Assembly: GCA_021773395.1 (NCBI GenBank)
Contig: JAJFKB010000020.1
Coordinates: 124,001-188,000, forward strand
Direction of reading: 5' to 3'
Origin: Gammaproteobacteria bacterium
Lineage (GTDB): Bacteria > Pseudomonadota > Gammaproteobacteria > Pseudomonadales > IMCC2047
DNA length: 64,000 bases
In this document: piece after piece, positions 1-64,000 of the stretch
How the letters are laid out: each line of letters begins with the position of its first letter
Position numbering within the stretch: the first letter of the stretch is position 1
Program-made: the position numbers and the translations under genes
Notes under the pieces: model-generated
Database searches by the model: none
Seen by the model: the letters and a program-made list of their open reading frames with translations, nothing else
What the model was told of the DNA's origin: nothing

Positions 1-421
1 GGCAGCTCTCGGCATGCCCACCATGATAGTTGATGGCCAGGATCTCTTTGCCTGTGGCGAGGCGGCACTAAAAGCGATTGATCATGCCCGTAAAGGTAAG
101 GGGCCATTTTTTGTTGAGGCCAAATATCTGCGTGCGCAGGAGCACAATGTAGGCGGCTTGAACACCAGTGGTGACGTACCGCGCAGTCAAGAACTTATGG
201 AGAAGTGGAAAGAAGAGCGAGATCCACTGAAACTGGCGACGCTGCAGTTGCTTGACGAGGGAATTCTGACCCAGAAGGAGATCGAGAAGATCCAAAAAGA
301 CGCAGAGGATGAGGCTGATAAGATTGAGGAAGCTGCCGACCAATCACCCAAGGCGCTTCCGTCAATTGAAGAGCTGCTGGCTGCTGTGTATGCACCTGAC
401 ACTGTCGTGGAGAATGCCTAA
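1..421 (+). CDS. 2-oxoacid (acetoin/pyruvate-type) dehydrogenase E1 alpha subunit, C-terminal fragment
   Basis: This is the C-terminal end of the alpha subunit of a thiamine-diphosphate-dependent E1 component; its start lies before the window. The frame is open from base 2 and encodes AALGMPTMIVDGQDLFA, the usual strand after the ThDP fold, then the EAKYLRAQEH region and a Glu-rich tail ending in an AVYA-like terminus. The stop overlaps the ATG of the beta subunit by one base (TAATG), so the two subunits are translationally coupled. The family oxidatively decarboxylates 2-oxoacids or acetoin and passes the acyl group to E2. The substrate cannot be read from this fragment. Confidence 0.88.
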   Translation, partial: AALGMPTMIVDGQDLFACGEAALKAIDHARKGKGPFFVEAKYLRAQEHNVGGLNTSGDVPRSQELMEKWKEERDPLKLATLQLLDEGILTQKEIEKIQKDAEDEADKIEEAADQSPKALPSIEELLAAVYAPDTVVENA

Positions 422-1392
422 TGAGTGAAGTTCGAGAGCTGACTTTTAGCGAGGCCATTAACGAGGCCTACATTGAAGAAATGCAGTGTGATGAAAATGT
501 CTTTTTGTTTGGTGAGTGTATACGTGCGGGCACCTTTCCCCATACGGCGGGATTGTTAAAAAAATTCGGTGAAAAACGGGTTTTAGATTCCCCTATTGCA
601 GAAGCCAATATGGCAGGTTTTGCCTTGGGCGCTGCTCAGGAGGGCCTCAGACCGGTGGTGGACTTTATGTATGCCGGTTTTTCTTACTATGCAGCAACGG
701 AAATTTTCCTGAATACAGCGTCGTACTATCATGTGCATGGGAGCCAGCACCCCGTACCCATCGTTTATGTGGGTACCTGCGGTGTTGGCAGGCGCGTGGG
801 TTACGAGCACGCTACTCCTGTCTATGGCACCGCGATACACCATCCGGGATTGAAGGTTTGTATGCCATCGACTCCTTATGATGCGAAGGGGCTAATGAAG
901 GCGGCAATTAGAGATAATAATCCAGTGTTTTTCCTCTGGCATACAACTATGGTCGCTCAAAAGGGACCAGTACCCGAAGAGGAATATATCGTGCCGTTGG
1001 GCTTGGCTGACGTTAAGCGGGAAGGCACGGATGTCACCATACTAACGCTTGGGTTACAGGTGCATAACGCACTTGCTGTAGCTGAAACCCTCCAAGATGA
1101 AATCAGTGTTGAGGTGGTTGATGCTCGCAGCGTTGAACCTTTTGATCTGGAAACGTTGCTGAAGTCAGTGGAGAAGACAACACGATTAGTTATTGTTGAC
1201 GAAGATATAGAACGTGCCGGGTTTGCAGCGGAAATTTCTGCTTTGATGATGGAGCAGGGATATGATTTGTTGGACGCACCGGTTAAACGTGTTTGTCATC
1301 CAAACTTCCCTTCCCCGGGTGGGTATATGGATGCTTACACCATGCCCACTCCAGAGCGGATTGAAGATGCCGTTCGTGAAGTCTGTCGCTAA
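421..1392 (+). CDS. 2-oxoacid dehydrogenase E1 beta subunit
   Basis: The 323-residue protein has the length and fold order of E1 beta subunits of pyruvate, acetoin and branched-chain 2-oxoacid dehydrogenases: LTFSEAINEAYIEEM at the N-terminus, the DSPIAEANMAGFALGAA block near residue 57, GLRPVVDFMYAGF, PSTPYDAKGLMKAAIRDNNPV, and a transketolase C-terminal domain with VVDARSVEPFD and IVDEDIERAG. The block that is usually QHSQSxEAxFAHIPGLKV reads YEHATPVYGTAIHHPGLKV, so the active-site entrance differs from ordinary pyruvate dehydrogenase. It forms the heterotetrameric E1 with the upstream subunit. The context with a diketone hydrolase suggests an unusual 2-oxoacid or acetoin-like substrate, which is inference. 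Confidence 0.93.
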   Translation: MSEVRELTFSEAINEAYIEEMQCDENVFLFGECIRAGTFPHTAGLLKKFGEKRVLDSPIAEANMAGFALGAAQEGLRPVVDFMYAGFSYYAATEIFLNTASYYHVHGSQHPVPIVYVGTCGVGRRVGYEHATPVYGTAIHHPGLKVCMPSTPYDAKGLMKAAIRDNNPVFFLWHTTMVAQKGPVPEEEYIVPLGLADVKREGTDVTILTLGLQVHNALAVAETLQDEISVEVVDARSVEPFDLETLLKSVEKTTRLVIVDEDIERAGFAAEISALMMEQGYDLLDAPVKRVCHPNFPSPGGYMDAYTMPTPERIEDAVREVCR

Positions 1393-1404
1393 GGAGTCGG
1401 TAAA

Positions 1405-2664
1405 ATGATACGTGAACTAATAATGCCACAACTGGCAATGGGAATGTCTGAAGGCACCATTCTAGAATGGATTGTTGCTGAGGGTGATTATGTGGAGCGG
1501 GATACTTCACTGCTTTCAATTGAAACGGAGAAAGTTGTTACCGAATTGCCCGCGCCTGGTAAAGGCTATTTGCACATTATGGTAGATGCTGGCACAGCCG
1601 TGCCGGTGGAAAATATAATCGGAAAATTGGCCAGTACAGAAGAAGAGTATCAACAGCTTCTGGCGTCTTGGGGGTCAAATGAAGTAGAGGTTTCTGCTAA
1701 AACTAAGGTGGTTGAGGGAACGGTAGCTGTTTCTGAAGCTTTACCAAGCTCTGAAGTGAGACAGGTAGGAGGCAGAGTAAAGGCCAGCGGGCTTGCCAAG
1801 AAAATTGCCAGCCTTGAAGGTGCAGAACTTTCTACAATTGTAGGAACCGGTCCTGGAGGGCGCATTGTAAAACGCGATGTACTTCAGGCTGTTAAGACTC
1901 AAAGCACGGCAGCACCAGTGGTAGTGACAACTGCGGCTGATATGGTCGAAAAAGCCCGTATCCCTTTAACTGGAATGCGGGGCGCTATCGCCAAAAGTGT
2001 TGCGCAGGCTACCACTGAGGCGGCGCCAACCAGTGCATTCTTTGAAGTTGATGTCACTAAGCTACTAGCGGTACGAAAGACAATGCTCGATCGTGAGGAG
2101 CAGCTTGGTGTTCGTGTATCTATGGCAGCGTTAATTCTCCGTGCGCTTGCTCTTGCCTGTCAGGACGTGCCGATCGCTAATGCGACTATCGCTAAAGATG
2201 CTGTGACAGTTTGGGAAAACGTCAATGTGGCCATCGCCGTGGCGTTACCTGGTAAGGATGAATATGACTCTGGCATTGCTATGCCAGTGTTAAAGAATGT
2301 AGAAGCTAAAACCGTCTTGCAGATTACACGTGAAATGAAAGAACTGACTTTGCGTGCTCGCAACGGTGAATTAGCTGCCGCTGATATGAGCGACCACACC
2401 ATTATGATGTCTAGCACCGCTGGGCTTAAAAATCCTGGTGCTTGGGGAATATCGGCTCCTGTCCTTAAGTTGCCTGCCATTATGGCGTTTCAGCCTGGAT
2501 CAACGCTTAAGAAGCCGGTAGTTATCGATGGCCAGATTGTAGTGAGAGATATTCTGCCATGCGGGCTAACCTTTGACCATAGAGCAACCGACGGGGTCCC
2601 AGTAGGGAAATTAATGGCGAAAATCTCAGATCTGCTCAGCAACCCTGAATTGATGTTGTTGTAA
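1405..2664 (+). CDS. 2-oxoacid dehydrogenase E2, dihydrolipoamide acyltransferase
   Basis: The 419-residue protein has one lipoyl domain (residues 1-75, with the lipoylated lysine expected at K43 in IETEKVV), a peripheral-subunit-binding domain around residues 125-165 (ASGLAKKIASLEG and GTGPGGRIVKRDV) and a catalytic domain ending in FDHRATDGVPVGK, with the catalytic His392 and Asp396. It transfers the acyl group made by E1 to coenzyme A and forms the core of the complex. It starts 12 bases after the E1 beta stop, behind the ribosome site AAGGAG. A single lipoyl domain is usual for acetoin and branched-chain complexes. The acyl specificity is not readable. Confidence 0.94.
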   Translation: MIRELIMPQLAMGMSEGTILEWIVAEGDYVERDTSLLSIETEKVVTELPAPGKGYLHIMVDAGTAVPVENIIGKLASTEEEYQQLLASWGSNEVEVSAKTKVVEGTVAVSEALPSSEVRQVGGRVKASGLAKKIASLEGAELSTIVGTGPGGRIVKRDVLQAVKTQSTAAPVVVTTAADMVEKARIPLTGMRGAIAKSVAQATTEAAPTSAFFEVDVTKLLAVRKTMLDREEQLGVRVSMAALILRALALACQDVPIANATIAKDAVTVWENVNVAIAVALPGKDEYDSGIAMPVLKNVEAKTVLQITREMKELTLRARNGELAAADMSDHTIMMSSTAGLKNPGAWGISAPVLKLPAIMAFQPGSTLKKPVVIDGQIVVRDILPCGLTFDHRATDGVPVGKLMAKISDLLSNPELMLL

Positions 2665-2697
2665 AACCCCCTTTGTTAATGATTGGTAGGAAAAAGG

Positions 2698-4101
2698 ATG
2701 AGCAAGAAGCAATTTGATGTGGTTGTAGTGGGTGGTGGCCCCGGTGGTTACGTTGCTGCGATTCGTGCGGCCCAACTCGGCATAAAAGTAGCGTTGGTCG
2801 AGCGGGAACACTTGGGGGGTATCTGTCTTAACTGGGGTTGTATTCCTACCAAAGCCCTGCTGCGCTCTGCTGAAATTTTTGACTTTATGAAACATGCTGA
2901 TAAGTTTGGCTTATCAGTTAAAGGGGCAGATTTTGATCTCGCTAAGATCGTTAAGCGATCTCGTGGTGTTTCTAAGCAGCTTAGTGGTGGTGTTGCCCAT
3001 CTGCTCAAGAAAAACAAAGTGACAGTTTTTGATGGTGAGGGATCCCTTAAAACAGCGGGTCAGCTGGAAGTTAAGGATGCCATGGGTGCCACCGAAATCA
3101 TAAAAGCCAAGCATATTATCCTGGCGACAGGTGCTCGTGCTCGTCAGTTGCCCGGTCTGGAAGCCGACGGCAAGCTGGTGTGGAGTTATAAGGAAGCGTT
3201 GGTTCCAGACGCCATGCCTAAATCACTTTTGGTCGTTGGCTCGGGTGCTATTGGTATGGAGTTTGCCAGCTTTTATAACTCTTTGGGCGCGAAGGTGACT
3301 GTGGTAGAGGTGCTACCTCAGGCATTGCCCGTTGAAGATAAAGAAATTTCCAATTTCGCCGCCAAAGCCTTTGTTAAAAAAGGTATTGATGTCCTGCTGG
3401 AAACGACAGTTAAGTCATTATCAAAAAAGGCTGAATCTGTGGTGGCTACCCTCGAGAACAAAGGGAAAACCAACCAGTTAGAGGTTGATCGGATTATTTC
3501 TGCGGTAGGTGTTGTTCCCAACGTCGAAGGGCTCGGTTTAGAGAAGTTGGGCGTTGCGCTGGACAAGAAAGGGTTTATCCAAGTAGACGGTTATGGTCGT
3601 ACCAGTGTTGCCGGTATTTATGCTATTGGCGATGTGGCTGGCGCGCCTTGTCTTGCTCATAAAGCCAGCCACGAAGGCACGATTTGTGTTGAGAATATCG
3701 CTGCGACTGGTACTGCTCATACTCTGGATAAGGATCGCATACCAGGTTGTACTTACTGTACGCCTCAGATTGCCAGTGTCGGATTGACTGAACAACAGGC
3801 CAAGGATAAAGGCTTGGATATTCGAATCGGACGTTTCTCTTTTGCTGGTAACGGCAAGGCATTAGCCTTGGGCGAGGCAGAAGGCTTGATTAAAGTTGTT
3901 TTCGACAAGACCACTGGCGAACTGCTGGGGGCCCATATGGTGGGTGTCGAGGTTACTGAGCTTATTCAGGGCTATGGCATAGCTCAAAGTCTGGAAGCCA
4001 CAGAGGCTGATTTGATGAATACTGTTTTTGCGCACCCCACGCTTTCTGAAATGCTACATGAATCGGTTCTTGATGCTTATGATCGCGCTATTCATATATA
4101 A
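2698..4101 (+). CDS. lpdA: Dihydrolipoamide dehydrogenase (E3)
   Basis: This flavoprotein reoxidises the lipoyl groups of the preceding E2 and reduces NAD+. From the chosen ATG it has 467 residues: the FAD-binding GGGPGGYVAA at residues 12-21, the redox-active disulfide C43 and C48 in GICLNWGCIPTKALL, a second dinucleotide site VVGSGAIGMEF, and the C-terminal FAHPTLSEMLHE with the active-site His-Glu pair. A TTG at 2683 is in frame, but the ATG at 2698 is preceded by AGGAAAAAGG and gives the normal family N-terminus. It closes the E1-E2-E3 group. The housekeeping E3 of the organism may lie elsewhere, so this may be a dedicated copy. Confidence 0.95.
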   Translation: MSKKQFDVVVVGGGPGGYVAAIRAAQLGIKVALVEREHLGGICLNWGCIPTKALLRSAEIFDFMKHADKFGLSVKGADFDLAKIVKRSRGVSKQLSGGVAHLLKKNKVTVFDGEGSLKTAGQLEVKDAMGATEIIKAKHIILATGARARQLPGLEADGKLVWSYKEALVPDAMPKSLLVVGSGAIGMEFASFYNSLGAKVTVVEVLPQALPVEDKEISNFAAKAFVKKGIDVLLETTVKSLSKKAESVVATLENKGKTNQLEVDRIISAVGVVPNVEGLGLEKLGVALDKKGFIQVDGYGRTSVAGIYAIGDVAGAPCLAHKASHEGTICVENIAATGTAHTLDKDRIPGCTYCTPQIASVGLTEQQAKDKGLDIRIGRFSFAGNGKALALGEAEGLIKVVFDKTTGELLGAHMVGVEVTELIQGYGIAQSLEATEADLMNTVFAHPTLSEMLHESVLDAYDRAIHI

Positions 4102-4178
4102 CTGAGCGGGAATAATGATGGCTGTTGAGTGGATCCTTTTTGGATAGGGTTTTTAAAATGGCAATTAGTTAGTCAATT

Positions 4179-4195
4179 GTAACAACTCGTGTTAC
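4179..4195. promoter_or_regulatory. Inverted repeat GTAACA-N5-TGTTAC, possible operator
   Basis: A perfect 6-bp inverted repeat with a 5-base spacer lies 43 bases before the hydrolase start codon, and a further TGTTAC half-site follows at 4204-4209. The size and spacing resemble operators of TetR- or LysR-family repressors. No such regulator gene is seen nearby, so the binding protein is unknown. It sits in the only sizeable gap of the dehydrogenase-hydrolase-ALDH group, which suggests that the second half can be transcribed separately. Confidence 0.4.
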
Positions 4196-4237
4196 TGGCA
4201 AGTGTTACCGAATAAAATTATTCAATGGGAAATTACT

Positions 4238-5101
4238 ATGTCTATGCAAAGCTTTGTTCCTAACCCTGAGTTTGAAGAGTATAAAGAGCGATTTAAGGAG
4301 CACTACAAAATGGAACGTCGTGATGATGGCGTTCTTACTGTTAGAGCACATACTAAAGAGGGGCCAATACAGTTTAGTGTTGAGCATCACCGCTCATACG
4401 GACAAATGTTAAAGACAGTTGGTGCTGACCCTAAAAATGAAGTTCTAATCGTTACCGGAACAGGTGATAGCTTCTTGGCAAATCTGGATCCAGATGGTTT
4501 TCAACTGGAGCATGACGATCTGGAATACTGGGCTTATGAGTATGCCTATAAAGATGGAAGGATTAATGTCAGCGCTTTGGTCAACGATATAGAAGTTCCT
4601 ACTATCGGTGTTATTAATGGGCCAACTGCACATTCAGAAATGCTTCTGATGTGCGATATTACTATCTGTACGGAAGATACTTTTATTTTTGATCCGCATT
4701 TCTCCGGCGTTGGTTCTGCGCCTGGTGACGGTATTCACAGCTGTTTTCAAGAATTGCTCGGGGTTAAACGCGCAGCTTATGCTTTGTTGACAGGTGAGTT
4801 TATCGATGCAAAAAAAGCATTGGAGCTGGGTATGGTAAATGAGGTTTTGCCCAGAGATAAGGTTATGGATCGAGCTTATGAAATAGCCGATTCCATAATG
4901 AAACAACACCGTACCGTACGCCGTATAACAACTCAGATTTTAAGGCGTCCTTGGAAAAAGCGCATTGTTGACGATTTAGACGGTGGATTTGGCATGCAAA
5001 TGTTTGCACATCTGGCAAAGAAAAAGGCCGTTCATGATGAATCCTTTATGGACAATATGGCGGAGAATGTGCCATTTGACAGAAAAAAAGGCATTGAGTA
5101 A
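4238..5101 (+). CDS. Crotonase-superfamily C-C hydrolase resembling 6-oxocamphor hydrolase (beta-diketone hydrolase)
   Basis: The 287-residue protein has the enoyl-CoA hydratase fold but looks most like 6-oxocamphor hydrolase. That enzyme adds water across a cyclic beta-diketone and breaks a ring C-C bond without coenzyme A. The N-terminus (FEEYKERFKEHYKMERRDDGVL), the oxyanion region GVINGPTAHSEMLLMCD and especially DPHFSGVGSAPGDGIH match that enzyme, whose catalytic His and Asp lie in PHFPSGIVPGDGAH; here they are H154 and D164, with one extra residue between them. The ATG at 4238 has TGGGA upstream; an in-frame GTG at 4202 is unlikely. It lies between a 2-oxoacid dehydrogenase complex and an aldehyde dehydrogenase, which fits alicyclic diketone degradation. 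A CoA-dependent hydratase remains possible. Confidence 0.72.
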   Translation: MSMQSFVPNPEFEEYKERFKEHYKMERRDDGVLTVRAHTKEGPIQFSVEHHRSYGQMLKTVGADPKNEVLIVTGTGDSFLANLDPDGFQLEHDDLEYWAYEYAYKDGRINVSALVNDIEVPTIGVINGPTAHSEMLLMCDITICTEDTFIFDPHFSGVGSAPGDGIHSCFQELLGVKRAAYALLTGEFIDAKKALELGMVNEVLPRDKVMDRAYEIADSIMKQHRTVRRITTQILRRPWKKRIVDDLDGGFGMQMFAHLAKKKAVHDESFMDNMAENVPFDRKKGIE

Positions 5102-5158
5102 TAAAGCTGGTTGAGTCTAGGTCAAGTAGTGGAATCTTTGGTTTTAAGTGGTGTATAA

Positions 5159-6616
5159 ATGAATATTGGGTTGAAGTACAAAAACTATGTAAATGGCTGT
5201 TGGGTTGATGCAGCAGGCGGACGCACCTATGAGGTTCGTAATCCAGCAAACTGGCGCAATGTATTACATAGCTACCCGTTATCAACCAACGAAGACTTGA
5301 GTGATGCAATCGATGGTGCTGCTAAGGCGCAGCAAGCTTGGAAGTTATTGACTACCGGTGAAAGAGCGGCCATCTTTCGCCGACTCCCCGATTTGATTCG
5401 CAACAATATTGATTCGCTTGCTCGAATTATTACCGATGAAAACGGTAAGTTGTTGAGTGAGTCAATGGTTGAAATCAATAGTGCCATTATGGAACTGGAT
5501 TTCCAGATAGGAGAGGGCGAGCGTCAAATGGGTATTGCTACCGACTGCTGCAAGCCGGGATTGATTGGCTTTACACGCATGGAGCCTATTGGTGTTGTCT
5601 CTTGTATTACGCCTTGGAATTTCCCCTTCAATGTACCATTTCGGAAATTGATTCCAGCATTGATGGCCGGTAACACAGCTGTGATGAAATCTGCTGCGCA
5701 GACTTCAGCGGTGGGGGAGGCTGTGACCCAACTATTTGCAGAGGCTGGACTGCCTAATGGTGTTCTACAATATGTTTGTGGATCAGGCTCTGATTTGTCA
5801 GACACGCTGGTGACTCACCCTGCAATTCGTGCGGTTACCTTCACAGGCTCCACTGAAGTTGGTCGTACTATCGCGAAAAAAGCGGCTGAAACATTTACTC
5901 GCACCCAGCTTGAAATGGGGGGTAAAAACCCTATGGTCGTGCTTGGCGATTGTGATATGGAACTTGCCGTAACAGATGCAGCCATTGCCGCTTTTTCCTG
6001 TGCCGGTCAGTGGTGCACGGCGACCAGTCGTTTGATTGTTACTGAAGACATTGCCGATGATTTGCTGACTCGTCTGGTTGAAAAAGCTAAGGCGTTGACT
6101 CTGGGTGTAGGTACCGATAAGGCCGCTACTATGGGACCTGTTTGTGGCATGAATCAAGTAAAGGAAATAATGGCCCACATCGAAAAAGCCAAGGCTCAGG
6201 GTGGCAGATTTATTATGGGCGGCAATCGGATTGAAGACGGTGATCTGGGCTACGGTTGTTTTATTGAACCAACTATTATCGATGGCGTAACCGAAGCTAT
6301 GGATATCTCTCAAGAAGAAGTGTTTGGTCCAGTTCTGGCGGTTATACGCGTAAAGGACTACGAGGAGGCACTGTCTTGCGCTAACAACGTTCCTTACGGA
6401 TTGTCTTCGTCTATTTATACTCGTGATCTGGAAAAGGCGCTGCACTTTGTTGAGTACTCGGAAGTGGGTATGTCTCACGTCAATGTTCATTCCGCCTATA
6501 AAGAACCTCAATTTTCTTTTGGCGGTGCCAAAGAATCTGGGTTTGGTTTGCCCGAGGCGGGTTCCACCGGGATTCAATTCTTCCAGGAAGAAAAAGCTAT
6601 TTATATTAAGAAGTAA
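5159..6616 (+). CDS. NAD(P)-dependent aldehyde dehydrogenase
   Basis: The 485-residue protein has the complete aldehyde dehydrogenase fold: the FTGSTEVGRTIAKK nucleotide loop, the general base Glu in LEMGGKNPMVV, the catalytic Cys in CAGQWCTATSRL, EEVFGPVLAVI, and a C-terminal SFGGAKESGFG. It oxidises an aldehyde or semialdehyde to the acid. It starts 57 bases after the hydrolase gene on the same strand and probably belongs to the same pathway, where it would oxidise an aldehyde made up- or downstream of ring cleavage. The substrate is unknown. No terminator is clear after it. Confidence 0.92.
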   Translation: MNIGLKYKNYVNGCWVDAAGGRTYEVRNPANWRNVLHSYPLSTNEDLSDAIDGAAKAQQAWKLLTTGERAAIFRRLPDLIRNNIDSLARIITDENGKLLSESMVEINSAIMELDFQIGEGERQMGIATDCCKPGLIGFTRMEPIGVVSCITPWNFPFNVPFRKLIPALMAGNTAVMKSAAQTSAVGEAVTQLFAEAGLPNGVLQYVCGSGSDLSDTLVTHPAIRAVTFTGSTEVGRTIAKKAAETFTRTQLEMGGKNPMVVLGDCDMELAVTDAAIAAFSCAGQWCTATSRLIVTEDIADDLLTRLVEKAKALTLGVGTDKAATMGPVCGMNQVKEIMAHIEKAKAQGGRFIMGGNRIEDGDLGYGCFIEPTIIDGVTEAMDISQEEVFGPVLAVIRVKDYEEALSCANNVPYGLSSSIYTRDLEKALHFVEYSEVGMSHVNVHSAYKEPQFSFGGAKESGFGLPEAGSTGIQFFQEEKAIYIKK

Positions 6617-6717
6617 GCTTTTTGCAGGGTTGTGCCTCCTATAAATTAGATCGTTTTGACATTAACGCCAGCCAAACAGGAGACACACATTGCTGTCGTG
6701 CCAGTTAGTGTACCTTT

Positions 6718-7335
6718 TTACAATTCCACGGTTTCAGCTATCGTATGAATTGCTACCAATATTTCAGCCCTTCCGTTTGTATAAGGCCCTAAATTGATGG
6801 TGGCACGACCAACTCCTGGAGCCTCCCATAATCCAACTGGATAAACATGGGTATCAGCAGGAGCAATATCAGAAATGACAAAATTCTGGCTTTCCTCTTG
6901 CCATCTGATGACAGACTGTTCGTTTGGTTTGGGGAAGCCTGGAATTATATACGAACCAGACAAACCTCTAACAAAAGGTTCGTCCATGGTGGCTACCGTA
7001 AATGTGGCTCTCCCAAATTCCACGCCATCCTCATAGGCAACAACAGTATGCTGGCCAGCGCCCAATAGAGAATATGCGAACAAAAGTCCCCAGCCATTAT
7101 CGGTGTCGCCGCAAACCCCCTCTGTATCATTACGAGTGGTTCCGTAAGCAGCCTCTATAAGAGGGCCGCCATTAAATGAAACTTCCACCCTGTTAGCATC
7201 ACAGCTCCAGCCAGATATAACACTAACGCCGCTTTGGGCGCTTCCGTTTTGTGGGATTTCCAAGTTTCCTTGGCCGAATGAATTAAGTGCAATGAATAAC
7301 AGAAAAAAAGGCAGCAATCGCGTTAGAACCTCCAT
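6718..7335 (-). CDS. Secreted protein of unknown function
   Basis: The 205-residue protein begins with a signal peptide (charged start, hydrophobic LLPFFLLFIAL, cleavage likely after SFG). The mature part contains GNLEIPQNGSAQSGVSVISGW followed by SCDANRVEVSFNGG, VCGDTDNGWGLLFAYSLLGAG and a VEFGRATFTV strand. I have seen this beta-rich, possibly immunoglobulin-like module in many bacterial exported proteins, but it has no function that I can name. Two cysteines in SCDA and VCGD could form a disulfide. The gene is alone, convergent with the aldehyde dehydrogenase, and borders a region of repeats and recombinase debris. Confidence 0.7.
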   Translation of the reverse strand: MEVLTRLLPFFLLFIALNSFGQGNLEIPQNGSAQSGVSVISGWSCDANRVEVSFNGGPLIEAAYGTTRNDTEGVCGDTDNGWGLLFAYSLLGAGQHTVVAYEDGVEFGRATFTVATMDEPFVRGLSGSYIIPGFPKPNEQSVIRWQEESQNFVISDIAPADTHVYPVGLWEAPGVGRATINLGPYTNGRAEILVAIHTIAETVEL

Positions 7336-7650
7336 TTACAATGATTGTGAATTCCTAGTTTTTATTTGCGTCGTTACGCCCCCAGACAACCCAGATGAAT
7401 CTACAGCACATACGGTAAAGATTCAACTCAGGCTATAGTAGTCACTACCCAGAAGCTGATTTCTTTTACTACGGTAAAGCAACAGTTCTATCGCTGCATT
7501 TAACGGCATCCATTTCTTCCATCAACCGCTTGTAAGATTGCCCATTCAATTTCCGGTAGGTGTAACAATTCAATACGCGATAGGGTTAGTTGAGTTGATA
7601 GATCCTGATCTCTCCCTGGAAGTGCCGCAGCGTCATATTGTGATACGCAA

Positions 7651-7670
7651 AAATCCAATTAATTGGATTT
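7651..7670. promoter_or_regulatory. Perfect 20-bp palindrome upstream of a strong Shine-Dalgarno
   Basis: The sequence AAATCCAATTAATTGGATTT is identical to its reverse complement over all 20 bases and is followed at once by AAGGAGG. It could be a dimeric operator, or a hairpin at the end of a transcript leader. Its position directly before a ribosome site suggests a link to the small reading frame that follows. Confidence 0.45.
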
Positions 7671-7685
7671 AAGGAGGTTTATGCC

Positions 7686-7748
7686 ATGCTACGTTATCTA
7701 CCATTGCTTGATTCAGCGTGGTCTGTTCTGCTTAATAAGCTCTATTGA
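7686..7748 (+). CDS. Possible 20-residue peptide
   Basis: An ATG at 7686 lies 8 bases after the strong ribosome-binding sequence AAGGAGG (7671-7677) and opens a 20-codon frame for a hydrophobic peptide (MLRYLPLLDSAW and so on). A second ATG at 7681 opens a 31-codon frame but lies too close to the ribosome site. The good site and the palindrome before it are the only support. It may equally be a leftover leader from a lost gene. Confidence 0.25.
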   Translation: MLRYLPLLDSAWSVLLNKLY

Positions 7749-7896
7749 ACCGGGCGCTTTAACGGAAGAGGCTTAATCATTACGCTGAAAATTCCCTGTT
7801 AATATTCCAGACAAATTGCACTGCAACTTCTAACCCTCTGACATCATCGGATTTTTTGAGAAAACCTAAATTCCAGGGCCAAAAACTGAAATATTC

Positions 7897-8140
7897 CCTG
7901 TATTATTCCCTTTAACAGGGATATTTGCGGAGCCGGGTTAGGTGTGGACTCGCTCCACCGCCATAAAACAAAGCCCCGATAAGGGGCTTTTTTTGTGGTT
8001 GCTTGGTTTAGGAGGGTGAGAATCCTCGTGGTTCGACCAGGAGCTACACCGAAAGGTGTGGCGAGGCAGAACGTTGGAGCGCAGCGACGACGGCCCGAAA
8101 GGAGAGCTGTGTAGCAGGGAATAATCCCACCCTCACCCCA
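7897..8140. repeat. Repeat copy 1 (long form), with tRNA-end-like core
   Basis: The block begins CCTGTATTATTCCC, contains GGTGTGGACTCGCTCCACCGCCA, which resembles a tRNA 3-prime end, then a terminator, GGTTCGACCAGGAGC and CGACGGCCCGAAAGGAGAGC, and ends near AATAATCCCACCCTC. A second copy at 8346-8480 shares the first 80 bases at roughly 85-90% identity by eye and the last 50 bases, but lacks about 110 internal bases. Such blocks are typical of integration sites next to tRNA genes, although no whole tRNA is present. Confidence 0.6.
7970..7994 (+). terminator. Rho-independent terminator
   Basis: AAAGCCCC and GGGGCTTT form an 8-bp stem around a short loop, followed by a run of T. No gene ends just before it on the plus strand; it belongs to the repeat block and may be the former terminator of a tRNA or small RNA gene. 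Confidence 0.7.
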
Positions 8141-8141
8141 A

Positions 8142-8165
8142 CCCTCTCCCGCTGGCGGGAGAGGG
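8142..8165. repeat. REP-like hairpin (CCCTCTCCCGC-TG-GCGGGAGAGGG)
   Basis: An 11-bp perfect stem with a 2-base loop follows CACCCTCACCCCAA. This motif is a widespread extragenic palindrome in proteobacteria. It has no coding role and often marks the ends of transcripts or old insertions. Confidence 0.65.
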
Positions 8166-8345
8166 GGCCCGTATCCTTGAGGTAGTGCCATTCGGGACAC
8201 ATTGATAGATGCGCTGGTCATTTGGAGTGTTAATAGGGTATATTTTGATCTTCGGATCGCAGCCGAGGTAGATGCAAAGGTATGCGCCAAAACTCTCAAC
8301 GAAGGAATTGCTCGGAGTTATGACGACAAAGGATTTTTTTAGTTA

Positions 8346-8480
8346 CCTGTATTATTCCCGTTAACAGCAATAATTAGTGAGCCGGGTTAGGTGTGGACTC
8401 GCTCCACCTCCATAAAACAAAGCCCCCCGACGAGGGCCCGAAGGGAGGGCTGTGTAACAGCGAATAATCCTTCCCTCGCC
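8346..8480. repeat. Repeat copy 2 (short form)
   Basis: This copy matches 7897-7977 and then jumps to the equivalent of 8088-8137, so it is an internally deleted version of copy 1. It ends a few bases before the stop codon of the recombinase remnant on the minus strand, the place where an attachment site is expected beside an integrase gene. Confidence 0.6.
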
Positions 8481-8485
8481 ACCAT

Positions 8486-8660
8486 TTATCTATTCGATTT
8501 AAAAGGCAATACTGCATTACCCTCTATATTTTGGGGCACTGGTGGGGCAAAATATTCTAAAAACATTAATTGTTTTGACACATCGTCGGCCATGCTGGGA
8601 GCATCTTCTTTAATCCAACGACCATAATGTTTGTCAATTATTTTGGTGCTGGTGTAACTC
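8486..8660 (-). pseudogene. Tyrosine recombinase/integrase, C-terminal remnant
   Basis: Reading the minus strand up to the TAA at 8486-8488 gives YTSTKIIDKHYGRWIKEDA, then PSMADDVSKQL and a short tail. This matches the end of tyrosine recombinases, where the catalytic Tyr sits in an HY(G/A)xW context after the conserved His region; here the normal LGH reads LSY. No upstream catalytic domain is found before the next gene at 8708, so only the last 55 or so codons survive. It is a dead remnant of an integrated element. Confidence 0.6.
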
Positions 8661-8707
8661 AAGGCTGTAAATTTGTCGTTTCTTATCTTTAATATTTGGA
8701 GTAAGCA

Positions 8708-9109
8708 ATGAGCGTAACAATTCCTGAAGCTGATCGTGATTTGTTAGAGCGTCCTATCTACGTGCAACTGGGAACCCATCTACCCAATGGCTCAATACAG
8801 GTGCACCCGGTCTGGTGTAATCTGGATGGCAACACCATCCTGATCAATTCGGCAAAAGGCCGCATAAAAGATAGAAATATGCGGCGAAATCCTAATGTCA
8901 CCATTCTTGCTATGGATCCAGATGACCCGTTTCACTGGGTTGAGGTTCGTGGCCTTGTGGAGGAAATCACAGAAGAGGGAGCAGATAAACATATTGACGA
9001 ATTGTCCGAGCTTTATTTCAAGAAGCCATACCCATTTCGATTTGAGGGCGAGGTCAGGGTCACCTATAAAATAAAACCCACTAAAGTAGTAAATTTTTCT
9101 CCCGGCTAA
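8708..9109 (+). CDS. PPOX-class (pyridoxamine-phosphate-oxidase-like) flavin/F420-type protein
   Basis: The 133-residue protein is a single split-barrel domain of the PPOX class: LLERPIYVQLGTHLPNGSIQVHPVWCNLDGNTILINSAKGRIKDRNMRRNPNVTILAMD is the conserved core that binds FMN or F420 phosphate through the K-GR-K segment, followed by VEVRGLVEEIT and a C-terminal strand pair. Members reduce or oxidise small molecules or bind haem. Gammaproteobacteria generally lack F420, so FMN is the more likely cofactor. The start has GGAGTAAGCA directly upstream. It may share a transcript with the SDR gene. Confidence 0.8.
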   Translation: MSVTIPEADRDLLERPIYVQLGTHLPNGSIQVHPVWCNLDGNTILINSAKGRIKDRNMRRNPNVTILAMDPDDPFHWVEVRGLVEEITEEGADKHIDELSELYFKKPYPFRFEGEVRVTYKIKPTKVVNFSPG

Positions 9110-9123
9110 AATGGGCTGTCAGT

Positions 9124-9231
9124 ATGCGTGGGACATCCGACACTTTGGTTGAGCTTCTGGGTGATATCGATGAAGTTCCTGGTGCTGTCAAAGTATCGCA
9201 TTTCACTCCTTTGCTACCCATTACTTATTGA
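9124..9231 (+). CDS. Possible 35-residue protein, unrecognised
   Basis: A short frame encodes MRGTSDTLVELLGDIDEV and a further 17 residues with normal-looking composition. No ribosome site is evident and I do not recognise it. It lies between two same-strand genes and could be the tail of a decayed gene. Confidence 0.2.
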   Translation: MRGTSDTLVELLGDIDEVPGAVKVSHFTPLLPITY

Positions 9232-9287
9232 GAAACATACCGAAAATCAGGGTGTCATCCCATAAACACTTTTGCAGGGATCCATCA

Positions 9288-10073
9288 ATGGCAAGAATTC
9301 TTTATGTCGGGTGCGGATATATTGGTACCGAACTTGCTCTTCACCAGACCGCCGTTGGACATCAGTGCTTTGGATTAAGGCGCCAGAGCAATCAGCTTCC
9401 TGATGCAATTCATGCGTTGCAGGCGGATGTAACCCAGCTAGAAACCCTTAGCCAGCTGCCTGCCGACCTCAATTATGTGGTGGTCTCTCTAACACCAGAG
9501 CGTTATGACAAGGCCAGTTACCAGAGCGTCTATGTGCAAGGTCTAAAAAATTTGATTAATGCTCTGCATAGGCAAGGGCAGACCCTGAACAGGATATTTC
9601 TCATCTCCAGTACTGCGGTATATCACCAGAATAATGGAGAATGGGTCGATGAGGACAGCCCCACTAAACCCTTGGGGTTTTCCGGTAAAGCGATGCTCGA
9701 CGCCGAACAGGTCGCTGCCCGCTGTGGCTATCCAGCTACCTGTGTGCGTTATAGCGGTATTTATGGTCGCGGCGAACCGAGGCTGCTGAACTGGGCCAGA
9801 GAAGGTGTTAGCAGTACCACACAGCCGCCTCATTACAGTAATCGCATTCATATACAGGATTGTATCGGAGTATTAAAGCATCTCATGGAATTGGATATGC
9901 AGGGCTACGAGCTGGCTACTCTTTATCTGGCCTCTGATCCCAATCCAGCCCCCTTTGCTGAGATATTGGATTGGCTGAGAACGCAGCTAGGTGAAGGCAA
10001 GGCCAATCCACTGCTGGATATTGAAAAACGCCTGAGAGCTGGGAGCAAACGCTGCTCCAGTCAGCGGTTGTAA
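9288..10073 (+). CDS. NAD(P)-dependent epimerase/dehydratase-type SDR protein (YeeZ-like)
   Basis: From the ATG at 9288 the protein has 261 residues. It starts with the Rossmann motif ARILYVGCGYIGTELALH, then DVTQLETL, FLISSTAVYHQNNGEWVDE, with Tyr in the active-site position, and VRYSGIYGRGEPRLL. This is the layout of atypical extended SDR proteins such as E. coli YeeZ, whose physiological substrate is unknown. An upstream in-frame TTG at 9228 would add 20 residues of poor quality, whereas CAGGGA lies 7 bases before 9288. It is probably a housekeeping sugar-nucleotide-like reductase; the exact reaction is not known. Confidence 0.8.
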   Translation: MARILYVGCGYIGTELALHQTAVGHQCFGLRRQSNQLPDAIHALQADVTQLETLSQLPADLNYVVVSLTPERYDKASYQSVYVQGLKNLINALHRQGQTLNRIFLISSTAVYHQNNGEWVDEDSPTKPLGFSGKAMLDAEQVAARCGYPATCVRYSGIYGRGEPRLLNWAREGVSSTTQPPHYSNRIHIQDCIGVLKHLMELDMQGYELATLYLASDPNPAPFAEILDWLRTQLGEGKANPLLDIEKRLRAGSKRCSSQRL

Positions 10074-10210
10074 GCCAGCGGTTACCGTTTTAGGTACCCG
10101 GATTACCGTGCCGGATTCGGTGAGCTGATCCAGATATTGTGATGTTAAATAGCAGGGTCAATTAAGAGCCTGCTATGCGACCTGATGATTCATTAAATCA
10201 ACTTCTCTTA

Positions 10211-10224
10211 TTGATCTAGATCAA
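10211..10224. promoter_or_regulatory. FNR/Anr binding site (TTGATCTAGATCAA)
   Basis: The sequence matches the FNR/Anr consensus TTGAT-N4-ATCAA at every position. It lies 134 bases before the GTG of the TrpC-like gene. Candidate -10 elements are TAGAAAT at 10242 and TAATCT at 10276-10281; the second would place the site near -71, an accepted position for FNR activation. An fnr/anr gene is present at 58026. It predicts induction of the downstream operon at low oxygen. Confidence 0.8.
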
Positions 10225-10301
10225 AATTCTAATAACCCTGATAGAAATGCCTTTTGAGCATCTACACTCCTCCTGTAATCTGATATACGAGGAGCTGCTA
10301 A

Positions 10302-10361
10302 ATGAAGAACTCAAGTACCTGCGAGCAACTAATAATCAAAATTAGTGCGGGAGAAATGTGA
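10302..10361 (+). CDS. Possible 19-residue leader peptide overlapping the TrpC-like gene
   Basis: An ATG preceded by GAGGAG at a spacing of 7 opens a 19-codon frame encoding MKNSSTCEQLIIKISAGEM. It ends at ATGTGA, overlapping the GTG start of the next gene by four bases. It holds no tryptophan, so it is not a classical trp attenuator peptide. It could couple translation into the operon. Confidence 0.35.
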   Translation: MKNSSTCEQLIIKISAGEM

Positions 10362-11074
10362 ACAGTAACCAGCAAAAATCCATTGATGTTTCTTTTTCTA
10401 CCGCAATCATATGCGCACGAAAAAATGGTAAGCTGCCTGTGATCACTGATATAAAACCCACCTCACCGAGAGACGGAGATCTACTGGGTCAGAGGAAACC
10501 TTCAGACTTAGCATGCGGACTGGCAAAAGCCGGGGCATGCGCTCTCTCCGTTGTCACTGAGTCAAAGAACTTCGGTGGAAGTAACGACATACTACGTCAG
10601 GTTGCAGATGCTGTTCCCTTGCCTGTCCTTGCCAAAGATTTTTTCAAGACACGTGAACAGGTAAGAGCCGCCGCCGATGCTGGTGCCAGCGCCATATTAT
10701 TAATTATGGCAACCACGCCAGACCCGCTTGCGTTGCAGTTATATCAGGCCGCACAGGATCTGGGTATGGAAGTTAATGTAGAGATTCATTCAGAGGATGA
10801 GTTGGAGCGGGCACTTAAACTAAATCCAACAATCATCGGCATTAATAACCGGGATATCCTGCAACTGGAAACAGATGCTGGCGATGTTCGTATTACCGAG
10901 AAACTGGCGCCGCTTGTACCAGACTCGATCATCACCATATCTGAAAGTTCTCTCCGCACCGCTGATGACATTAAAAGGGCCATGCAAGCAGGTGTTGATG
11001 CTGTATTAGTTGGAACGGCTGTTCTGCAGTCATCAGATCTACATGCCTGCTTGAAAAAGCTGATGGATGGATGA
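10358..11074 (+). CDS. TrpC-like (indole-3-glycerol-phosphate-synthase-family) protein, divergent
   Basis: The 238-residue TIM-barrel protein keeps most catalytic positions of indole-3-glycerol phosphate synthase: K33 in DIKPTSP, K93 in LAKDFF, E142 in VEIH, GINNRD at 161-166 and SES at 195-197, plus phosphate-binding VGTA. The catalytic Glu of the first strand (IAExK in the family) is Asp31 here. The N-terminal extension that covers the active site is shorter than in ordinary TrpC (about 255-270 residues). The known reaction is ring closure with decarboxylation of an anilino-deoxyribulose phosphate. Its stop overlaps the TrpF-like start by 8 bases. No trpA or trpB is nearby. I infer a related cyclisation on another aryl amine. 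Confidence 0.8.
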   Translation: MNSNQQKSIDVSFSTAIICARKNGKLPVITDIKPTSPRDGDLLGQRKPSDLACGLAKAGACALSVVTESKNFGGSNDILRQVADAVPLPVLAKDFFKTREQVRAAADAGASAILLIMATTPDPLALQLYQAAQDLGMEVNVEIHSEDELERALKLNPTIIGINNRDILQLETDAGDVRITEKLAPLVPDSIITISESSLRTADDIKRAMQAGVDAVLVGTAVLQSSDLHACLKKLMDG

Positions 11075-11753
11075 TGTGACAAGAGTCAAGATATGTGGTC
11101 TGATGAGTCAGAGTGACGTTGACATGGCCGTATATGCCGGCGCAGATTCGCTGGGCTTTGTAATTGAATATCCCGTTACGGTACCATGGAACATAGATAG
11201 AAGTGATGCCGCCAGACTCATCGCAAATGCTCCACCCTTTGTAACGACCACTGCTGTTGTGGGCGGCTCGATTGACCATATTTTAAAAATTGCACAATCA
11301 GTTCAACCGAATTTTATTCAGCTTCATGGCGACGAAAGCCTGGATGAGATAAAAACGATCTGCGCATCATTAAAGGGTACAGGCATCAAGGTGTTAAAAG
11401 CACTCCGTATTGATGTCGATACGGGTCAAGCACTTTTTGATATCAGTGATCCTGTCGAAGCATCTACTATTCTGGCCGAATCAGGCATTGTCGCGATCGT
11501 TGTTGACTCGAAGACCTCTTCCCGACCGGCAGGAACGGGCATCACGCTCGATTGGGATGTCATGAAAAAAGTATCCGCTGCTGTACGGCTACCTGTGATT
11601 CTAGCAGGGGGGCTGAATGCCAAAAATGTAGCGGAGGCTATAAATCAGGTGCGTCCTTATGCTGTCGATGTCATTAGTGGCGTTGAGGAAACAACAGCTG
11701 TGAAAGGAGAACAATTAATCGTGGACTTCATTCGCGCAGCCAAGTTTGCCTAG
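11067..11753 (+). CDS. TrpF-like (phosphoribosylanthranilate-isomerase-family) protein, divergent
   Basis: The 228-residue TIM barrel has the general base C10 in VKICGL and the general acid D147 in VVDSK, together with FIQLHGDES, ILAGGLNAKNV and VDVISGVE, all hallmarks of TrpF. The family catalyses an Amadori rearrangement of an N-phosphoribosyl arylamine. The loop that in TrpF reads YxKSxRYISP and carries the Arg that holds the anthranilate carboxylate (Arg36 in Thermotoga maritima) is replaced by EYPVTVPWNIDR, two residues longer and with no Arg in the equivalent place. The chemistry thus seems kept while the substrate ring differs. It is translationally coupled to the TrpC-like gene. Confidence 0.82.
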   Translation: MDDVTRVKICGLMSQSDVDMAVYAGADSLGFVIEYPVTVPWNIDRSDAARLIANAPPFVTTTAVVGGSIDHILKIAQSVQPNFIQLHGDESLDEIKTICASLKGTGIKVLKALRIDVDTGQALFDISDPVEASTILAESGIVAIVVDSKTSSRPAGTGITLDWDVMKKVSAAVRLPVILAGGLNAKNVAEAINQVRPYAVDVISGVEETTAVKGEQLIVDFIRAAKFA

Positions 11754-11791
11754 AATATCTCTGAAACAATTATTTTGGTTATGAAGGAATA

Positions 11792-12469
11792 ATGAATAGA
11801 CCATACACAAAAATGCTGGTTGCGGTGAGCTTGGATGGAAAGATCTCTCCACCACGTAGCCCCGGACAGACAAACCCCATTGGACCAGATCTTATTGATG
11901 GGAAGATCATGGAGCTCCATAATTCTCAACGCGCAAGCGTTGATGGGATTATGGTGGGTTTGAATTGTATTTTACTGGACAACTCTAAACTTACCCTTAG
12001 AGAAGGTGCTGGCAAGAATCCGACACGTATTGTATTGGATGGCATGGCAGAAATACCAGCTACGGCAAGAGTACTGAATAATGAGTCAGTATCTATTGTA
12101 GTTGTCAGTGAAGATGCTCCCAGGGAAAATGTCGAAGCATTCAAAGCAGCAGGAGCAGAAATTATCGTTTCTGGAAAAGGTAAATATGTGGACTTACCAA
12201 CAATGCTGGCAGAATTATATGATCGTTTTGGCATTAAAACTCTGCTGGTAGAAGGTGGTGGCACTGTACACCGATCCATGATTGCACAAAACCTTTACGA
12301 TGAGATCCAGTTAATCATATGTCCTTTTGTAATGGGTGGCTCCTCATCCATTACACCAGTAGAAAGACAGGCGTTCTGGCCACAGGAAACAGTTCCAAAG
12401 TATCAGCTGCATCATTCAAAAGTGATCGGTGACTATCTCTATGTAAGCTACAAACCAGATAAATGTTAG
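11792..12469 (+). CDS. RibD C-terminal-type (dihydrofolate-reductase-fold) reductase
   Basis: The 225-residue protein is a stand-alone RibD reductase domain: MLVAVSLDGKISPP at the N-terminus, HNSQRASVDGIMVGLNCILLDNSKLTLR, PTRIVLDG and LLVEGGGTVHRSM, which bind NADPH. It has no deaminase domain, like archaeal enzymes that reduce the ribosyl group of a pyrimidine riboflavin precursor to ribityl. Riboflavin genes are absent here; it sits between TrpF- and TrpD-like genes behind GAAGGAATA. I infer that it reduces the ketose (deoxyribulose) side chain made by the TrpF-like enzyme, or a related sugar carbonyl. Reduction of a ring in the substrate is an alternative. Confidence 0.82.
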   Translation: MNRPYTKMLVAVSLDGKISPPRSPGQTNPIGPDLIDGKIMELHNSQRASVDGIMVGLNCILLDNSKLTLREGAGKNPTRIVLDGMAEIPATARVLNNESVSIVVVSEDAPRENVEAFKAAGAEIIVSGKGKYVDLPTMLAELYDRFGIKTLLVEGGGTVHRSMIAQNLYDEIQLIICPFVMGGSSSITPVERQAFWPQETVPKYQLHHSKVIGDYLYVSYKPDKC

Positions 12470-12529
12470 TGAGTTTGGCGTGGTTATAAAACACTATCCT
12501 AAAACCTATTATAAAGGTGGAACGATAAA

Positions 12530-13645
12530 ATGGATGACAAAGAGAAAAGATCAAGAGAATTTGGCGCGGTTATTGTACGTCTAACCAAAGGGGAGAATCT
12601 AACCAAGGAGGAGGCACGTGAATGCTGGTGTCAAATTTGTGAGGAAAAGCAAACCGAGTTGCAGCAGGGTGCCTTTATTAGCGCGCTAAAAGCAAAACCT
12701 GAAACTGCAGCGGAAATAGCCGGGACATTTGAGGCCCTCTATTCTCACGATACAGTAAAAGTCAGCGTTGATACACCTGAACCCTTGATTGACAACTGCG
12801 GCACTGGAGCGGATACGCTCAAAACCATAAACGTCAGTACCGGTGCTGGCATTATCGCTTCGGCCTGTGGCCTATATGTTGTGAGACATGCGGCCCGAGC
12901 TATCTCTTCCAACTGTGGTGCCATCGATGTAATTGAGGCGCTTGGAGTAGACGTTGAATCTGGTCCGTCAATTCCAAAACAAAGTATTGAAAAAGCAGGT
13001 ATCTGCGCCTGGAATGCATTTCTACCATCCATTCATCCGAAGACCTTGGCTCGTGTGCTTTCACAAATCAGATTTGGATCAACCATCAATTTAGTCGGGC
13101 CACTACTTAACCCAACCATGCCTTCCTACAAGGTCATGGGAGTACCAAGTGTAGAAATGATTAATAGCACAGCTGAAACTCTGCACATGCTAGGATTGAA
13201 AAGAGTTTTTATCATGCATGGGCTGGACAGAAATTCCGAAAAAGGAATGGATGAAATTTCTACTCTGGGCCCCACGCACGTTGCAGAACTCCATGAGGAT
13301 GGATCCATTGAGAATAACATCATCAATCCCGAGGACTTTGGTATCAAAGCAGTAAAATACGAAGATATCGCATCGACGCGTGCTGTCCATACTGATGCTT
13401 TGGCTTTGCTGAGAGTGTTATCAGGTAAAGACAGTGGACCGCGCCGTGATATTATGTGTATTAACGCGGCGCCGATGCTATACATTATGGGTAAGGCGAA
13501 AGACCTCCGAGAGGGGTATAATATGGCGATAGCCGCCGTAGAAGATGGCAAAGCCCTGAAAAAACTGCGTACTTGGGTAACGCATCAGAATGAAGGCCCG
13601 GAACAGGGTCTGTCCACACTCGAAAGAATGCTGGAGCAGGTATGA
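12530..13645 (+). CDS. TrpD-like (anthranilate-phosphoribosyltransferase-family) protein, divergent
   Basis: The 371-residue protein belongs to the class III phosphoribosyltransferases: a helical N-terminal domain, the PRPP loop DNCGTGADTLKTINVST (family GTGGD, here GTGAD at 91-95), ISSNCGAIDVIEALGV, LVGPLLNP near 188-194, and the metal site GMDEIS. The KHGNR motif, whose Asn contacts anthranilate, reads RHAAR at 119-123, and the PVRxxLGxRT segment, whose Arg holds the anthranilate carboxylate, is replaced by LSQIRFGST. So PRPP binding appears intact while the acceptor site is altered. It overlaps the Mo-enzyme start by four bases (ATGA). Thymidine-phosphorylase-type activity is unlikely given the PRPP loop. 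Confidence 0.82.
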   Translation: MDDKEKRSREFGAVIVRLTKGENLTKEEARECWCQICEEKQTELQQGAFISALKAKPETAAEIAGTFEALYSHDTVKVSVDTPEPLIDNCGTGADTLKTINVSTGAGIIASACGLYVVRHAARAISSNCGAIDVIEALGVDVESGPSIPKQSIEKAGICAWNAFLPSIHPKTLARVLSQIRFGSTINLVGPLLNPTMPSYKVMGVPSVEMINSTAETLHMLGLKRVFIMHGLDRNSEKGMDEISTLGPTHVAELHEDGSIENNIINPEDFGIKAVKYEDIASTRAVHTDALALLRVLSGKDSGPRRDIMCINAAPMLYIMGKAKDLREGYNMAIAAVEDGKALKKLRTWVTHQNEGPEQGLSTLERMLEQV

Positions 13646-15870
13646 AGAAAGACGCTACAGTAAAATACTCCACCTGTTACTTTTGTACCAGTAAAGGTTG
13701 CGGAGTCAAAGTAGAGGTAGAGGGTAACAAGGTGGGCAAGGTGACCTTTGACACCGATGCCCCTGTAATACCGGGTGTATTTTGCAAGCGTCCCACACTC
13801 GCGGGGGATTACCAACATCACCCCTTCCGTCTCAAGTATCCCATGAAACGCAAAGGAGAAAGAGGAGCCAATCAGTGGAAACAGATATCCTGGGAGCAGG
13901 CCCTTGACGAAATAGCTGAGAAATTGGCTAATATTCGTGAGCAATACGGTGCTGAAGCCGTGGCTACCAGTTCTGGTACCGGCCGTGGTGCCGCCGACTT
14001 TGCCAAATCACGATTCATGAACCTGTTTGGCAGCCCCAACCGTTTCGGCGCGGTCACCATCTGCTACGGCCCACGTAGCATGGTGTGGAATTCAACCTTT
14101 GGTGGCGCGCTTGTTTCGAGCCGCAAACAGGGTGTCACAAAAATGATGGTTCTGTGGGGTCGTAACGCGCACGAAGGGGGCCCCGGTTCCTGGCACAGCT
14201 TTCTTGAAGCAAAAAGATCAGGTATGCGGACCATGGTGGTTGATCCGCGGCACAATGAACCTGCCCGACAGGCGGATTGCTGGGTACAATTACACCCGGG
14301 AACAGATGCGGCGTTGGCACTCGGGATGATGCATGTCATTATCAATGAAGAGTTGTATGACAAAAAGTTTGTCGAAGAAAGCACCATAGGCTTTGAGGAA
14401 CTCCGGAAGCGTGTGCAGTCCTTCACTCCGGAGAGAACAGCTGAAATTACAAAAATTTCAGCCTATAAGATCGTAGAAATAGCACGATTCTTTGCCAATA
14501 ATCAGCCCTGTGACATGGTGATTGGCGAAGCCGCAGAACACAGCTCACCAAACAGCATCAACGCCATTCGCGCCATTAATATACTTCGGGCCATTGTCGG
14601 TTCCGTTGACGTCGAGGGCGGCGGTCTCGTTGCAGGCCCTTACCCGGGTTTTATTCCGGATGCCGCAATGGAACTCAATCATATGCTATCGCCGGAACAG
14701 CGTCGTAAACAGCTGGGTGCCGATCGTTTCCGTTTCCTGAGTTATCCAGGCTGGGAACTGGTCGAAGAACAATTTCGCAAAAAGTGGGGCGAAAACCACC
14801 CGGGAGCGGTTTATCTCAACTGCATGGCGCACGCTCCCACCGCATTTCGTGCCATGCTTGAGAGCGACCCCTATCCGGTAAAAGCGCTGCTCGTTTCGGC
14901 AAGTAACCCCCTACTTTCCCATGGCAACACAAAACTGGTGCACAAGGCATTAAAGGCCACAGAACTGTTGGTCACTTTAGATATTACCTGGACACCCACT
15001 GCGCAGATTTCGGATTATGCGCTACCAGCAGCCTGCTGGCTGGAACGACCGGATATGGGCAACTTTGCATCGATAGGCGCATACCCATTGGTACAGGTGG
15101 GAGAAACGGCTGTTCCTGCAAAAATTCCCGGCGAATATGAACGGCTGAATGACTACGAGTTCTGGCGGGAACTTGGTATGAGACTTGGACAGGAAGACTA
15201 CTGGCCTTGGAAAACTTTTGAGGAAGTATGGGAGTATCGTTTACAGGATCTCATGAAGGAACGTGGGCATGAAACGCTGGAAGAGTTTGTTCAGGACAAA
15301 CGCTGGGCCAAAGCCATGCCCGAGTCAAACCAGGCCCGGCAAGGCAAACTTGCGACCCCTTCAGGTAAAGTAGAGATCTATTCGAGTATCATGGAAAAGA
15401 TCGGCTATGATCCATTGCCCGACTATCAGGAGGTTGTCATTCCTGAAGATATCCAGAGAAAGTACAAATTCCTGAACATTAGCGGCTGCCGTGTCCGGCC
15501 GTACCACCACAGTGAATTTCGACATATCGATAGCTTTCGCAAACAATTACCTGATCCCATCGTCACAATCCACGTAGATACCGCGTTGCGCAAAGGTATA
15601 GCCGATGGTGATTGGGTTTACATAGAAACGCCAATTGGCCGGGCCAAGCAGCGGGCACGTTTGAGTACTGATTTTAATCCGAAATATATCGTCACCCAGC
15701 ATGCCTGGTGGTTCCCGGAAAAACCGGCAGAGGAGCCTTCGCTCTATGGTTTATGGGAATCAAACATTAATGTAACTACCGATGACGATCCTGATCTGTG
15801 CGACCCAATATCTGGTGCATGGCCTTTCAAAGGGCAATATATGCGGTGCAATATATACAAAGCAGAATAA
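13642..15870 (+). CDS. Molybdopterin oxidoreductase (DMSO-reductase superfamily), cytoplasmic
   Basis: The 742-residue protein has the full DMSO-reductase-family layout: an N-terminal [4Fe-4S] site with C12, C15, C20 and C48, the KYPMKRKGERG segment, a likely metal ligand C141 in TICYGPRSMVW, MGD-binding WGRNAHEGGPGS and VVDPRHNEPARQ, and a C-terminal domain with GCRVRPYHHSEFRH and IHVDTALRKGIADGDWV. The spacing C-x2-C-x4-C is one residue longer than the usual C-x2-C-x3-C. There is no twin-arginine signal and no electron-transfer subunit beside it, so it acts in the cytoplasm, perhaps as a hydratase, hydroxylase or reductase. The substrate is unknown. It is the last gene of the FNR-box operon. 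Confidence 0.88.
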   Translation: MKKDATVKYSTCYFCTSKGCGVKVEVEGNKVGKVTFDTDAPVIPGVFCKRPTLAGDYQHHPFRLKYPMKRKGERGANQWKQISWEQALDEIAEKLANIREQYGAEAVATSSGTGRGAADFAKSRFMNLFGSPNRFGAVTICYGPRSMVWNSTFGGALVSSRKQGVTKMMVLWGRNAHEGGPGSWHSFLEAKRSGMRTMVVDPRHNEPARQADCWVQLHPGTDAALALGMMHVIINEELYDKKFVEESTIGFEELRKRVQSFTPERTAEITKISAYKIVEIARFFANNQPCDMVIGEAAEHSSPNSINAIRAINILRAIVGSVDVEGGGLVAGPYPGFIPDAAMELNHMLSPEQRRKQLGADRFRFLSYPGWELVEEQFRKKWGENHPGAVYLNCMAHAPTAFRAMLESDPYPVKALLVSASNPLLSHGNTKLVHKALKATELLVTLDITWTPTAQISDYALPAACWLERPDMGNFASIGAYPLVQVGETAVPAKIPGEYERLNDYEFWRELGMRLGQEDYWPWKTFEEVWEYRLQDLMKERGHETLEEFVQDKRWAKAMPESNQARQGKLATPSGKVEIYSSIMEKIGYDPLPDYQEVVIPEDIQRKYKFLNISGCRVRPYHHSEFRHIDSFRKQLPDPIVTIHVDTALRKGIADGDWVYIETPIGRAKQRARLSTDFNPKYIVTQHAWWFPEKPAEEPSLYGLWESNINVTTDDDPDLCDPISGAWPFKGQYMRCNIYKAE

Positions 15871-16023
15871 TAGTTAACCAATAAAGGGGGGGATTACCAC
15901 TGCACCTTTGGCGGTGCAAAAATCAGCCCAGGAGAAAACTGACAGGCATAAATCAGTTGTCGAAGCATCCAGCGAACTAAGGGATTTGTTTGTGGACAAT
16001 CAATTACCATACACGTCGTCGGT

Positions 16024-18483
16024 TTAGGTTCTCTCTTTTTTGACGTCCCCTTTTAAGGAGTTAGCTAGCAGGTAATTAATGAAATCTGCAGCGGGCAAAG
16101 GGTGGCTGAGCAGGTACCCCTGGCCATAGTTACACCTGATGGAGGTGAGAAATTCAAGCTCGGTTTGGGTTTCTATTCCTTCAGCGACTACGCTGAGCCC
16201 AAGGTTATGCGCCATCGCGGTTATCGCTTTAATCAGCACCTTTGCGTCAAGGTTTTTCTCAATATCCTGTACAAAGGATTTATCAATTTTTAGTGTCGAG
16301 ACGGCTAGGTGGTGCAGGTAACTGAGTGAGGAATACCCTGTACCGAAATCATCTAATGCTATTCTAAAACCTTCCGCAAATAGTATTGCGAGTGTACTTT
16401 TTGCTTGCTCTATTTCATCGGCAATCACGCTTTCGGTAATTTCCAGCACCAGGTTTTCTGATTTTAATCCATGGAGTGTTAACGCTCGCTTTAGAATCGT
16501 TACCAGTTGTGGCGTAAGTTGCTTTGTTGACAGGTTAATGGATAGTCTAAAGTCGGTGCATAATAATTCCAAATCCTGCCATTTGCGATAGTGCTGGCAG
16601 GCTTTATCAATTACCCATTGTCCAATACTCAGTATCAGGTCGCTATCTTCGGCAATGGGTATGAATTGATCCGGCGGGATCAAACCTTTGCTTGGATGAC
16701 GCCACCGAATGAGCGCCTCGGCACCACGGATAATTCCATTCTGAATATCAATGATGGGCTGAAAATCCAAAGATAACTGATTATTAAAAATAGCGAGCGA
16801 TAAATCTTCCTCCAACTTCATGCGCAAGTGCGCTGTTTCGTCCATTTGCCGGGTAAAGAAGTGATAACTGGTTCCCTTGTCATGTTTTGCTTCATACATA
16901 GCAGCGTCAGCACATCGGAGCAGCTCGTCGGCGCTGTCTGCATCTTCAGGGTAGATGGAAACACCTATACTAGCGGATATATCAAGTTGCCTTGAGTTAT
17001 GCTGTATGGGTTTTGATAAAAGACTGACAAGCTTAGTGAGCACGGGACTGACATCGGACGCATTTTTGATTTCAGGTAAAATAATAGTGAACTCGTCGCC
17101 AGCGAGTCTTGCTACGGTGTCTGATTCGCGGACTCCTTGCTGCATTCTTGCTGCGGCCTCTTTCAATGCATCGTCTCCTACGGCATGACCGAAGGAGTCA
17201 TTGATTTTTTTGAAAAAATCCAAATCTATAAACAGTAGTGCTACTCGAGTAGATTTGCGCCGTGCCTTTCTGATGGCCTGCGATAGACGGTCAAAGAAAA
17301 GAGCTCTATTCGGTAATCCGGTTAAGCCGTCATGATTGGCTTGATGTCGGATGACCTGGTCAGCAACTACCTGACGCGTGATGTCTTCCTGAATCAGTAT
17401 GACTTCGCTGACTGTTCCATTGCTATCTGGAATGGGGTAAATATGAGACTCAAGCCAGCGTTTTTGTTTGTTATCTCCCGGTTTTTCAGACGGCATCAGG
17501 TATTCTACTGGCGGAATTTTTACCGTCTCACCCTGAAATCCCCGCTGTACGTTCTCCAGTACACCATGAGATTCAAGCTCTGGATCTGTTAAAATGTTGT
17601 AGCTGCTTGCCAAAAGCTGTGCCTTGCTGGAGTGCCATAACTGTTCCCATGCACGATTGACATCCACTGCTTTGCCAGTAGGTGAGAATATCTGAATGCT
17701 GAGGGGGCTTTCTTTGTACAGCGCATGAAATCTGGTTTCAGATGCCTTGATGTTGGCTTCCGCAATTTTTCGATCTGTAATATCAGAAACAGACCCGGCA
17801 ATTCGATAGGCATTTCCGTTTGATCTGAATTTCGCGACGCCCCGATCTTGTAACCAGCGTACGTCACCTTGTTCTGTAATGACTCGATATTCAAAATCAA
17901 GGTATTTTGTATTTCCTTTACAGAGGTTCAAAATGGCATTACTAAGGGGAACGCGGTCGTCCTCATGAAAATAGGAAAAAAGTTGTCTTGAGCTAAGTGT
18001 TGAACTTGGCAGGGTGTGGCCGAGAATTTCTCCCATACGTGATGATACGTAGACTTCATCGTTTTCAATATTCCAATCCCAAAGACCATCTTTTGCGCCG
18101 TCAAAGGCTAGAGAGTAGCGCTCGACCCACATTTTCATTGTTTGAATCTGTTCTAGCAGCGCATGAGTTTCAGAGGTGTTTTTCAGTACTAGCTGAATGC
18201 CTTTATCCGGCAATTTGGTACATTGCAAGTCTATTGATGTGCCCGCAGCATTGAGCCATTCTTTGGAAAAGGAGGTTGAATCAAACGATTGTATTAGTTC
18301 TTGAGGAAGTTTAAACAGCTCTACGAACCGGATGAAGCTAATTTTGGGTTTAACTGTTTGCGACTCGCTGTCCAATATCGAGTGTGCAGTTGGATTCATA
18401 AAGATCAGCTGTCGATTGTTATCAAAAAGACAGATGCCCAAATCCAGGTTTTCGAGAGCTTGTTTGTAGATGTTTGCGACCAT
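16024..18483 (-). CDS. PAS-PAS-PAS-GGDEF-EAL protein (cyclic-di-GMP turnover)
   Basis: The 819-residue protein has three PAS domains (about 1-110, 125-245 and 250-375; the second is of the PAS_3 type with DGLWDWN), a GGDEF domain (about 385-545) and an EAL domain (560-805). The GGDEF signature reads AGDEF, a substitution found in some active cyclases. The EAL domain keeps EALIRW, LEITESV, ALDDFGTGYSSL, LKIDKSFV and AEGIE, so it should hydrolyse cyclic-di-GMP. There is no membrane segment or signal peptide, so it senses a cytoplasmic cue. It is a single gene, convergent with the Mo-enzyme operon. Confidence 0.93.
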   Translation of the reverse strand: MVANIYKQALENLDLGICLFDNNRQLIFMNPTAHSILDSESQTVKPKISFIRFVELFKLPQELIQSFDSTSFSKEWLNAAGTSIDLQCTKLPDKGIQLVLKNTSETHALLEQIQTMKMWVERYSLAFDGAKDGLWDWNIENDEVYVSSRMGEILGHTLPSSTLSSRQLFSYFHEDDRVPLSNAILNLCKGNTKYLDFEYRVITEQGDVRWLQDRGVAKFRSNGNAYRIAGSVSDITDRKIAEANIKASETRFHALYKESPLSIQIFSPTGKAVDVNRAWEQLWHSSKAQLLASSYNILTDPELESHGVLENVQRGFQGETVKIPPVEYLMPSEKPGDNKQKRWLESHIYPIPDSNGTVSEVILIQEDITRQVVADQVIRHQANHDGLTGLPNRALFFDRLSQAIRKARRKSTRVALLFIDLDFFKKINDSFGHAVGDDALKEAAARMQQGVRESDTVARLAGDEFTIILPEIKNASDVSPVLTKLVSLLSKPIQHNSRQLDISASIGVSIYPEDADSADELLRCADAAMYEAKHDKGTSYHFFTRQMDETAHLRMKLEEDLSLAIFNNQLSLDFQPIIDIQNGIIRGAEALIRWRHPSKGLIPPDQFIPIAEDSDLILSIGQWVIDKACQHYRKWQDLELLCTDFRLSINLSTKQLTPQLVTILKRALTLHGLKSENLVLEITESVIADEIEQAKSTLAILFAEGFRIALDDFGTGYSSLSYLHHLAVSTLKIDKSFVQDIEKNLDAKVLIKAITAMAHNLGLSVVAEGIETQTELEFLTSIRCNYGQGYLLSHPLPAADFINYLLANSLKGDVKKERT

Positions 18484-18721
18484 CTATAGTTGCCTGGTTA
18501 GGCCGATTTACCTCAGCATTTAAGTGGCTATATGTGTGATTTGATTGAATCGCCATATAAGTAAAATGTGTATTAAAACTCTGTACAAGACTAAGTATGG
18601 GCGAGATCTTTAGATTTTCCAGCATGCTGCTTAGCTTTGGCTTACAAGTAGCCTCCATTCATGCCATTATCATGAAATCGGAAGGTATTATCGAATCAAT
18701 TTAGTATTTGGGGTTTGACTC

Positions 18722-19300
18722 ATGAAGCTATCAGGAATAGGTCAGTTGTTTTTGAAGGGTGCGGCAGCGTTGCTGCCTATTATAATGACATTGACTGTCC
18801 TTTGGTGGTTGCTAATATCTCTGGAAAGGGTTTTAGGGCAGGTGCTTTTTTGGCTTGTTCCCGGGCTACCACATATCACCGGGTTGGGTCTGCTATTAGC
18901 GATTATTTTGATATTTGCTACAGGACTGTTGGTGCAGATTTACGTTGCCCGCTGGTTGTTGGAGCTTTTTGGAAGGCTGCTTAATCGAATTCCCCTGGTT
19001 GGGACGGTCTATAATTCGATCAGAGATATAGTGGCCTTTGTTTCCAGCGCAAAAGAGAGTAATGGACTAAAAAAAGTGGTGCTGGTTTCTTTTGATAGTA
19101 AAAAACTGATTGGGTTTGTAACCTGTGCAGATGTTATTTTCGAAAATGCTGAGCCATTGATTGCCGTGTATTTGCCAATGAGTTATCAAATAGGGGGATA
19201 TACGCTCTATTTACCTGAATCGGAGCTCGAGTATATCGATATGAGCGTCGAAGAGGCCATGCGAACGACTTTGACTGCACATATGAGGAGTGGCGGCTAA
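18722..19300 (+). CDS. DUF502 family membrane protein
   Basis: The 192-residue protein has two strong membrane segments (about 10-45 and 55-80) followed by the DUF502 signature RIPLVGTVYNSIRDIVAF, KVVLVSFDSKKLIGFVT and the YLPMSYQIGGYTLYLPESE loop. Homologues are widespread in bacteria, sit in the inner membrane and have no settled function. The gene stands alone, divergent from the cyclic-di-GMP protein, so no function can be drawn from neighbours. Confidence 0.88.
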   Translation: MKLSGIGQLFLKGAAALLPIIMTLTVLWWLLISLERVLGQVLFWLVPGLPHITGLGLLLAIILIFATGLLVQIYVARWLLELFGRLLNRIPLVGTVYNSIRDIVAFVSSAKESNGLKKVVLVSFDSKKLIGFVTCADVIFENAEPLIAVYLPMSYQIGGYTLYLPESELEYIDMSVEEAMRTTLTAHMRSGG

Positions 19301-19356
19301 AAACGATTTTGAAGGCTTGAATCGGGCTTGGAATGATTAAAAAGTGATAGACCCTG

Positions 19357-20382
19357 TTAGTTGCTGACCTGATAAAAGTGAGTACCTTCCTCGTCCGATT
19401 GCCTTATTAATCTTTGTTTGTTCACAAGGTAATTTAGATGCGCACTGCATTCACCAATGGCAAGAGCTGTTTCAAAGCTATTTAATGGTCTTTTGAATAA
19501 TACGCTGAGTAACTGCTGCCCATGTTTTTCAGAGACACAGGCTTCCTCGAGTGCAGCACAGGCCTCTTCATGGTGGTTTAAGATACTTTCTGCCCTATAG
19601 TGCAATCCAAAGAAGGGTTGGTTGTGCGCTGGCAACACCAGTGTTTTATCGGGTAATTCGAAAAACTGACGTAAAGATTCAAGCCAGTGATGAAGAGGAT
19701 CCTGCTCGAAAACTCCGGGGTAAACGCTAACATTAGAGGTGATTTCCGGGAGTATTTGATCGCCAGAAATCAAAAGACCCAAAGATTCGCAATATAAGCA
19801 AAGGTGCCCGGGTGAATGGCCCCGGCCAATCAGGATGCGCCATTGGTCGCCTGCAATGTTAATGCTATCGCCAGCTTTTAGTTCGATATAACTTTCAGGC
19901 AACGCAGCAATTGGCCATAACCTTTGCGTCCACTGATCTGTCCTTTTGCCGGCTTCCACGTCGTTTAAACCGAAACTTCGATAAAACAAATGTGTTTCTT
20001 CAATGTGCGTATCTGAAGCCGGTGCGTAAGCCAACTTGGCGCATTCATACTCGCATTGACTCATATACAAAGGTACTTTCCAGTACTCGCAAAGCCAGCC
20101 CGCCTGCCCAATGTGATCTGGATGCATGTGAGTAACGATAACCGCTTTGACTGGCTTACCTCCTAGCTCCTTGGCAAATATTTGGTGCCACTGTGCTTTC
20201 GTGGCACTCGTTCCCATACCAGTATCCAGAATAAACCAGCCATCATTATCTTCGAGTAAATAGAGATTAATATGATCCAGAGAAGCAGGTATTGGCATGC
20301 GTAGCCACTTTACGCCCGTTGCTATCTGGATCGTTTTTCCGGGCATGGGGATTTTACTGTGTGGATACTCTAATTTCGTCAT
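19357..20382 (-). CDS. Metallo-beta-lactamase-fold hydrolase
   Basis: The 341-residue protein has the complete dinuclear zinc site: THMHPDHIG (HxHxDH), the later GRGHSPGH His, Asp in LLISGDQIL, and His in LPAHNQP. A C-terminal helical domain (about 245-341) follows, a layout shared with LACTB2-like and glyoxalase II-related hydrolases. It probably cleaves a thioester or lactone. Its divergence from the MarR gene and proximity to acyl-CoA genes suggest an acyl-CoA or lactone substrate, which is inference. Confidence 0.88.
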   Translation of the reverse strand: MTKLEYPHSKIPMPGKTIQIATGVKWLRMPIPASLDHINLYLLEDNDGWFILDTGMGTSATKAQWHQIFAKELGGKPVKAVIVTHMHPDHIGQAGWLCEYWKVPLYMSQCEYECAKLAYAPASDTHIEETHLFYRSFGLNDVEAGKRTDQWTQRLWPIAALPESYIELKAGDSINIAGDQWRILIGRGHSPGHLCLYCESLGLLISGDQILPEITSNVSVYPGVFEQDPLHHWLESLRQFFELPDKTLVLPAHNQPFFGLHYRAESILNHHEEACAALEEACVSEKHGQQLLSVLFKRPLNSFETALAIGECSAHLNYLVNKQRLIRQSDEEGTHFYQVSN

Positions 20383-20491
20383 AACAACTTTGGGTATGGG
20401 CTACTATCAGGCCAGGCTTGATTGAATACTTTAGCTGTGGCTCAATGGATAATTCAAGGAGGTTTTTCTAAAGCTGCACAAAGACAATATA

Positions 20492-20519
20492 TTGACATAA
20501 AAAGCTTTTGCTGTAAAGC
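20492..20519 (+). promoter_or_regulatory. Promoter of the MarR gene
   Basis: A perfect -35 TTGACA (20492-20497), a 16-base spacer and TAAAGC (20514-20519) lie just before the start chosen for the MarR gene. Their presence argues that the longer frame beginning at 20422 is not translated. Confidence 0.5.
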
Positions 20520-20544
20520 TGATTATAAACAGGTGGAGGTGAAA

Positions 20545-21003
20545 GTGAGTGATAAAACTGTAGAGCTGGATGAAATACATAGCCGTATTATATTCAGGTT
20601 GTTTCAAACCTCAAATGTCATGCATCGTAGCGGAGCTCTTGCATTGAGTGAGCTAGGCATTACTACACAACAATGGTCAGTACTTGGTGCTCTATCGCGG
20701 CCGAAAGTAGAAAGTGGAATGTCAGTCAATGATATGTGCAGCTATTTACGAGTCAGTCGACAAAATCTCTCGGTGATGCTAAACCGACTAGAGGCAGCGG
20801 GCTACGTAGAGCGTTTGCAGGACAAGGTGGATCAGCGTTCCAAACGTATCACGCTAACCGAAAACGGCAGAAAAATACTGAACGATATTAATCGTATAAT
20901 GCAGGAATTCCTAGGGAAGAGTGTAGAAGGATTATCCCGTGACGATCAGATTTCTTTTATACATTATTTAACGCGCGTTCGAAATAATATGACAACAGAT
21001 TGA
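20545..21003 (+). CDS. MarR-family transcriptional regulator
   Basis: From the GTG at 20545 (GGAGG 5 bases upstream) the protein has 152 residues and a winged helix of the MarR type: GITTQQWSVLGALSR, DMCSYLRVSRQNLSVMLNRLEAAGYVER as the recognition helix, and KRITLTENGRKIL as the wing, flanked by dimerisation helices. Such proteins repress nearby genes and release DNA when they bind aromatic or acyl ligands. It is divergent from the metallo-hydrolase and upstream of the acyl-CoA dehydrogenase and thiolase, which are its likely targets. A start at the TTG 20422 would add a 41-residue N-terminus that covers the promoter. Confidence 0.87.
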   Translation: MSDKTVELDEIHSRIIFRLFQTSNVMHRSGALALSELGITTQQWSVLGALSRPKVESGMSVNDMCSYLRVSRQNLSVMLNRLEAAGYVERLQDKVDQRSKRITLTENGRKILNDINRIMQEFLGKSVEGLSRDDQISFIHYLTRVRNNMTTD

Positions 21004-21157
21004 CATAAAATGAGTATTTTGTTATTTTTTGTTTAAATCAGCGAGGCTAGGCGTAGCGGGTAAACGGATTGTCTTTTTGTTGGCAACGGACTCACGCTGA
21101 AACCGATTGATATTGATATGTTAACTATTTGATAAAGAGCTTGAGGAGGGTTGAATC

Positions 21158-22942
21158 ATGACAGAGTACACAGCTCCGATTAGAGATATGCAGTTTGTTC
21201 TTAATGAGTTAGTAGGAGTTGACCGATTAGCGCAGCTACCGGGCAACGAGGAGGTCACTCCCGATTTGTTGGAGGCCATTCTTGAGGAAGCCGGTAAATA
21301 TGCATCCGGTGTGCTGGCTCCCCTGAATCAATCCGGTGACCAGCAGGGGGCAAAGCTGGTAGATGGTAAAGTCGTGGAGGCTGATGGTTTTGCTAATGCA
21401 TACCAGCTATTTGTTGAGAGCGGTTGGTCCAGCATTAGTCAATCTTCTGAGTACGGTGGGCAGGGGTTACCCCATGTGCTGCAATCTGCTGTTTCTGAAA
21501 TGTGGAATGCCTCTAATCTGGCTTTTTCTCTTTGCCCCATGCTCGGTTCAGGAGCAATTGAAGCGATTGAGAAGCATGCCACTGATGAATTAAAGGAAAC
21601 ATATCTTCATAAATTGGTGAGTGGTGAATGGACAGGCACCATGAATTTGACTGAGCCTCAGGCTGGGACCGACCTGGCCGCTATACGAACAAAAGCTGTA
21701 CCTGAAGGCGACCATTATCTGATCAGCGGACAAAAGATATTTATTACCTGGGGCGATCATGAGATGACAGATAATATTGTGCATCTTGTGCTGGCCAGAC
21801 TACCTGATGCTCCAAAGGGTGTGAAAGGGATATCGCTATTTTTGGTACCGAAAAATTTGCTAAATGATGATGGTGGTGCTGGAACGAGAAATGACGTTAG
21901 AGCGGTTTCTTTGGAGCACAAGATGGGTATTCATGCCAGTCCAACCTGCGTAATGGCTTTTGGAGAAGAGGGCGGCGCTGTTGGCTATTTAGTGGGTAAA
22001 GAACATAGCGGCTTGGCCTGTATGTTTACCATGATGAATCACGCACGTATCGGTGTGGGCATTCAGGGTGTGGCTATTGCAGATCGTGCCTATCAGCAGG
22101 CTGTTAGCTACGCTCGCGACAGGGTTCAGGGTTTTGCACCTGGAGTTGATGGCCCCGCAGCAATCATTCATCACGCAGATGTACGACGAATGCTTATGAT
22201 TATGCGAGCGCAAACTGAGGCGAGTCGGGCTCTTGCCTATGTAGCATCCGCTGAACTTGATTACGCCCTGGGTTCGAAGGATGAGCAATTGAAGCAAGCG
22301 CATATGGCACGCTACGATTTGCTTACACCTATTGCAAAGGCCTGGAGTACGGAAGTGGCCCAGGAAGTGACCAGTTTAGGGGTACAGGTGCATGGCGGAA
22401 TGGGCTTTGTCGAGGAGACCGGTTGCGCGCAACACATGCGTGACGCGCGAATAACCACTATTTACGAAGGCACCACTGGTATACAGGCGAACGACCTTGT
22501 AGGGCGAAAAATACTTCGTGATGGTGGCCGCACGTTGATGGCGTTGATCTCTGAACTGGAAGCTTTCGAAGGTCAACTGGAGAGTGCCGGGACATCGATG
22601 GTAACCATCAATAATGGCTATCGCGAAGGCTTAAAGGCGTTAGTAGAGGCGTCTCAGTGGCTAAAAACCAAAGGGCTGGAAAGTCCAAATGCACCAGGAG
22701 CTATAGCGGTTAATTACTTGATGCTGATGGGTACCGTTTTAGGCGGCTGGTTAATGGCACGTTCAGCCTTAGCCGCTCAGAAAAACCTGAAAAATGCTGG
22801 GTGCGATGAAAATTTTTGTCATGGCAAATTGGCGATAGCGAATTTTTATGCAGAACATCTCATGCCCAGAACTCAAACATATTTAGCCGGAGTGTTGGCG
22901 GGAGATAGCTCTATTATGGCTATTCCTGCCGAATTACTATAG
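21158..22942 (+). CDS. Acyl-CoA dehydrogenase, long form with C-terminal domain (DmdC-like)
   Basis: The 594-residue flavoprotein shows the acyl-CoA dehydrogenase signatures MNLTEPQAGTDLAAIRTKA, KIFITWGDHEM, VQVHGGMGFVEETGCAQHMRDARITTIYEGTTGIQANDL, with the catalytic Glu in YEGT, and an added C-terminal domain of about 130 residues. The length and C-terminal domain match the FadE-like group that includes DmdC (methylmercaptopropionyl-CoA dehydrogenase). It makes the 2,3-enoyl-CoA in a beta-oxidation step. The start has GAGGAGGG upstream. The thiolase follows 33 bases later, so they form an operon. The chain length or substituent preference is unknown. Confidence 0.94.
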   Translation: MTEYTAPIRDMQFVLNELVGVDRLAQLPGNEEVTPDLLEAILEEAGKYASGVLAPLNQSGDQQGAKLVDGKVVEADGFANAYQLFVESGWSSISQSSEYGGQGLPHVLQSAVSEMWNASNLAFSLCPMLGSGAIEAIEKHATDELKETYLHKLVSGEWTGTMNLTEPQAGTDLAAIRTKAVPEGDHYLISGQKIFITWGDHEMTDNIVHLVLARLPDAPKGVKGISLFLVPKNLLNDDGGAGTRNDVRAVSLEHKMGIHASPTCVMAFGEEGGAVGYLVGKEHSGLACMFTMMNHARIGVGIQGVAIADRAYQQAVSYARDRVQGFAPGVDGPAAIIHHADVRRMLMIMRAQTEASRALAYVASAELDYALGSKDEQLKQAHMARYDLLTPIAKAWSTEVAQEVTSLGVQVHGGMGFVEETGCAQHMRDARITTIYEGTTGIQANDLVGRKILRDGGRTLMALISELEAFEGQLESAGTSMVTINNGYREGLKALVEASQWLKTKGLESPNAPGAIAVNYLMLMGTVLGGWLMARSALAAQKNLKNAGCDENFCHGKLAIANFYAEHLMPRTQTYLAGVLAGDSSIMAIPAELL

Positions 22943-22975
22943 TGGCTGTGCTTAGCTGTCGATGGAGATGATGTA

Positions 22976-24154
22976 ATGAATGATGTTGTTGTTTTGAGTG
23001 CAGTACGCACGGCGGTCGGTGATTTTGGCGGGAGTTTGAAAAACTATTCGCCGGGCCAATTGGCTACCGCCGTTGTGCAGGAGGCGGTAAAAAGGTCAAG
23101 TGTCGAAGCAGACCAGATAGGACATTCAGTATTTGGCAGTGTCATTGTCACTGAGCCTCAGGATATGTATTTGGCAAGAGTTGCTGCACTTAATGCAGGA
23201 TTGTCTGATACGACGCCCGCGATGACCGTAAACCGCCTTTGTGGTAGCGGTCTGCAGGCGGTGGTGAGTGCTGCGCAGCAAATACAGTTGGGAAAGTGCA
23301 AAGCGGCTGTAGCCGGTGGCGCTGAATCTATGACCCGCGCACCTTATTTGGCAACGGGCGCACGTTTTGGTAATCGATTGGGCGACGGCAAGCTGCTGGA
23401 TATGATGTTGGCGGCTTTGCATTGCCCCTTTGAAAAAATTCACATGGGACTAACCGCTGAAGCGATCGCAGATAAATGGGGGATTTCACGGGAGCAACAG
23501 GATCAACTGGCGGTGGAAAGTCACAGGCGTGCGCAGCGGGCGATTGAAGAGGGTAGATTCAAAGACCAGATACTTCCGATGGCATTGAAGTCCCGCAAAG
23601 GAATCACGCAATTCGAACAGGATGAGCATGTGCGATTCAATGCGACCCTTGACGATATGGCAAAGCTCGCTCCTGCTTTTGACAAGCAGGGAACTGTCAC
23701 TGCAGGTAATGCGTCTGGAATTAATGATGCAGCGGCTGCGTTGGTACTGATGGACAAAAAGCAGGCGGAGCAACAAGGTTTGCTGCCCATGGCAAGGCTG
23801 GTTGACTACTCCTGTGCCGGGGTGGAGCCCCTGTATATGGGAATCGGGCCAGTGCCTGCTGTGCGTAACCTGTTGGCAAACGCTCAACTGCAGGTTGATG
23901 ATATCGATGTGTGGGAAGTGAATGAGGCATTTGCGGCTCAAGCGATTGCCGTAGCCAGAGAGCTAGAAATACCCCAGGAAAAATTAAACCCCAACGGGAG
24001 CGGTATTGGCATTGGACACCCAATTGGTGCAACGGGTGCTTTAATCACCGTAAAAGCACTGTATGAGTTACAACGCATTGAAGGCCGATATGCAGTAGTG
24101 TCCATGTGCATAGGCGGAGGGCAGGGTATTGCGGCATTATTTGAGCGAATTTAG
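22976..24154 (+). CDS. Thiolase (acetyl-CoA C-acyltransferase)
   Basis: The 392-residue protein has the degradative thiolase residues: the nucleophile Cys in MTVNRLCGSGLQAVV, the NEAFAAQ segment, the His in GHPIGATGALI and the second Cys in CIGGGQGIA. It cleaves a 3-oxoacyl-CoA with coenzyme A to acetyl-CoA and a shortened acyl-CoA, or runs in reverse. It is the last gene of the acyl-CoA dehydrogenase operon and is followed by a terminator. No hydratase or hydroxyacyl dehydrogenase is beside it, so those steps are encoded elsewhere. Confidence 0.95.
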   Translation: MNDVVVLSAVRTAVGDFGGSLKNYSPGQLATAVVQEAVKRSSVEADQIGHSVFGSVIVTEPQDMYLARVAALNAGLSDTTPAMTVNRLCGSGLQAVVSAAQQIQLGKCKAAVAGGAESMTRAPYLATGARFGNRLGDGKLLDMMLAALHCPFEKIHMGLTAEAIADKWGISREQQDQLAVESHRRAQRAIEEGRFKDQILPMALKSRKGITQFEQDEHVRFNATLDDMAKLAPAFDKQGTVTAGNASGINDAAAALVLMDKKQAEQQGLLPMARLVDYSCAGVEPLYMGIGPVPAVRNLLANAQLQVDDIDVWEVNEAFAAQAIAVARELEIPQEKLNPNGSGIGIGHPIGATGALITVKALYELQRIEGRYAVVSMCIGGGQGIAALFERI

Positions 24155-24480
24155 GAATTAATTGGGTTCCTGCCCTAGAGTTTAGGGTTACTTTAGCTCT
24201 ATAATAACCACCCGAAAAATTAGATCCCATGCGGTTGACTGGTATTATGTTTACCGTAAAGTTTTGCTTTCCTTGAGCGTTGAAATCCTGTGTTCCCATG
24301 ACCTGGGGCACAGGCTTCTTTTTTAAATCAATTCATTTCTGGTGCACCTTTGCACTCATGTAGCACTTTTCTTGCTGTCATTCAGCCGGAATAATGTCTG
24401 ACACGGGGAAATCATTGAAGCCCGCGGAATAAATAGTTTAGTATTCGTCGCGCTAGTCAATATTTATTACCGAGGTTCAA
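24155..24480. other. Intergenic region with terminator and Nramp promoter
   Basis: The stretch carries the terminator of the thiolase operon and presumably the promoter of the transporter gene. Apart from the hairpin I see nothing structured; no tRNA-like or coding sequence was found. Confidence 0.5.
24287..24324 (+). terminator. Rho-independent terminator of the thiolase operon
   Basis: CCTGTG and CACAGG, with an inner CCC-GGG, form a stem that is followed by CTTCTTTTTT. It lies 130 bases after the thiolase stop codon. Confidence 0.75.
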
Positions 24481-25755
24481 GTGCATAACAATAAACCCCT
24501 AATAAAAGTTATTGGTCCCGGGTTGCTATTCGCTGGCTCGGCGGTCGGTGTTTCGCATTTGGTGCAATCAACGAGAGCCGGGGCCATGTATGGAATGGCA
24601 CTGGTGGTATTTATTGTCGCTGCCTTTGTCACAAAATATCCAAGCTTTCTTTTTGCACCTCGATATTCCGCGATCACTGGACGATCCGTTCTAGCCAGCT
24701 ACCGCCAACAAGGGCGTTTTGCAATGGGGTTCTACGGGGTTTCAACCATAATCAGCATGTTTATTGGTGCCGCGGCCAATTTATTGGTTACGTCTGGACT
24801 GTTGATGGCGGTCTTTGATCTCCAGCAAAGTGTGGTGCCATTGGCTGCGGTGATCAGTGGAATAGGGATGGCGCTTCTGGTGGCAGGGCATTATCACTGG
24901 CTGGATCGGCTAATGCGCGTTTTGATGGCGTTTTTGACCATCGCCACCATTGCCGCAACCGTCATGGCATGGCCGATGATAAACTGGCAGGTTTCAGGCG
25001 TTTGGCTGCCAGCAGAATACAACATGGCCACCATTCTGTTTCTGGCGGCATTGGTGGGCTGGATGCCGACACCCAGTGATGTTTCAGTCTGGCAATCGCA
25101 ATGGACCGTAGCCAAAATCCGAGACACGGGTTATCGCCCGAATACCAGGGAAGCAAATCTGGATTTTCATATCGGCTATGTATCAACACTTTTGCTTGCC
25201 TTTTGTTTTGTTATTTTAGGTACTGCCGTGATGCATGGCTCTGGAAATGGTTTTGAAGGCAGTCCCGCGAAATTCGCAGCGCAGGTGATTGGTCTTTATG
25301 AGCAAGCATTAGGCAAATGGAGCGGCTCGGTAGTTGGAATTGCCGCCGTATCTGTCATGTTTTCTACGCTGCTGGCCATTTTAGATGGCTATCCACGGGG
25401 TTTTGCGAATTTTTTACTGTTGTTACATGGGCAGGAAGAGGGGGTCCAGGAAGACCATACCTCAGAGAGAACGCGTCACAGGTATTATTGGTGTACCATG
25501 TTAGTTATGGTACTTGGAGCCTTATTGATTTTGGCGTTGTTTGAGGGCCAGTTTAAAAGCTTCGTTGATTTTGGTGCAACGGCAGCCTTTTTGGGTGCGC
25601 CATTATTTGCGCTGTTAAACCATCGAGCTATGCAGGGCGAAGACATTCCGATTCATTTAAGGCCGAGAGGCTTTTTATATCAGTGGAGTATTGTTGGAAT
25701 TCTGGCTCTCACGCTGTTTGCCCTGCTCTATATCTATTTTGCATTTCTGCATTAA
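24481..25755 (+). CDS. Nramp-superfamily transporter without canonical metal-binding motifs
   Basis: The 424-residue protein has about eleven membrane segments and the Nramp overall pattern (GPGLLFAGS at the start of TM1, and TM6 near residue 190). The metal-coordinating TM1 motif DPGN reads GVSH at 23-26, and the TM6 MPH reads MPT at 195-197 in GWMPTPSDVSVWQSQW. Canonical Mn2+/Fe2+ coordination by Asp, Asn and Met is therefore not preserved. Related Nramp-like proteins without these motifs transport other ions or organic substrates. The start is a GTG. The aldehyde dehydrogenase gene begins 29 bases after its stop, so substrate uptake for that enzyme is conceivable. Confidence 0.82.
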   Translation: MHNNKPLIKVIGPGLLFAGSAVGVSHLVQSTRAGAMYGMALVVFIVAAFVTKYPSFLFAPRYSAITGRSVLASYRQQGRFAMGFYGVSTIISMFIGAAANLLVTSGLLMAVFDLQQSVVPLAAVISGIGMALLVAGHYHWLDRLMRVLMAFLTIATIAATVMAWPMINWQVSGVWLPAEYNMATILFLAALVGWMPTPSDVSVWQSQWTVAKIRDTGYRPNTREANLDFHIGYVSTLLLAFCFVILGTAVMHGSGNGFEGSPAKFAAQVIGLYEQALGKWSGSVVGIAAVSVMFSTLLAILDGYPRGFANFLLLLHGQEEGVQEDHTSERTRHRYYWCTMLVMVLGALLILALFEGQFKSFVDFGATAAFLGAPLFALLNHRAMQGEDIPIHLRPRGFLYQWSIVGILALTLFALLYIYFAFLH

Positions 25756-25784
25756 CCAATGGGTTTTATAAAACAGAGACACGC

Positions 25785-27206
25785 ATGCAAGTTTATGATC
25801 AGCTATACATCAACGGAATTTGGGCGCCTGCTCAGTCTGGTAATTCAATAAGGGTTAGTAACCCTGCAAATAATGAAATCATTGCTGAAGTTGCCACAGC
25901 GTCAATAGATCAAGTGAATGAAGCGGTCGATGCCGCTCATCAGGCATTCCCGGAATGGTCGGAGACACCAGCCGAAGAGCGCTCTCGATTGATAAAGGCG
26001 ATTGCGAATCTAATGATGGAACGCCGACAGCAGTTAGCGCATGTGATTTGTGAAGAGCTGGGCATGCCATTAAAATTTTGCGAGCCGGTGCAGGTTGTCG
26101 GACCCGCACAGGGTATGGGCAGCTATGCATCACGCGCTCAGCGGATGGATTTGGTGGAGAAAATTGGCGCGGTGCAGGTAGTTCGCGAGCCCATCGGAGT
26201 GTGCGCATTGATTACACCTTGGAACTATCCTTTGCACCAAATTGTTGGTAAATGCGCGCCTGCACTGGCTGCGGGTTGTACGATGGTACTGAAACCTTCA
26301 GAAATCACACCATTGAATGCAATTCTGTTCGCGGAAATATTGGACGAAGTCGGTGTACCTAAGGGGGTGTTTAATCTGATTCAGGGTATGGGTACGCCGG
26401 TAGGGGAGGCTCTACTGCAAAACTCAAAGGTTGATATGGTATCTTTTACGGGATCGACACCGGCCGGAGTTCGTATTTCGGAACTTGCAGCCGCTACCGT
26501 AAAACGTGTTTGCCTGGAACTTGGCGGAAAGTCTCCTTTCATCATTACTGAGGGATTGCCGGATCTGTCGACTGCTGTTAAATACGGCGTAAAGGATGTG
26601 TTGATAAATTCCGGGCAAACTTGCACAGCCCTGACTCGAATGTTGGTGCATGAGAGTGATTATGATGAAGCGGTGCAGTTGGCACAGCAATTCGCTGAAG
26701 GCTACAAGGTTGGTAATCCACTTGAATCAGATACTTTTTTAGGCCCGATGAGTTCCTGTTTACAGCAGCAGCGCGTTCGTGACGCCATCCAAACGGGGTT
26801 AAATGAAGGAGCTCGACTGGTAACCGGCGGGCTGGATCTTCCAGCACATTTAGAGGCTGGTGCTTATATTTGTCCAACCATTTTTGCAGATGTCGATAAC
26901 TCCATGCGTATAGCCCGAGAGGAGATATTTGGGCCGGTGCTTTGTATTATGCGCTATCGTGACGAAGCGCATGCGATTGAAATTGCGAACGATAGTGACT
27001 ATGGGTTATCCAGTGCTGTATGGTCTAACAATAATGATGATGCGGTGAGAATAGCAAAACGTATTCGAGCCGGTCTGGTTCATGTCAATGGTGGGCAGTT
27101 CAGCTATGAGGCCCCTTTCGGAGGTTACAAAAAATCAGGTAATGGTCGAGAGTGGGGTGATGCGGGATTAGATGAGTATGTTGAAACCAAGGCTATACTG
27201 TTTTAA
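25785..27206 (+). CDS. NAD(P)-dependent aldehyde dehydrogenase
   Basis: The 473-residue protein has LYINGIWAP, FTGSTPAGVRISE, the catalytic base in LELGGKSPFII, the catalytic Cys in NSGQTCTALTRML, EEIFGPVLCIM and a C-terminal PFGGYKKSGNGREWG. The true start is the ATG at 25785; the open frame runs 34 codons further back into the transporter gene. It oxidises an unknown aldehyde and differs clearly in sequence from the enzyme at 5159. It ends at a bidirectional terminator. Confidence 0.93.
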   Translation: MQVYDQLYINGIWAPAQSGNSIRVSNPANNEIIAEVATASIDQVNEAVDAAHQAFPEWSETPAEERSRLIKAIANLMMERRQQLAHVICEELGMPLKFCEPVQVVGPAQGMGSYASRAQRMDLVEKIGAVQVVREPIGVCALITPWNYPLHQIVGKCAPALAAGCTMVLKPSEITPLNAILFAEILDEVGVPKGVFNLIQGMGTPVGEALLQNSKVDMVSFTGSTPAGVRISELAAATVKRVCLELGGKSPFIITEGLPDLSTAVKYGVKDVLINSGQTCTALTRMLVHESDYDEAVQLAQQFAEGYKVGNPLESDTFLGPMSSCLQQQRVRDAIQTGLNEGARLVTGGLDLPAHLEAGAYICPTIFADVDNSMRIAREEIFGPVLCIMRYRDEAHAIEIANDSDYGLSSAVWSNNNDDAVRIAKRIRAGLVHVNGGQFSYEAPFGGYKKSGNGREWGDAGLDEYVETKAILF

Positions 27207-27232
27207 TTGATTAGTGAAGCGGGTGGGCAAGA

Positions 27233-27258
27233 AAAGCCGAGGTAAACCCCCCGGCTTT
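27233..27258. terminator. Bidirectional terminator
   Basis: AAAGCCG and CGGCTTT form a 7-bp stem, extended by inner G-C pairs, between the convergent aldehyde dehydrogenase and Usp genes. Both arms carry short A or T runs, so it can serve either strand. Confidence 0.65.
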
Positions 27259-27268
27259 CTATCAACTA

Positions 27269-28090
27269 TTATTTCGTCCAGACGATAGTAACTACATCAC
27301 AGTCCAGTTTATCAATAACACGTTCCACGGTATTGCCAAATATTTTCCGGGTGACTCCAGGACTTGCTATGGCGCCAATGACTACCATTTCAGCACCTAT
27401 CTCGTTCGCCGTCTCGGCAATTGCATCTTCCGGATGTCCGGTAACGCTATGGGCATGCGTTCTGTCAATATCGCATCTTTTTGCAAGGTCAGCAGGGTTT
27501 ATAAAATCCTCCCAATCCTTGTATGCCCGGACGGCGTGTAACTCTGCGTTTTCATAGGGTCTGATAATTTCATTAGCTAATTTGAGTATGCTGTTATTCA
27601 TTTTTGTATAAGTCTCGTCAGACTCATCAGCCTTGATTGCTGCCAGAATTTTTGCACTTTCTAGTGAATTTTCACGTTTCATAAGAAAAACAGGAATGTT
27701 TGCAGTGCGCAACAACTGCCAGTCTGAGCTCTTGCGCAACCGTCCAGGCAAACCTTTTCGCTTGGTGGCTTTAACAACCAGGTCACAACCAGACTCATTC
27801 GCCGCAGTACAAATATTGTCGCGCCACTCGGGATCCCAGGCAATCTGATATTCCACCTCGACACCGGCTGCTCTAAGTGGTTCGAGCAAGCTGTCGAGCC
27901 ATAGTTCATGGCGATTAATTTCGACTTTTTTTAATTCTTCCTGATCCTGAGAGCGGGTGCCGGAAAATATGCAGCAATGAGCGAGTATTTTAGCGCCACG
28001 CACTTTGGCTACACGTTCCAATCTTTTTAGTAGTCGGTGGTTATCGGTTGTTGGATCAATTATAGCGAATACTCTATTCAAACTTGGCAT
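27269..28090 (-). CDS. Tandem universal stress protein (UspE-like)
   Basis: From the ATG at 28090 (CAGGAT upstream on that strand) the protein has 273 residues and two Usp domains. The first has NRVFAIIDPTTDNHRLL and CDLVVKATKRKG; the second ends in GHPEDAIAETANEIGAEMVVIGAIASPG and VIDKLDCDVVTI. Two-domain Usp proteins act in the cytoplasm during starvation or oxidative and respiratory stress; their biochemistry is poorly known. The divergent CBS-domain gene suggests a shared stress or low-energy response. An upstream start at 28129 is possible but lacks a ribosome site. Confidence 0.88.
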   Translation of the reverse strand: MPSLNRVFAIIDPTTDNHRLLKRLERVAKVRGAKILAHCCIFSGTRSQDQEELKKVEINRHELWLDSLLEPLRAAGVEVEYQIAWDPEWRDNICTAANESGCDLVVKATKRKGLPGRLRKSSDWQLLRTANIPVFLMKRENSLESAKILAAIKADESDETYTKMNNSILKLANEIIRPYENAELHAVRAYKDWEDFINPADLAKRCDIDRTHAHSVTGHPEDAIAETANEIGAEMVVIGAIASPGVTRKIFGNTVERVIDKLDCDVVTIVWTK

Positions 28091-28421
28091 AATGCGAAAT
28101 CCTGATGGGCAAAATTCAATAAAATTCATTCTTGGTTTATAGGTTAAACCATGTGTTGTCCGTTGAAAACAGCCAAGCGCGATAAATCCGCTTTAACTGG
28201 ATTTTTTTTACATTGAATGACTGCGATTTTGCTGATTAAAATATTACACTAGCGTTAGTGGTTCGTGATTTTCTGGTGGAATGGTGTTTTTGGATAACAC
28301 GAGTTGTTGACCTTCTGAAAGAGCAAGCTTGCCGTCTAACTTGACTGCATACATCTTTCAGCGTAAAAGTGAAACCATCCCACTGCTTAATGAGTATAAA
28401 TATAAAAAATAGGGAGCTTAA
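28091..28421. other. Divergent promoter region between usp and the CBS gene
   Basis: A candidate promoter for the CBS gene is TTGACT, 17 bases, TAAAAG near 28340-28370. I found no FNR-type site and no small RNA structure that I would stand behind. Confidence 0.3.
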
Positions 28422-28838
28422 ATGATGCTTAAATCAATAAAAGTACGGGACTATATGACAAGAGGGCTAATCACACTAAAGCCTGACATGGATCTATTTG
28501 ATGCCATATCAATTTTACAGACCAACCGCATATCCGGTGCACCTGTAGTTGATCAAAATGGGCATCTAATCGGTGTATTATCGGAAGGCGACTGTCTTAA
28601 TGCTATAATTAAAGATATCTATTATGAAGAGGCGGGTGGTAAGGTTTCCGAATGTATGAGTACAGATGTTGAAACCATCAGCCCTGAAGACGATATTGTT
28701 GATATTGCAGTTGATTTCAACAAAAAGAGAAAACGCCGTTTCCCGGTGATAGAAGATGATAAATTGGTGGGACAGATTAGTCAGAGAGATATTTTGCGGG
28801 CTGTACTCGAGATAGCGCAGCACCCCAGTCACGGCTGA
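28422..28838 (+). CDS. CBS-domain pair protein
   Basis: The 138-residue protein is two CBS domains: VRDYMTRGLITLKPDMDLFDAI through RISGAPVVDQNGHLIGVLSEGDCLNAI, and VSECMSTDVETISPEDDIVDIA through RRFPVIEDDKLVGQISQRDILRAV. Such pairs bind adenine nucleotides and sense cell energy or redox state. There is no catalytic domain. GGGAG lies before the start. It precedes the GacA-type regulator by 36 bases on the same strand, so the two may be co-transcribed. Confidence 0.9.
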   Translation: MMLKSIKVRDYMTRGLITLKPDMDLFDAISILQTNRISGAPVVDQNGHLIGVLSEGDCLNAIIKDIYYEEAGGKVSECMSTDVETISPEDDIVDIAVDFNKKRKRRFPVIEDDKLVGQISQRDILRAVLEIAQHPSHG

Positions 28839-28874
28839 TTAATTTGATTCCACCTGCAAGAATGGAGAACTTGG

Positions 28875-29540
28875 GTGACTGAATTACTAATTGTTGATGA
28901 TCATGATCTCGTGCGCTATGGCTTAAAGCGTATCCTGGAGGACATGCCGAATATAACCGTAGTCGGTGAAGCCGTCAGTGGTGAAGATGCGATTAAGCTG
29001 GTCAGGGAGTTAAACCCTGATGTAGTACTCATGGATGTATTGATGCCGGGCATCGGAGGCCTTGAAGCTACACGAAGAATTCATCACTACAGTCCGGACA
29101 TTAAAGTGATCGTCGTAACCGCTTGTGACGATGATGTTTATCCAACACGGTTAATGAACGCTGGCGCAGCGGGGTATCTCACTAAAGGTGCTGACGTTCA
29201 TGAGATGGCGGAAGCGATTAAGCAAGTGGGTGCAGGCAAGCGCTATATCAGTCCCGATATTGCACAAAAACTGGCGTTAAAGTCTTTTAGTGGTGAGCCA
29301 AACGGAGTGCCCTTTGATCAGCTCTCGGAAAGAGAGCTGCAAATAGCAATGATGATTGTTAATTGTCATAAGGTAAACGATATCGCTGAAAAACTGTGTT
29401 TAAGCCCAAAAACTGTTAATACTTATCGCTATAGAATATTCAGCAAGTTAGGCATTAACAGTGATGTTGAGTTGGCGTTAATGGCTGTACGGTTTGGGCT
29501 ACTGGAAAACGGTGCTGAAGGTTTATCGAAGCCCGCTTGA
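28875..29540 (+). CDS. gacA: GacA/UvrY-type response regulator
   Basis: The 221-residue protein has a receiver domain with D8-D9, phospho-acceptor D54 (VLMDVLMPG) and Lys in LTKGA, followed by a NarL/LuxR winged helix with [14 protein letters not shown] and [22 protein letters not shown]. The order gacA-uvrC-pgsA is conserved in gammaproteobacteria and supports the GacA (UvrY) identity. GacA switches on small RNAs that sequester CsrA/RsmA and so controls secondary metabolism and motility. The start codon is GTG. No Rsm-type small RNA was found in this window. Confidence 0.9.
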
Positions 29541-29583
29541 GAAGTTGTATTGAGAGACTATCCTTTGAATGCTTTAAGTTAAC

Positions 29584-31410
29584 TTGTCTGAATTCGATCC
29601 TGTAAAATTTCTTGCTGATTTGAAACACCACCCTGGTGTTTACCAGATGCTCGACGAATGTGGACACATCCTGTATGTGGGTAAGGCAAAAAGCCTCAAA
29701 AAACGTGTGGCGAGTTACTTTCGCGAGCAATCGTTAAGCATTAAAAATAGGTCGTTGATGAAAAAGGTAGCGGATATTCAGATAACCGTTACCGCCAGTG
29801 AAACTGAAGCATTGCTCCTTGAACAGAACCTGATCAAAAGTGAAAAACCTGCTTACAATATACTTTTGCGGGATGACAAATCTTATCCCTTTATTTATCT
29901 CACTCAAGCCGGCGAGTATCCTTCGATAGGAATACACCGCGGTAAACGAAAAAAATCCGTTCGCTATTTCGGGCCTTTTCCAAGCGCTTCAGCGGTACGT
30001 GAAACGTTGCACTTGCTTCAAAAATCTTTCAAGGTCAGGCAGTGTGACGAAAGTTACTTCAATAACCGTACTCGCCCTTGTCTGCAATATCAAATTAAGC
30101 GCTGCACAGCACCCTGCGTAGGTCTCATTCCAAAATCATCCTACGCCGAAGATGTTCGACATACCTGTATGTTTCTTGAGGGCAAGGATAAGGAGATTGT
30201 TCGGGAGCTACAAAAGCAAATGGACAGCGCTGCCGCAGAACTAAATTTCGAAAGGGCTGCTGAATTACGTGATCAGGTTAGTTTTCTGAGAAAAATTCAG
30301 GAACAGCAGTATGTAGCAGGTAGCAGTGGAGACGTCGATATAGTAGCGGGAATGGTTAAACCGATCGGCTGTTGCGTACATCTGCTCTTTATCCGTGCCG
30401 GGCGCATTTTGGGTAGCAGAACCTATTATCCTAAGGTTAAAGGGGCTATTTCTTTGCAACAATTGTTGTCGGCATTCATACCGCAATTTTACTTAGGGCA
30501 TGAATCGCAACATCAGGTGCCAAAGGAAATAATTTGTAATAGTCGATTAGACGACGAGCGACCTTTATTGAATGCGCTTGCAGACGTGGCGGGCAGGAAA
30601 CTAAAATTTTCAACTAAAGTGCGGGGCGAGCGGGCTCGCTGGTTACAAATGGCCATTAATAATGCAGACAAAAATTTATTGGGGCATCACTCGCGTAAAT
30701 TGGATTACTATGGCCGTCTTCGGGCGTTGCAGGAGGCATTGTCGCTTGATGCATTACCGCAACGGATGGAGTGCTTTGATATTAGTCATAGCTCAGGGGA
30801 GGCTACAGTAGCTTCCTGTGTTGTCTTTGATGCGAATGGACCGTTGAATGCAGATTATCGACGGTTCAATATTGACAACATAACGCCAGGCGACGACTAC
30901 GCGGCGATGGCTCAAGCGATTAAAAGACGCTATACACGCCTGAAAAAAGGTGAGGCCAAGATGCCAGATATTCTGTTTATTGATGGCGGCAAAGGGCAGC
31001 TTCGAATGGCCGAAGATAGGTTGGCAGAATTAGGGGTGAACGGCGTCGTGTTAGTGGGAATAGCCAAAGGGGTCACTCGTAAGCCTGGGCTTGAATCTCT
31101 ATTTATAGCCGGCAAGGGCGATGAAATTGTCTTGTCACCTGACTCGGCCGCGTTGCATTTGATACAACACATACGTGACGAAGCACACCGTTTCGCTATC
31201 AGCAGCCATAGACAAAGAAGAGGTAAAAAACGCACCACATCATCATTGGAGCGAATTCCGGGAATAGGCGCTAAACGCCGAGCGGCTTTGCTACGCTTTT
31301 TTGGAGGGCTGCAGGCCATTAATAGTGCGAGTCCAGAAGAGATTGCAAAGGTGCCTGGCGTCAGCAAACTGCTGGCAGAAGAAATTTATGCTTGTATACA
31401 TAATGAATAA
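29584..31410 (+). CDS. uvrC: Excinuclease ABC subunit C
   Basis: The 608-residue protein has the GIY-YIG nuclease (HPGVYQMLDECGHILYVGKAKSLKKRV), a UVR domain around 200-235, the RNase-H-like C-terminal nuclease (DISHSSGEATVASCVVFD, PDILFIDGGKGQL) and a terminal helix-hairpin-helix pair (RIPGIGAKRRAALL). It makes both incisions around DNA damage in nucleotide excision repair with UvrAB. The start is a TTG at 29584. It follows gacA by 43 bases, and pgsA is next. Confidence 0.97.
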   Translation: MSEFDPVKFLADLKHHPGVYQMLDECGHILYVGKAKSLKKRVASYFREQSLSIKNRSLMKKVADIQITVTASETEALLLEQNLIKSEKPAYNILLRDDKSYPFIYLTQAGEYPSIGIHRGKRKKSVRYFGPFPSASAVRETLHLLQKSFKVRQCDESYFNNRTRPCLQYQIKRCTAPCVGLIPKSSYAEDVRHTCMFLEGKDKEIVRELQKQMDSAAAELNFERAAELRDQVSFLRKIQEQQYVAGSSGDVDIVAGMVKPIGCCVHLLFIRAGRILGSRTYYPKVKGAISLQQLLSAFIPQFYLGHESQHQVPKEIICNSRLDDERPLLNALADVAGRKLKFSTKVRGERARWLQMAINNADKNLLGHHSRKLDYYGRLRALQEALSLDALPQRMECFDISHSSGEATVASCVVFDANGPLNADYRRFNIDNITPGDDYAAMAQAIKRRYTRLKKGEAKMPDILFIDGGKGQLRMAEDRLAELGVNGVVLVGIAKGVTRKPGLESLFIAGKGDEIVLSPDSAALHLIQHIRDEAHRFAISSHRQRRGKKRTTSSLERIPGIGAKRRAALLRFFGGLQAINSASPEEIAKVPGVSKLLAEEIYACIHNE

Positions 31411-31461
31411 TCAAGCCCATTCCAGTATTATGTCCCACTTTTGTAATGGCCTTCTGTGAAT

Positions 31462-32010
31462 ATGAGTATCCCCAATATTATAACCAGTTTGCGAGTGCTT
31501 CTGATTCCGGTTTTGGTGTTGGTTTATTATCTCCCCTTTGAAGGGCGCTATCTCGCTTCTGCGGCAATTTTTACGGTTGCTAGTATTTCCGATTGGCTGG
31601 ACGGTTATTTGGCAAGACGCTGGGATCAATATACTCAGTTTGGCGCTTTTTTTGATCCAGTAGCCGATAAATTAATTGTGGCAGTTGCACTAGTATTGCT
31701 GGTTGCGGAACATGCTTCTGTTTGGTTAACCATTCCGGCGATGATTATTATTGGCCGAGAGATTGTCATATCAGCCCTTAGGGAATGGATGGCTGAACTG
31801 GGGAAGCGTACAAGCGTTGCTGTTTCCTATATCGGAAAATTAAAGACTACGTTGCAGATGGTGGCTATTATCGTTTTATTGATTGATGTCCCGAATAGCC
31901 ATGCGGCCAATGTGGGTTTGGTATTGCTTTACGGTTCTGCTGTATTGACGATCTGGTCAATGTTTATATATTTGGCGGCTGCTTGGGATGAACTGACTAA
32001 GGATATCTAA
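31462..32010 (+). CDS. pgsA: CDP-diacylglycerol-glycerol-3-phosphate 3-phosphatidyltransferase
   Basis: The 182-residue membrane protein starts MSIPNIITSLRVLLIP and carries the CDP-alcohol phosphotransferase motif in DWLDGYLARRWDQYTQFGAF followed by FDPVADK, with the D-G, A-R, G and two Asp positions in place. It makes phosphatidylglycerol phosphate at the inner membrane. A GTG six bases upstream (31456) is an alternative start. It completes the conserved gacA-uvrC-pgsA order. A second family member lies at 54690. Confidence 0.95.
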   Translation: MSIPNIITSLRVLLIPVLVLVYYLPFEGRYLASAAIFTVASISDWLDGYLARRWDQYTQFGAFFDPVADKLIVAVALVLLVAEHASVWLTIPAMIIIGREIVISALREWMAELGKRTSVAVSYIGKLKTTLQMVAIIVLLIDVPNSHAANVGLVLLYGSAVLTIWSMFIYLAAAWDELTKDI

Positions 32011-32017
32011 CGAACGG

Positions 32018-32278
32018 TTACCGGACAATTCTTCGACACCCTATTTTCTCGCATTGACCTTTCTTTTTAAGACGATACTGCACTAGCTGTTGGTCGCATT
32101 CATATACGCTTTTATATAGCTCGCCAAAATCAGTGCTGCCGTGTTCTGCGCAGTAACTTTGATAGAAAACCTGACTTCGAGTGAGCCAGGTGTATAAGCC
32201 CAGACCAATCGTTAAGGCCATCAGTGTCAGCGTTGAAAAACGAGAAATTTTTCTATATCCAGTAACAAGTTTATTCAT
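32018..32278 (-). CDS. Small membrane-anchored protein of unknown function
   Basis: The 86-residue protein has one hydrophobic segment (about 15-32, TLTLMALTIGLGLYTWL) and a basic C-terminus with four cysteines. I do not recognise a family. It is convergent with pgsA, 8 bases away, and no partner gene is obvious. Confidence 0.5.
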   Translation of the reverse strand: MNKLVTGYRKISRFSTLTLMALTIGLGLYTWLTRSQVFYQSYCAEHGSTDFGELYKSVYECDQQLVQYRLKKKGQCEKIGCRRIVR

Positions 32279-32346
32279 GATTAACTCTATTTCAAGCTGT
32301 GCGAATGATCTGTATTAAGGGCTAAAGCTTAGCCAATTTATATGTT

Positions 32347-33330
32347 CTACACACTAAATAATTTAGCCCTAACCAGCTTTCTATATTGACGTGGCGTTAG
32401 TGAAACCTGCCTTTTAAATAATGAGGCGAAATAGGCTGGATCACTAAACCCTACTTTAAAGCTGATTTCAGCAATGCTGAGGTTACTCTCTTTGAGTAGA
32501 TCTTTCGCAGTGCCGATGCGAATCTGCTGAAGATAGGCCGAAGGCGTACCTCCTGTAGCCTGTTTAAAACGTCGATTAAAGGAACGTAAACTCATATCAA
32601 ACTGAGTGGCGAGTGTCTGTAGTTTAAAGCTATTGGGATAGTTTCTAAGCATCCATTGTTGAGCCTGAATGATTTCTTCATCATGATGGACGGACCGTTC
32701 ATCAAAAGAATAAAAAATGCTCTCGTAGGACTGCTTAATTTCGTGTGCAAAATGCTGTTCTATTTGTAACGCAATGTTGTGATTATAAAAACGTTCAATA
32801 AAATGGATCATTAGATTAGTGATCGAATTAATGCGTCCTGCGCAATAGATGTTATCAGTGTTGGTGATGAAACGTTTGGTTTGCAGCTTAACCCTGGGAT
32901 AGTTCTTTTTAAACTGCTCAAAATAGTACCAGTGTGTCGTTGCTGGTTTTTCGTCCAGTAATCCGGTCTCAGCAAGAAAGCATACTCCTGTGCCTGTAGC
33001 GCAAATGATCATGTCGTTATTATATTGCTGGATGAGCCACTCCATGATCATCGGGAAACGTCTTATTACTGGTCTTGGGTTGCCCCACAAGGCAGGAATA
33101 ATAATCAGATCAGTTTGAGTAATTGAATCTAGCCTGACATGGGGTTTGAGTTCAATCCCGCCAGTTATTTCAATCGGTTTTCCATCCACACTAGCGATTT
33201 GAGTTACCAACCGCGACCTGGCTGGGTTTTCGATACGGCTCATCGCGTCTGCAGCGTTCAGCATCTCAATTGGCAGGGTGATGCTTGTTCCCAAAGCTCT
33301 TGGGATTGCCAAAATAGTGGCATGCTTCAT
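32347..33330 (-). CDS. GlxA-family AraC-type transcriptional regulator
   Basis: The 327-residue protein joins an N-terminal DJ-1/PfpI-like domain (about 1-190, with Cys in CATGTGVCFLAETGLLD) to a C-terminal AraC-type DNA-binding domain (about 225-320, LATQFDMSLRSFNRRFKQATG and ISFKVGFSDPAYFASLFKRQ). GlxA-type regulators respond to small metabolites such as glycine betaine or carnitine precursors and activate catabolic genes. It is divergent from fabY and close to its promoter. Its ligand is unknown. Confidence 0.9.
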   Translation of the reverse strand: MKHATILAIPRALGTSITLPIEMLNAADAMSRIENPARSRLVTQIASVDGKPIEITGGIELKPHVRLDSITQTDLIIIPALWGNPRPVIRRFPMIMEWLIQQYNNDMIICATGTGVCFLAETGLLDEKPATTHWYYFEQFKKNYPRVKLQTKRFITNTDNIYCAGRINSITNLMIHFIERFYNHNIALQIEQHFAHEIKQSYESIFYSFDERSVHHDEEIIQAQQWMLRNYPNSFKLQTLATQFDMSLRSFNRRFKQATGGTPSAYLQQIRIGTAKDLLKESNLSIAEISFKVGFSDPAYFASLFKRQVSLTPRQYRKLVRAKLFSV

Positions 33331-33494
33331 TTAATCTGACCCTGAAGGCTAAAAAACACATAAAAATGGCTAATATACACAAGTTTACCTCAGAGATAAA
33401 AGAGTAATATCAACCATAATTCAAGCAAAGTGATCATGCGGCAATCTTATACTTTGGACTAAATAAATAGTTTGAGCTGACAGGGGGCATACTT

Positions 33495-35402
33495 TTGGCA
33501 TCTTTACCGGTTATTGTAGGTTTTGGCGGAATCAACGCCGCTGGACGATCTTCATTTAATCAGAGTTATCGGCGTATGTTGGCCGATGTGCTTTCGACCA
33601 GCGTTGTGGATGAAACCTATACGGATCTGGCGGTACTCATGAATCTTTTGCGATACGATTCGGGTGTATATAAAGATAATAATGGACAGCCAGTTGAAGT
33701 CAATAAATGGCTTAGCGAACATCGTTCGCTGATTGATCATAATACATTGGTTAGAAAGCTCGAAAATAACCTGTTTAACCCGAACGTAATCGCTAGAAAT
33801 ACAGTGGCCAAATTAATGCCAGATTCCGGGTCTGACATTTGCTTTGTAACCCGGGCGCGTCATTTGCCGAATAAAGTTCCCAGTGATTGGTTGATAGAGC
33901 AGCTCAATGATGGCTCGGATAGGGTCAGGGTCACCACCAAAGAGCATTTAGATGTTCTTTTCCCCGATAATACCCAATCACTGGTCAATAGCGCAGGGCA
34001 GCTGCCCAGTGGCTTTAGGCCAGGTAAGCTATATCCTTCTCGCAATCATCCGCGCGGCCTGGAAATGTCGGTTTATGCAGCGTCAGATGCTATTCGCTCT
34101 ATGGGTATCGAGTGGCAACAGGTGCTTTCCTTCGTCGCACCAGACCAGGTTGGAATCTATGCGAGTTCGGCAATGAGTCAGCTTGATGGAAACGGACTGG
34201 GAGGGATGTTACAAGCCGGTTTGCTTGGAAAAAGGGTGACTTCAAAACAGTGCCCACTTGGGTTTGCTGAGATGCCTGCAGATTTCGTAAATGCTTACGT
34301 CACCGGAAGTATTGGTGGTACCGGTGCCAATATTGGTGCCTGTGCTACGTTTCTGTACAATCTCAGTCAAGCGGTCGATGATATCCGCAGTGGTCGCAAG
34401 CGCGCCGTCATTGTCGGCACCAGTGAGGCGCCAATAACGCCGGAAGTGATTGAGGGTTATCGGACGATGGGTGCGCTGGCTCAGGATTCGGAATTAATGG
34501 CGATGGATAATTCGGCGACGCCAGATTACAGACGAGCATGCAGGCCTTTCTCCACTAACTGTGGTTTCACACTGGCGGAGGCGGCACACTATATCGTGTT
34601 ATTTGACGACAGCCTGGCCATGGAGTTTGGAGCTCAGGTTTTCGGTGCGGTTGCCGATGTTTTTGTAAACGCCGATGGCTATAAAAAGTCAATATCTGGC
34701 CCCGGGATCGGAAACTATATCACCATGGCAAAAGCCTTGGCTGCCACGCGGTCAATAATTGGTGAAGAGGCTCTGGCTCGGACTTTTGTGCAGGCGCATG
34801 GCACTAGTACTCCACAAAATCGGGTTACAGAATCTCGTATTTTAAATGAAATGAGTAAGACTTTTGCCCTGGGCAAGTGGCCGGTCGCTGCAGTGAAAAG
34901 CTATGTTGGTCATTCTATTGGCTCAGCTGCGGCAGATCAGTTAATTGCGAGTCTGGGTGTTTGGCAATATGGGTATATTCCAGGTATTAAAACAATAGAC
35001 CATCTTGCTGAGGATATTGAAAGTAGCCATCTGGATGTGCTGATGGGTCATAAGGAAGTTGGAATAGAAGGTATGGATGCTGCAATTGTCAATTCAAAGG
35101 GATTTGGCGGCAATAATGCCAGCTGTGCGGTGCTCGCTCCGCATCGGACGCGCGCGATGTTAAAGAAAAAACATGGTGCACACCGTTTTGCGGCATACTT
35201 GGAGAAAAACCAAAAGGTATCTGAAAATGCCAGCCTGTATAACCAGTTAGCACTTAGGGGACAGGCTCTGCCTATTTATCATTTCGGACAGGATGTCAAG
35301 CAGGATAATGACGTGCTGTTAAGCAATCATGAAATTCGTATCAATGGATACAAAAACCCCATCGATCTCGATTTACAAAATCCCTATTTGGATATGTGCT
35401 GA
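33495..35402 (+). CDS. fabY: Beta-ketoacyl-ACP synthase FabY
   Basis: The 635-residue ketosynthase matches the long FabY enzymes (about 634 residues in Pseudomonas aeruginosa), starting MASLPVIVGFGGINAAGRSSF. The Cys-His-His triad is C283 (NIGACATFL), H435 (QAHGTST) and H473 (YVGHSIGS). FabY condenses acetyl-CoA with malonyl-ACP and starts fatty-acid synthesis where FabH is absent or secondary. The start is a TTG at 33495 behind AGGGGG. It is transcribed away from the GlxA-type gene. No acyltransferase domain is present, so it is not a polyketide synthase. Confidence 0.9.
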   Translation: MASLPVIVGFGGINAAGRSSFNQSYRRMLADVLSTSVVDETYTDLAVLMNLLRYDSGVYKDNNGQPVEVNKWLSEHRSLIDHNTLVRKLENNLFNPNVIARNTVAKLMPDSGSDICFVTRARHLPNKVPSDWLIEQLNDGSDRVRVTTKEHLDVLFPDNTQSLVNSAGQLPSGFRPGKLYPSRNHPRGLEMSVYAASDAIRSMGIEWQQVLSFVAPDQVGIYASSAMSQLDGNGLGGMLQAGLLGKRVTSKQCPLGFAEMPADFVNAYVTGSIGGTGANIGACATFLYNLSQAVDDIRSGRKRAVIVGTSEAPITPEVIEGYRTMGALAQDSELMAMDNSATPDYRRACRPFSTNCGFTLAEAAHYIVLFDDSLAMEFGAQVFGAVADVFVNADGYKKSISGPGIGNYITMAKALAATRSIIGEEALARTFVQAHGTSTPQNRVTESRILNEMSKTFALGKWPVAAVKSYVGHSIGSAAADQLIASLGVWQYGYIPGIKTIDHLAEDIESSHLDVLMGHKEVGIEGMDAAIVNSKGFGGNNASCAVLAPHRTRAMLKKKHGAHRFAAYLEKNQKVSENASLYNQLALRGQALPIYHFGQDVKQDNDVLLSNHEIRINGYKNPIDLDLQNPYLDMC

Positions 35403-35430
35403 ATAATAGTCTTTCGTACAAAGGTCGCTT

Positions 35431-35964
35431 CTAGAATTTTGGTTTAGGTAGAGGTTTGTACAGACTTCGTTTGTAGGTAAGCTGATTAACGGACTCTTCA
35501 ACCTGTCGATAGAGTGCTCGCACATTAACGGATTTGTCCATTTTGGCGCGTCTTGAAATCATAGTGATCGGGAAAAACAGGTCGTCTGAGTCTTCGAAAC
35601 GCAAAGCGCGGCTTCTTCCATAACGGTCTTCAACCACCACCCAGCTCAAATTGAGATTTTTCACCATAACATCACCTAATACCACTCCTAGAGCTTGCAG
35701 GTCATAAGTCTCATTTTTTTGAACAAGCTGCTTGTCGATGATTTTCTGCAGGTAATAGAGTTCGGCGGTGGAACCTTCTAAATTTACATGTCCGAAATTC
35801 TCTCGGACCAGCCTCGCTATGATTCCGCGTTGTCTTTCAAGCAGCGTCACATCCGTAGGGGTTACTTCTATGATCCGTTTCTGTTCATACGACTGGACGT
35901 TTGTTATGACTGAAAATGCAAATATCGCTAAGAGTAATTTTAATACCATGCAACGACTAATCAT
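35431..35964 (-). CDS. DUF3806-type exported protein
   Basis: The 177-residue protein has a signal peptide (MVLKLLLAIFAFSVITNVQS) and a domain with LYYLQKIIDKQ, LQALGVVLGDVMVKNLNLSWVVVEDRYGRSRALR, which resembles DUF3806. It is probably periplasmic. Its function is unknown. It is convergent with fabY. Confidence 0.75.
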   Translation of the reverse strand: MISRCMVLKLLLAIFAFSVITNVQSYEQKRIIEVTPTDVTLLERQRGIIARLVRENFGHVNLEGSTAELYYLQKIIDKQLVQKNETYDLQALGVVLGDVMVKNLNLSWVVVEDRYGRSRALRFEDSDDLFFPITMISRRAKMDKSVNVRALYRQVEESVNQLTYKRSLYKPLPKPKF

Positions 35965-36341
35965 TTATTGACTGGGCCTCTCCCAAGGGACGGTAAAATT
36001 TAGACCATAATATCGGGTTAACGTTCTTACACGGCGAATGCGCTGTAAACCAATAGGTGCTTTGTTCTTGTTATTTGCTAAACTAGGTTGAAACACCGAG
36101 ACTGTCAATAGATATGTTGCCTGTTATGGATTAGTGCTGGTATCAAAGGGTATGCGCACGAATTTCAGCCATATTTAGCAAATCAAAGTCTTTCGGCGCA
36201 ACATCTGTAGAAGACCAGCCATATGGGGTTAACTGATAGATAGGCAGATAGATAAATTTTAAGCCCTTTGATCAACGTGGGAGCTGTATGCGAATGAACT
36301 ATTGGTTTGGCAAACAGACTTTAAAAAGGAAGTGGCTTGAG

Positions 36342-36355
36342 TTGATCTTGATCAA
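36342..36355. promoter_or_regulatory. FNR/Anr binding site (TTGATCTTGATCAA)
   Basis: This is a perfect match to TTGAT-N4-ATCAA. A -10 element TTTATA at 36377-36382 lies 31 bases from its centre, the geometry of a class II FNR-activated promoter (site near -41.5). The predicted start near 36390 would transcribe the lipoprotein gene at 36610 and yheU. Confidence 0.78.
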
Positions 36356-36568
36356 GAGGCAGCGCGAAACAAAGCATTTATACACAAGTCAGTTATTTTG
36401 CGTTGCGAAAGATAGAAAATACTGATTAAAACTGGTAGAAAAATATTGACAACTTGCAACCTATTGATAAATAAAAGAATATGTATTTTTGGTTAAAATT
36501 TGCACAATCTGAGCTCGACCTCAAGAATCAGTCGCCTTTGGCGGGTTACTCAATTTATATACCCAGAC

Positions 36569-36591
36569 TTATCCACAGAAAATGTGGAAAA
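36569..36591. promoter_or_regulatory. Inverted pair of DnaA-box-like sites
   Basis: A perfect DnaA box TTATCCACA (36569-36577) is followed after five bases by TGTGGAAAA, the reverse complement of TTTTCCACA. The pair lies just before the lipoprotein start codon. It could bind DnaA as a regulator; no other origin features are present. Confidence 0.35.
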
Positions 36592-36609
36592 AAAACTATT
36601 AGGGTTTGT

Positions 36610-37212
36610 ATGCCAGGACTGCTGGCACTTATGGCACTTATGTTACTTGGTTGTGCAGGGCAACCGCCAAGTAATTCAGATAACCTTTGTTATATTTTTC
36701 AAGAAAAACGTACTTGGTACAAGGCTGCACTTAAAGCTGAAAAGAAATGGGGCGCACCTCTGCAGGTGCCAATGGCGATGATGTATCAGGAGTCCAGATT
36801 CAAAAGTGACGCCAAACCGCCACGTGAGTATTTGTTCGGAGTTGTCCCCTGGGGACGCAAGAGTTCTGCTTACGGTTTTTCTCAGGCAAAAACAGCAACC
36901 TGGAAAGACTACGTTAGAGAGACCGGGAATAGTTGGGCGGATCGTGATGACTTCGCTGACGCAATTGATTTTATGGGTTGGTTCATGAATAAAACCCATA
37001 AAATTAATAAAGTCTCCAAATGGGACGCCGGATCACAATACTTAAACTACCATGAGGGCTGGGGAGGGTATCGACGCGGCACACACAAGAATAAAGCCTG
37101 GTTGGTTTCGGTTGCGGCAAAAGTAAAGCAGCGTGCTAGCCGCTATGGTGCCCAATATCGAAAATGCAAAAAAGAGCTTGAGGCAGGTTGGTTCAGGCGA
37201 TTAATCTCATGA
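36610..37212 (+). CDS. Lytic-transglycosylase-like lipoprotein
   Basis: From the ATG at 36610 the 200-residue protein begins with a lipoprotein signal (LLALMALMLLGCAG, lipidated Cys at residue 17) and has an SLT-type lysozyme-like domain with the catalytic Glu in MMYQESRF, then SSAYGFSQAKTATW and YLNYHEGWGGY. It should sit in the outer membrane and cut peptidoglycan. The open frame continues 43 codons upstream to 36481, but that part overlaps the DnaA-like sites and lacks a ribosome site. The upstream FNR site suggests oxygen control, which is unusual for such an enzyme. Confidence 0.82.
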   Translation: MPGLLALMALMLLGCAGQPPSNSDNLCYIFQEKRTWYKAALKAEKKWGAPLQVPMAMMYQESRFKSDAKPPREYLFGVVPWGRKSSAYGFSQAKTATWKDYVRETGNSWADRDDFADAIDFMGWFMNKTHKINKVSKWDAGSQYLNYHEGWGGYRRGTHKNKAWLVSVAAKVKQRASRYGAQYRKCKKELEAGWFRRLIS

Positions 37213-37224
37213 GCACACTTTAAC

Positions 37225-37437
37225 TTGAAAATTCCCTATCAAGTGGTTGAACCCGAAACGCTCACACGCATGATTGAAGAGCTTGTCACAAGAGCGGGTA
37301 CAGATTATGGAGAGTTGGAGTTAACTCTCGAACAAAAAGTGGCTCAGGTAATACTTAGATTAAAGGCCGGTGAAGCTGAAATACACTATGACGAGGAGCA
37401 GGAAACCTGCGAAATCATAGTTATCGGACCGACGTAA
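37225..37437 (+). CDS. yheU: UPF0270 family protein YheU
   Basis: The 70-residue protein matches the YheU family over its whole length: IPYQVVEPETLTRMIEELV, REGTDYGE-like RAGTDYGELE, TLEQKVAQV and a C-terminal beta strand. Its function is unknown. The start is a TTG 12 bases after the lipoprotein stop, so the two are probably co-transcribed. Confidence 0.85.
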   Translation: MKIPYQVVEPETLTRMIEELVTRAGTDYGELELTLEQKVAQVILRLKAGEAEIHYDEEQETCEIIVIGPT

Positions 37438-37483
37438 TATGCTCTATAGTTAATCTTAACGTATACGCTGAGAACAATTATTA

Positions 37484-39496
37484 TCATCTCTTATTACGGA
37501 TTAAATCACGAATGATAAAACGACCGGGATGCAGTGCATGTGTCAGATTTGTAGCGACTGGAAACACTGACTGGCTTATATAGGCAGCAAGCAGCTCACC
37601 AGCTAACGGACAAGAGGTAAGTCCTTTCGATCCGTGCCCTGCTGTGATGTAGAGGCCGGGTAGGTAGCGAGCAGGTATCATGAGCTTTTGACTGGCATCT
37701 TTTCTCAGAGGCGCGTAATCTTGCATAAATGCAGCATAGTCGGGTACCGGACCGACCAAAGGAAGGTAGTCAGGCGAAGCACAACGAAAACCAACACGTC
37801 CAGAAAGTTTCTCTATGTCCAGCTGTTCGAACGCCAGTTTTTTAGCCAACTCAGGTGCCAGTTCGGTGATTTCATCAAGGTTTGTACGGTGATCCTTTGG
37901 TCGGCATTCATTATCATTGCAACGCAAATTAAAGGTTGCGCCAATATGATGGTCGCCATCGATTGCCGGTCCAATATAACCCTTGCCGCAAAGTACGGTT
38001 TTTAGAGGTATCTGTTTCTTCCCTGGAACCTCTGTGGTTTGACCACGAATAGCCTTAAATGGAAGGAATTTCGTTTGTTCAAACCTTAACGCATCGTGGG
38101 CATTCGCTATAATCACTACCTCAGATTCAGCGATCACATTGTCCTTCCGGTCAACCAGCTTCCAGATCTCTCGTGCTCTTTCAATTCTTGCGATACCACT
38201 GCCACAGCGAACAGTTACATTAGGATGTGCGGTCTGCGCTTGACACAGCGCTGCAGGCGTCACCCAGGCGCCTTCCGGGTAGAAAAGGCCGCCCTCATCC
38301 AATTCAACTCCCGCTATCGTGCTCGCCTGCTGCGGGCTGACAGGATAAACCAGAGTTTCAGGCTGTGGGTTATACACAATAAATCGAGACTGTCGCTCAG
38401 TCTCTTGGGAATTGTAGGCTAGTTGCAGGACACCACATTTTTGCCAATAAATCTTTTCCTGATCAGTACCGAGCAGCTGTGGTAACTGCTGTGAAGTATA
38501 GAGATAACCCGCCTGATAAAAGTCTGATTGAATACTGCGTTCAGAGGATAGCTTGCAGTAAAGGATACCCTGTCGATTGCCAGAGGCGCCATCTGCAATT
38601 TTATTACTTTGTTCTAGCAGAGTGACTTGCCAACCTCTGGATGCCAGACTATGGGCGGCGGACGTCCCCGCCATACCTGCACCTATGACTATCGCTGTCC
38701 GCGTCTTCCCAGTTTGTTTGGGAAGATTAAACCACGGAGCGCTGGCAGAATAATCGCTGAGTTGTTGGCTGGGTTCGATCAGATCACCCCTAAGCATATG
38801 TCGTTTATTGGCAAAGCCTTTAACACGCTCAACTTTGAAGCCAGCCTTTTTCATGCCTTCACGCACCTGCGCCGCCGCAGTAAATGTGCTAAAACTTGCG
38901 CCAGTTGCGCTTAAACGATTAATCTCGTTAAATAAAAGGGGCGACCACATAGGCTGGTTTTTAGCCGGCGCAAATCCATCCAGAAACCAGGCATCTATTT
39001 TACCTTGAAAATTCGAGTATCCATTCAGTGCATCACCCAGGAACAGGGTTAGATCTACTCTTTGCTGAAGAAAGCGAATCCTGTGCCAGCCTGGAGTCAA
39101 TATCGGATATCGTGCGATCAACAGATCGGCATAATCACTGAGTTCAGGCCAGAATCCCAATGCCTTGCTCAGGTCATCCTTGGCCAGAGGATACTTTTCT
39201 ACGCTAACGAAATTGAGATAACAATTTGGTGCTACCTGATCCCTTAGCTGCCAGGCACAGAGAAAATTCAGGCCGGTACCAAATCCGGTTTCTCCGATTG
39301 TAAAGTCGCCAGATTCACAGTCTAGTTTTTTTAATCGATGAGCCAGCTGGTTGTGCTCAAGAAATACGTAGTCTGTTTCCCGTATGCCATTTTCCCGAGA
39401 AAAATAGATATCACTAAACTGTCTGGAAAAAGGTGTCCCCTCATCAGACCAGGTCAGATTTGCAGTCGACAGCCGCTCAGAGCCAGAATCAGTCAC
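37484..39496 (-). CDS. mnmC: Bifunctional tRNA wobble-uridine enzyme MnmC
   Basis: The 670-residue protein fuses an N-terminal SAM-dependent methyltransferase (about 1-245, GETGFGTGLNFL and DAWFLDGFAPAKNP-like DGFAPAKNQPMW) with a C-terminal FAD-dependent oxidoreductase (about 265-670, AIVIGAGMAGTSAAHSL). The oxidase removes the carboxymethyl group from cmnm5s2U34 in tRNA and the methyltransferase completes mnm5s2U34. Its start overlaps the end of nth by 8 bases on the same strand, so it is the last gene of the rnf-nth group. Both active sites look intact. Confidence 0.95.
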   Translation of the reverse strand: MTDSGSERLSTANLTWSDEGTPFSRQFSDIYFSRENGIRETDYVFLEHNQLAHRLKKLDCESGDFTIGETGFGTGLNFLCAWQLRDQVAPNCYLNFVSVEKYPLAKDDLSKALGFWPELSDYADLLIARYPILTPGWHRIRFLQQRVDLTLFLGDALNGYSNFQGKIDAWFLDGFAPAKNQPMWSPLLFNEINRLSATGASFSTFTAAAQVREGMKKAGFKVERVKGFANKRHMLRGDLIEPSQQLSDYSASAPWFNLPKQTGKTRTAIVIGAGMAGTSAAHSLASRGWQVTLLEQSNKIADGASGNRQGILYCKLSSERSIQSDFYQAGYLYTSQQLPQLLGTDQEKIYWQKCGVLQLAYNSQETERQSRFIVYNPQPETLVYPVSPQQASTIAGVELDEGGLFYPEGAWVTPAALCQAQTAHPNVTVRCGSGIARIERAREIWKLVDRKDNVIAESEVVIIANAHDALRFEQTKFLPFKAIRGQTTEVPGKKQIPLKTVLCGKGYIGPAIDGDHHIGATFNLRCNDNECRPKDHRTNLDEITELAPELAKKLAFEQLDIEKLSGRVGFRCASPDYLPLVGPVPDYAAFMQDYAPLRKDASQKLMIPARYLPGLYITAGHGSKGLTSCPLAGELLAAYISQSVFPVATNLTHALHPGRFIIRDLIRNKR

Positions 39497-40124
39497 TGTT
39501 TTTATCTTTGAATTCGCAGAGATCTTCTAGAATACAGGCACCACAGCGTGGTTTTCGTGCAATGCAGATATAGCGACCATGCAATATCAACCAATGATGT
39601 GCGTCCTGTAAAAAATCCCTGGGAATATGGCGAAGCAGTTTCTGCTCAACTTCAAGTACATTTTTTCCTGGTGCAAGCCGGGTTCGATTAGCGACTCTAT
39701 AGATATGAGTATCGACAGCTATAGTCGGTTGACCAAAAGCGGTGTTGAGTACGACATTTGCTGTTTTTCTCCCAACACCTGGCAGTGCTTGCAGCTCTTC
39801 GCGCGTTTTCGGCACTTCAGAATGATGCCGATCGATTAATATCCGGCAGGTTTTGATGATGTTTTCTGCTTTACTATTGAATAGACCGATGGTTTTAATA
39901 TATCGCTTGAGTCCCTCAACACCCAAGTCAAAAATCTGTTGGGGCGAGTTGGCAATCGGGAAGAGTTTGTCGGTTGCTTTGTTGACACTGATGTCCGTTG
40001 CTTGAGCTGACAATATCACCGCAATCAATAGTTCAAACGAAGATTGATAGCTTAATTCTGTCGTAGGATTAGGGTTGTGCTCCCTCAAGCGAGTAAAAAT
40101 TTCTAAGCGTTTTTGCGCGTTCAT
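39489..40124 (-). CDS. nth: Endonuclease III
   Basis: The 211-residue DNA glycosylase/AP lyase has the helix-hairpin-helix LPGVGRKTANVVLN, with the catalytic Lys, the catalytic Asp in AVDTHIYRVANR, and a C-terminal [4Fe-4S] site C-x6-C-x2-C-x5-C in CIARKPRCGACILEDLC. It excises oxidised pyrimidines. It lies directly after rnfE, as in many gammaproteobacteria. Confidence 0.97.
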   Translation of the reverse strand: MNAQKRLEIFTRLREHNPNPTTELSYQSSFELLIAVILSAQATDISVNKATDKLFPIANSPQQIFDLGVEGLKRYIKTIGLFNSKAENIIKTCRILIDRHHSEVPKTREELQALPGVGRKTANVVLNTAFGQPTIAVDTHIYRVANRTRLAPGKNVLEVEQKLLRHIPRDFLQDAHHWLILHGRYICIARKPRCGACILEDLCEFKDKNSD

Positions 40125-40141
40125 CCGCCTATAAACTCACC

Positions 40142-40855
40142 TTACTTGATTTCACCAGTAACCCTCACGCGCCGACTTGTCACCCCAAGGCTGGCTTTCT
40201 GAGCATCGTGACGTTCCTTTATTTTTCCATCTATAAGACTTTTTAGTGCTATCAAAAACCCCATGCCAATGAAGGCCCCTGGAGGCAAGATAGCGAACAG
40301 AAATCCCTTGTAGTCCTCTATAAGGGTTATTTTCCAATGCTCAGCGACAGGACCTAGTAACAGGTTCATATCGGAAAAAAGAGTGCCTTGCCCTATAACC
40401 TCGCGCATACCACCCAAAACTAAAAGCACAGCAGTAAACCCAATACCCATAGTTAAACCGTCTAATATGGAGGGAATAATTGAATTATTGCGGGCAAAAG
40501 CCTCCGCTCTACCTAATATGGCACAGTTAGTGACGATGAGAGGAATAAAAATACCCAGTGAAAGATAGAGATCATAGGTGAACGCCTGACTTAGCAGCTC
40601 TACGCAGGTAACCAGTGACGCTATAATCATGACAAAAGCGGGCAGACGCACTGTATCCGGGACATAATTTCGAATCATGGACACAGCAAGATTCGAACCC
40701 ACCAGTACCAGCGTAGTTGCGGCCCCCAAACCAAGACCATTTACCACCGTGCCGGTTACTGCTAACAAGGGACAGAGCCCCAAAAGCTGCACTAATGCGG
40801 GATTGTTGTGCCACAACCCGTCGTTAATTATTTCCTGATACCCTTTGCTCGCCAT
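40142..40855 (-). CDS. rnfE: Rnf electron-transport complex subunit E
   Basis: The 237-residue integral membrane protein has about six membrane segments and the RnfE signature [24 protein letters not shown] and [13 protein letters not shown]. RnfE and RnfA form the membrane core that carries electrons and couples them to ion movement between ferredoxin and NADH. It is the last rnf gene, 12 bases after rnfG. Confidence 0.96.
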
Positions 40856-40867
40856 ACTCAGTTCCTG

Positions 40868-41518
40868 CTAATGGTTTGCCGCGTCCACGTTTCCGGATTT
40901 AATCGGATCCGCAAGCAAATATTCACTATTGGCCTCAAAATACCGAACTGCTTGACGCACGGACTTTACTACAGCACGTGGAGTAATGGTCGCGCCCGTC
41001 AGCTGATCAAACTCCCCGCCGTCTTTCTTTACAGCCCAAGCAGACTGATCTGGATCACTGTAGGATTTCCCCTCAAATTGTCTTATCCAGTTGGATTTTT
41101 TAATCTCGACTTTATCACCCAGCCCTGGGGTTTCCTGGTGATTCAAAACCCTTACTCCAGCTATCGTGCCATCGGCCAGCATGCCAACAATACTTCGTAT
41201 TTTGCCCGTGTAGCCATCGGCTGCTATCGCGGGCAATATTACAGCGATGGCTTTGCCGTTCATTCTCGCAACATAGGCATCCTGAACTCCTTCGTTTGAA
41301 ACCAGGGTCGGATCGTCAATTGCAACGAGATCTGCCAATAAATCATTGTCGTGCATTTCCGGTGCAATGACTTCATGCAGCGCCTTATATTTAGCCGCTT
41401 TGATATTTTCACCAATGCGATCTTTAGTTTCCATCTGCGTTAGCGCAATCAGCCCCGCAGTAATTACAGCAAAGATACTCAACCCTAGGGTATTTTGACG
41501 AATGGATTGTCCTAGCAT
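40868..41518 (-). CDS. rnfG: Rnf electron-transport complex subunit G
   Basis: The 216-residue protein has one N-terminal membrane helix and a periplasmic domain. The flavin is attached covalently to Thr in the LTGATITPRAVV motif, which is intact. The PGLGDKVE segment is also conserved. It transfers electrons on the periplasmic side of the Rnf complex. Confidence 0.95.
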   Translation of the reverse strand: MLGQSIRQNTLGLSIFAVITAGLIALTQMETKDRIGENIKAAKYKALHEVIAPEMHDNDLLADLVAIDDPTLVSNEGVQDAYVARMNGKAIAVILPAIAADGYTGKIRSIVGMLADGTIAGVRVLNHQETPGLGDKVEIKKSNWIRQFEGKSYSDPDQSAWAVKKDGGEFDQLTGATITPRAVVKSVRQAVRYFEANSEYLLADPIKSGNVDAANH

Positions 41519-41538
41519 ATTGCTGTTCTCAAAGTTGC

Positions 41539-42576
41539 TTACTTGTGAATTTTGTGGCCATAGGTTCGTGGCTGACTATAAATATCAATAAAGGGGGCTG
41601 CAAAATTCATCAACAAGACCGAAAAAGCTACTGCGTCAGGATAATTGCCCCAGGTTCTAATCATAAAAATCAACAGCCCAATCAGACCCCCGTAAATGAG
41701 TTTTCCTTTTACACTAGTCGCGGATGTAACAGGGTCCGTGATTATAAAAAAAGCGGCCAGCATCGTTGCACCACCCAATAAATGAAGTTGTGGAGAAGCA
41801 AAACTATTTGGCGCGTAGAGCCAGAAAGCCGCAGAGATTAATGCCAATGTGAGCAGCATGCTTATGGGTGCATGCCAGGTAAATACTTTGCGATAGAGCA
41901 GGTAAGCGCCTCCGATCAGATAACCTAGACTGACAAATTGCCAAGCCATCCAGGATTTAGCACTTAACACAGCCTCTGCTGCCCATACTTGTTCCGCGGT
42001 CAAGTCACCTTTGTGCTTAAAGGCATCGAGTGGCGTTGCCATTGTCATGGCATCAAAGGTTGTTGTTGAATGAAAGGGAAAAATGACGTTTAGGGTGTCC
42101 ACAAAGGGAGCAATTTCTCCGGTAGCTGATGCCAGGCTGCGAGGTGCTATCCAGGAGGTCATTTCGACAGGAAATGCGATCAGCACCAGCGCATATCCAA
42201 TCATTGCCGGATTGAAGAGATTGTTACCTAATCCGCCATAAAGATGTTTAGCGATAATAATCGCAAAACTGACAGCGACCAGGGTTAACCACCATGGAGC
42301 AAATGGCGGCAAAGCGAGACCCAGCAGGACGCCGGTAACTACAGCGCTGTAGTCACGTAAATAAAAGCCTAAAGAACGACCACGCAGCTTGAGTATCAGC
42401 GCTTCACTGGCGACTGCGATAGTAGTTGCCCAAACCACATTAATCAGGTTTCCCCAGCCAAAAAAGTAAGTCAGCGCCGTGAGTCCAGGTAAGGTAGCCA
42501 AGATCACCAGAAGCATGACATCACCGGTACCGCCGGTACGAGTTAAATGTGGTGAGCTAACGGACAGTAAATTCAT
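41539..42576 (-). CDS. rnfD: Rnf electron-transport complex subunit D
   Basis: The 345-residue membrane protein starts SSPHLTRTGGTGDVMLLVI and has about nine membrane segments. The covalent FMN site is the Thr in DAMTMATPLDAF. The NLFNPAMIGYA segment is conserved with NqrB. It is probably the main site of ion translocation. Confidence 0.95.
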   Translation of the reverse strand: MNLLSVSSPHLTRTGGTGDVMLLVILATLPGLTALTYFFGWGNLINVVWATTIAVASEALILKLRGRSLGFYLRDYSAVVTGVLLGLALPPFAPWWLTLVAVSFAIIIAKHLYGGLGNNLFNPAMIGYALVLIAFPVEMTSWIAPRSLASATGEIAPFVDTLNVIFPFHSTTTFDAMTMATPLDAFKHKGDLTAEQVWAAEAVLSAKSWMAWQFVSLGYLIGGAYLLYRKVFTWHAPISMLLTLALISAAFWLYAPNSFASPQLHLLGGATMLAAFFIITDPVTSATSVKGKLIYGGLIGLLIFMIRTWGNYPDAVAFSVLLMNFAAPFIDIYSQPRTYGHKIHK

Positions 42577-42582
42577 CTACGA

Positions 42583-44220
42583 TTACTCTTCCTCTCGGGC
42601 GGCAGAGCCATTGCTAACTTCAGGGGTAAGTTTGCTGGTTTTATCTTTTTTTGATTTGACGCGTTCCAGTGCTGCCTGAATAACCGCGGCCTTATCTTCG
42701 CTATTACTCTCTGACTCTGAATTATGCGGAGGTATTGTGGCTTTCTGTTGTCTTAATTTGGCGGCCTTTGAGCGCTCTCTTCTTTTTGCTTCCTTTTGTG
42801 CTGCCTCCTCGGCAAGTCGATGTTGGCGAGCCTCAAAACGCTGTTTTGCATGCTCGGATTTTGTATGATCATGTTCCTGAGCACGAATCTCGCCTTTGGC
42901 AAAACGATAATACTGAACCAGCGGAATATGGCTGGGACATACGTAGGTGCAAGCGCCGCACTCGATACAATCGAGTAGATTATGGTTTAACGCTTTATCA
43001 AAATCTTTTGTTTTACTGTACCAATAAAGCTGCTGTGGCAATAAGCTCGCTGGGCAGGCTTCAGCACACATTCCACAGCGTATGCATGCCTGTTGAGGCG
43101 TCGGGTTGGGCAATTCTTCCGAGGTACTGGCCAGTACACAATTGGTTGACTTGATAATGGGGGTATCCAAATCGTTGATCGTAACCCCCATCATTGGCCC
43201 GCCAATAATCAAGCGATTTAATTTGATTTGTTGCAATCCGCAGTGATTGAGTAAGCTACGAATTGGCGTACCGATTAGCACCTCTAAATTTTTAGGGTGC
43301 TCTAGCGCTCTTCCAGTCAAGGTGGTGATTCTGGATATGAGTGGTTCTCCTAAAGCAACCGCCTTATATACCGCTACAGCTGTTCCCAAATTCTGGCAAA
43401 CAATGCCAACATCTGCTGGAATCCCCCCGTTAGGAACCTCCTTGCCCGTTAGAATTTGGATAAGCTGCTTTTCACCGCCTGAAGGGTATTTAGTAGGTAT
43501 TCGTACCACACTGATTTCATGTTCCAGATGTAGTTGCTTAACGGTTTGCTCTAGAGTCTCGGCAGCTTCGGGTTTGTTATCTTCTATGCCAATTAAACAT
43601 TCAACCGGGAGACACCCTACAGGTTTAAGCATGTGGGCAATAATCTGAATACCCTTGATTACTTGTTCAGAACGTTCCCGCATCAACATATCATCGGCTG
43701 TTATGTATGGCTCGCACTCTGCTGCATTGATAATGAGTGTGACAATTGTATTCTCAGCACTGGGGTTAAGTTTGACCGAAGTGGGGAAGCCCGCGCCACC
43801 AAGCCCTGCAATGCCGGCTTCTCTGATGCGTTTGAGCAATTCAGATACATCAACTTTCTCATAATCAAGCGGTTGTAAGCGCTTCCCCCACTCATCCTTG
43901 CGATCCGATTCAATTATGATACAGCTGCCCGAAAGACCTGATGGATGAGGGATAGATGCATTTTGGATGGATGCTATGACCCCTGAGGTAGGCGCATGTA
44001 GAGCGGTGCTGACATAGCCTTCGGCGGCGGCAATAAGCTGTCCTTTTAGCACATAATCCCCTTCGGACACCAGCGCTTTGGATTGCTGGCCGACATGCTG
44101 TTGCAACGGAAGTACCAACTTGTCGGGTATCGGGGCAGTTTCAATGGCCACCTGAGTGGAGAGATCTTTGTTTTCCGGTGGGTGTATGCCACCGTGGAAA
44201 TCTCTTAGTCCGCGGTTCAT
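42583..44220 (-). CDS. rnfC: Rnf electron-transport complex subunit C
   Basis: The 545-residue peripheral subunit binds NADH and FMN ([13 protein letters not shown] and the NqrF/Nuo51-like region) and two [4Fe-4S] clusters in [15 protein letters not shown] and [16 protein letters not shown] charged Lys/Glu/Ala-rich tail of about 90 residues follows, shorter than the long repeats of E. coli RnfC. Its start overlaps the rnfB stop by four bases. Confidence 0.96.
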
Positions 44221-44852
44221 GCAGCATTTTCCCTATCGGCTTCCCCTGCTATTTTATCGCTAGTGATCAACTCTTTTCTGTTTAGTTCGACCTCAATTTC
44301 CGGATGTTGCCAGTACCAATTTTTTGCGGTCTTTCTCAAGGGCACCATTTCAATGCAATCCACAGGGCAGGGGTCTACGCACAGATCACAGCCAGTACAT
44401 TCGTCGATAATGATCGTATGCATAAGCTTGGCGGCACCTAAAATTGCATCAACCGGACATGCCTGAATACACTTTGTACAACCAATACATTCCGCTTCCC
44501 TGATATAGGCTACGGTTTTTCCTTCCTCTATGCCTTGCTCTGCATCCAGTGGTATGACCTCCCTGCCAAGGAGGTCGGCCAGTTCTTGGATAGTCGATTC
44601 CCCGCCTGGTGGGCATTTGTTAATAGCATCACCGTTAGCTATAGCCTCTGCATACGGACGGCAGCCTGGATAACCGCACTGGCCACATTGTGTCTGAGGA
44701 AGAATATTATCAATTTGGTCAACGATGGGGTCTTCTGCGACTCTGAACCGGATTGCGGCGAAACCCAAAACGGCGCCAAACACCATCGCTAAAAGAAGTA
44801 ATACCAATATGGCACTGACGATGCTCATGCAAATGAAACCAATTGATTGCAA
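44217..44852 (-). CDS. rnfB: Rnf electron-transport complex subunit B
   Basis: The 211-residue protein has an N-terminal membrane anchor, the [16 protein letters not shown] cluster motif, and a two-cluster ferredoxin domain ([16 protein letters not shown] and [16 protein letters not shown]). It is the entry point for electrons from reduced ferredoxin. Confidence 0.96.
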
Positions 44853-44859
44853 CTGTTCA

Positions 44860-45441
44860 CTAGTTAGCCACCAACCCTGTAAAACCCATGAATGCTAGCG
44901 ACATCAAGCCCGCTGTTACCATTCCAATGGCGGGGCCCTTAAAGGGTTTAGGAACGTCAGCTACGTTAATTCTCTCCCGGGCAGCGGCAAACAGCACCAG
45001 CACCAGAGAAAAGCCAACCGCTGCGCCAAAACCATAAAACAACGATTCAACGAAGCCGTTATTTTTCTTTAGATTGAGAAGTGCAACACCAAGCACGGCA
45101 CAATTGGTGGTAATCAGTGGAAGAAAAATACCTAACACGCGGTAGAGTACGGGACTAACTTTACGCACCACCATTTCGGTAAACTGCACCATGACCGCAA
45201 TTACCAATATAAAGGTGATGGTTTTCAGGTATGCGAGATCAAAGGGGGTAAGTAGATAGGTATAAACCAGATAACTACATACTGATGACAGTGTGAGTAC
45301 GAAAGTGGTCGCTAGAGACATGCCCATAGCGGTTTCCAGCTTGCCTGAGACACCCATAAAAGGGCACAAACCGAGAAACTGCACCAGGACGAAGTTGTTC
45401 ACCAGAATCGTGCTGATTAGTATCAGTAAATACTCGCTCAT
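44860..45441 (-). CDS. rnfA: Rnf electron-transport complex subunit A
   Basis: The 193-residue membrane protein has six helices and the paired motifs [16 protein letters not shown] and [13 protein letters not shown], homologous to RnfE and NqrE. It is the first gene of the rnf operon, 113 bases after metG on the same strand. Confidence 0.96.
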
Positions 45442-45554
45442 CTATTCTCTCATAGCAAAAACAGGTGTTTTACAGCTGGACGAATTATACCAAGTAAAAA
45501 ACTCTAAAACTCAACCTTATTAGTATCTTATAGCATATGCTTATGTTGCCCGGC

Positions 45555-47624
45555 TTACTTAATACGCATACCCGGAAGCGCTCCCTCATCAGGCTCTAAC
45601 AACCAGATATCCTGATTCCCCGGCCCCGCTGCCAGAACCATACCGTCGGACACGCCAAAACGCATCTTACGTGGCGCCAGGTTTGCCACCATAACTGTAT
45701 GCCGTCCCTCAAGCTGCTCCGGCTGGTAGGCTGACTTAATGCCCGCAAACACTTGCCGCAGCCTTTTATCACCAAATGTATCTCCAAGATCAAGCGTCAG
45801 TTGCAAGAGCTTGTCAGCGCCTTCCACGTCGACGGCTTTGATTATTTTTACAATGCGCAGATCAACTTTGGCAAAGTCTTCAAATTGAATTTCCTGGGCC
45901 AACGGATCAACCGGGGTAGAAGTGCTAATGGCTGGTTTGGCCATCTGACTTTCCTTTATAACGTCTGCAGCTGACTCATCCATCATCGTTTCAATATGTT
46001 GCTTTTCAATTCTGGATATCAGTGGTTGAAAAGTATTAATACGATGACCAAGAAGAATGTAGCTTCTATCTTCCCAAAGGGCAGGTGATATATTCAGGAA
46101 TTGTTCGGCATGAGATGCCGTTACAGGCAACACAGGCTTTAGATAAATCATCAAAAGGCGGAATAAATTAAGACCGACAGAACAAACTTCCTGTACATCA
46201 GTCTCCCGTCCGGTTTCCTTTATTAAGGCCCAGGGTTTTTGTTCATTTATGTACTGATTGGCCTGGTCAGCAAGTGCCATGATTTCGCGAATAGCTTTGC
46301 TGTAATCCAAATTTTCGTAGTGTTGAGCAATGCTATCACCAGCCTTGATGAATTCGTTTACGAGCTCTGGTTCAGAGCATTCCGAAGAAGTCTGGCTATT
46401 AAAAAGTTTATTGATGAAACCGGCACAGCGACTGGCAATATTAACCACCTTGCCTACCAGATCCGAGTTCACTCGGCTCATAAAATCATCAAGATTCAGA
46501 TCCAGATCTTCAGTTCCCGAAGAAAGTTTCGCCGCAAAATAGTAACGCAAATACTCAGGATTCATGTGGTTGAGATAGGTTCTGGCTTTAATAAAAGTGC
46601 CGCGCGATTTCGACATTTTCTTCCCGTTGACTGTCACGAAGCCATGGGCCTTGACGCCAGTGGGGACTCTGAAATCGGCACAACTGAGCATCGCTGGCCA
46701 AAAAAGTGCATGGAAATTGATGATGTCCTTGCCTATAAAGTGATAAAGCTCTGTGGTTGAATCTTTATCCCAATACTCACTGAAATCCAAGTCTTCTCTT
46801 TGATCGCACAGATTCTTGAAGCTCGCCATATAACCAATCGGCGCATCCAGCCATACATAAAAATACTTGCCTTTTAGACCCGGTATTTCAAACCCGAAGT
46901 AAGGCGCATCTCGACTGATATCCCACTCCTTCAATCCTGCATCCAGCCACTCTGCAAGTTTGTTGGCAACTGATTCCTGAAGGCTGCCGCTGCGTGTCCA
47001 TTGACGTAGCATTTCTTCAAAATCAGGCAGCTTAAAGAAATGGTGTGTCGATTTTTTTTCAACAGGTGTAGTACCAGATAAGGTGGATTTAGGGTCAATG
47101 AGCTCGGTGGCGTCATATGTGGCTCCGCAAGATTCACAATTATCACCATATTGGTCAGCAGTTTTACATCGCGGACAGCTGCCCTTGATAAACCGGTCTG
47201 CCAGAAAAAGCTCTTTTTCGGGATCATAAGCCTGGGTGATTTCACGCTCAGCAATATGCCCCCGATCCAGACAGGATTTGTAAATCAGCTCACTAAGCTG
47301 TTTGTTCTCTTTAGAGTGGGTGCTGTAATAATTATCAAAATCAATACTAAAACTCTCAAAGTCCTCGAGGTGATCTTGTTTTACCTTTTCGATCAACTCT
47401 TCCGGGGTGATGTTCTGTTGTTCCGCTTTGAGCATAATAGCCGTGCCATGTGCGTCATCAGCACAGACGTAAGTACATATCTCGCCCTTTTGTTTCTGAA
47501 AGCGCACCCAGATGTCAGTTTGGATATATTCGAGCATATGACCAAGGTGAATAGGTCCGTTTGCATAAGGGAGGGCGCTGGTAACAAGGATTTTTCTTGG
47601 GGTTTTTGCGGTTGTATCGCTCAT
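45555..47624 (-). CDS. metG: Methionyl-tRNA synthetase
   Basis: The 689-residue class I enzyme has the HIGH-like [12 protein letters not shown], a zinc knuckle [17 protein letters not shown], the KMSKS loop in [13 protein letters not shown], an anticodon-binding helical domain, and a C-terminal EMAP-type tRNA-binding domain (about 590-689). It charges tRNA-Met. It is divergent from apbC, an arrangement common in gammaproteobacteria. Confidence 0.98.
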
Positions 47625-47958
47625 TTCTTCTCGGAATCTATCTTAGTCTCGGATGAGCCGGCAACTATAACAGTCAAGGCCGTGTTTTTGCAGTAGTTTT
47701 GTTACGGATCTGTGGATTTATTCCATTACTTCATTATTACATTTGAGGTGGCCGATTGGTCAAAGCATAAACTAAACATTCCGGGAGCCTCTGATCTGCT
47801 GCGCAAATGGATTTATTTTACAAACGAGGCAGTCAAGCGAGCTGCTCATTGATTGGTTGATCAACATTAATTGCAATAATCTTGCGTTCCTCCCTTTGTT
47901 TTTTCATTCGCCACCCCCATATTAAAACCATTCACAAATTGAGGTTTGAGGTTTTTCT
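47625..47958. other. Divergent promoter region metG/apbC
   Basis: A possible apbC promoter is TTGGTT, 16 bases, AATAAT in the stretch around 47853-47880. The same stretch holds TTGATTGGTTGATCAA, which resembles an FNR site but has the wrong spacing. Nothing else was recognised. Confidence 0.3.
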
Positions 47959-49056
47959 ATGTCAGAAGTAACGCGTGAGCAGGTTGAGCAGGCTATTGCC
48001 GGGCACCAGGATTTGTATCTAGAGCAGGATTATATAACGGCAAATGCTTTAAAAGAGATCAATATTGGAACAGAAAGCATCGACGTCAGTATTGAAGTGG
48101 GATACCCCGCAGCTGGCGCTAAGACACAGATAGAGAATACGCTAAAGGAATTACTGCAACCACTGGCGGCGGAAAAAGACATTCGCGTAAAGTTGAGCTG
48201 GAATATTTTAGCGAATGATGCTCAAAAGGATGTGGAAAACCTCACAACAGTGAAAAATATTGTTGCGGTGGCTTCCGGGAAAGGCGGCGTGGGAAAATCA
48301 ACCACTTCAGTCAATTTGGCGCTGGCTTTGGTAGCAGAGGGTGCCAGGGTCGGTATTTTGGATGCGGATATTTATGGTCCCAGTCAGGCAATCATGCTGG
48401 GTATTGAGGATGGCGTTCGGCCCGAAGTCAAAGGCGAACAGTTCTGGATGCCAATTGTTGCACATGGCCTGCAATCCATGTCGATGGGTTATCTGGTTGA
48501 CGAGAATACAGCCATGGTCTGGCGTGGACCGATGGCGGGCAGTGCGTTGCAGCAAATGATTAATCAGACGATGTGGCACGATTTGGATTATCTAATCGTT
48601 GATATGCCGCCAGGTACCGGTGATGTCCAATTAACATTATCACAAAAAGTGCCTGTTGCAGGCGCATTGATCGTCACAACTCCTCAGGATATTGCCTTAC
48701 TGGATGCGAAAAAGGGAATAGAAATGTTCCGCAAGGTAGAGATTCCAGTCTTGGGTGTAGTGGAAAATATGAGTGTTCATGTTTGCTCGGAATGTGGTCA
48801 TATTGAACACCTGTTCGGCTCGGGCGGTGGTGAAGCAATTGCATCTCAATATGAAACCAAGTTGTTGGCCTCGTTGCCCTTGAACCTTTCTATAAGAGAG
48901 CAGGCTGATAGTGGAACACCAACAGTTGTCGCGCACCCGGATGGTGACATCGCGGCAATTTATCGCGCTTTGGCACGGAAACTAGGTGCTGAACTGGATT
49001 GTCAAAACAGGGAAAAAGCTGTCAAGAAGCCAAATATAGTGATGTATAGCGATTAA
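47959..49056 (+). CDS. apbC: Iron-sulfur cluster carrier protein ApbC (Mrp)
   Basis: The 365-residue P-loop ATPase has an N-terminal DUF59/MIP18-like domain (about 5-85), the deviant Walker A VASGKGGVGKSTTSVNL, DADIYGPSQAIML, VDMPPGTGDVQL and the CxxC of VCSECGHIEHLFGSGGGE that holds the transferred [4Fe-4S] cluster. It loads clusters onto apoproteins; candidate clients here include Rnf, Nth and FNR. It is divergent from metG and ends at a bidirectional terminator. Confidence 0.96.
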   Translation: MSEVTREQVEQAIAGHQDLYLEQDYITANALKEINIGTESIDVSIEVGYPAAGAKTQIENTLKELLQPLAAEKDIRVKLSWNILANDAQKDVENLTTVKNIVAVASGKGGVGKSTTSVNLALALVAEGARVGILDADIYGPSQAIMLGIEDGVRPEVKGEQFWMPIVAHGLQSMSMGYLVDENTAMVWRGPMAGSALQQMINQTMWHDLDYLIVDMPPGTGDVQLTLSQKVPVAGALIVTTPQDIALLDAKKGIEMFRKVEIPVLGVVENMSVHVCSECGHIEHLFGSGGGEAIASQYETKLLASLPLNLSIREQADSGTPTVVAHPDGDIAAIYRALARKLGAELDCQNREKAVKKPNIVMYSD

Positions 49057-49093
49057 ACTACTGTTTTCGATACTGCAGTGGACGTAATTCAAG

Positions 49094-49126
49094 AACCCAT
49101 CTCGGTAAGGTTATTCGAGATGGGTT
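49094..49126. terminator. Bidirectional terminator apbC/K+ channel
   Basis: AACCCATCTCG and CGAGATGGGTT form an 11-bp perfect stem followed by TTTC. The right arm lies inside the last codons of the convergent channel gene. Confidence 0.75.
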
Positions 49127-50073
49127 TCGTTGATTGCCTTATGGCAATGTGGACATTTGGAAAGTTTTCGAGCCACGGTCCTTGAAGCGGTGCGTAGTAG
49201 CAACTCAGCATCTTCCTGATTCAGATCCAACTGCTGGCGGAGTTGATTCAGTTCTATTTGTTCATCTTCAGTAATTATGCCATCTGCAAGCGCTGCACCG
49301 AGTTTAAGATTGTATTCTTCCCGCCGACGTCGTAGTTGATCTGAAAAACCGGAGGCGAGGATACCAGCGGGAAGTGCCACCATACCCATGCCAATAACGG
49401 TTATACAACTACCGAAGAATTTCCCCGCTACAGTGATCGGAATAACATCACCATAACCTACAGTGGTTAAGGTGGCCATGGCCCACCACATGGCTTGGGG
49501 AATACTGCCAAAAGCCTCAGGCTGCATCTTGTGTTCCAATAGATATATACCGCTTGAAGTTAACACCAGCAGAATAATTAATACAAAAAACGCAGCAAAG
49601 AACGAGTCTGCCTCCTCCTTAAGCACATTGATAACAACACCCATAGCACCGGAATAACGGGTGAGTTTGAATATCCTAAGCACCCTGAAGATGCGTAAAA
49701 ATCGCAGATCAATATTAACAAACAAAATGAGATAGAAGGGCAGAATAGCGAGTATATCGATAATCGCCATGGGCGTTAGCATGTATCGCAAACGCCCGAA
49801 TATGGGGTGATGATATTTGTTATTGGGCATTTCTATAGCAGACCAGACCCGTAGCAGGTACTCAAGGGTAAAGACGTACACAGAAAACAGTTCAAATACG
49901 TCGAGTTCAGTTCTGTAATTGGCAGCGAAACTGGCGACCGAACCCATGATAACAGCAAGAATATTTAGACAAATCAACAGAATCAGAAAAAGATCTATCG
50001 AACGGCTTAACTTATCTCCTGGCCTGCTGACCTGTAAAATTTCAGCAATTCTATGGCGTGGAATTGATTGCAT
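49111..50073 (-). CDS. Voltage-gated-type potassium channel
   Basis: The 320-residue protein has six membrane segments, an Arg-rich S4-like helix (RFLRIFRVLRIFKLTRY), the selectivity filter in ATLTTVGYGDVIP, and a cytoplasmic C-terminus with a coiled stretch and a final CPHC pair that may bind zinc. It belongs to the bacterial Kv-like ion-channel family. It sits between apbC and dcd, which are usually closer together, so it may be a later insertion in this neighbourhood. Confidence 0.92.
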   Translation of the reverse strand: MQSIPRHRIAEILQVSRPGDKLSRSIDLFLILLICLNILAVIMGSVASFAANYRTELDVFELFSVYVFTLEYLLRVWSAIEMPNNKYHHPIFGRLRYMLTPMAIIDILAILPFYLILFVNIDLRFLRIFRVLRIFKLTRYSGAMGVVINVLKEEADSFFAAFFVLIILLVLTSSGIYLLEHKMQPEAFGSIPQAMWWAMATLTTVGYGDVIPITVAGKFFGSCITVIGMGMVALPAGILASGFSDQLRRRREEYNLKLGAALADGIITEDEQIELNQLRQQLDLNQEDAELLLRTASRTVARKLSKCPHCHKAINETHLE

Positions 50074-50261
50074 AAGAGGTTACTTTAACGCTATTAAAAA
50101 TCTTTACATAACAAATATTTAGGCTACTTTTCCGGATTCGTCAATAAATCGGCTAGTCGACTTGATCGTAAAAGAGGACAAATCTCTGGAGAAAAGGTAC
50201 CAGTTATGGCAGGATGCTGGCCGTTTTATGTAACTCGAAATCAGATTTGGAAGTGTGCTAA

Positions 50262-50828
50262 ATGAGTATTAAATCAGATAATTGGATACGCCGTATGGCG
50301 GAACAGCATCAGATGATCGAACCTTTTGAATCGGGGCAGGTGAGGTTACATGGCGAGCATCGCGTTATTTCCTACGGTACGTCAAGTTATGGTTACGATG
50401 TTCGTTGTTCCGATGAGTTTAAAGTATTTACCAATATTCACTCTGCCACTGTCGATCCGAAAAACTTTGACGAGAAAAGTTTTGTAGATGTTAAAGGTGA
50501 GGTTTGCGTAATTCCACCCAATTCTTTTGCGTTAGCGAGAACCGTGGAATACTTCCGGATTCCCCGTTCGGTACTAACGGTTTGCCTCGGCAAATCTACT
50601 TACGCTCGATGCGGAATCATTGTCAATGTCACACCTTTGGAACCTGAATGGGAAGGGCATGTGACGCTGGAGTTTTCCAATACGACCAATTTGCCCGCGA
50701 AGATATACGCCAATGAAGGGATCGCACAAATGCTGTTTTTCGAGTCTGATGAAGTGTGCTCCACAAGCTATAAGGATCGTGGTGGTAAATATCAGGGGCA
50801 AACCGGAGTTACTTTACCTAAAACCTGA
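50262..50828 (+). CDS. dcd: dCTP deaminase
   Basis: The 188-residue protein shows the dCTP deaminase/dUTPase fold with [44 protein letters not shown] and [10 protein letters not shown], including the catalytic Glu. It makes dUTP for dTTP synthesis. It ends two bases before the convergent DUF3108 gene. Confidence 0.97.
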
Positions 50829-50830
50829 TT

Positions 50831-51604
50831 TTATGGGGTGGCTGATTGGCTCTTTTCGTCCCCGGCAGGCTGGTCCAGTCCAGTAATTGTTGTGCCGTCC
50901 AGTTCGCCGCTGGTTAGTTGAATGATATAGGATTTACTATTCTCAATTTGTTGAATTTGTGCAACCAAATAATCCCAGTCTTTTGCCAGCCAAATTGTGG
51001 TCTCGCGCTTAGCATCTGCTTCTCGTCTACGTCTGATTTTGACGGTGCGAAAATTTCCGATGGCTGTTTCCAGCTGTTCTTCGCCAACCAGATCAAAATA
51101 ATATTCCTTTAGACGCTTTCGGTCGGCGACGGAGTAACTGCTTAGCTTCCCGCTTTCAAAAAGGTCTTTGCGCAACTGCAACTGGTAATTTATTTTATCT
51201 AGAGTGTTAGCTTTTAGTGCTATTCTAACGGGTTCTTTTAGTGCTTTGTTAACAGCTTCCATTTGCGTCCAGTCAAACTCTAACAACACCTGTTTTTTAT
51301 TAGTTAAAGTTGACTGATTGTAATTATAGGAAATGGGTATAGGCTTGCGCTGAAGCCACGTAAATCGACTGGTTTCCATAAGTTTTATCATGGGTGAATT
51401 TATACGGTGGGCTAACACCCATTCCCCAGTTTCTGACTGAGACAGTTCACGAGTTGCAGTCCCCTTAAAGGGCAGCAAAAAGTCATATTGAGCCTGATAG
51501 GTAGTTCGATAAGGTTTGATTGTGAAATTTTCGGCACAAAGGCCTGAAGCGAATAACATCAGAGTGGTTAACAAACAAAGCTTGGGTTTTATATACGCAG
51601 TCAT
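50831..51604 (-). CDS. DUF3108-type exported protein
   Basis: From the ATG at 51604 the 257-residue protein has a signal peptide (KLCLLTTLMLFASGLCAE) and a periplasmic beta-rich domain with YRTTYQAQYDFLLPFKGTATREL, FDLVGEEQLETAIGNFRTVKIRRRR, and TTIWLAKDWDYLVAQIQQ, which matches DUF3108. Its function is unknown. It lies 14 bases after purN and is probably co-transcribed with purM and purN, an order conserved in related bacteria. Starts further upstream, at 51631 or 51715, would overlap purN. Confidence 0.82.
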   Translation of the reverse strand: MTAYIKPKLCLLTTLMLFASGLCAENFTIKPYRTTYQAQYDFLLPFKGTATRELSQSETGEWVLAHRINSPMIKLMETSRFTWLQRKPIPISYNYNQSTLTNKKQVLLEFDWTQMEAVNKALKEPVRIALKANTLDKINYQLQLRKDLFESGKLSSYSVADRKRLKEYYFDLVGEEQLETAIGNFRTVKIRRRREADAKRETTIWLAKDWDYLVAQIQQIENSKSYIIQLTSGELDGTTITGLDQPAGDEKSQSATP

Positions 51605-51617
51605 ATAGTTATTCTTA

Positions 51618-52313
51618 TTACTCGTGATCATAATTGATTTGACGACCTTGCGTTGGCAAAGGTTCCCCGTCGAAGTATACCTTACCTGTATCGTATTGCA
51701 CTCGGCCCTGTGCAATCCAATTTATCGCTTTGGGATAGAGTTGATGTTCTACCTGCGTTAACACTCTAGAGGCTAGAATCTCTGCCGAATCACTTTCATT
51801 GATTTTTATGCGGCCCTGCACGATCACTGGGCCAGCATCCAGTTCGGGAATTACGAAATGGATGCTGGCACCATGCTCCCTATCGCCCGCATCCAAGGCG
51901 CGCTGGTGTGTGTTTAAACCAGGGTAGAGGGGCAATAGTGAGGGGTGAATATTAATCAGTCTTCCCAGGTACCGCTCTACAAAACTATTCGATAGTATCC
52001 TCATAAATCCCGCCAATACCACGAGATCAGGCTGGTAACGATCAATAAGGCTTGCCAGCTCTGTATCAAATGCCTCCCTGCTCGAAAAATCCTGGTGATT
52101 CAGTAACAATCCTGGAATTCCTGCCTTGGCGGCTCGCTGCAACCCGTAAGCCTGCTCCCGGTTGCTAATGACGGCTTTAATGCTGGCAGTTACCTTTCCT
52201 GTGTCGATCGCATCAATCAGCGACTGCAAATTGCTGCCGCTGCCTGATATCAACACGACAATCTTTAAATGCCTATCACTCGAATCTGCTTCACCCGATA
52301 TCTTTTTAGGCAT
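51618..52313 (-). CDS. purN: Phosphoribosylglycinamide formyltransferase
   Basis: The 231-residue protein has VVLISGSGSNLQSLIDA, INIHPSLLPLYPGLNTHQ, with the catalytic Asn-His pair, and the catalytic Asp in ELDAGPVIVQ. It formylates GAR in purine synthesis using 10-formyl-THF. It starts directly after the purM stop codon. Confidence 0.96.
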   Translation of the reverse strand: MPKKISGEADSSDRHLKIVVLISGSGSNLQSLIDAIDTGKVTASIKAVISNREQAYGLQRAAKAGIPGLLLNHQDFSSREAFDTELASLIDRYQPDLVVLAGFMRILSNSFVERYLGRLINIHPSLLPLYPGLNTHQRALDAGDREHGASIHFVIPELDAGPVIVQGRIKINESDSAEILASRVLTQVEHQLYPKAINWIAQGRVQYDTGKVYFDGEPLPTQGRQINYDHE

Positions 52314-53396
52314 TTAGCAGGCGTCTCTTGAATCGCTCATAATAACCTGCTCCATTCCCGGCTGTCGTTCAACTATAGCACCGATAACCCAGGCATTTTC
52401 TTCCGACTCATGCAGTGACTCGAGAGCGGCATTTGTTTGCTCTTGTGGCACACAGATAATCATGCCTACGCCGCAGTTAAAGGTCCGGTACATCTCCTGT
52501 TGCTCTATATTGCCCTGCGTCTGCAACCACTCGAAGATCGCCGGGATCTGCCAGCTATCAAGATAAATTTGTGCAGCCACCTGTTCCGGCAGTATACGTG
52601 GGATATTTTCGCTAAAACCACCTCCGGTAATGTGGCTTAGCGCATGGATATTCATAATTTCCATTAAACTCAATATGGCTCTGGTATAAATTCGCGTGGG
52701 CTCAATGAGATACTGTCCCAGGGTGGAATCTGCAAAACTGCTTTGCAAATCCACTTGATTAAGTTCGATGATTTTACGAATCAGCGAATAGCCATTGGAA
52801 TGAGGGCCAGAAGAGGCGATCGCTATCAGTTGATCTCCTGGCTTCACCTTGGAGCCATCGATAATCTTGGATTTTTCGACAACACCCACACAAAATCCGG
52901 CCAGATCATAATCTTCACCTTCATACATGCCGGGCATTTCGGCAGTTTCTCCGCCGACTAATGCGCAGTTAGCCTGACGACAGCCTTCACCTATACCCTC
53001 AATGACATTGACGGCCACATCTACGTTAAGCTTGCCAGTGGCATAATAATCCAGGAAAAAAAGTGGTTCCGCACCACCGACGATGAGGTCATTCACACAC
53101 ATGGCAACCAGATCGATACCAATGGTTTGATGCAGCCCAAGATCCATTGCAAGTTTTAATTTAGTGCCTACACCATCTGTTCCCGCAACAAGCACTGGAT
53201 GTTGATACTTTTCAGGAATTTCACACATGGCAGCAAACCCGCCCAGGCTGCCTAGTACTTCTTTTCTGCGCGTAGCTTTCGCTATTCCCTTGACACGGTC
53301 TACCAGCGCATTACCGGCATCAATATCGACCCCGGCATCCTTGTAGCTGATTGATGGTCTTGTCGATGGGTTTTCAGGGTTGTTTGAGTCGGTCAT
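52314..53396 (-). CDS. purM: Phosphoribosylformylglycinamidine cyclo-ligase
   Basis: The 360-residue protein begins with [20 protein letters not shown] and shows [52 protein letters not shown] and [16 protein letters not shown], all purM hallmarks. It forms the imidazole ring of AIR from FGAM. It is the first gene of a purM-purN-DUF3108 unit, divergent from the DUF2066 gene. Confidence 0.97.
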
Positions 53397-53550
53397 AAAA
53401 GCAGATTACTATCGATAGTTGAAAGGCGAGTATTCTACAGTACCGCCAATACCAGGCCAAGCGGGAAAGCCGGATGATTCGCTGGCCATTTGTTGTGCAG
53501 CTACATACAATAAGCTCCCGAAAGATAATGAATTATAGTGCGGACACTAA

Positions 53551-54642
53551 ATGCGGCTCGACAATTTAAAATGCTGGTCAGGAATGCTGCTCGGTTGTTT
53601 GATTCTGATCTACTGCCAAAAGCTGCTAGCTGTGGAAGTTGCAGGACTATATACCGCAGAGTTGCAAGTGATAAGCCAGAGTGTTGAGGAAAGGAAAAGG
53701 CTGACATCTCAGGGCTTAAGGATGGTTTTGCAGCGTGTTTCAGGCCACCCTGCAACGATAGAGCATGAAATGGTTAAAACAGCACTGCTTAATTCTGACA
53801 GGTATCTCAGGCAGTATGGTTATGATTCTCTAAAAGAATCGCCAGACAGAGAAGCCTCCTCTGACCTGCAGTGGTTACGCCTGCAGTTTGATGAAATACA
53901 GATAGACAAGCTTTTACGCAAGGCACAGTTACCAATCTGGGGAAGCAACAGACCGCAGATTCTACTATGGCTCACAATTGACGATGAATCAGGACGACGC
54001 ACGTTAGGCGCTGATAACGATTCTGGGCTGGTAAAGCAAATTGATAGGGAAGCGCAGCGCCGAGGGCTACCAGTAATCTTGCCATTAATGGATTTACAAG
54101 ACGAGTCCGCATTACCTGTGACAGAAGCCTGGGGATTGTTTCGCCAGACCCTTGAGACTGCTTCAGCAAGATATCAACCCGAAGCGATATTGGCTGGCCG
54201 GCTATATCGTAACGATGAGCAGTTCTGGCATGGGCGCTGGCGGTTTATATTTAACGATCAGGTAACTGGGTTTAGTACCAGCGGGGATAGTGAAAACGGT
54301 GAGTTTGATCTGGTCATCGATTATGTTGCAGATACGCTTGCCCGACATTACGCGGTTAATACGGATATAAGCCGTCATGAAAAAATACGGGTAAAGGTAG
54401 AAAATATTCTGTCACTTGCAGCTTATGCAGAGATGACTGAATATTTTAAAAAGTTTGCTGCGGTTACCCGAGTGAGTGTGGCTGGTGTGGAACGAGGCAG
54501 TATAATTATTGAATTAATCGCTGAGGATTCTATCCCTAAATTACAGGAAGCCATCGCCCTGGATAACAAGTTATTTGAATTGTCGGCAGATCCAGCGGGG
54601 GATGAGCACGATCTGGCCTATCGCTGGCAAGCACAAGAGTAA
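53551..54642 (+). CDS. DUF2066 exported protein
   Basis: The 363-residue protein has a signal-like N-terminus (GMLLGCLILIYCQKLLAVE) followed by the DUF2066 domain (LYTAELQVISQSVEERKRL, LRMVLQRVSGHP, and RPQILLWLTIDDESGRRTLG). Its function is unknown. The arrangement purN-purM divergent from DUF2066 and then hda is conserved in Pseudomonas-like genomes and supports the identity. Confidence 0.85.
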   Translation: MRLDNLKCWSGMLLGCLILIYCQKLLAVEVAGLYTAELQVISQSVEERKRLTSQGLRMVLQRVSGHPATIEHEMVKTALLNSDRYLRQYGYDSLKESPDREASSDLQWLRLQFDEIQIDKLLRKAQLPIWGSNRPQILLWLTIDDESGRRTLGADNDSGLVKQIDREAQRRGLPVILPLMDLQDESALPVTEAWGLFRQTLETASARYQPEAILAGRLYRNDEQFWHGRWRFIFNDQVTGFSTSGDSENGEFDLVIDYVADTLARHYAVNTDISRHEKIRVKVENILSLAAYAEMTEYFKKFAAVTRVSVAGVERGSIIIELIAEDSIPKLQEAIALDNKLFELSADPAGDEHDLAYRWQAQE

Positions 54643-54689
54643 GCTGCCAGAATGTACAAAAACAGATATAAAAATAAAAAGGATAAGAT

Positions 54690-55250
54690 TTGGAATTAAA
54701 TATTATTCCCAATTTAATTACACTATTTCGCTTGTTATTGGTATTGCCGGTCGCGGTAACGATTCTAAATAACAACTTTCAGTGGACGCTGGCATTATTT
54801 GCTACCGCAAGTTTGTCTGACGGTGTGGATGGCTATCTGGCGAGGCGCTTCAACTGGATGAGTCGTTTTGGTGCAATTCTAGACCCGGTAGCGGATAAGT
54901 TGCTGCTAATCGTGACCTTTTTGTTGCTGACTTATACTGGTCATATTCCCGGCTGGCTGGCAACAGTTGTTATTGGTCGAGATCTGGTGATAGTTGCTGG
55001 AGCGACCAGTTATCATATTCTTTTTGGTGAATATGAGTTTGCGCCGACATTTCTGGGCAAACTAAGCACTTCACTTCAGTTTATACTGGTGTTGTTAACT
55101 TTGCTAAATCTGGCTCTAATCCCTGTCAGAGAAGAGCTGCTCCAAGCTGGAATATGGCTGGTGTTTTTTGTCAGTTCCATTAGCGGCGCAGATTACATTT
55201 TAACCTGGGGCCGCAAAGCACTAGCTGGCTGCAAAAACCAAAAGAACTGA
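54690..55250 (+). CDS. CDP-alcohol phosphatidyltransferase (PgsA paralogue)
   Basis: The 186-residue membrane protein starts at a TTG behind AAGGATAAGAT and has IIPNLITLFRLLLVLP and the motif DGVDGYLARRFNWMSRFGAI followed by LDPVADK, with all catalytic Asp residues. It is distinct from the pgsA at 31462 and less PgsA-like in its C-terminal half. It could make another phospholipid (for example a cardiolipin or phosphatidylglycerol variant) or be a second PgsA. It lies between the DUF2066 gene and hda on one strand. Confidence 0.85.
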   Translation: MELNIIPNLITLFRLLLVLPVAVTILNNNFQWTLALFATASLSDGVDGYLARRFNWMSRFGAILDPVADKLLLIVTFLLLTYTGHIPGWLATVVIGRDLVIVAGATSYHILFGEYEFAPTFLGKLSTSLQFILVLLTLLNLALIPVREELLQAGIWLVFFVSSISGADYILTWGRKALAGCKNQKN

Positions 55251-55258
55251 TTTGTTAC

Positions 55259-55978
55259 ATGAAAGACCAATCGACAGGCACTGCAAGCCAAATTCAGTTG
55301 CCTCTGAACATCCAGCTTTTAGCCGAAAACTCGTTTGAGACGTATGTGCCGGATCGTAACTCAGACGCCATTTCAAACCTCAAAAAACAACTGCAACCAG
55401 GTTCTATGCCGTTGCTCTACCTTTGGGGACAAAAGATGACCGGCTGTAGTCACTTACTTCAAGCTGCCTGCAACCAGGCGGCGGCTTCTGGAAAAACATG
55501 CGTCTATCTGCCGATGGAACAGTTTTCTGAAGAAAATATTTCCATTCTTGACGGTATGGAACAGGTCGATCTTATTTGTATTGATCATCTGCAGCTGATC
55601 GCTGGGCAGCCACACTGGAATGAAGCGTTATTCCACCTTTTCAACAGAGTGATAGAAGCTGGTAGTGCACTGTTACTTGCTGGAGATAATCCACCTCAAG
55701 CTATCGGTTTTAGGCTGCCAGATCTAGTTTCCCGCTTAGCTTCCTGTGTGATTTACCAGATTCTACCCCTGACCGATGCTGGAAAAATATTGTTATTAGA
55801 AAACCGAGCGAAGCTCAAGGGTTTGCAGCTATCTGAAGACGCAGCGCAATTCATTCTTAATAGAGCGGACAGAGGTGTTGAAAACCTGCTGGAAGTTTTG
55901 GAGTCGCTGGACAGGCATTCCCTGGCTGCGATGCGAAAACTCACCATCCCATTTATTAAGGATACGATGGGCTGGTAA
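55259..55978 (+). CDS. hda: DnaA regulatory inactivator Hda
   Basis: The 239-residue protein is a DnaA-like AAA+ module without the DNA-binding domain. It starts with QIQLPLNIQLLAENSFETYV, which carries the clamp-binding QLPLNI motif near the N-terminus, then has YLWGQKMTGCSHLLQAACNQA and IDHLQLIAGQPHWNEALFHLFNR. With the DNA clamp it stimulates ATP hydrolysis by DnaA and prevents re-initiation. The Walker A position reads GQKMTGCSH, degenerate as in other Hda proteins. Confidence 0.93.
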   Translation: MKDQSTGTASQIQLPLNIQLLAENSFETYVPDRNSDAISNLKKQLQPGSMPLLYLWGQKMTGCSHLLQAACNQAAASGKTCVYLPMEQFSEENISILDGMEQVDLICIDHLQLIAGQPHWNEALFHLFNRVIEAGSALLLAGDNPPQAIGFRLPDLVSRLASCVIYQILPLTDAGKILLLENRAKLKGLQLSEDAAQFILNRADRGVENLLEVLESLDRHSLAAMRKLTIPFIKDTMGW

Positions 55979-56078
55979 TTGGACTTGATTCCATTCTAAT
56001 TGAAGTTCACTATTGGTAATGGATGCCGATATACCTATACTAAAGCTAAAACCTGCTTTGAGTTGACGGAGTTACTGA

Positions 56079-56429
56079 ATGGTGACAAGGGAAAGGGATA
56101 GGAGAGGCGATCTGCGCGGCCCTCGAGAAGAACGGTTGTTTTTAAAATTTCTCGATATCTCCAGCTCCTCTGGCCGTGTCGATACTACACTCTCCTGCAA
56201 AACGCTTGATGTTTCTGCGAGCGGAATGCGGCTGGTATCTAGTGAGCAACTGCCGTTAGACTCAACACTCGAATTGTGGGTTGAGATAAAGGGGTGTCCC
56301 GGGAAGTATTTGCTAAATGGTGTTGTAAAGTGGTGTTACCCGAACGAGGATGCCTTTGTCTGTGGTATTGAACTCAAAGATAGCTCGAGCGTATCGGATC
56401 TGGGGGATTGGCAGGATTTGTTTGTCTAA
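56079..56429 (+). CDS. PilZ-domain protein
   Basis: The 116-residue protein is one PilZ domain: RRGDLRGPREERLFLKF near the N-terminus in the region that holds the Arg-rich cyclic-di-GMP motif, then DVSASGMRLVSSEQLPLDS, matching the D/NxSxxG motif, and VVKWCYPNEDAFVCGIEL. The RxxxR spacing is present, so binding of cyclic-di-GMP is plausible. GGAG lies before the start. The partner is unknown. Confidence 0.85.
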   Translation: MVTRERDRRGDLRGPREERLFLKFLDISSSSGRVDTTLSCKTLDVSASGMRLVSSEQLPLDSTLELWVEIKGCPGKYLLNGVVKWCYPNEDAFVCGIELKDSSSVSDLGDWQDLFV

Positions 56430-56602
56430 GTCTGATTGGAAGTTTTCCGACTGGGATCAAAGCCAAGCAAGGGGCAAGGATAAAAAGGGCACGTCTTATT
56501 TGCTTGACTCAGGGTTAGAGCTCTTGCCAAATCACAGCTTCATGCTGTTTTAAATGACGGCCTATCGTTTAAGTTTAAGGTGTCGTGAATCATCTCCAGT
56601 AT

Positions 56603-56923
56603 CTAACAATAATGAATTGCTAGCCAAATAGTTGTTTCTGTCGAAGAAGTCGATAAAACGCGATGTTTTCTATGTGCTCTAATATTCAGGTGATCACCTG
56701 GGGAGAGGCTGGCAATTTCGCTGTTATCTGCAAACTGAATACTGGCATTTCCCTGTAGTAAAAGCACCCATTCATGTTGCTCCTGATCATACCAAAAACC
56801 TGGCGGCGATGACTGCCCGTTTGAGACAATACGCTCGATTCTAATCTGTTGTCCCGTCGCGATTACTTCAACGACCTCATCAGCCACATTGTCAGGCAAG
56901 CCCGTTAACAGATTTCCCATCAC
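56603..56923 (-). CDS. Small cupin-domain protein
   Basis: The 106-residue protein is a single cupin: EHEWVLLLQGNASIQFAD carries the first motif with its Glu-His pair and LSPGDHLNIRAHRKHRV the second with its His. Metal binding is thus likely. Similar small cupins are annotated as phosphoribosyl- or mannose-isomerase-like, but no reaction can be assigned. It is the last gene on its strand, 29 bases after ttcA. Confidence 0.8.
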   Translation of the reverse strand: MMGNLLTGLPDNVADEVVEVIATGQQIRIERIVSNGQSSPPGFWYDQEQHEWVLLLQGNASIQFADNSEIASLSPGDHLNIRAHRKHRVLSTSSTETTIWLAIHYC

Positions 56924-56951
56924 TAGCCAACTTTCACAGAGTTAGTAATAT

Positions 56952-57791
56952 TCACAGAGTTACCAACTTCAATTCCTTTGCCAAATCTGTACTGACATCC
57001 TTTTTCAGCCCTACGAAATCAAAAAGCGCACGGTCAGCCAAGTGTGAAGGGGCGACATTCTGAATGCTTGTAAAGATAACGTCTAATCGGCCGGGGTGCT
57101 GCTTTTCCCAACTCTGCAGCATTTCTTTAATGACCTGTCGTTGCAGGTTGTCCTGAGAACCGCAGAGATTGCAGGGAATGATAGGAAACTCTTTAAGTTC
57201 AGCATATTGAACAATATCTGATTCCTTACAATATGCCAGAGGCCGTATAACAATATTAGCCCCATCATCACTCAACAGTTTAGGCGGCATCGCCTTGAGT
57301 TTTCCTCCATGGAACATATTCAGGAACAGCGTTTCCATAATGTCATCTCGGTGGTGTCCCAAGGCGATTTTTGTAGCACCGATTTCACTGGCAAAGCCAT
57401 AAAGGCTGCCACGACGCAGTCGCGAACAGAGCGCGCATGTCGTTTTTCCTTCCGGTATTTTTTCCTGAACGATGCTGTAAGTGTCTTTTTCCAGGATATG
57501 GTAGGGAACACCAATGGACTCCAGAAACTCCGGTAATACATTTTCCGGAAAGCCCGGTTGCTTCTGATCCAGGTTGACCGCAATGATTTCAAATTGGATA
57601 GGCGCATGATTTCTGAGATTTAATAAGATATCCAGCATGGTATAGGAATCTTTACCACCAGACAGGCACACCATGACGCGGTCACCCTCTTCGATCATAT
57701 TAAAATCAACAATGGCATTCCCAACGTTCCGTCTCAAACGTTTTTGTAGTTTGTTGAAATTTATTTTTGTCTTTTTTGCCTGTGTTTGCAT
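56952..57791 (-). CDS. ttcA: tRNA 2-thiocytidine biosynthesis protein TtcA
   Basis: From the ATG at 57791 the 279-residue protein has the PP-loop [13 protein letters not shown], the cluster-binding [10 protein letters not shown] and CNLCGSQ, and [18 protein letters not shown]. It thiolates C32 of several tRNAs with the help of a [4Fe-4S] cluster. The open frame begins 26 codons earlier at 57869, but the family N-terminus starts at MQTQAKK. The neighbouring fnr gene is a common association in gammaproteobacteria. Confidence 0.95.
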
Positions 57792-58025
57792 AGGGAAGAC
57801 TATAGGGATCAGTTGATAAACAGCTGTGCTTTTTACAGCAATATCCTCAGCTTGTAAATAGACCGACACAGGTGCTTATCGTATAAAAGAGGTCCTGTCG
57901 GAATCAAGAAAGCGTGTTGGCCATTTAAGTAGCGAAGCTGCCATCGCTATCGCCTAAGAAAATCTTCAGAGATTGCCTGAGAAGGTTTTACTCAACAGCA
58001 AAGAAGAGGTGGTGGGGCAATGAAG

Positions 58026-58799
58026 TTAGCGGGACTCGCTGTTATTCGGTTCCTGATTCAACACACAGGAACCTGCGGTTTCTTCAAGTAACTTGGCATC
58101 TGTAATTTCTACGGCTCTTCCCGTTACAGATATTACACCGGCTTTTTGCAGACGAGAAAAGACTCGACTTATGGTTTCTACAGCCAAACCAAGATAGTTG
58201 GCAATCTCATTGCGGGACATGGTGAGGTAGATAAAATCAGCCGCGTAGCCTCTGCGTTGAATTCTGGCAGACAAATCCAGCAGGAAATTAGCGACGCGTT
58301 CCTCAGCATTCTTCTGACTCAGCAATAACATCATATGCAAATCGCCACGAATCTCTTTACTGAGAGAGTGAATGAACTGACGTTTCAGCTCTGGCATCTG
58401 ATCGGTTAGTTGCTCAAATCGAGAATAGGGTATTTCGCAGATGGTTGTGGTCTCAATTGCCACTGCGCTGACTGGATAACTCTGGGTATCTATCCCGCTG
58501 AGACCGATAAGTTCTCCCGGAAGATAAAAGCCGGTAATTTGATCCTCACCCTGCGCGGTAATTGAATAGGTTTTAATGCAGCCGCTACGAATGGCAAAAA
58601 GCGCTTTAAAGTGCTCGCCCTGGCGGAAAAGAAATTCACCTTTTTTAATGGGACGACTGCGATTAATGATCGAGTCTAATCGATCAATATCCTGGGAGTT
58701 CAATAACAGGGGCAAGCACAGTGTGCGTAAACTACAACTCTGGCATGTTGTCTCACGAAAGGAGTGTAACCTTACTGCTTGCGACTCAGACTTATTCAA
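58026..58799 (-). CDS. fnr: FNR/Anr oxygen-responsive transcriptional regulator
   Basis: The 257-residue CRP-family regulator has the four cluster cysteines of FNR: C19, C22, C28 in CQSCSLRTLC and C121 in TTTICEIPY. The DNA-recognition helix contains LAVETISRVFSR with the Glu-Ser-Arg trio that reads TTGAT. It senses oxygen through a [4Fe-4S] cluster and activates genes at low oxygen. The window contains two perfect sites for it (10211 and 36342). Its position between ttcA and the cbb3 assembly genes is typical of Anr in Pseudomonas relatives. Confidence 0.96.
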   Translation of the reverse strand: MNKSESQAVRLHSFRETTCQSCSLRTLCLPLLLNSQDIDRLDSIINRSRPIKKGEFLFRQGEHFKALFAIRSGCIKTYSITAQGEDQITGFYLPGELIGLSGIDTQSYPVSAVAIETTTICEIPYSRFEQLTDQMPELKRQFIHSLSKEIRGDLHMMLLLSQKNAEERVANFLLDLSARIQRRGYAADFIYLTMSRNEIANYLGLAVETISRVFSRLQKAGVISVTGRAVEITDAKLLEETAGSCVLNQEPNNSESR

Positions 58800-58928
58800 T
58801 ACGTTACCTACTTCTAACTAAGAGCTAAGAGCACTTGCTCTGACAGATGCAGTTTATTACCGCAACTCCAATAACACAAGCCGGGATGTCAAGGAACCGG
58901 TTAATTTCTTCAACTCAACCAAATTAAT

Positions 58929-59069
58929 AGAGCCCTTTGCATAATGTAGCGAACGACGGCAAGACAAGGGAAAAATCGATAAAAAAGCGGATTTTAAACT
59001 TATAAATGAGTATTTTGAGCCGGTTTTTAACACAATATTGCCTAGCGTAGTAGTTATGCAAAGGTCTCT
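58929..59069. mobile_element. 141-bp MITE-like element
   Basis: The element is bounded by 16-bp terminal inverted repeats, AGAGCCCTTTGCATAA at the left and the reverse complement of AGAGACCTTTGCATAA at the right (15 of 16 identical), and is flanked by AAT on both sides, a possible 3-bp target duplication. There is no transposase. The ends resemble those of IS5-like elements by memory only. It fills most of the gap between fnr and the SafE-type gene and may affect the fnr promoter. Confidence 0.7.
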
Positions 59070-59083
59070 AATAGACAACCCTT

Positions 59084-59833
59084 CTAATGTTGGGTGGCCG
59101 GCTGAATTGGCTGGATTAAGCTCTTATCATGGCCCTGATGGCTATGATTATCGTGTGGTTGAAAGTATATAGCGGCCAGTGTCCAGAGCCCAAACAGGAC
59201 GATTAGAAAACCGGCACCTCCTCTAAACCCTTTTGATTGCATTAACGCTTTCAATTGGTCGAGAAATAAACCTGTTAGCATGAGCGTTGGCAATGTGCCC
59301 AGACCGAAAAAAAACATAATTTCGGCCGATTGATACCAGGCGCTAGCGGTTGATGCCCAAATTAAGCTGCTATAGACCAGGCCGCAGGGTAACCAGCCCC
59401 ATAATAGCCCTGCAAGCAGCGCCTGAAGGGAATTGTCGATGGGTACGAGTGATTGAATGCGAGGTTGCACTGTTTGCCAGAGTTTCCCGCCTGCGATCTC
59501 CAGATACCTTAACACGGGCCACCAGCCGGTAATGTACAGTCCCAATAGAATAAGCATGATCGCTGCAATATGGCGTAGGATAAATGTCGCTTGCTGAAAC
59601 TGATTCGCAATCATCCAGGTTGCCGTACCGACTATCGCACCGGCAAACGTATAACTAAGAATACGCCCCAGATTAAATACAAAGAGGAGAGGGATTAATC
59701 GCCGGGTAGTTCTGTTATTTGCAGATACGGAATGGGTAAGAGCTCCCATGATACCGCCACACATCCCGACGCAGTGAGCGCCCCCAAGCAGGCCTACCAG
59801 AAAAGCAGCTAAAAAATTATAATGTAGCTGCAC
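59084..59833 (-). CDS. TauE/SafE-type (UreH-like) membrane protein
   Basis: The 249-residue protein has about six membrane segments with FLVGLLGGAHCVGMCGGIMGAL, containing a conserved His and Cys pair, and GLLWGWLPCGLVYSSL. This subgroup of the SafE/UreH-like family usually lies beside cbb3 assembly genes and is thought to help with copper or haem delivery to the oxidase, though its role is not firmly shown. A His-rich tail (DNHSHQGHD) could bind metal. Its start meets the stop of ccoS. Confidence 0.85.
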   Translation of the reverse strand: MQLHYNFLAAFLVGLLGGAHCVGMCGGIMGALTHSVSANNRTTRRLIPLLFVFNLGRILSYTFAGAIVGTATWMIANQFQQATFILRHIAAIMLILLGLYITGWWPVLRYLEIAGGKLWQTVQPRIQSLVPIDNSLQALLAGLLWGWLPCGLVYSSLIWASTASAWYQSAEIMFFFGLGTLPTLMLTGLFLDQLKALMQSKGFRGGAGFLIVLFGLWTLAAIYFQPHDNHSHQGHDKSLIQPIQPATQH

Positions 59834-60045
59834 TATGGGTTATCCCTTTTATCAGGGACTGTATTATCAGGAGTTGTTTTATCGGCTGGGTGTTTGGTGG
59901 ACGATTCCGGCTCATCAAACAGTATGCGGTGTGCAGGTCCTTCCAGGTCTTCAAACTGATTATTTTTGACCGCCCAAAAAAAAGCGCTGAGCGCTAGCAC
60001 GACCAGAATAATAGCGATCGGTATCAGTAAATAAATAATATCCAT
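59833..60045 (-). CDS. ccoS: cbb3 oxidase assembly protein CcoS
   Basis: The 70-residue protein has one membrane helix (IIYLLIPIAIILVVLALSAF) followed by FFWAVKNNQFEDLEGPAHRILFDE, the CcoS hallmark. It is needed to insert cofactors into the cbb3 oxidase. The ATG at 60045 overlaps the ccoI stop by one base (TAATG). A longer frame from 60069 would lie inside ccoI. Confidence 0.93.
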   Translation of the reverse strand: MDIIYLLIPIAIILVVLALSAFFWAVKNNQFEDLEGPAHRILFDEPESSTKHPADKTTPDNTVPDKRDNP

Positions 60046-62486
60046 TATTTTACTTCGTGTTCGCGACATGGTTGGCGAACTTTATTTAAGCGTAACGCAT
60101 TGATAACTACAAGCAGAGAACTGCTGGACATACCTATAGCCGCCAGATAAGGAGCAATGAAGCCGGTCGCAGCCAGCGGCAGTGCCAGCAAATTATATAA
60201 AATGGCCCATCCAATATTTTGCTTGATTATACGCCTGCATTTATAGGCGCAGTCGAAAACATCGATCAGGTGACGCAGGTCGCCTGACAATAAGATGGCA
60301 TCGGCTGATGTCTTAGTAAGATCAGATGCATTTGTCATTGCTATGGAGATGTCGGCGGCGGCTAAAACGGGAATGTCGTTGATGCCGTCACCCACCATCA
60401 CCACCTTTTTTCCGCTATTTTGCAGTGACTGAATATGTCTCATTTTATCATGCGGCGAGGCATTTGCTATGGCCTGTTCGATACCCAGCTGATTTGCTAT
60501 TGTCTTTACATTCCCTGAAAAATCACCACTTAATAGCCCGATCTCAAATCCCATTTGTTGTAAATCCGAGATGACCTGGCAGCAATTAGGTCTTATCTCA
60601 TCATTGAGTTGAAACCACGCCAGCGCGCTGCTTTCGTCACCGAGAAGAACCCATTGAGTTGAATCATTCGCATCTGATGCGGGCAGGGGAGGCGCTGGTC
60701 TACCCGATGGTTTAAGCACGAACTCCGGGGTTCCCAAGCGGTAGATCTTATCTCTGACGGTACCCTGAACTCCTTGTCCAGTGGCGATGCAGATATTGGA
60801 CGCTTCAATCCTGACGTCCTCAAATGCATTTGCGATGGGGTGCTCGGAATAGGCTTCAATTGCTGCAGCAATTTGATAACAGTCATGCTTGGAGCTGTCG
60901 CCTAACACTAAAATTTCCTGTAGCGTCAATCGTCCCCTGGTTAGAGTTCCCGTTTTATCAAAGATAATATGCGTAGCCTGAGCAAGACCTTCAAGAGTAT
61001 GACCATGACTGACCAGAAAGCCCAATCTCGCCAAATATGCCGTTGCGGCCGTCAGGGCGGTTGGGGTGGCCAGGGATAGGGCACAGGGGCAGGTAACCAC
61101 TAAGACTGAAAGCGTAACCCAAAAGGCCTTCTCCGGATCGATTAACCACCAGGCAAAGGCTACAGACACAGCGACCAGTAAAACGCCCGCCACAAAGTAT
61201 TGCGCCACCTTGTCGGCCATAATTGCTATAGGCGGCTTGCTGGCACGAGCCTGATCGAGCAAGCGCAGAACGCCTGATAATCTTGTTTGTCCTGCGACAT
61301 GTGTTACTTCAACCCGGATCGGATTTTCCAGGTTCATACTGCCTGCAACCACCTTATCATTGAGCCCTTTGCGCTGTGGCATGAACTCACCTGTCAGTTG
61401 AGATTCGTCGATACTTGAACGACCATTAACAACTAAACCATCCGCAGGAATAATCTGTCCGGTTTTAACCAAAATATGATCGCCGGGGTTTAAATCTCGC
61501 AACGCGATAGTTTGTTGTTGTGCGCCATTAATCAACGTAGCGGTTTGCGGAAGTAGCTTGCTAAGTGCGGAGGTACTATGGTCCAGTTTTATTCGCGCAC
61601 GAAACTCCAGATAACGTCCGAGCAGCAGAAAAAAAGTGAACATCACGACAGAATCGAAGTAAATTTCCTGCCCGTTAGAAACGGTCGACCAGAAGCTGGC
61701 CAGGTAGGCAGAAGAGATGGCCAGAGAAACTGGCAAATCCATACTTAAATGTCGAGTTTTCAGATTGCGCCAGGCGCCTATAAAAAAAGGCTGCGCTGCA
61801 TAAAGCACTACCGGCGTTGTCAACAATAGGCTCACCCACCTGAGAAACCGTCGGTGTTCGTCCCCCATATCTTCAAATGCGCCAGCATACAAAGCAATAG
61901 CGAACATCATCACTTGCATCATCGCTATCCCTGCCACACCGAGACGCCTGATAAACAGTCGGTTTTCGCTCTGGATTAGTGCATCCTGTTTGGCAGGATA
62001 GAAGGGGTAGACCTTATAACCTATCCGATAAATCGATTGCAAAATTTCGCTCAACTCGAGGCTGTCAGTAAGCCAGGTGACCCGTGCGCGGCCGTTACTT
62101 AGATTGACCGAACAGTCTGACAGTCCGTCCAGCTTCGCCAACTGGTTCTCTATTAGCCAAATACAGGCAGCACAGGTGATACCCTCTATGATCAGTAAAG
62201 CCTCAGACTCACCGCTGTCGGAAACAGTGACAAAATCCAACTGAATATCAGGCCGATCGTAGAGCCGTAATTCATCAATCAATGACTTTTGTAGAGCCTT
62301 TGCGGGGAACGCCACTGAGGTGCGATATTGATAATAATCAGTTAATCCCGTTGCCATAATTGTCTGTGCCACAGCCTGGCAGCCAGGGCAACACATAGCT
62401 TCGTTGGTACCTTTAATGTTTACCAGATATGAACTACCTTGAGGTACCGGCAAACCGCAATGATAACAGGGCTTCAATGATTTCAT
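60045..62486 (-). CDS. ccoI: Copper-transporting P-type ATPase CcoI (FixI)
   Basis: The 813-residue pump has an N-terminal cysteine-rich part (CYHCGLPVP, CCPGCQAV), a heavy-metal domain with GITCAACIW, eight membrane segments, the TGEF phosphatase loop, the CPC metal site in VVTCPCALSLATP, the phosphorylated Asp in IIFDKTGTLTRG and the hinge MVGDGINDIPVLA. It exports copper for assembly of the CuB centre of cbb3 cytochrome oxidase. It is transcribed after ccoG and ccoH. Confidence 0.97.
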   Translation of the reverse strand: MKSLKPCYHCGLPVPQGSSYLVNIKGTNEAMCCPGCQAVAQTIMATGLTDYYQYRTSVAFPAKALQKSLIDELRLYDRPDIQLDFVTVSDSGESEALLIIEGITCAACIWLIENQLAKLDGLSDCSVNLSNGRARVTWLTDSLELSEILQSIYRIGYKVYPFYPAKQDALIQSENRLFIRRLGVAGIAMMQVMMFAIALYAGAFEDMGDEHRRFLRWVSLLLTTPVVLYAAQPFFIGAWRNLKTRHLSMDLPVSLAISSAYLASFWSTVSNGQEIYFDSVVMFTFFLLLGRYLEFRARIKLDHSTSALSKLLPQTATLINGAQQQTIALRDLNPGDHILVKTGQIIPADGLVVNGRSSIDESQLTGEFMPQRKGLNDKVVAGSMNLENPIRVEVTHVAGQTRLSGVLRLLDQARASKPPIAIMADKVAQYFVAGVLLVAVSVAFAWWLIDPEKAFWVTLSVLVVTCPCALSLATPTALTAATAYLARLGFLVSHGHTLEGLAQATHIIFDKTGTLTRGRLTLQEILVLGDSSKHDCYQIAAAIEAYSEHPIANAFEDVRIEASNICIATGQGVQGTVRDKIYRLGTPEFVLKPSGRPAPPLPASDANDSTQWVLLGDESSALAWFQLNDEIRPNCCQVISDLQQMGFEIGLLSGDFSGNVKTIANQLGIEQAIANASPHDKMRHIQSLQNSGKKVVMVGDGINDIPVLAAADISIAMTNASDLTKTSADAILLSGDLRHLIDVFDCAYKCRRIIKQNIGWAILYNLLALPLAATGFIAPYLAAIGMSSSSLLVVINALRLNKVRQPCREHEVK

Positions 62487-62497
62487 TTACGCTGCGT

Positions 62498-63010
62498 TTA
62501 GTGGCTATCGGTTTTTTCGAGTGATATGCGGACAGGCTGTTCTGCTGTCAGTTGAATCTCTTGATTGATACGCCATTTTCCGGCAGGTGGCAGAATGGAA
62601 AGATAGAAACGTCCAGCAGAATTGCCTGAGTAGCTGCTCTGATACAGATGCTGGTTAATCCGTTTTAGCTGGAAATGCACATCTTGCTGGGGATCAAAAG
62701 GGGAAGTTAGTTTTAGTTTTAACGAATCCGGGAGCAAGATATCACCGCTGAGATGAACCGATAGTAGCTGGTTCTTGCCGGAGAATAAAATACTAACAAC
62801 CAAATTGGCGTCCTTTGCAAGCTGATCCTGCAGCAATTGATGGTTTATGGACTGGCCTTCCTGGTAGTAACTCTCACTGACCAACAGAGTTTTGTTAGTA
62901 ACGGCTATCCAGATCGTAACGGCACTGCCCAGTACGGCAGTGAGTGGCAGCGCTATTATAAACCAGGGCCAGAATTGTCTGTACCAGGGTTCAAAGTCAG
63001 TATTAGTCAT
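62498..63010 (-). CDS. ccoH: cbb3 oxidase assembly protein CcoH (FixH)
   Basis: The 170-residue protein has a membrane anchor (WPWFIIALPLTAVLGSAVTIWIAV) and a periplasmic domain with the FixH-type stretch VSESYYQEGQSINHQLLQDQLA. It is required for stable assembly of the cbb3 oxidase. It lies 11 bases before ccoI and 16 bases after ccoG. Confidence 0.92.
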   Translation of the reverse strand: MTNTDFEPWYRQFWPWFIIALPLTAVLGSAVTIWIAVTNKTLLVSESYYQEGQSINHQLLQDQLAKDANLVVSILFSGKNQLLSVHLSGDILLPDSLKLKLTSPFDPQQDVHFQLKRINQHLYQSSYSGNSAGRFYLSILPPAGKWRINQEIQLTAEQPVRISLEKTDSH

Positions 63011-63026
63011 CTTTTTTTACTCAGTA

Positions 63027-64000
63027 TTAACGAATACGAGGCCCAAGAAATCGAGTCTCCTCGCTAACCGATACGCTTTGATCCTGCGCCCTCACCTCGA
63101 ATCGGATAGGTACATTGACATTAGGCAATAACGCGGGATCTATTTCAACACGAACCGGAATGGATAAAATTTCACCCGCAGCGACGTCAACCACACTATT
63201 ACCTTTTAACCGGAAATGCTCGAGCCCACCAATGCGAATCTGGTACGACATCTCGTTTTGACTCATATTAAGTACTTTGAGTGTGTAGGTGTTCTCTATA
63301 AGACCTTCGGAAGTTTCCCTGTATAATTGATTCCGGTCGCGGATAATATCCAGTTCCAGGGGTGTTCTGCTGCCGATAGTATAAGCAAACATTAGACTCA
63401 TAATAATCAGCGCAAAGCCGTAACCCAATAGCTTGGGGCGCATAATATTGCCGCTTTTATGTTCCAGCTTATGTTCTGTGGTGTAACGAATAAGGCCTCT
63501 GGGGTAGTCCATTTTATCCATAATGCCGTTGCAGGCATCAATACAGAGCGCACAATTGATGCATTCATACTGAAGACCATCCCGGATATCAATACCAGTT
63601 GGACAGACCTGAACGCAGAGCTGACAATCGATGCAATCACCCAGACCTGCCGTTTTGTAATCCTGCCCCTGTTTGCGCGACCCTCTGTTTTCACCTCGCT
63701 CCGGATCATAGGAGACAATCAATGTGTCTTGGTCAAACATGGCCGCCTGAAAGCGGGCGTAGGGGCACATGTACATGCACACCTGCTCGCGCAACCAGCC
63801 CGCATTGCCGTAGGTCGCTACGGTAAAAAATAGCGTCCAAAATGCTTCCCAAGGGCCCATATTGAACAATGCCAACTGACTAACCAATTCCTTTATTGGA
63901 GTGAAATAACCAACAAAAGTGATTGCCGTAATCAAAGACACACCGAGCCAGATTCCGTGTTTTAATGTCTTTTTAATAACTTTTTGAGTGGTCCAGGGCT
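63027..64000 (-). CDS. ccoG: Cytochrome c oxidase accessory protein CcoG, N-terminally cut by the window
   Basis: The frame stays open to the window end, so the start lies beyond it. Visible are membrane segments, GWLREQVCMYMCPYARFQAAMFDQDTLIVSYDPERGE, two ferredoxin-type sites CIDCQLCVQVCPTGIDI and CINCALCIDACNGIMDKM, and a C-terminal immunoglobulin-like domain. CcoG (FixG/RdxA) is thought to reduce copper for the cbb3 oxidase. The ccoNOPQ genes are expected just outside the window. Confidence 0.95.
   Translation of the reverse strand, partial: PWTTQKVIKKTLKHGIWLGVSLITAITFVGYFTPIKELVSQLALFNMGPWEAFWTLFFTVATYGNAGWLREQVCMYMCPYARFQAAMFDQDTLIVSYDPERGENRGSRKQGQDYKTAGLGDCIDCQLCVQVCPTGIDIRDGLQYECINCALCIDACNGIMDKMDYPRGLIRYTTEHKLEHKSGNIMRPKLLGYGFALIIMSLMFAYTIGSRTPLELDIIRDRNQLYRETSEGLIENTYTLKVLNMSQNEMSYQIRIGGLEHFRLKGNSVVDVAAGEILSIPVRVEIDPALLPNVNVPIRFEVRAQDQSVSVSEETRFLGPRIR

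Follow-up and report, generated by a model that had tools for sequence, protein, structure and literature searches.

A putative duplicate of the trp middle section, probably retargeted to another aromatic amine, in an operon with RibD-type and molybdopterin enzymes

The closest described counterpart of the operon reported here is the trpD-trpF-trpC section of tryptophan biosynthesis, which has the same three families in adjacent genes and the same catalytic residues. The operon differs from it in the loss of carboxylate-recognition residues from the TrpD and TrpF relatives and of the lid from the TrpC relative, in the addition of a RibD-type reductase and a molybdopterin (Mo) enzyme, and in the presence of a full trp set elsewhere in the genome. 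In the ordinary enzymes, Arg193 and Asn138 of TrpD hold the carboxylate of anthranilate, as described in PMC9835598, and R36 of TrpF shields that carboxylate; in the simulations of PMC9088769, R36 shields the substrate rather than binding it directly. According to PMC7681013, IGPS is able to cyclise a substrate that lacks the carboxylate, though about 1000-fold more slowly. The calcium-dependent antibiotic cluster (trpC2, trpD2 and trpE; PMC5270213) likewise holds duplicate trp-branch genes in a cluster of their own and is likened to ours by gene content, although trpE is present there and absent from our operon.

The window, that is, the whole stretch analysed, comprises 64,000 nt of JAJFKB010000020.1 (GCA_021773395.1; positions 124,001-188,000, forward strand). 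Directly upstream of it lies a pyrogallol-hydroxytransferase-like gene pair, and its first genes may encode a hydroxybenzoquinone dehydrogenase. Between 10358 and 15870, five intact open reading frames are packed on one strand in the order TrpC', TrpF', RibD', TrpD' and Mo enzyme, the prime denoting the operon's copies. The overlaps given in the preliminary description are borne out, 8 bases between TrpC' and TrpF' (11067-11074) and 4 bases between TrpD' and the Mo gene (13642-13645), as are its family assignments, on which Pfam and NCBIfam concur (IGPS, PRAI, RibD_C, Glycos_transf_3/TrpD and molybdopterin oxidoreductase), and its statement that the operon holds no trpA, trpB, trpE or trpG. 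It had also called TrpD a class III phosphoribosyltransferase; this needs correcting, TrpD being the sole member of structural class IV according to PMC5537072.

A separate set of trp genes, proposed as a check on the operon's function, was found in the same genome as trpE-trpG-trpD (contig C21), trpD-trpC-trpF (C8) and trpB-trpA (C18). In NCBIfam, trpE, the trpG/pabA-type gene, both trpD genes, trpC, trpB and trpA score above a cut-off, and the separate trpF reaches at best 200.2 bits against a cut-off of 215. TrpD' is the third trpD above 200 bits in the genome (the fourth match has 44 bits), TrpC' the second trpC and TrpF' at least the second trpF. Since trpEGD, trpDCF and trpBA are all present elsewhere, it is unlikely that the operon serves ordinary tryptophan synthesis.

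We compared the three trp-like proteins with reference sets of 98 TrpD, 110 TrpC and 42 TrpF sequences, each of which counts one of the genome's own genes twice. TrpD' (12530..13645, + strand) belongs to the anthranilate phosphoribosyltransferase family (TIGR01245, 279.2 bits; cut-off 199) and keeps the Mg/PRPP residues D223/E224, present in 98/98 references and in the prime copies; a YbiB/TrpD2-type DNA-binding protein was rejected as its identity (NF006005, 24.1 bits). The residues that recognize the carboxylate are lost. The Arg193 column, Arg in 97 of the 98 reference rows, reads L, E and E in the window and in two further prime sets, from genomes G001 and G175 respectively; the Asn138 column, Asn in 93 of the 98, reads A, S and S, and the KHGN motif has become RHAA in the window's protein. 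A register shift at the Arg193 column is possible, because this protein has arginines two residues ahead of the column and four behind it. It is 30-32% identical to the other D' proteins and 33-34% identical to ordinary TrpD, and it forms a long branch (2.05). A free quick tree places it apart from the other D'; constraining the D' proteins to group improved the tree by 51 log units (p-AU 0.942), a gain that is no proof of a clade.

In TrpF' (11067..11753, + strand; assigned by Pfam, NCBIfam and alignment as PRA-isomerase-like) the catalytic Cys7 and Asp126 are retained. The R36 column, Arg in all 42 references, is Trp in all three prime sets, also with a profile built without the prime sequences; one pairwise alignment gives Pro instead of Trp as the counterpart in the window's TrpF', which has a 2-residue insertion preceding this column. 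This recalls the sugar isomerases HisA/PriA, where W145 of the corresponding loop stacks against a larger substrate (PMC9088769), but TrpF' is by sequence a PRAI-family protein. Its 150.1 bits fall below the NCBIfam equivalog cut-off of 215, as does the score of the genome's own normal TrpF, and the TrpF' clade has a support of 100/99.

TrpC' (10358..11074, + strand; Pfam, NCBIfam and alignment) is an IGPS barrel that lacks the N-terminal lid helix: at most 36 open-frame residues precede K53, and an in-frame stop lies at 10343, before the start. Fewer than 45 residues before K53 were found in only 3 of the 110 TrpC references, two of which (L095 and L123) are clipped by a contig start, the third (L121) being uncut. 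The protein keeps K53, K110, E159, R182 and S211, the first three of which occur in 110/110 references and all prime copies; E51, Glu in 110/110 references, is Asp. With R182 retained, no loss of carboxylate contact other than that of the lid was seen. The TrpC' clade has an SH-aLRT support of 100.

Linked D'C'F' sets with the same residue losses occur in G001 and G175, making three genomes in all. In G175, TrpA' lies back to back with the set, together with a TrpB' in which the PLP lysine K87 is replaced by His and E109 by Ala; a search for trpD, C, F, B and A found normal trpD-trpC, trpF, trpB and trpA elsewhere in that genome, the trpF having its Arg and the trpC its N-terminus. A partial parallel to G175 is the eudicot TSB-like pseudoenzyme (PMC12727527), likewise a TrpB relative without essential residues beside TrpA, but the G175 protein is bacterial and clustered with D'C'F', and the window has no counterpart. 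The G001 genome, which is 83% complete, yielded neither a normal trpD nor a normal trpC. The one trpC-type and the one TrpD-type gene seen in it are the primes, so D'C'F' could serve tryptophan there. Neither RibD' nor the Mo enzyme is present beside the G001 and G175 sets, and the five-gene linkage therefore rests on one genome; the conserved neighbourhood looked for in the preliminary description thus holds for D'C'F' in three genomes but not for the set of five. When genome contigs were scanned with generic peptide patterns, only L052 and L054 among the best 80 of 88 loci carried both prime motifs, and these add no new genome because their motif stretches are identical to those on the G175 and G001 contigs; the TrpC motif alone was found, within the same 80, at L070 and L121. 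Plasmids gave no match to TrpC' at 1e-45 and one to the Mo enzyme at 1e-100, in Rhodococcus, with none of the 16 annotated features shown being trp-like. Recent import of the operon was rejected, there being no composition contrast.

Taken on sequence evidence, the operon is probably, though by no great margin over even chances, a duplicated trp middle section retargeted to another aromatic amine and building a fused pyrrole. TrpD' would transfer the phosphoribose of PRPP to the amino group of a (hetero)aromatic amine without an ortho-carboxylate, TrpF' would convert the N-riboside to its 1-deoxyribulose form, and TrpC' would use ribose C1-C2 to build a pyrrole on the aromatic ring, the decarboxylation of the normal reaction being absent; the product would be a fused, indole-like ring system carrying a glycerol-phosphate tail. 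RibD' is a reductase of the pyridine-nucleotide type; for it and for the Mo/W enzyme with its Cys ligand we would guess, for role and order alike, that they then reduce and oxygenate, hydrate or de-oxygenate the precursor or product. If this is true, a core metabolic section was duplicated and turned to a new substrate, consecutive enzymes having lost their substrate recognition in step, and a new low-oxygen route to indole-type heterocycles is possible. Score-based annotation would label some of these proteins tryptophan enzymes, namely TrpD' by the trpD cut-off and the G175 TrpB' by the trpB cut-off (396.8 vs 392.45) despite its lost PLP lysine.

RibD' (11792..12469, + strand) is a monofunctional RibD C-terminal reductase, nearest in NCBIfam to TIGR01508, below whose equivalog cut-off it scores (150.5 vs 186.45 bits). 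It resembles the archaeal-type RibD reductase (TIGR01508, 2azn) in family and overall sequence but has DNS where relatives have DDP and stands in an operon without a riboflavin gene. It is an extra copy, since another RibD_C gene (402-aa frame) lies elsewhere in the genome. The Mo/W enzyme (13642..15870, + strand) belongs to the DMSO-reductase family, has a Cys metal ligand (CYGPR) and, over residues 1-40, lacks a twin-arginine motif. The closest solved structure, nearly full length, is acetylene hydratase (2e7z, 400.9 bits), with which it shares the Cys ligand and the iron-sulphur cysteines. The active site of that enzyme comprises Asp13 and a hydrophobic ring of I14, I113, I142, W179, W293 and W472. 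The aligned residues are here T, S, G, Y, P, I and F, so that an acetylene hydratase proper was rejected. More tentatively, and against our own expectation, one may imagine an oxygen-regulated fused-pyrrole pathway acting on a non-anthranilate amine via ribose carbons, followed by reduction and a new acetylene-hydratase-like Mo/W enzyme and giving an undescribed indole-type cofactor or signal; in G175, TrpA' and a TrpB pseudoenzyme would then complete the core, as a bacterial counterpart of plant free-indole release.

The absence of a Mo enzyme beside the G001 and G175 sets points to another reading, possible though doubtful, in which the pathway consists of D', F' and C', RibD' perhaps included, while the Mo enzyme serves neighbouring anaerobic phenol metabolism and shares no more than the regulation. 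The pyrogallol-hydroxytransferase-like pair would fit this, as would a related CYGPR enzyme elsewhere in the genome with no trp-like gene among the surrounding ORFs of at least 180 aa; the 4-base overlap, which suggests translational coupling of TrpD' and the Mo gene, argues against it. RibD' invites a different route, rather unlikely in our view: TrpD' would form an N-phosphoribosyl arylamine, RibD' would reduce the sugar, once opened, to an N-ribityl (flavin-like) compound in the manner of riboflavin synthesis, and TrpF' and TrpC' would be a side branch or catalyse a changed reaction. The nearest relatives of RibD', the 2,5-diamino-6-ribosylamino-4(3H)-pyrimidinone 5'-phosphate reductases, are known for such a reduction, and RibD' is an additional copy, but TrpF' and TrpC' retain their catalytic residues, and in two genomes the D'C'F' linkage exists without RibD' in the set.

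That the operon encodes low-oxygen isoenzymes for ordinary tryptophan synthesis was rejected as the main reading, given the complete set elsewhere and the residue losses in D' and F', and is improbable. The operon has no E, G, A or B, G175 retains both sets, and TrpC' scores under every listed TrpC equivalog cut-off in NCBIfam, one of which the genome's own TrpC clears; in its favour are the retained catalytic residues, the TrpD' score (279 vs 199) and the lack of any other trpC- or trpD-type gene in G001. The long TrpD' branch and a five-gene order seen once are what decaying paralogues or a chance grouping would produce, but five intact frames with overlaps among them, conserved catalytic residues and a D'C'F' linkage with common losses in three genomes make this very improbable. 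A search of open-licence PMC literature returned no published pathway matching this gene set, in agreement with the preliminary description, and the operon may belong to an undescribed one.

The perfect FNR/Anr box reported upstream is present as an exact match (TTGATCTAGATCAA, 10211..10224, + strand). Across the window, exact TTGATNNNNATCAA matches number 2 against 0.14 expected, and at least 2 were obtained in 1 of 100 shuffles. The window also carries an Fnr regulator gene (58026..58799, - strand; NF008365, 288.2 bits, cut-off 228), whose product is the probable partner of the box at 10211; the operon is probably oxygen-regulated, being turned on by Fnr at low oxygen. The low-oxygen pathway first proposed is partly supported: FNR control is probable, and the catalytic residues that phosphoribosyl transfer, the Amadori rearrangement and ring closure call for are retained, but the linkage to RibD' and the Mo enzyme does not recur. 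The promoter scan listed no sigma-70-like site on the + strand at 10080-11895; no scanned promoter or terminator site was used, because the counts were near expectation (12 vs 9.1 and 8 vs 5.7, respectively). Known RNA families gave no match in 9900-16200 at E up to 0.5. Just ahead of the operon lies a putative leader ORF of 19 codons (10302..10361, + strand) with a Shine-Dalgarno-like AGGAG, the stop of which overlaps the GTG start of TrpC'.

The five genes lie on the plus strand, intact and with upheld family assignments, just as the preliminary description had placed them: TrpC' (10358-11074), TrpF' (11067-11753), RibD' (11792-12469), TrpD' (12530-13645) and a molybdopterin enzyme (13642-15870), the primes marking operon-encoded variants. 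The perfect FNR box that it reported ahead of them is present at 10211-10224, and an Fnr gene occupies 58026-58799 (288.2 bits; cut-off 228). A 19-codon leader ORF (10302-10361) has a stop that overlaps the TrpC' start codon. At 43-51%, the G+C content of the five genes resembles the 42-52% of the window's other examined genes. A second perfect FNR box, at 36342-36355, lies upstream of an ORF at 36481.

The preliminary description would have given way to plain tryptophan synthesis had the genes complemented trp mutants and had the genome contained no other trp operon. Separate trp genes were found, so that this first refutation fails, with trpE-trpG-trpD on contig C21, trpD-trpC-trpF on C8 and trpB-trpA on C18, as well as an extra trpB standing alone on C1. 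The trpE, the trpG/pabA-type subunit, both trpD, trpC, both trpB and trpA score above an NCBIfam cut-off; the trpF of C8 reaches 200.2 bits vs a cut-off of 215. Since trpEGD, trpDCF and trpBA are all encoded elsewhere, it is well supported that in this genome the operon is not ordinary tryptophan synthesis; to that extent, and in its five-gene observation, the preliminary description stands. The trpC and trpF of C8 (L146:7535-10500) form long branches in trees, and this trpF is under the NCBIfam cut-offs. The solitary trpB (L050:6495-7700; 552 bits to TIGR00263) keeps its lysine, has no adjacent trpA and neighbors a DEAD-box-helicase-like gene.

The operon is best read as a duplicated trp branch retargeted to an aromatic amine other than anthranilate. 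We aligned each protein with reference rows drawn from fetched loci, every reference set containing one of the genome's own genes twice, and compared the window proteins with the TrpD', TrpC' and TrpF' sets of two other genomes, G001 and G175. In TrpD, D223 and E224 are present in 98/98 references and in the primes. PMC9835598 describes Arg193 and Asn138 as holding the anthranilate carboxylate. Arg193 is Arg in 97 of the 98 references and is replaced by Leu (window) or Glu (G001 and G175) in the primes, although in the window protein arginines flank this column at positions -2 and +4; Asn138 is Asn in 93/98 (4 Gly, 1 Ser) and Ala (window) or Ser (G001, G175) in the primes. The sole reference lacking Arg193 is a Kitasatospora TrpD-like protein (L122:3347-5456), which also lacks the His and Asn of KHGN; a 2749-aa ORF lies close by, as do TrpC- and TrpA-like genes, possibly a case in which a natural-product cluster has taken up trp genes.

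In TrpF, Cys7 is kept in 42/42 references and the primes, and Asp126 in all three primes. Position 36 is Arg in 42/42 references, whereas all three prime sets have Trp there; one pairwise alignment of the window protein places Pro at that position. According to PMC9088769, Arg36 shields the carboxylate, which it hardly contacts directly in simulation, and the corresponding HisA/PriA loop carries Trp145, which forms a stack with a larger substrate. A profile built from sequences other than the primes left the key TrpD and TrpF columns unchanged. In TrpC, K53, K110, E159 and R182 are kept in 110/110 references and the primes; E51 is Asp in the window protein only and E210 is Ala in that of G001. 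The window TrpC' has at most 36 open-frame residues ahead of K53 (reference median 69), and a count below 45 occurs in only 3/110 references, of which L095 and L123 are truncated by the start of their contig and L121 is uncut. The G175 protein has 59, so that its open frame is compatible with a lid, the N-terminal segment that contributes to ligand enclosure; PMC7681013, the source for this role, also states that IGPS (the TrpC enzyme) still closes the ring when the substrate lacks the carboxylate, at a rate about 1000-fold lower. The uncut reference, a Holophaga trpC (L121:1795-2532), has 38 open-frame residues to K53, too few for the usual lid, and has SPSMGDL.

TrpC' was rare in our samples, which overlap, are all from Pseudomonadota and were searched in part with a profile including the window's own sequence. 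In the family sample (4 genomes), the source genome (5.9e-122) and G001 (5.6e-131) matched, the other two scoring like ordinary trpC (1e-41 to 1e-42). At E<=1e-52 the same two were found among 391 genomes of the order; in the phylum sample only the source genome was (1/398). A single-sequence query matched 10/369 genomes of the class at E<=1e-38, with prime motifs only in the source genome and G175. The preliminary description had asked for conserved linkage: TrpD'-TrpC'-TrpF' does recur as one run in G001 and G175, but neither RibD' nor such a molybdopterin enzyme was found beside it there. The three TrpF' form a single clade (support 100/99), as do the three TrpC' in a quick tree (SH-aLRT 100). 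The three TrpD' do not in a free quick tree; constrained together, they give a tree 51 log units better (p-AU 0.942). Window TrpD' is 30-32% identical to the other TrpD' vs 33-34% to ordinary TrpD. G001 and G175 are 72% (TrpF'), 72% (TrpD') and 57% (TrpC') identical despite sharing only their class, which is suggestive of transfer.

In G175 a divergently transcribed TrpB'-TrpA' pair (L046:3016-5119, minus strand, contig C146) adjoins the run. Its TrpB' has His for K87 and Ala for E109 (Lys and Glu in 39/39 references), and its TrpA' has Glu for D60 (Asp in 33/33); despite the lost PLP lysine and Glu109, TrpB' clears the trpB score cut-off. In plants, according to PMC12727527, a TrpB-type pseudoenzyme makes TrpA release free indole. 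A search of G175 for normal trpD, trpC, trpF, trpB and trpA placed trpD-trpC on C81 and the other three on C66. G001 (83% complete) has a normal trpB-trpA, and a search of it found no normal trpC or trpD, which counts against a retargeted branch.

RibD' is a solitary reductase domain whose nearest NCBIfam family is TIGR01508 (150.5 bits, under the cut-off of 186.45) and whose nearest PDB structures are 6p8c and 2azn; a second RibD_C gene (402-aa frame) lies elsewhere in the genome. The best solved relative of the molybdopterin enzyme is acetylene hydratase (400.9 bits), followed by thiosulfate reductase (230.5 bits). In the alignment it keeps the Cys ligand of acetylene hydratase, whereas Asp13, I14, I113, I142, W179, W293 and W472 become T, S, G, Y, P, I and F. 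Its first 40 residues contain no twin-arginine motif. Judged by its motifs (GTGR; CYGPR or CYLPR), it belongs with 3 of 9 other proteins compared; of these, one is a second acetylene-hydratase-like enzyme of the same genome at 38% identity (L134:9797-11953, contig C12), which lies behind an AraC-like regulator gene. Not counting the window enzyme, the genome has 3 additional matches at 1e-30; at 1e-120, 2/398 genomes of the phylum sample match, the source genome and G654.

About 2.6 kb separate the window's start from the end of a preceding pyrogallol-hydroxytransferase-like molybdenum enzyme pair (L135:12554-16426), which scores 881.7 and 234.7 bits against 4v4c. The window itself begins with a 2-oxo-acid-dehydrogenase-like complex (2-4101) of E1-beta-, E2- and E3-like genes. 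We read the frame at 2-418 as E1-alpha-like; an NCBIfam search gave it no match at 1e-30. Complexes of this type participate in anaerobic resorcinol breakdown. Together the pair and the complex are probably an anaerobic phenol metabolism island, a setting that fits low oxygen and aromatic compounds and does not name the operon's substrate. A PPOX-class protein encoded at 8708-9109 scores 90.3 bits to TIGR03618 (cut-off 79.05), a family named F420-dependent.
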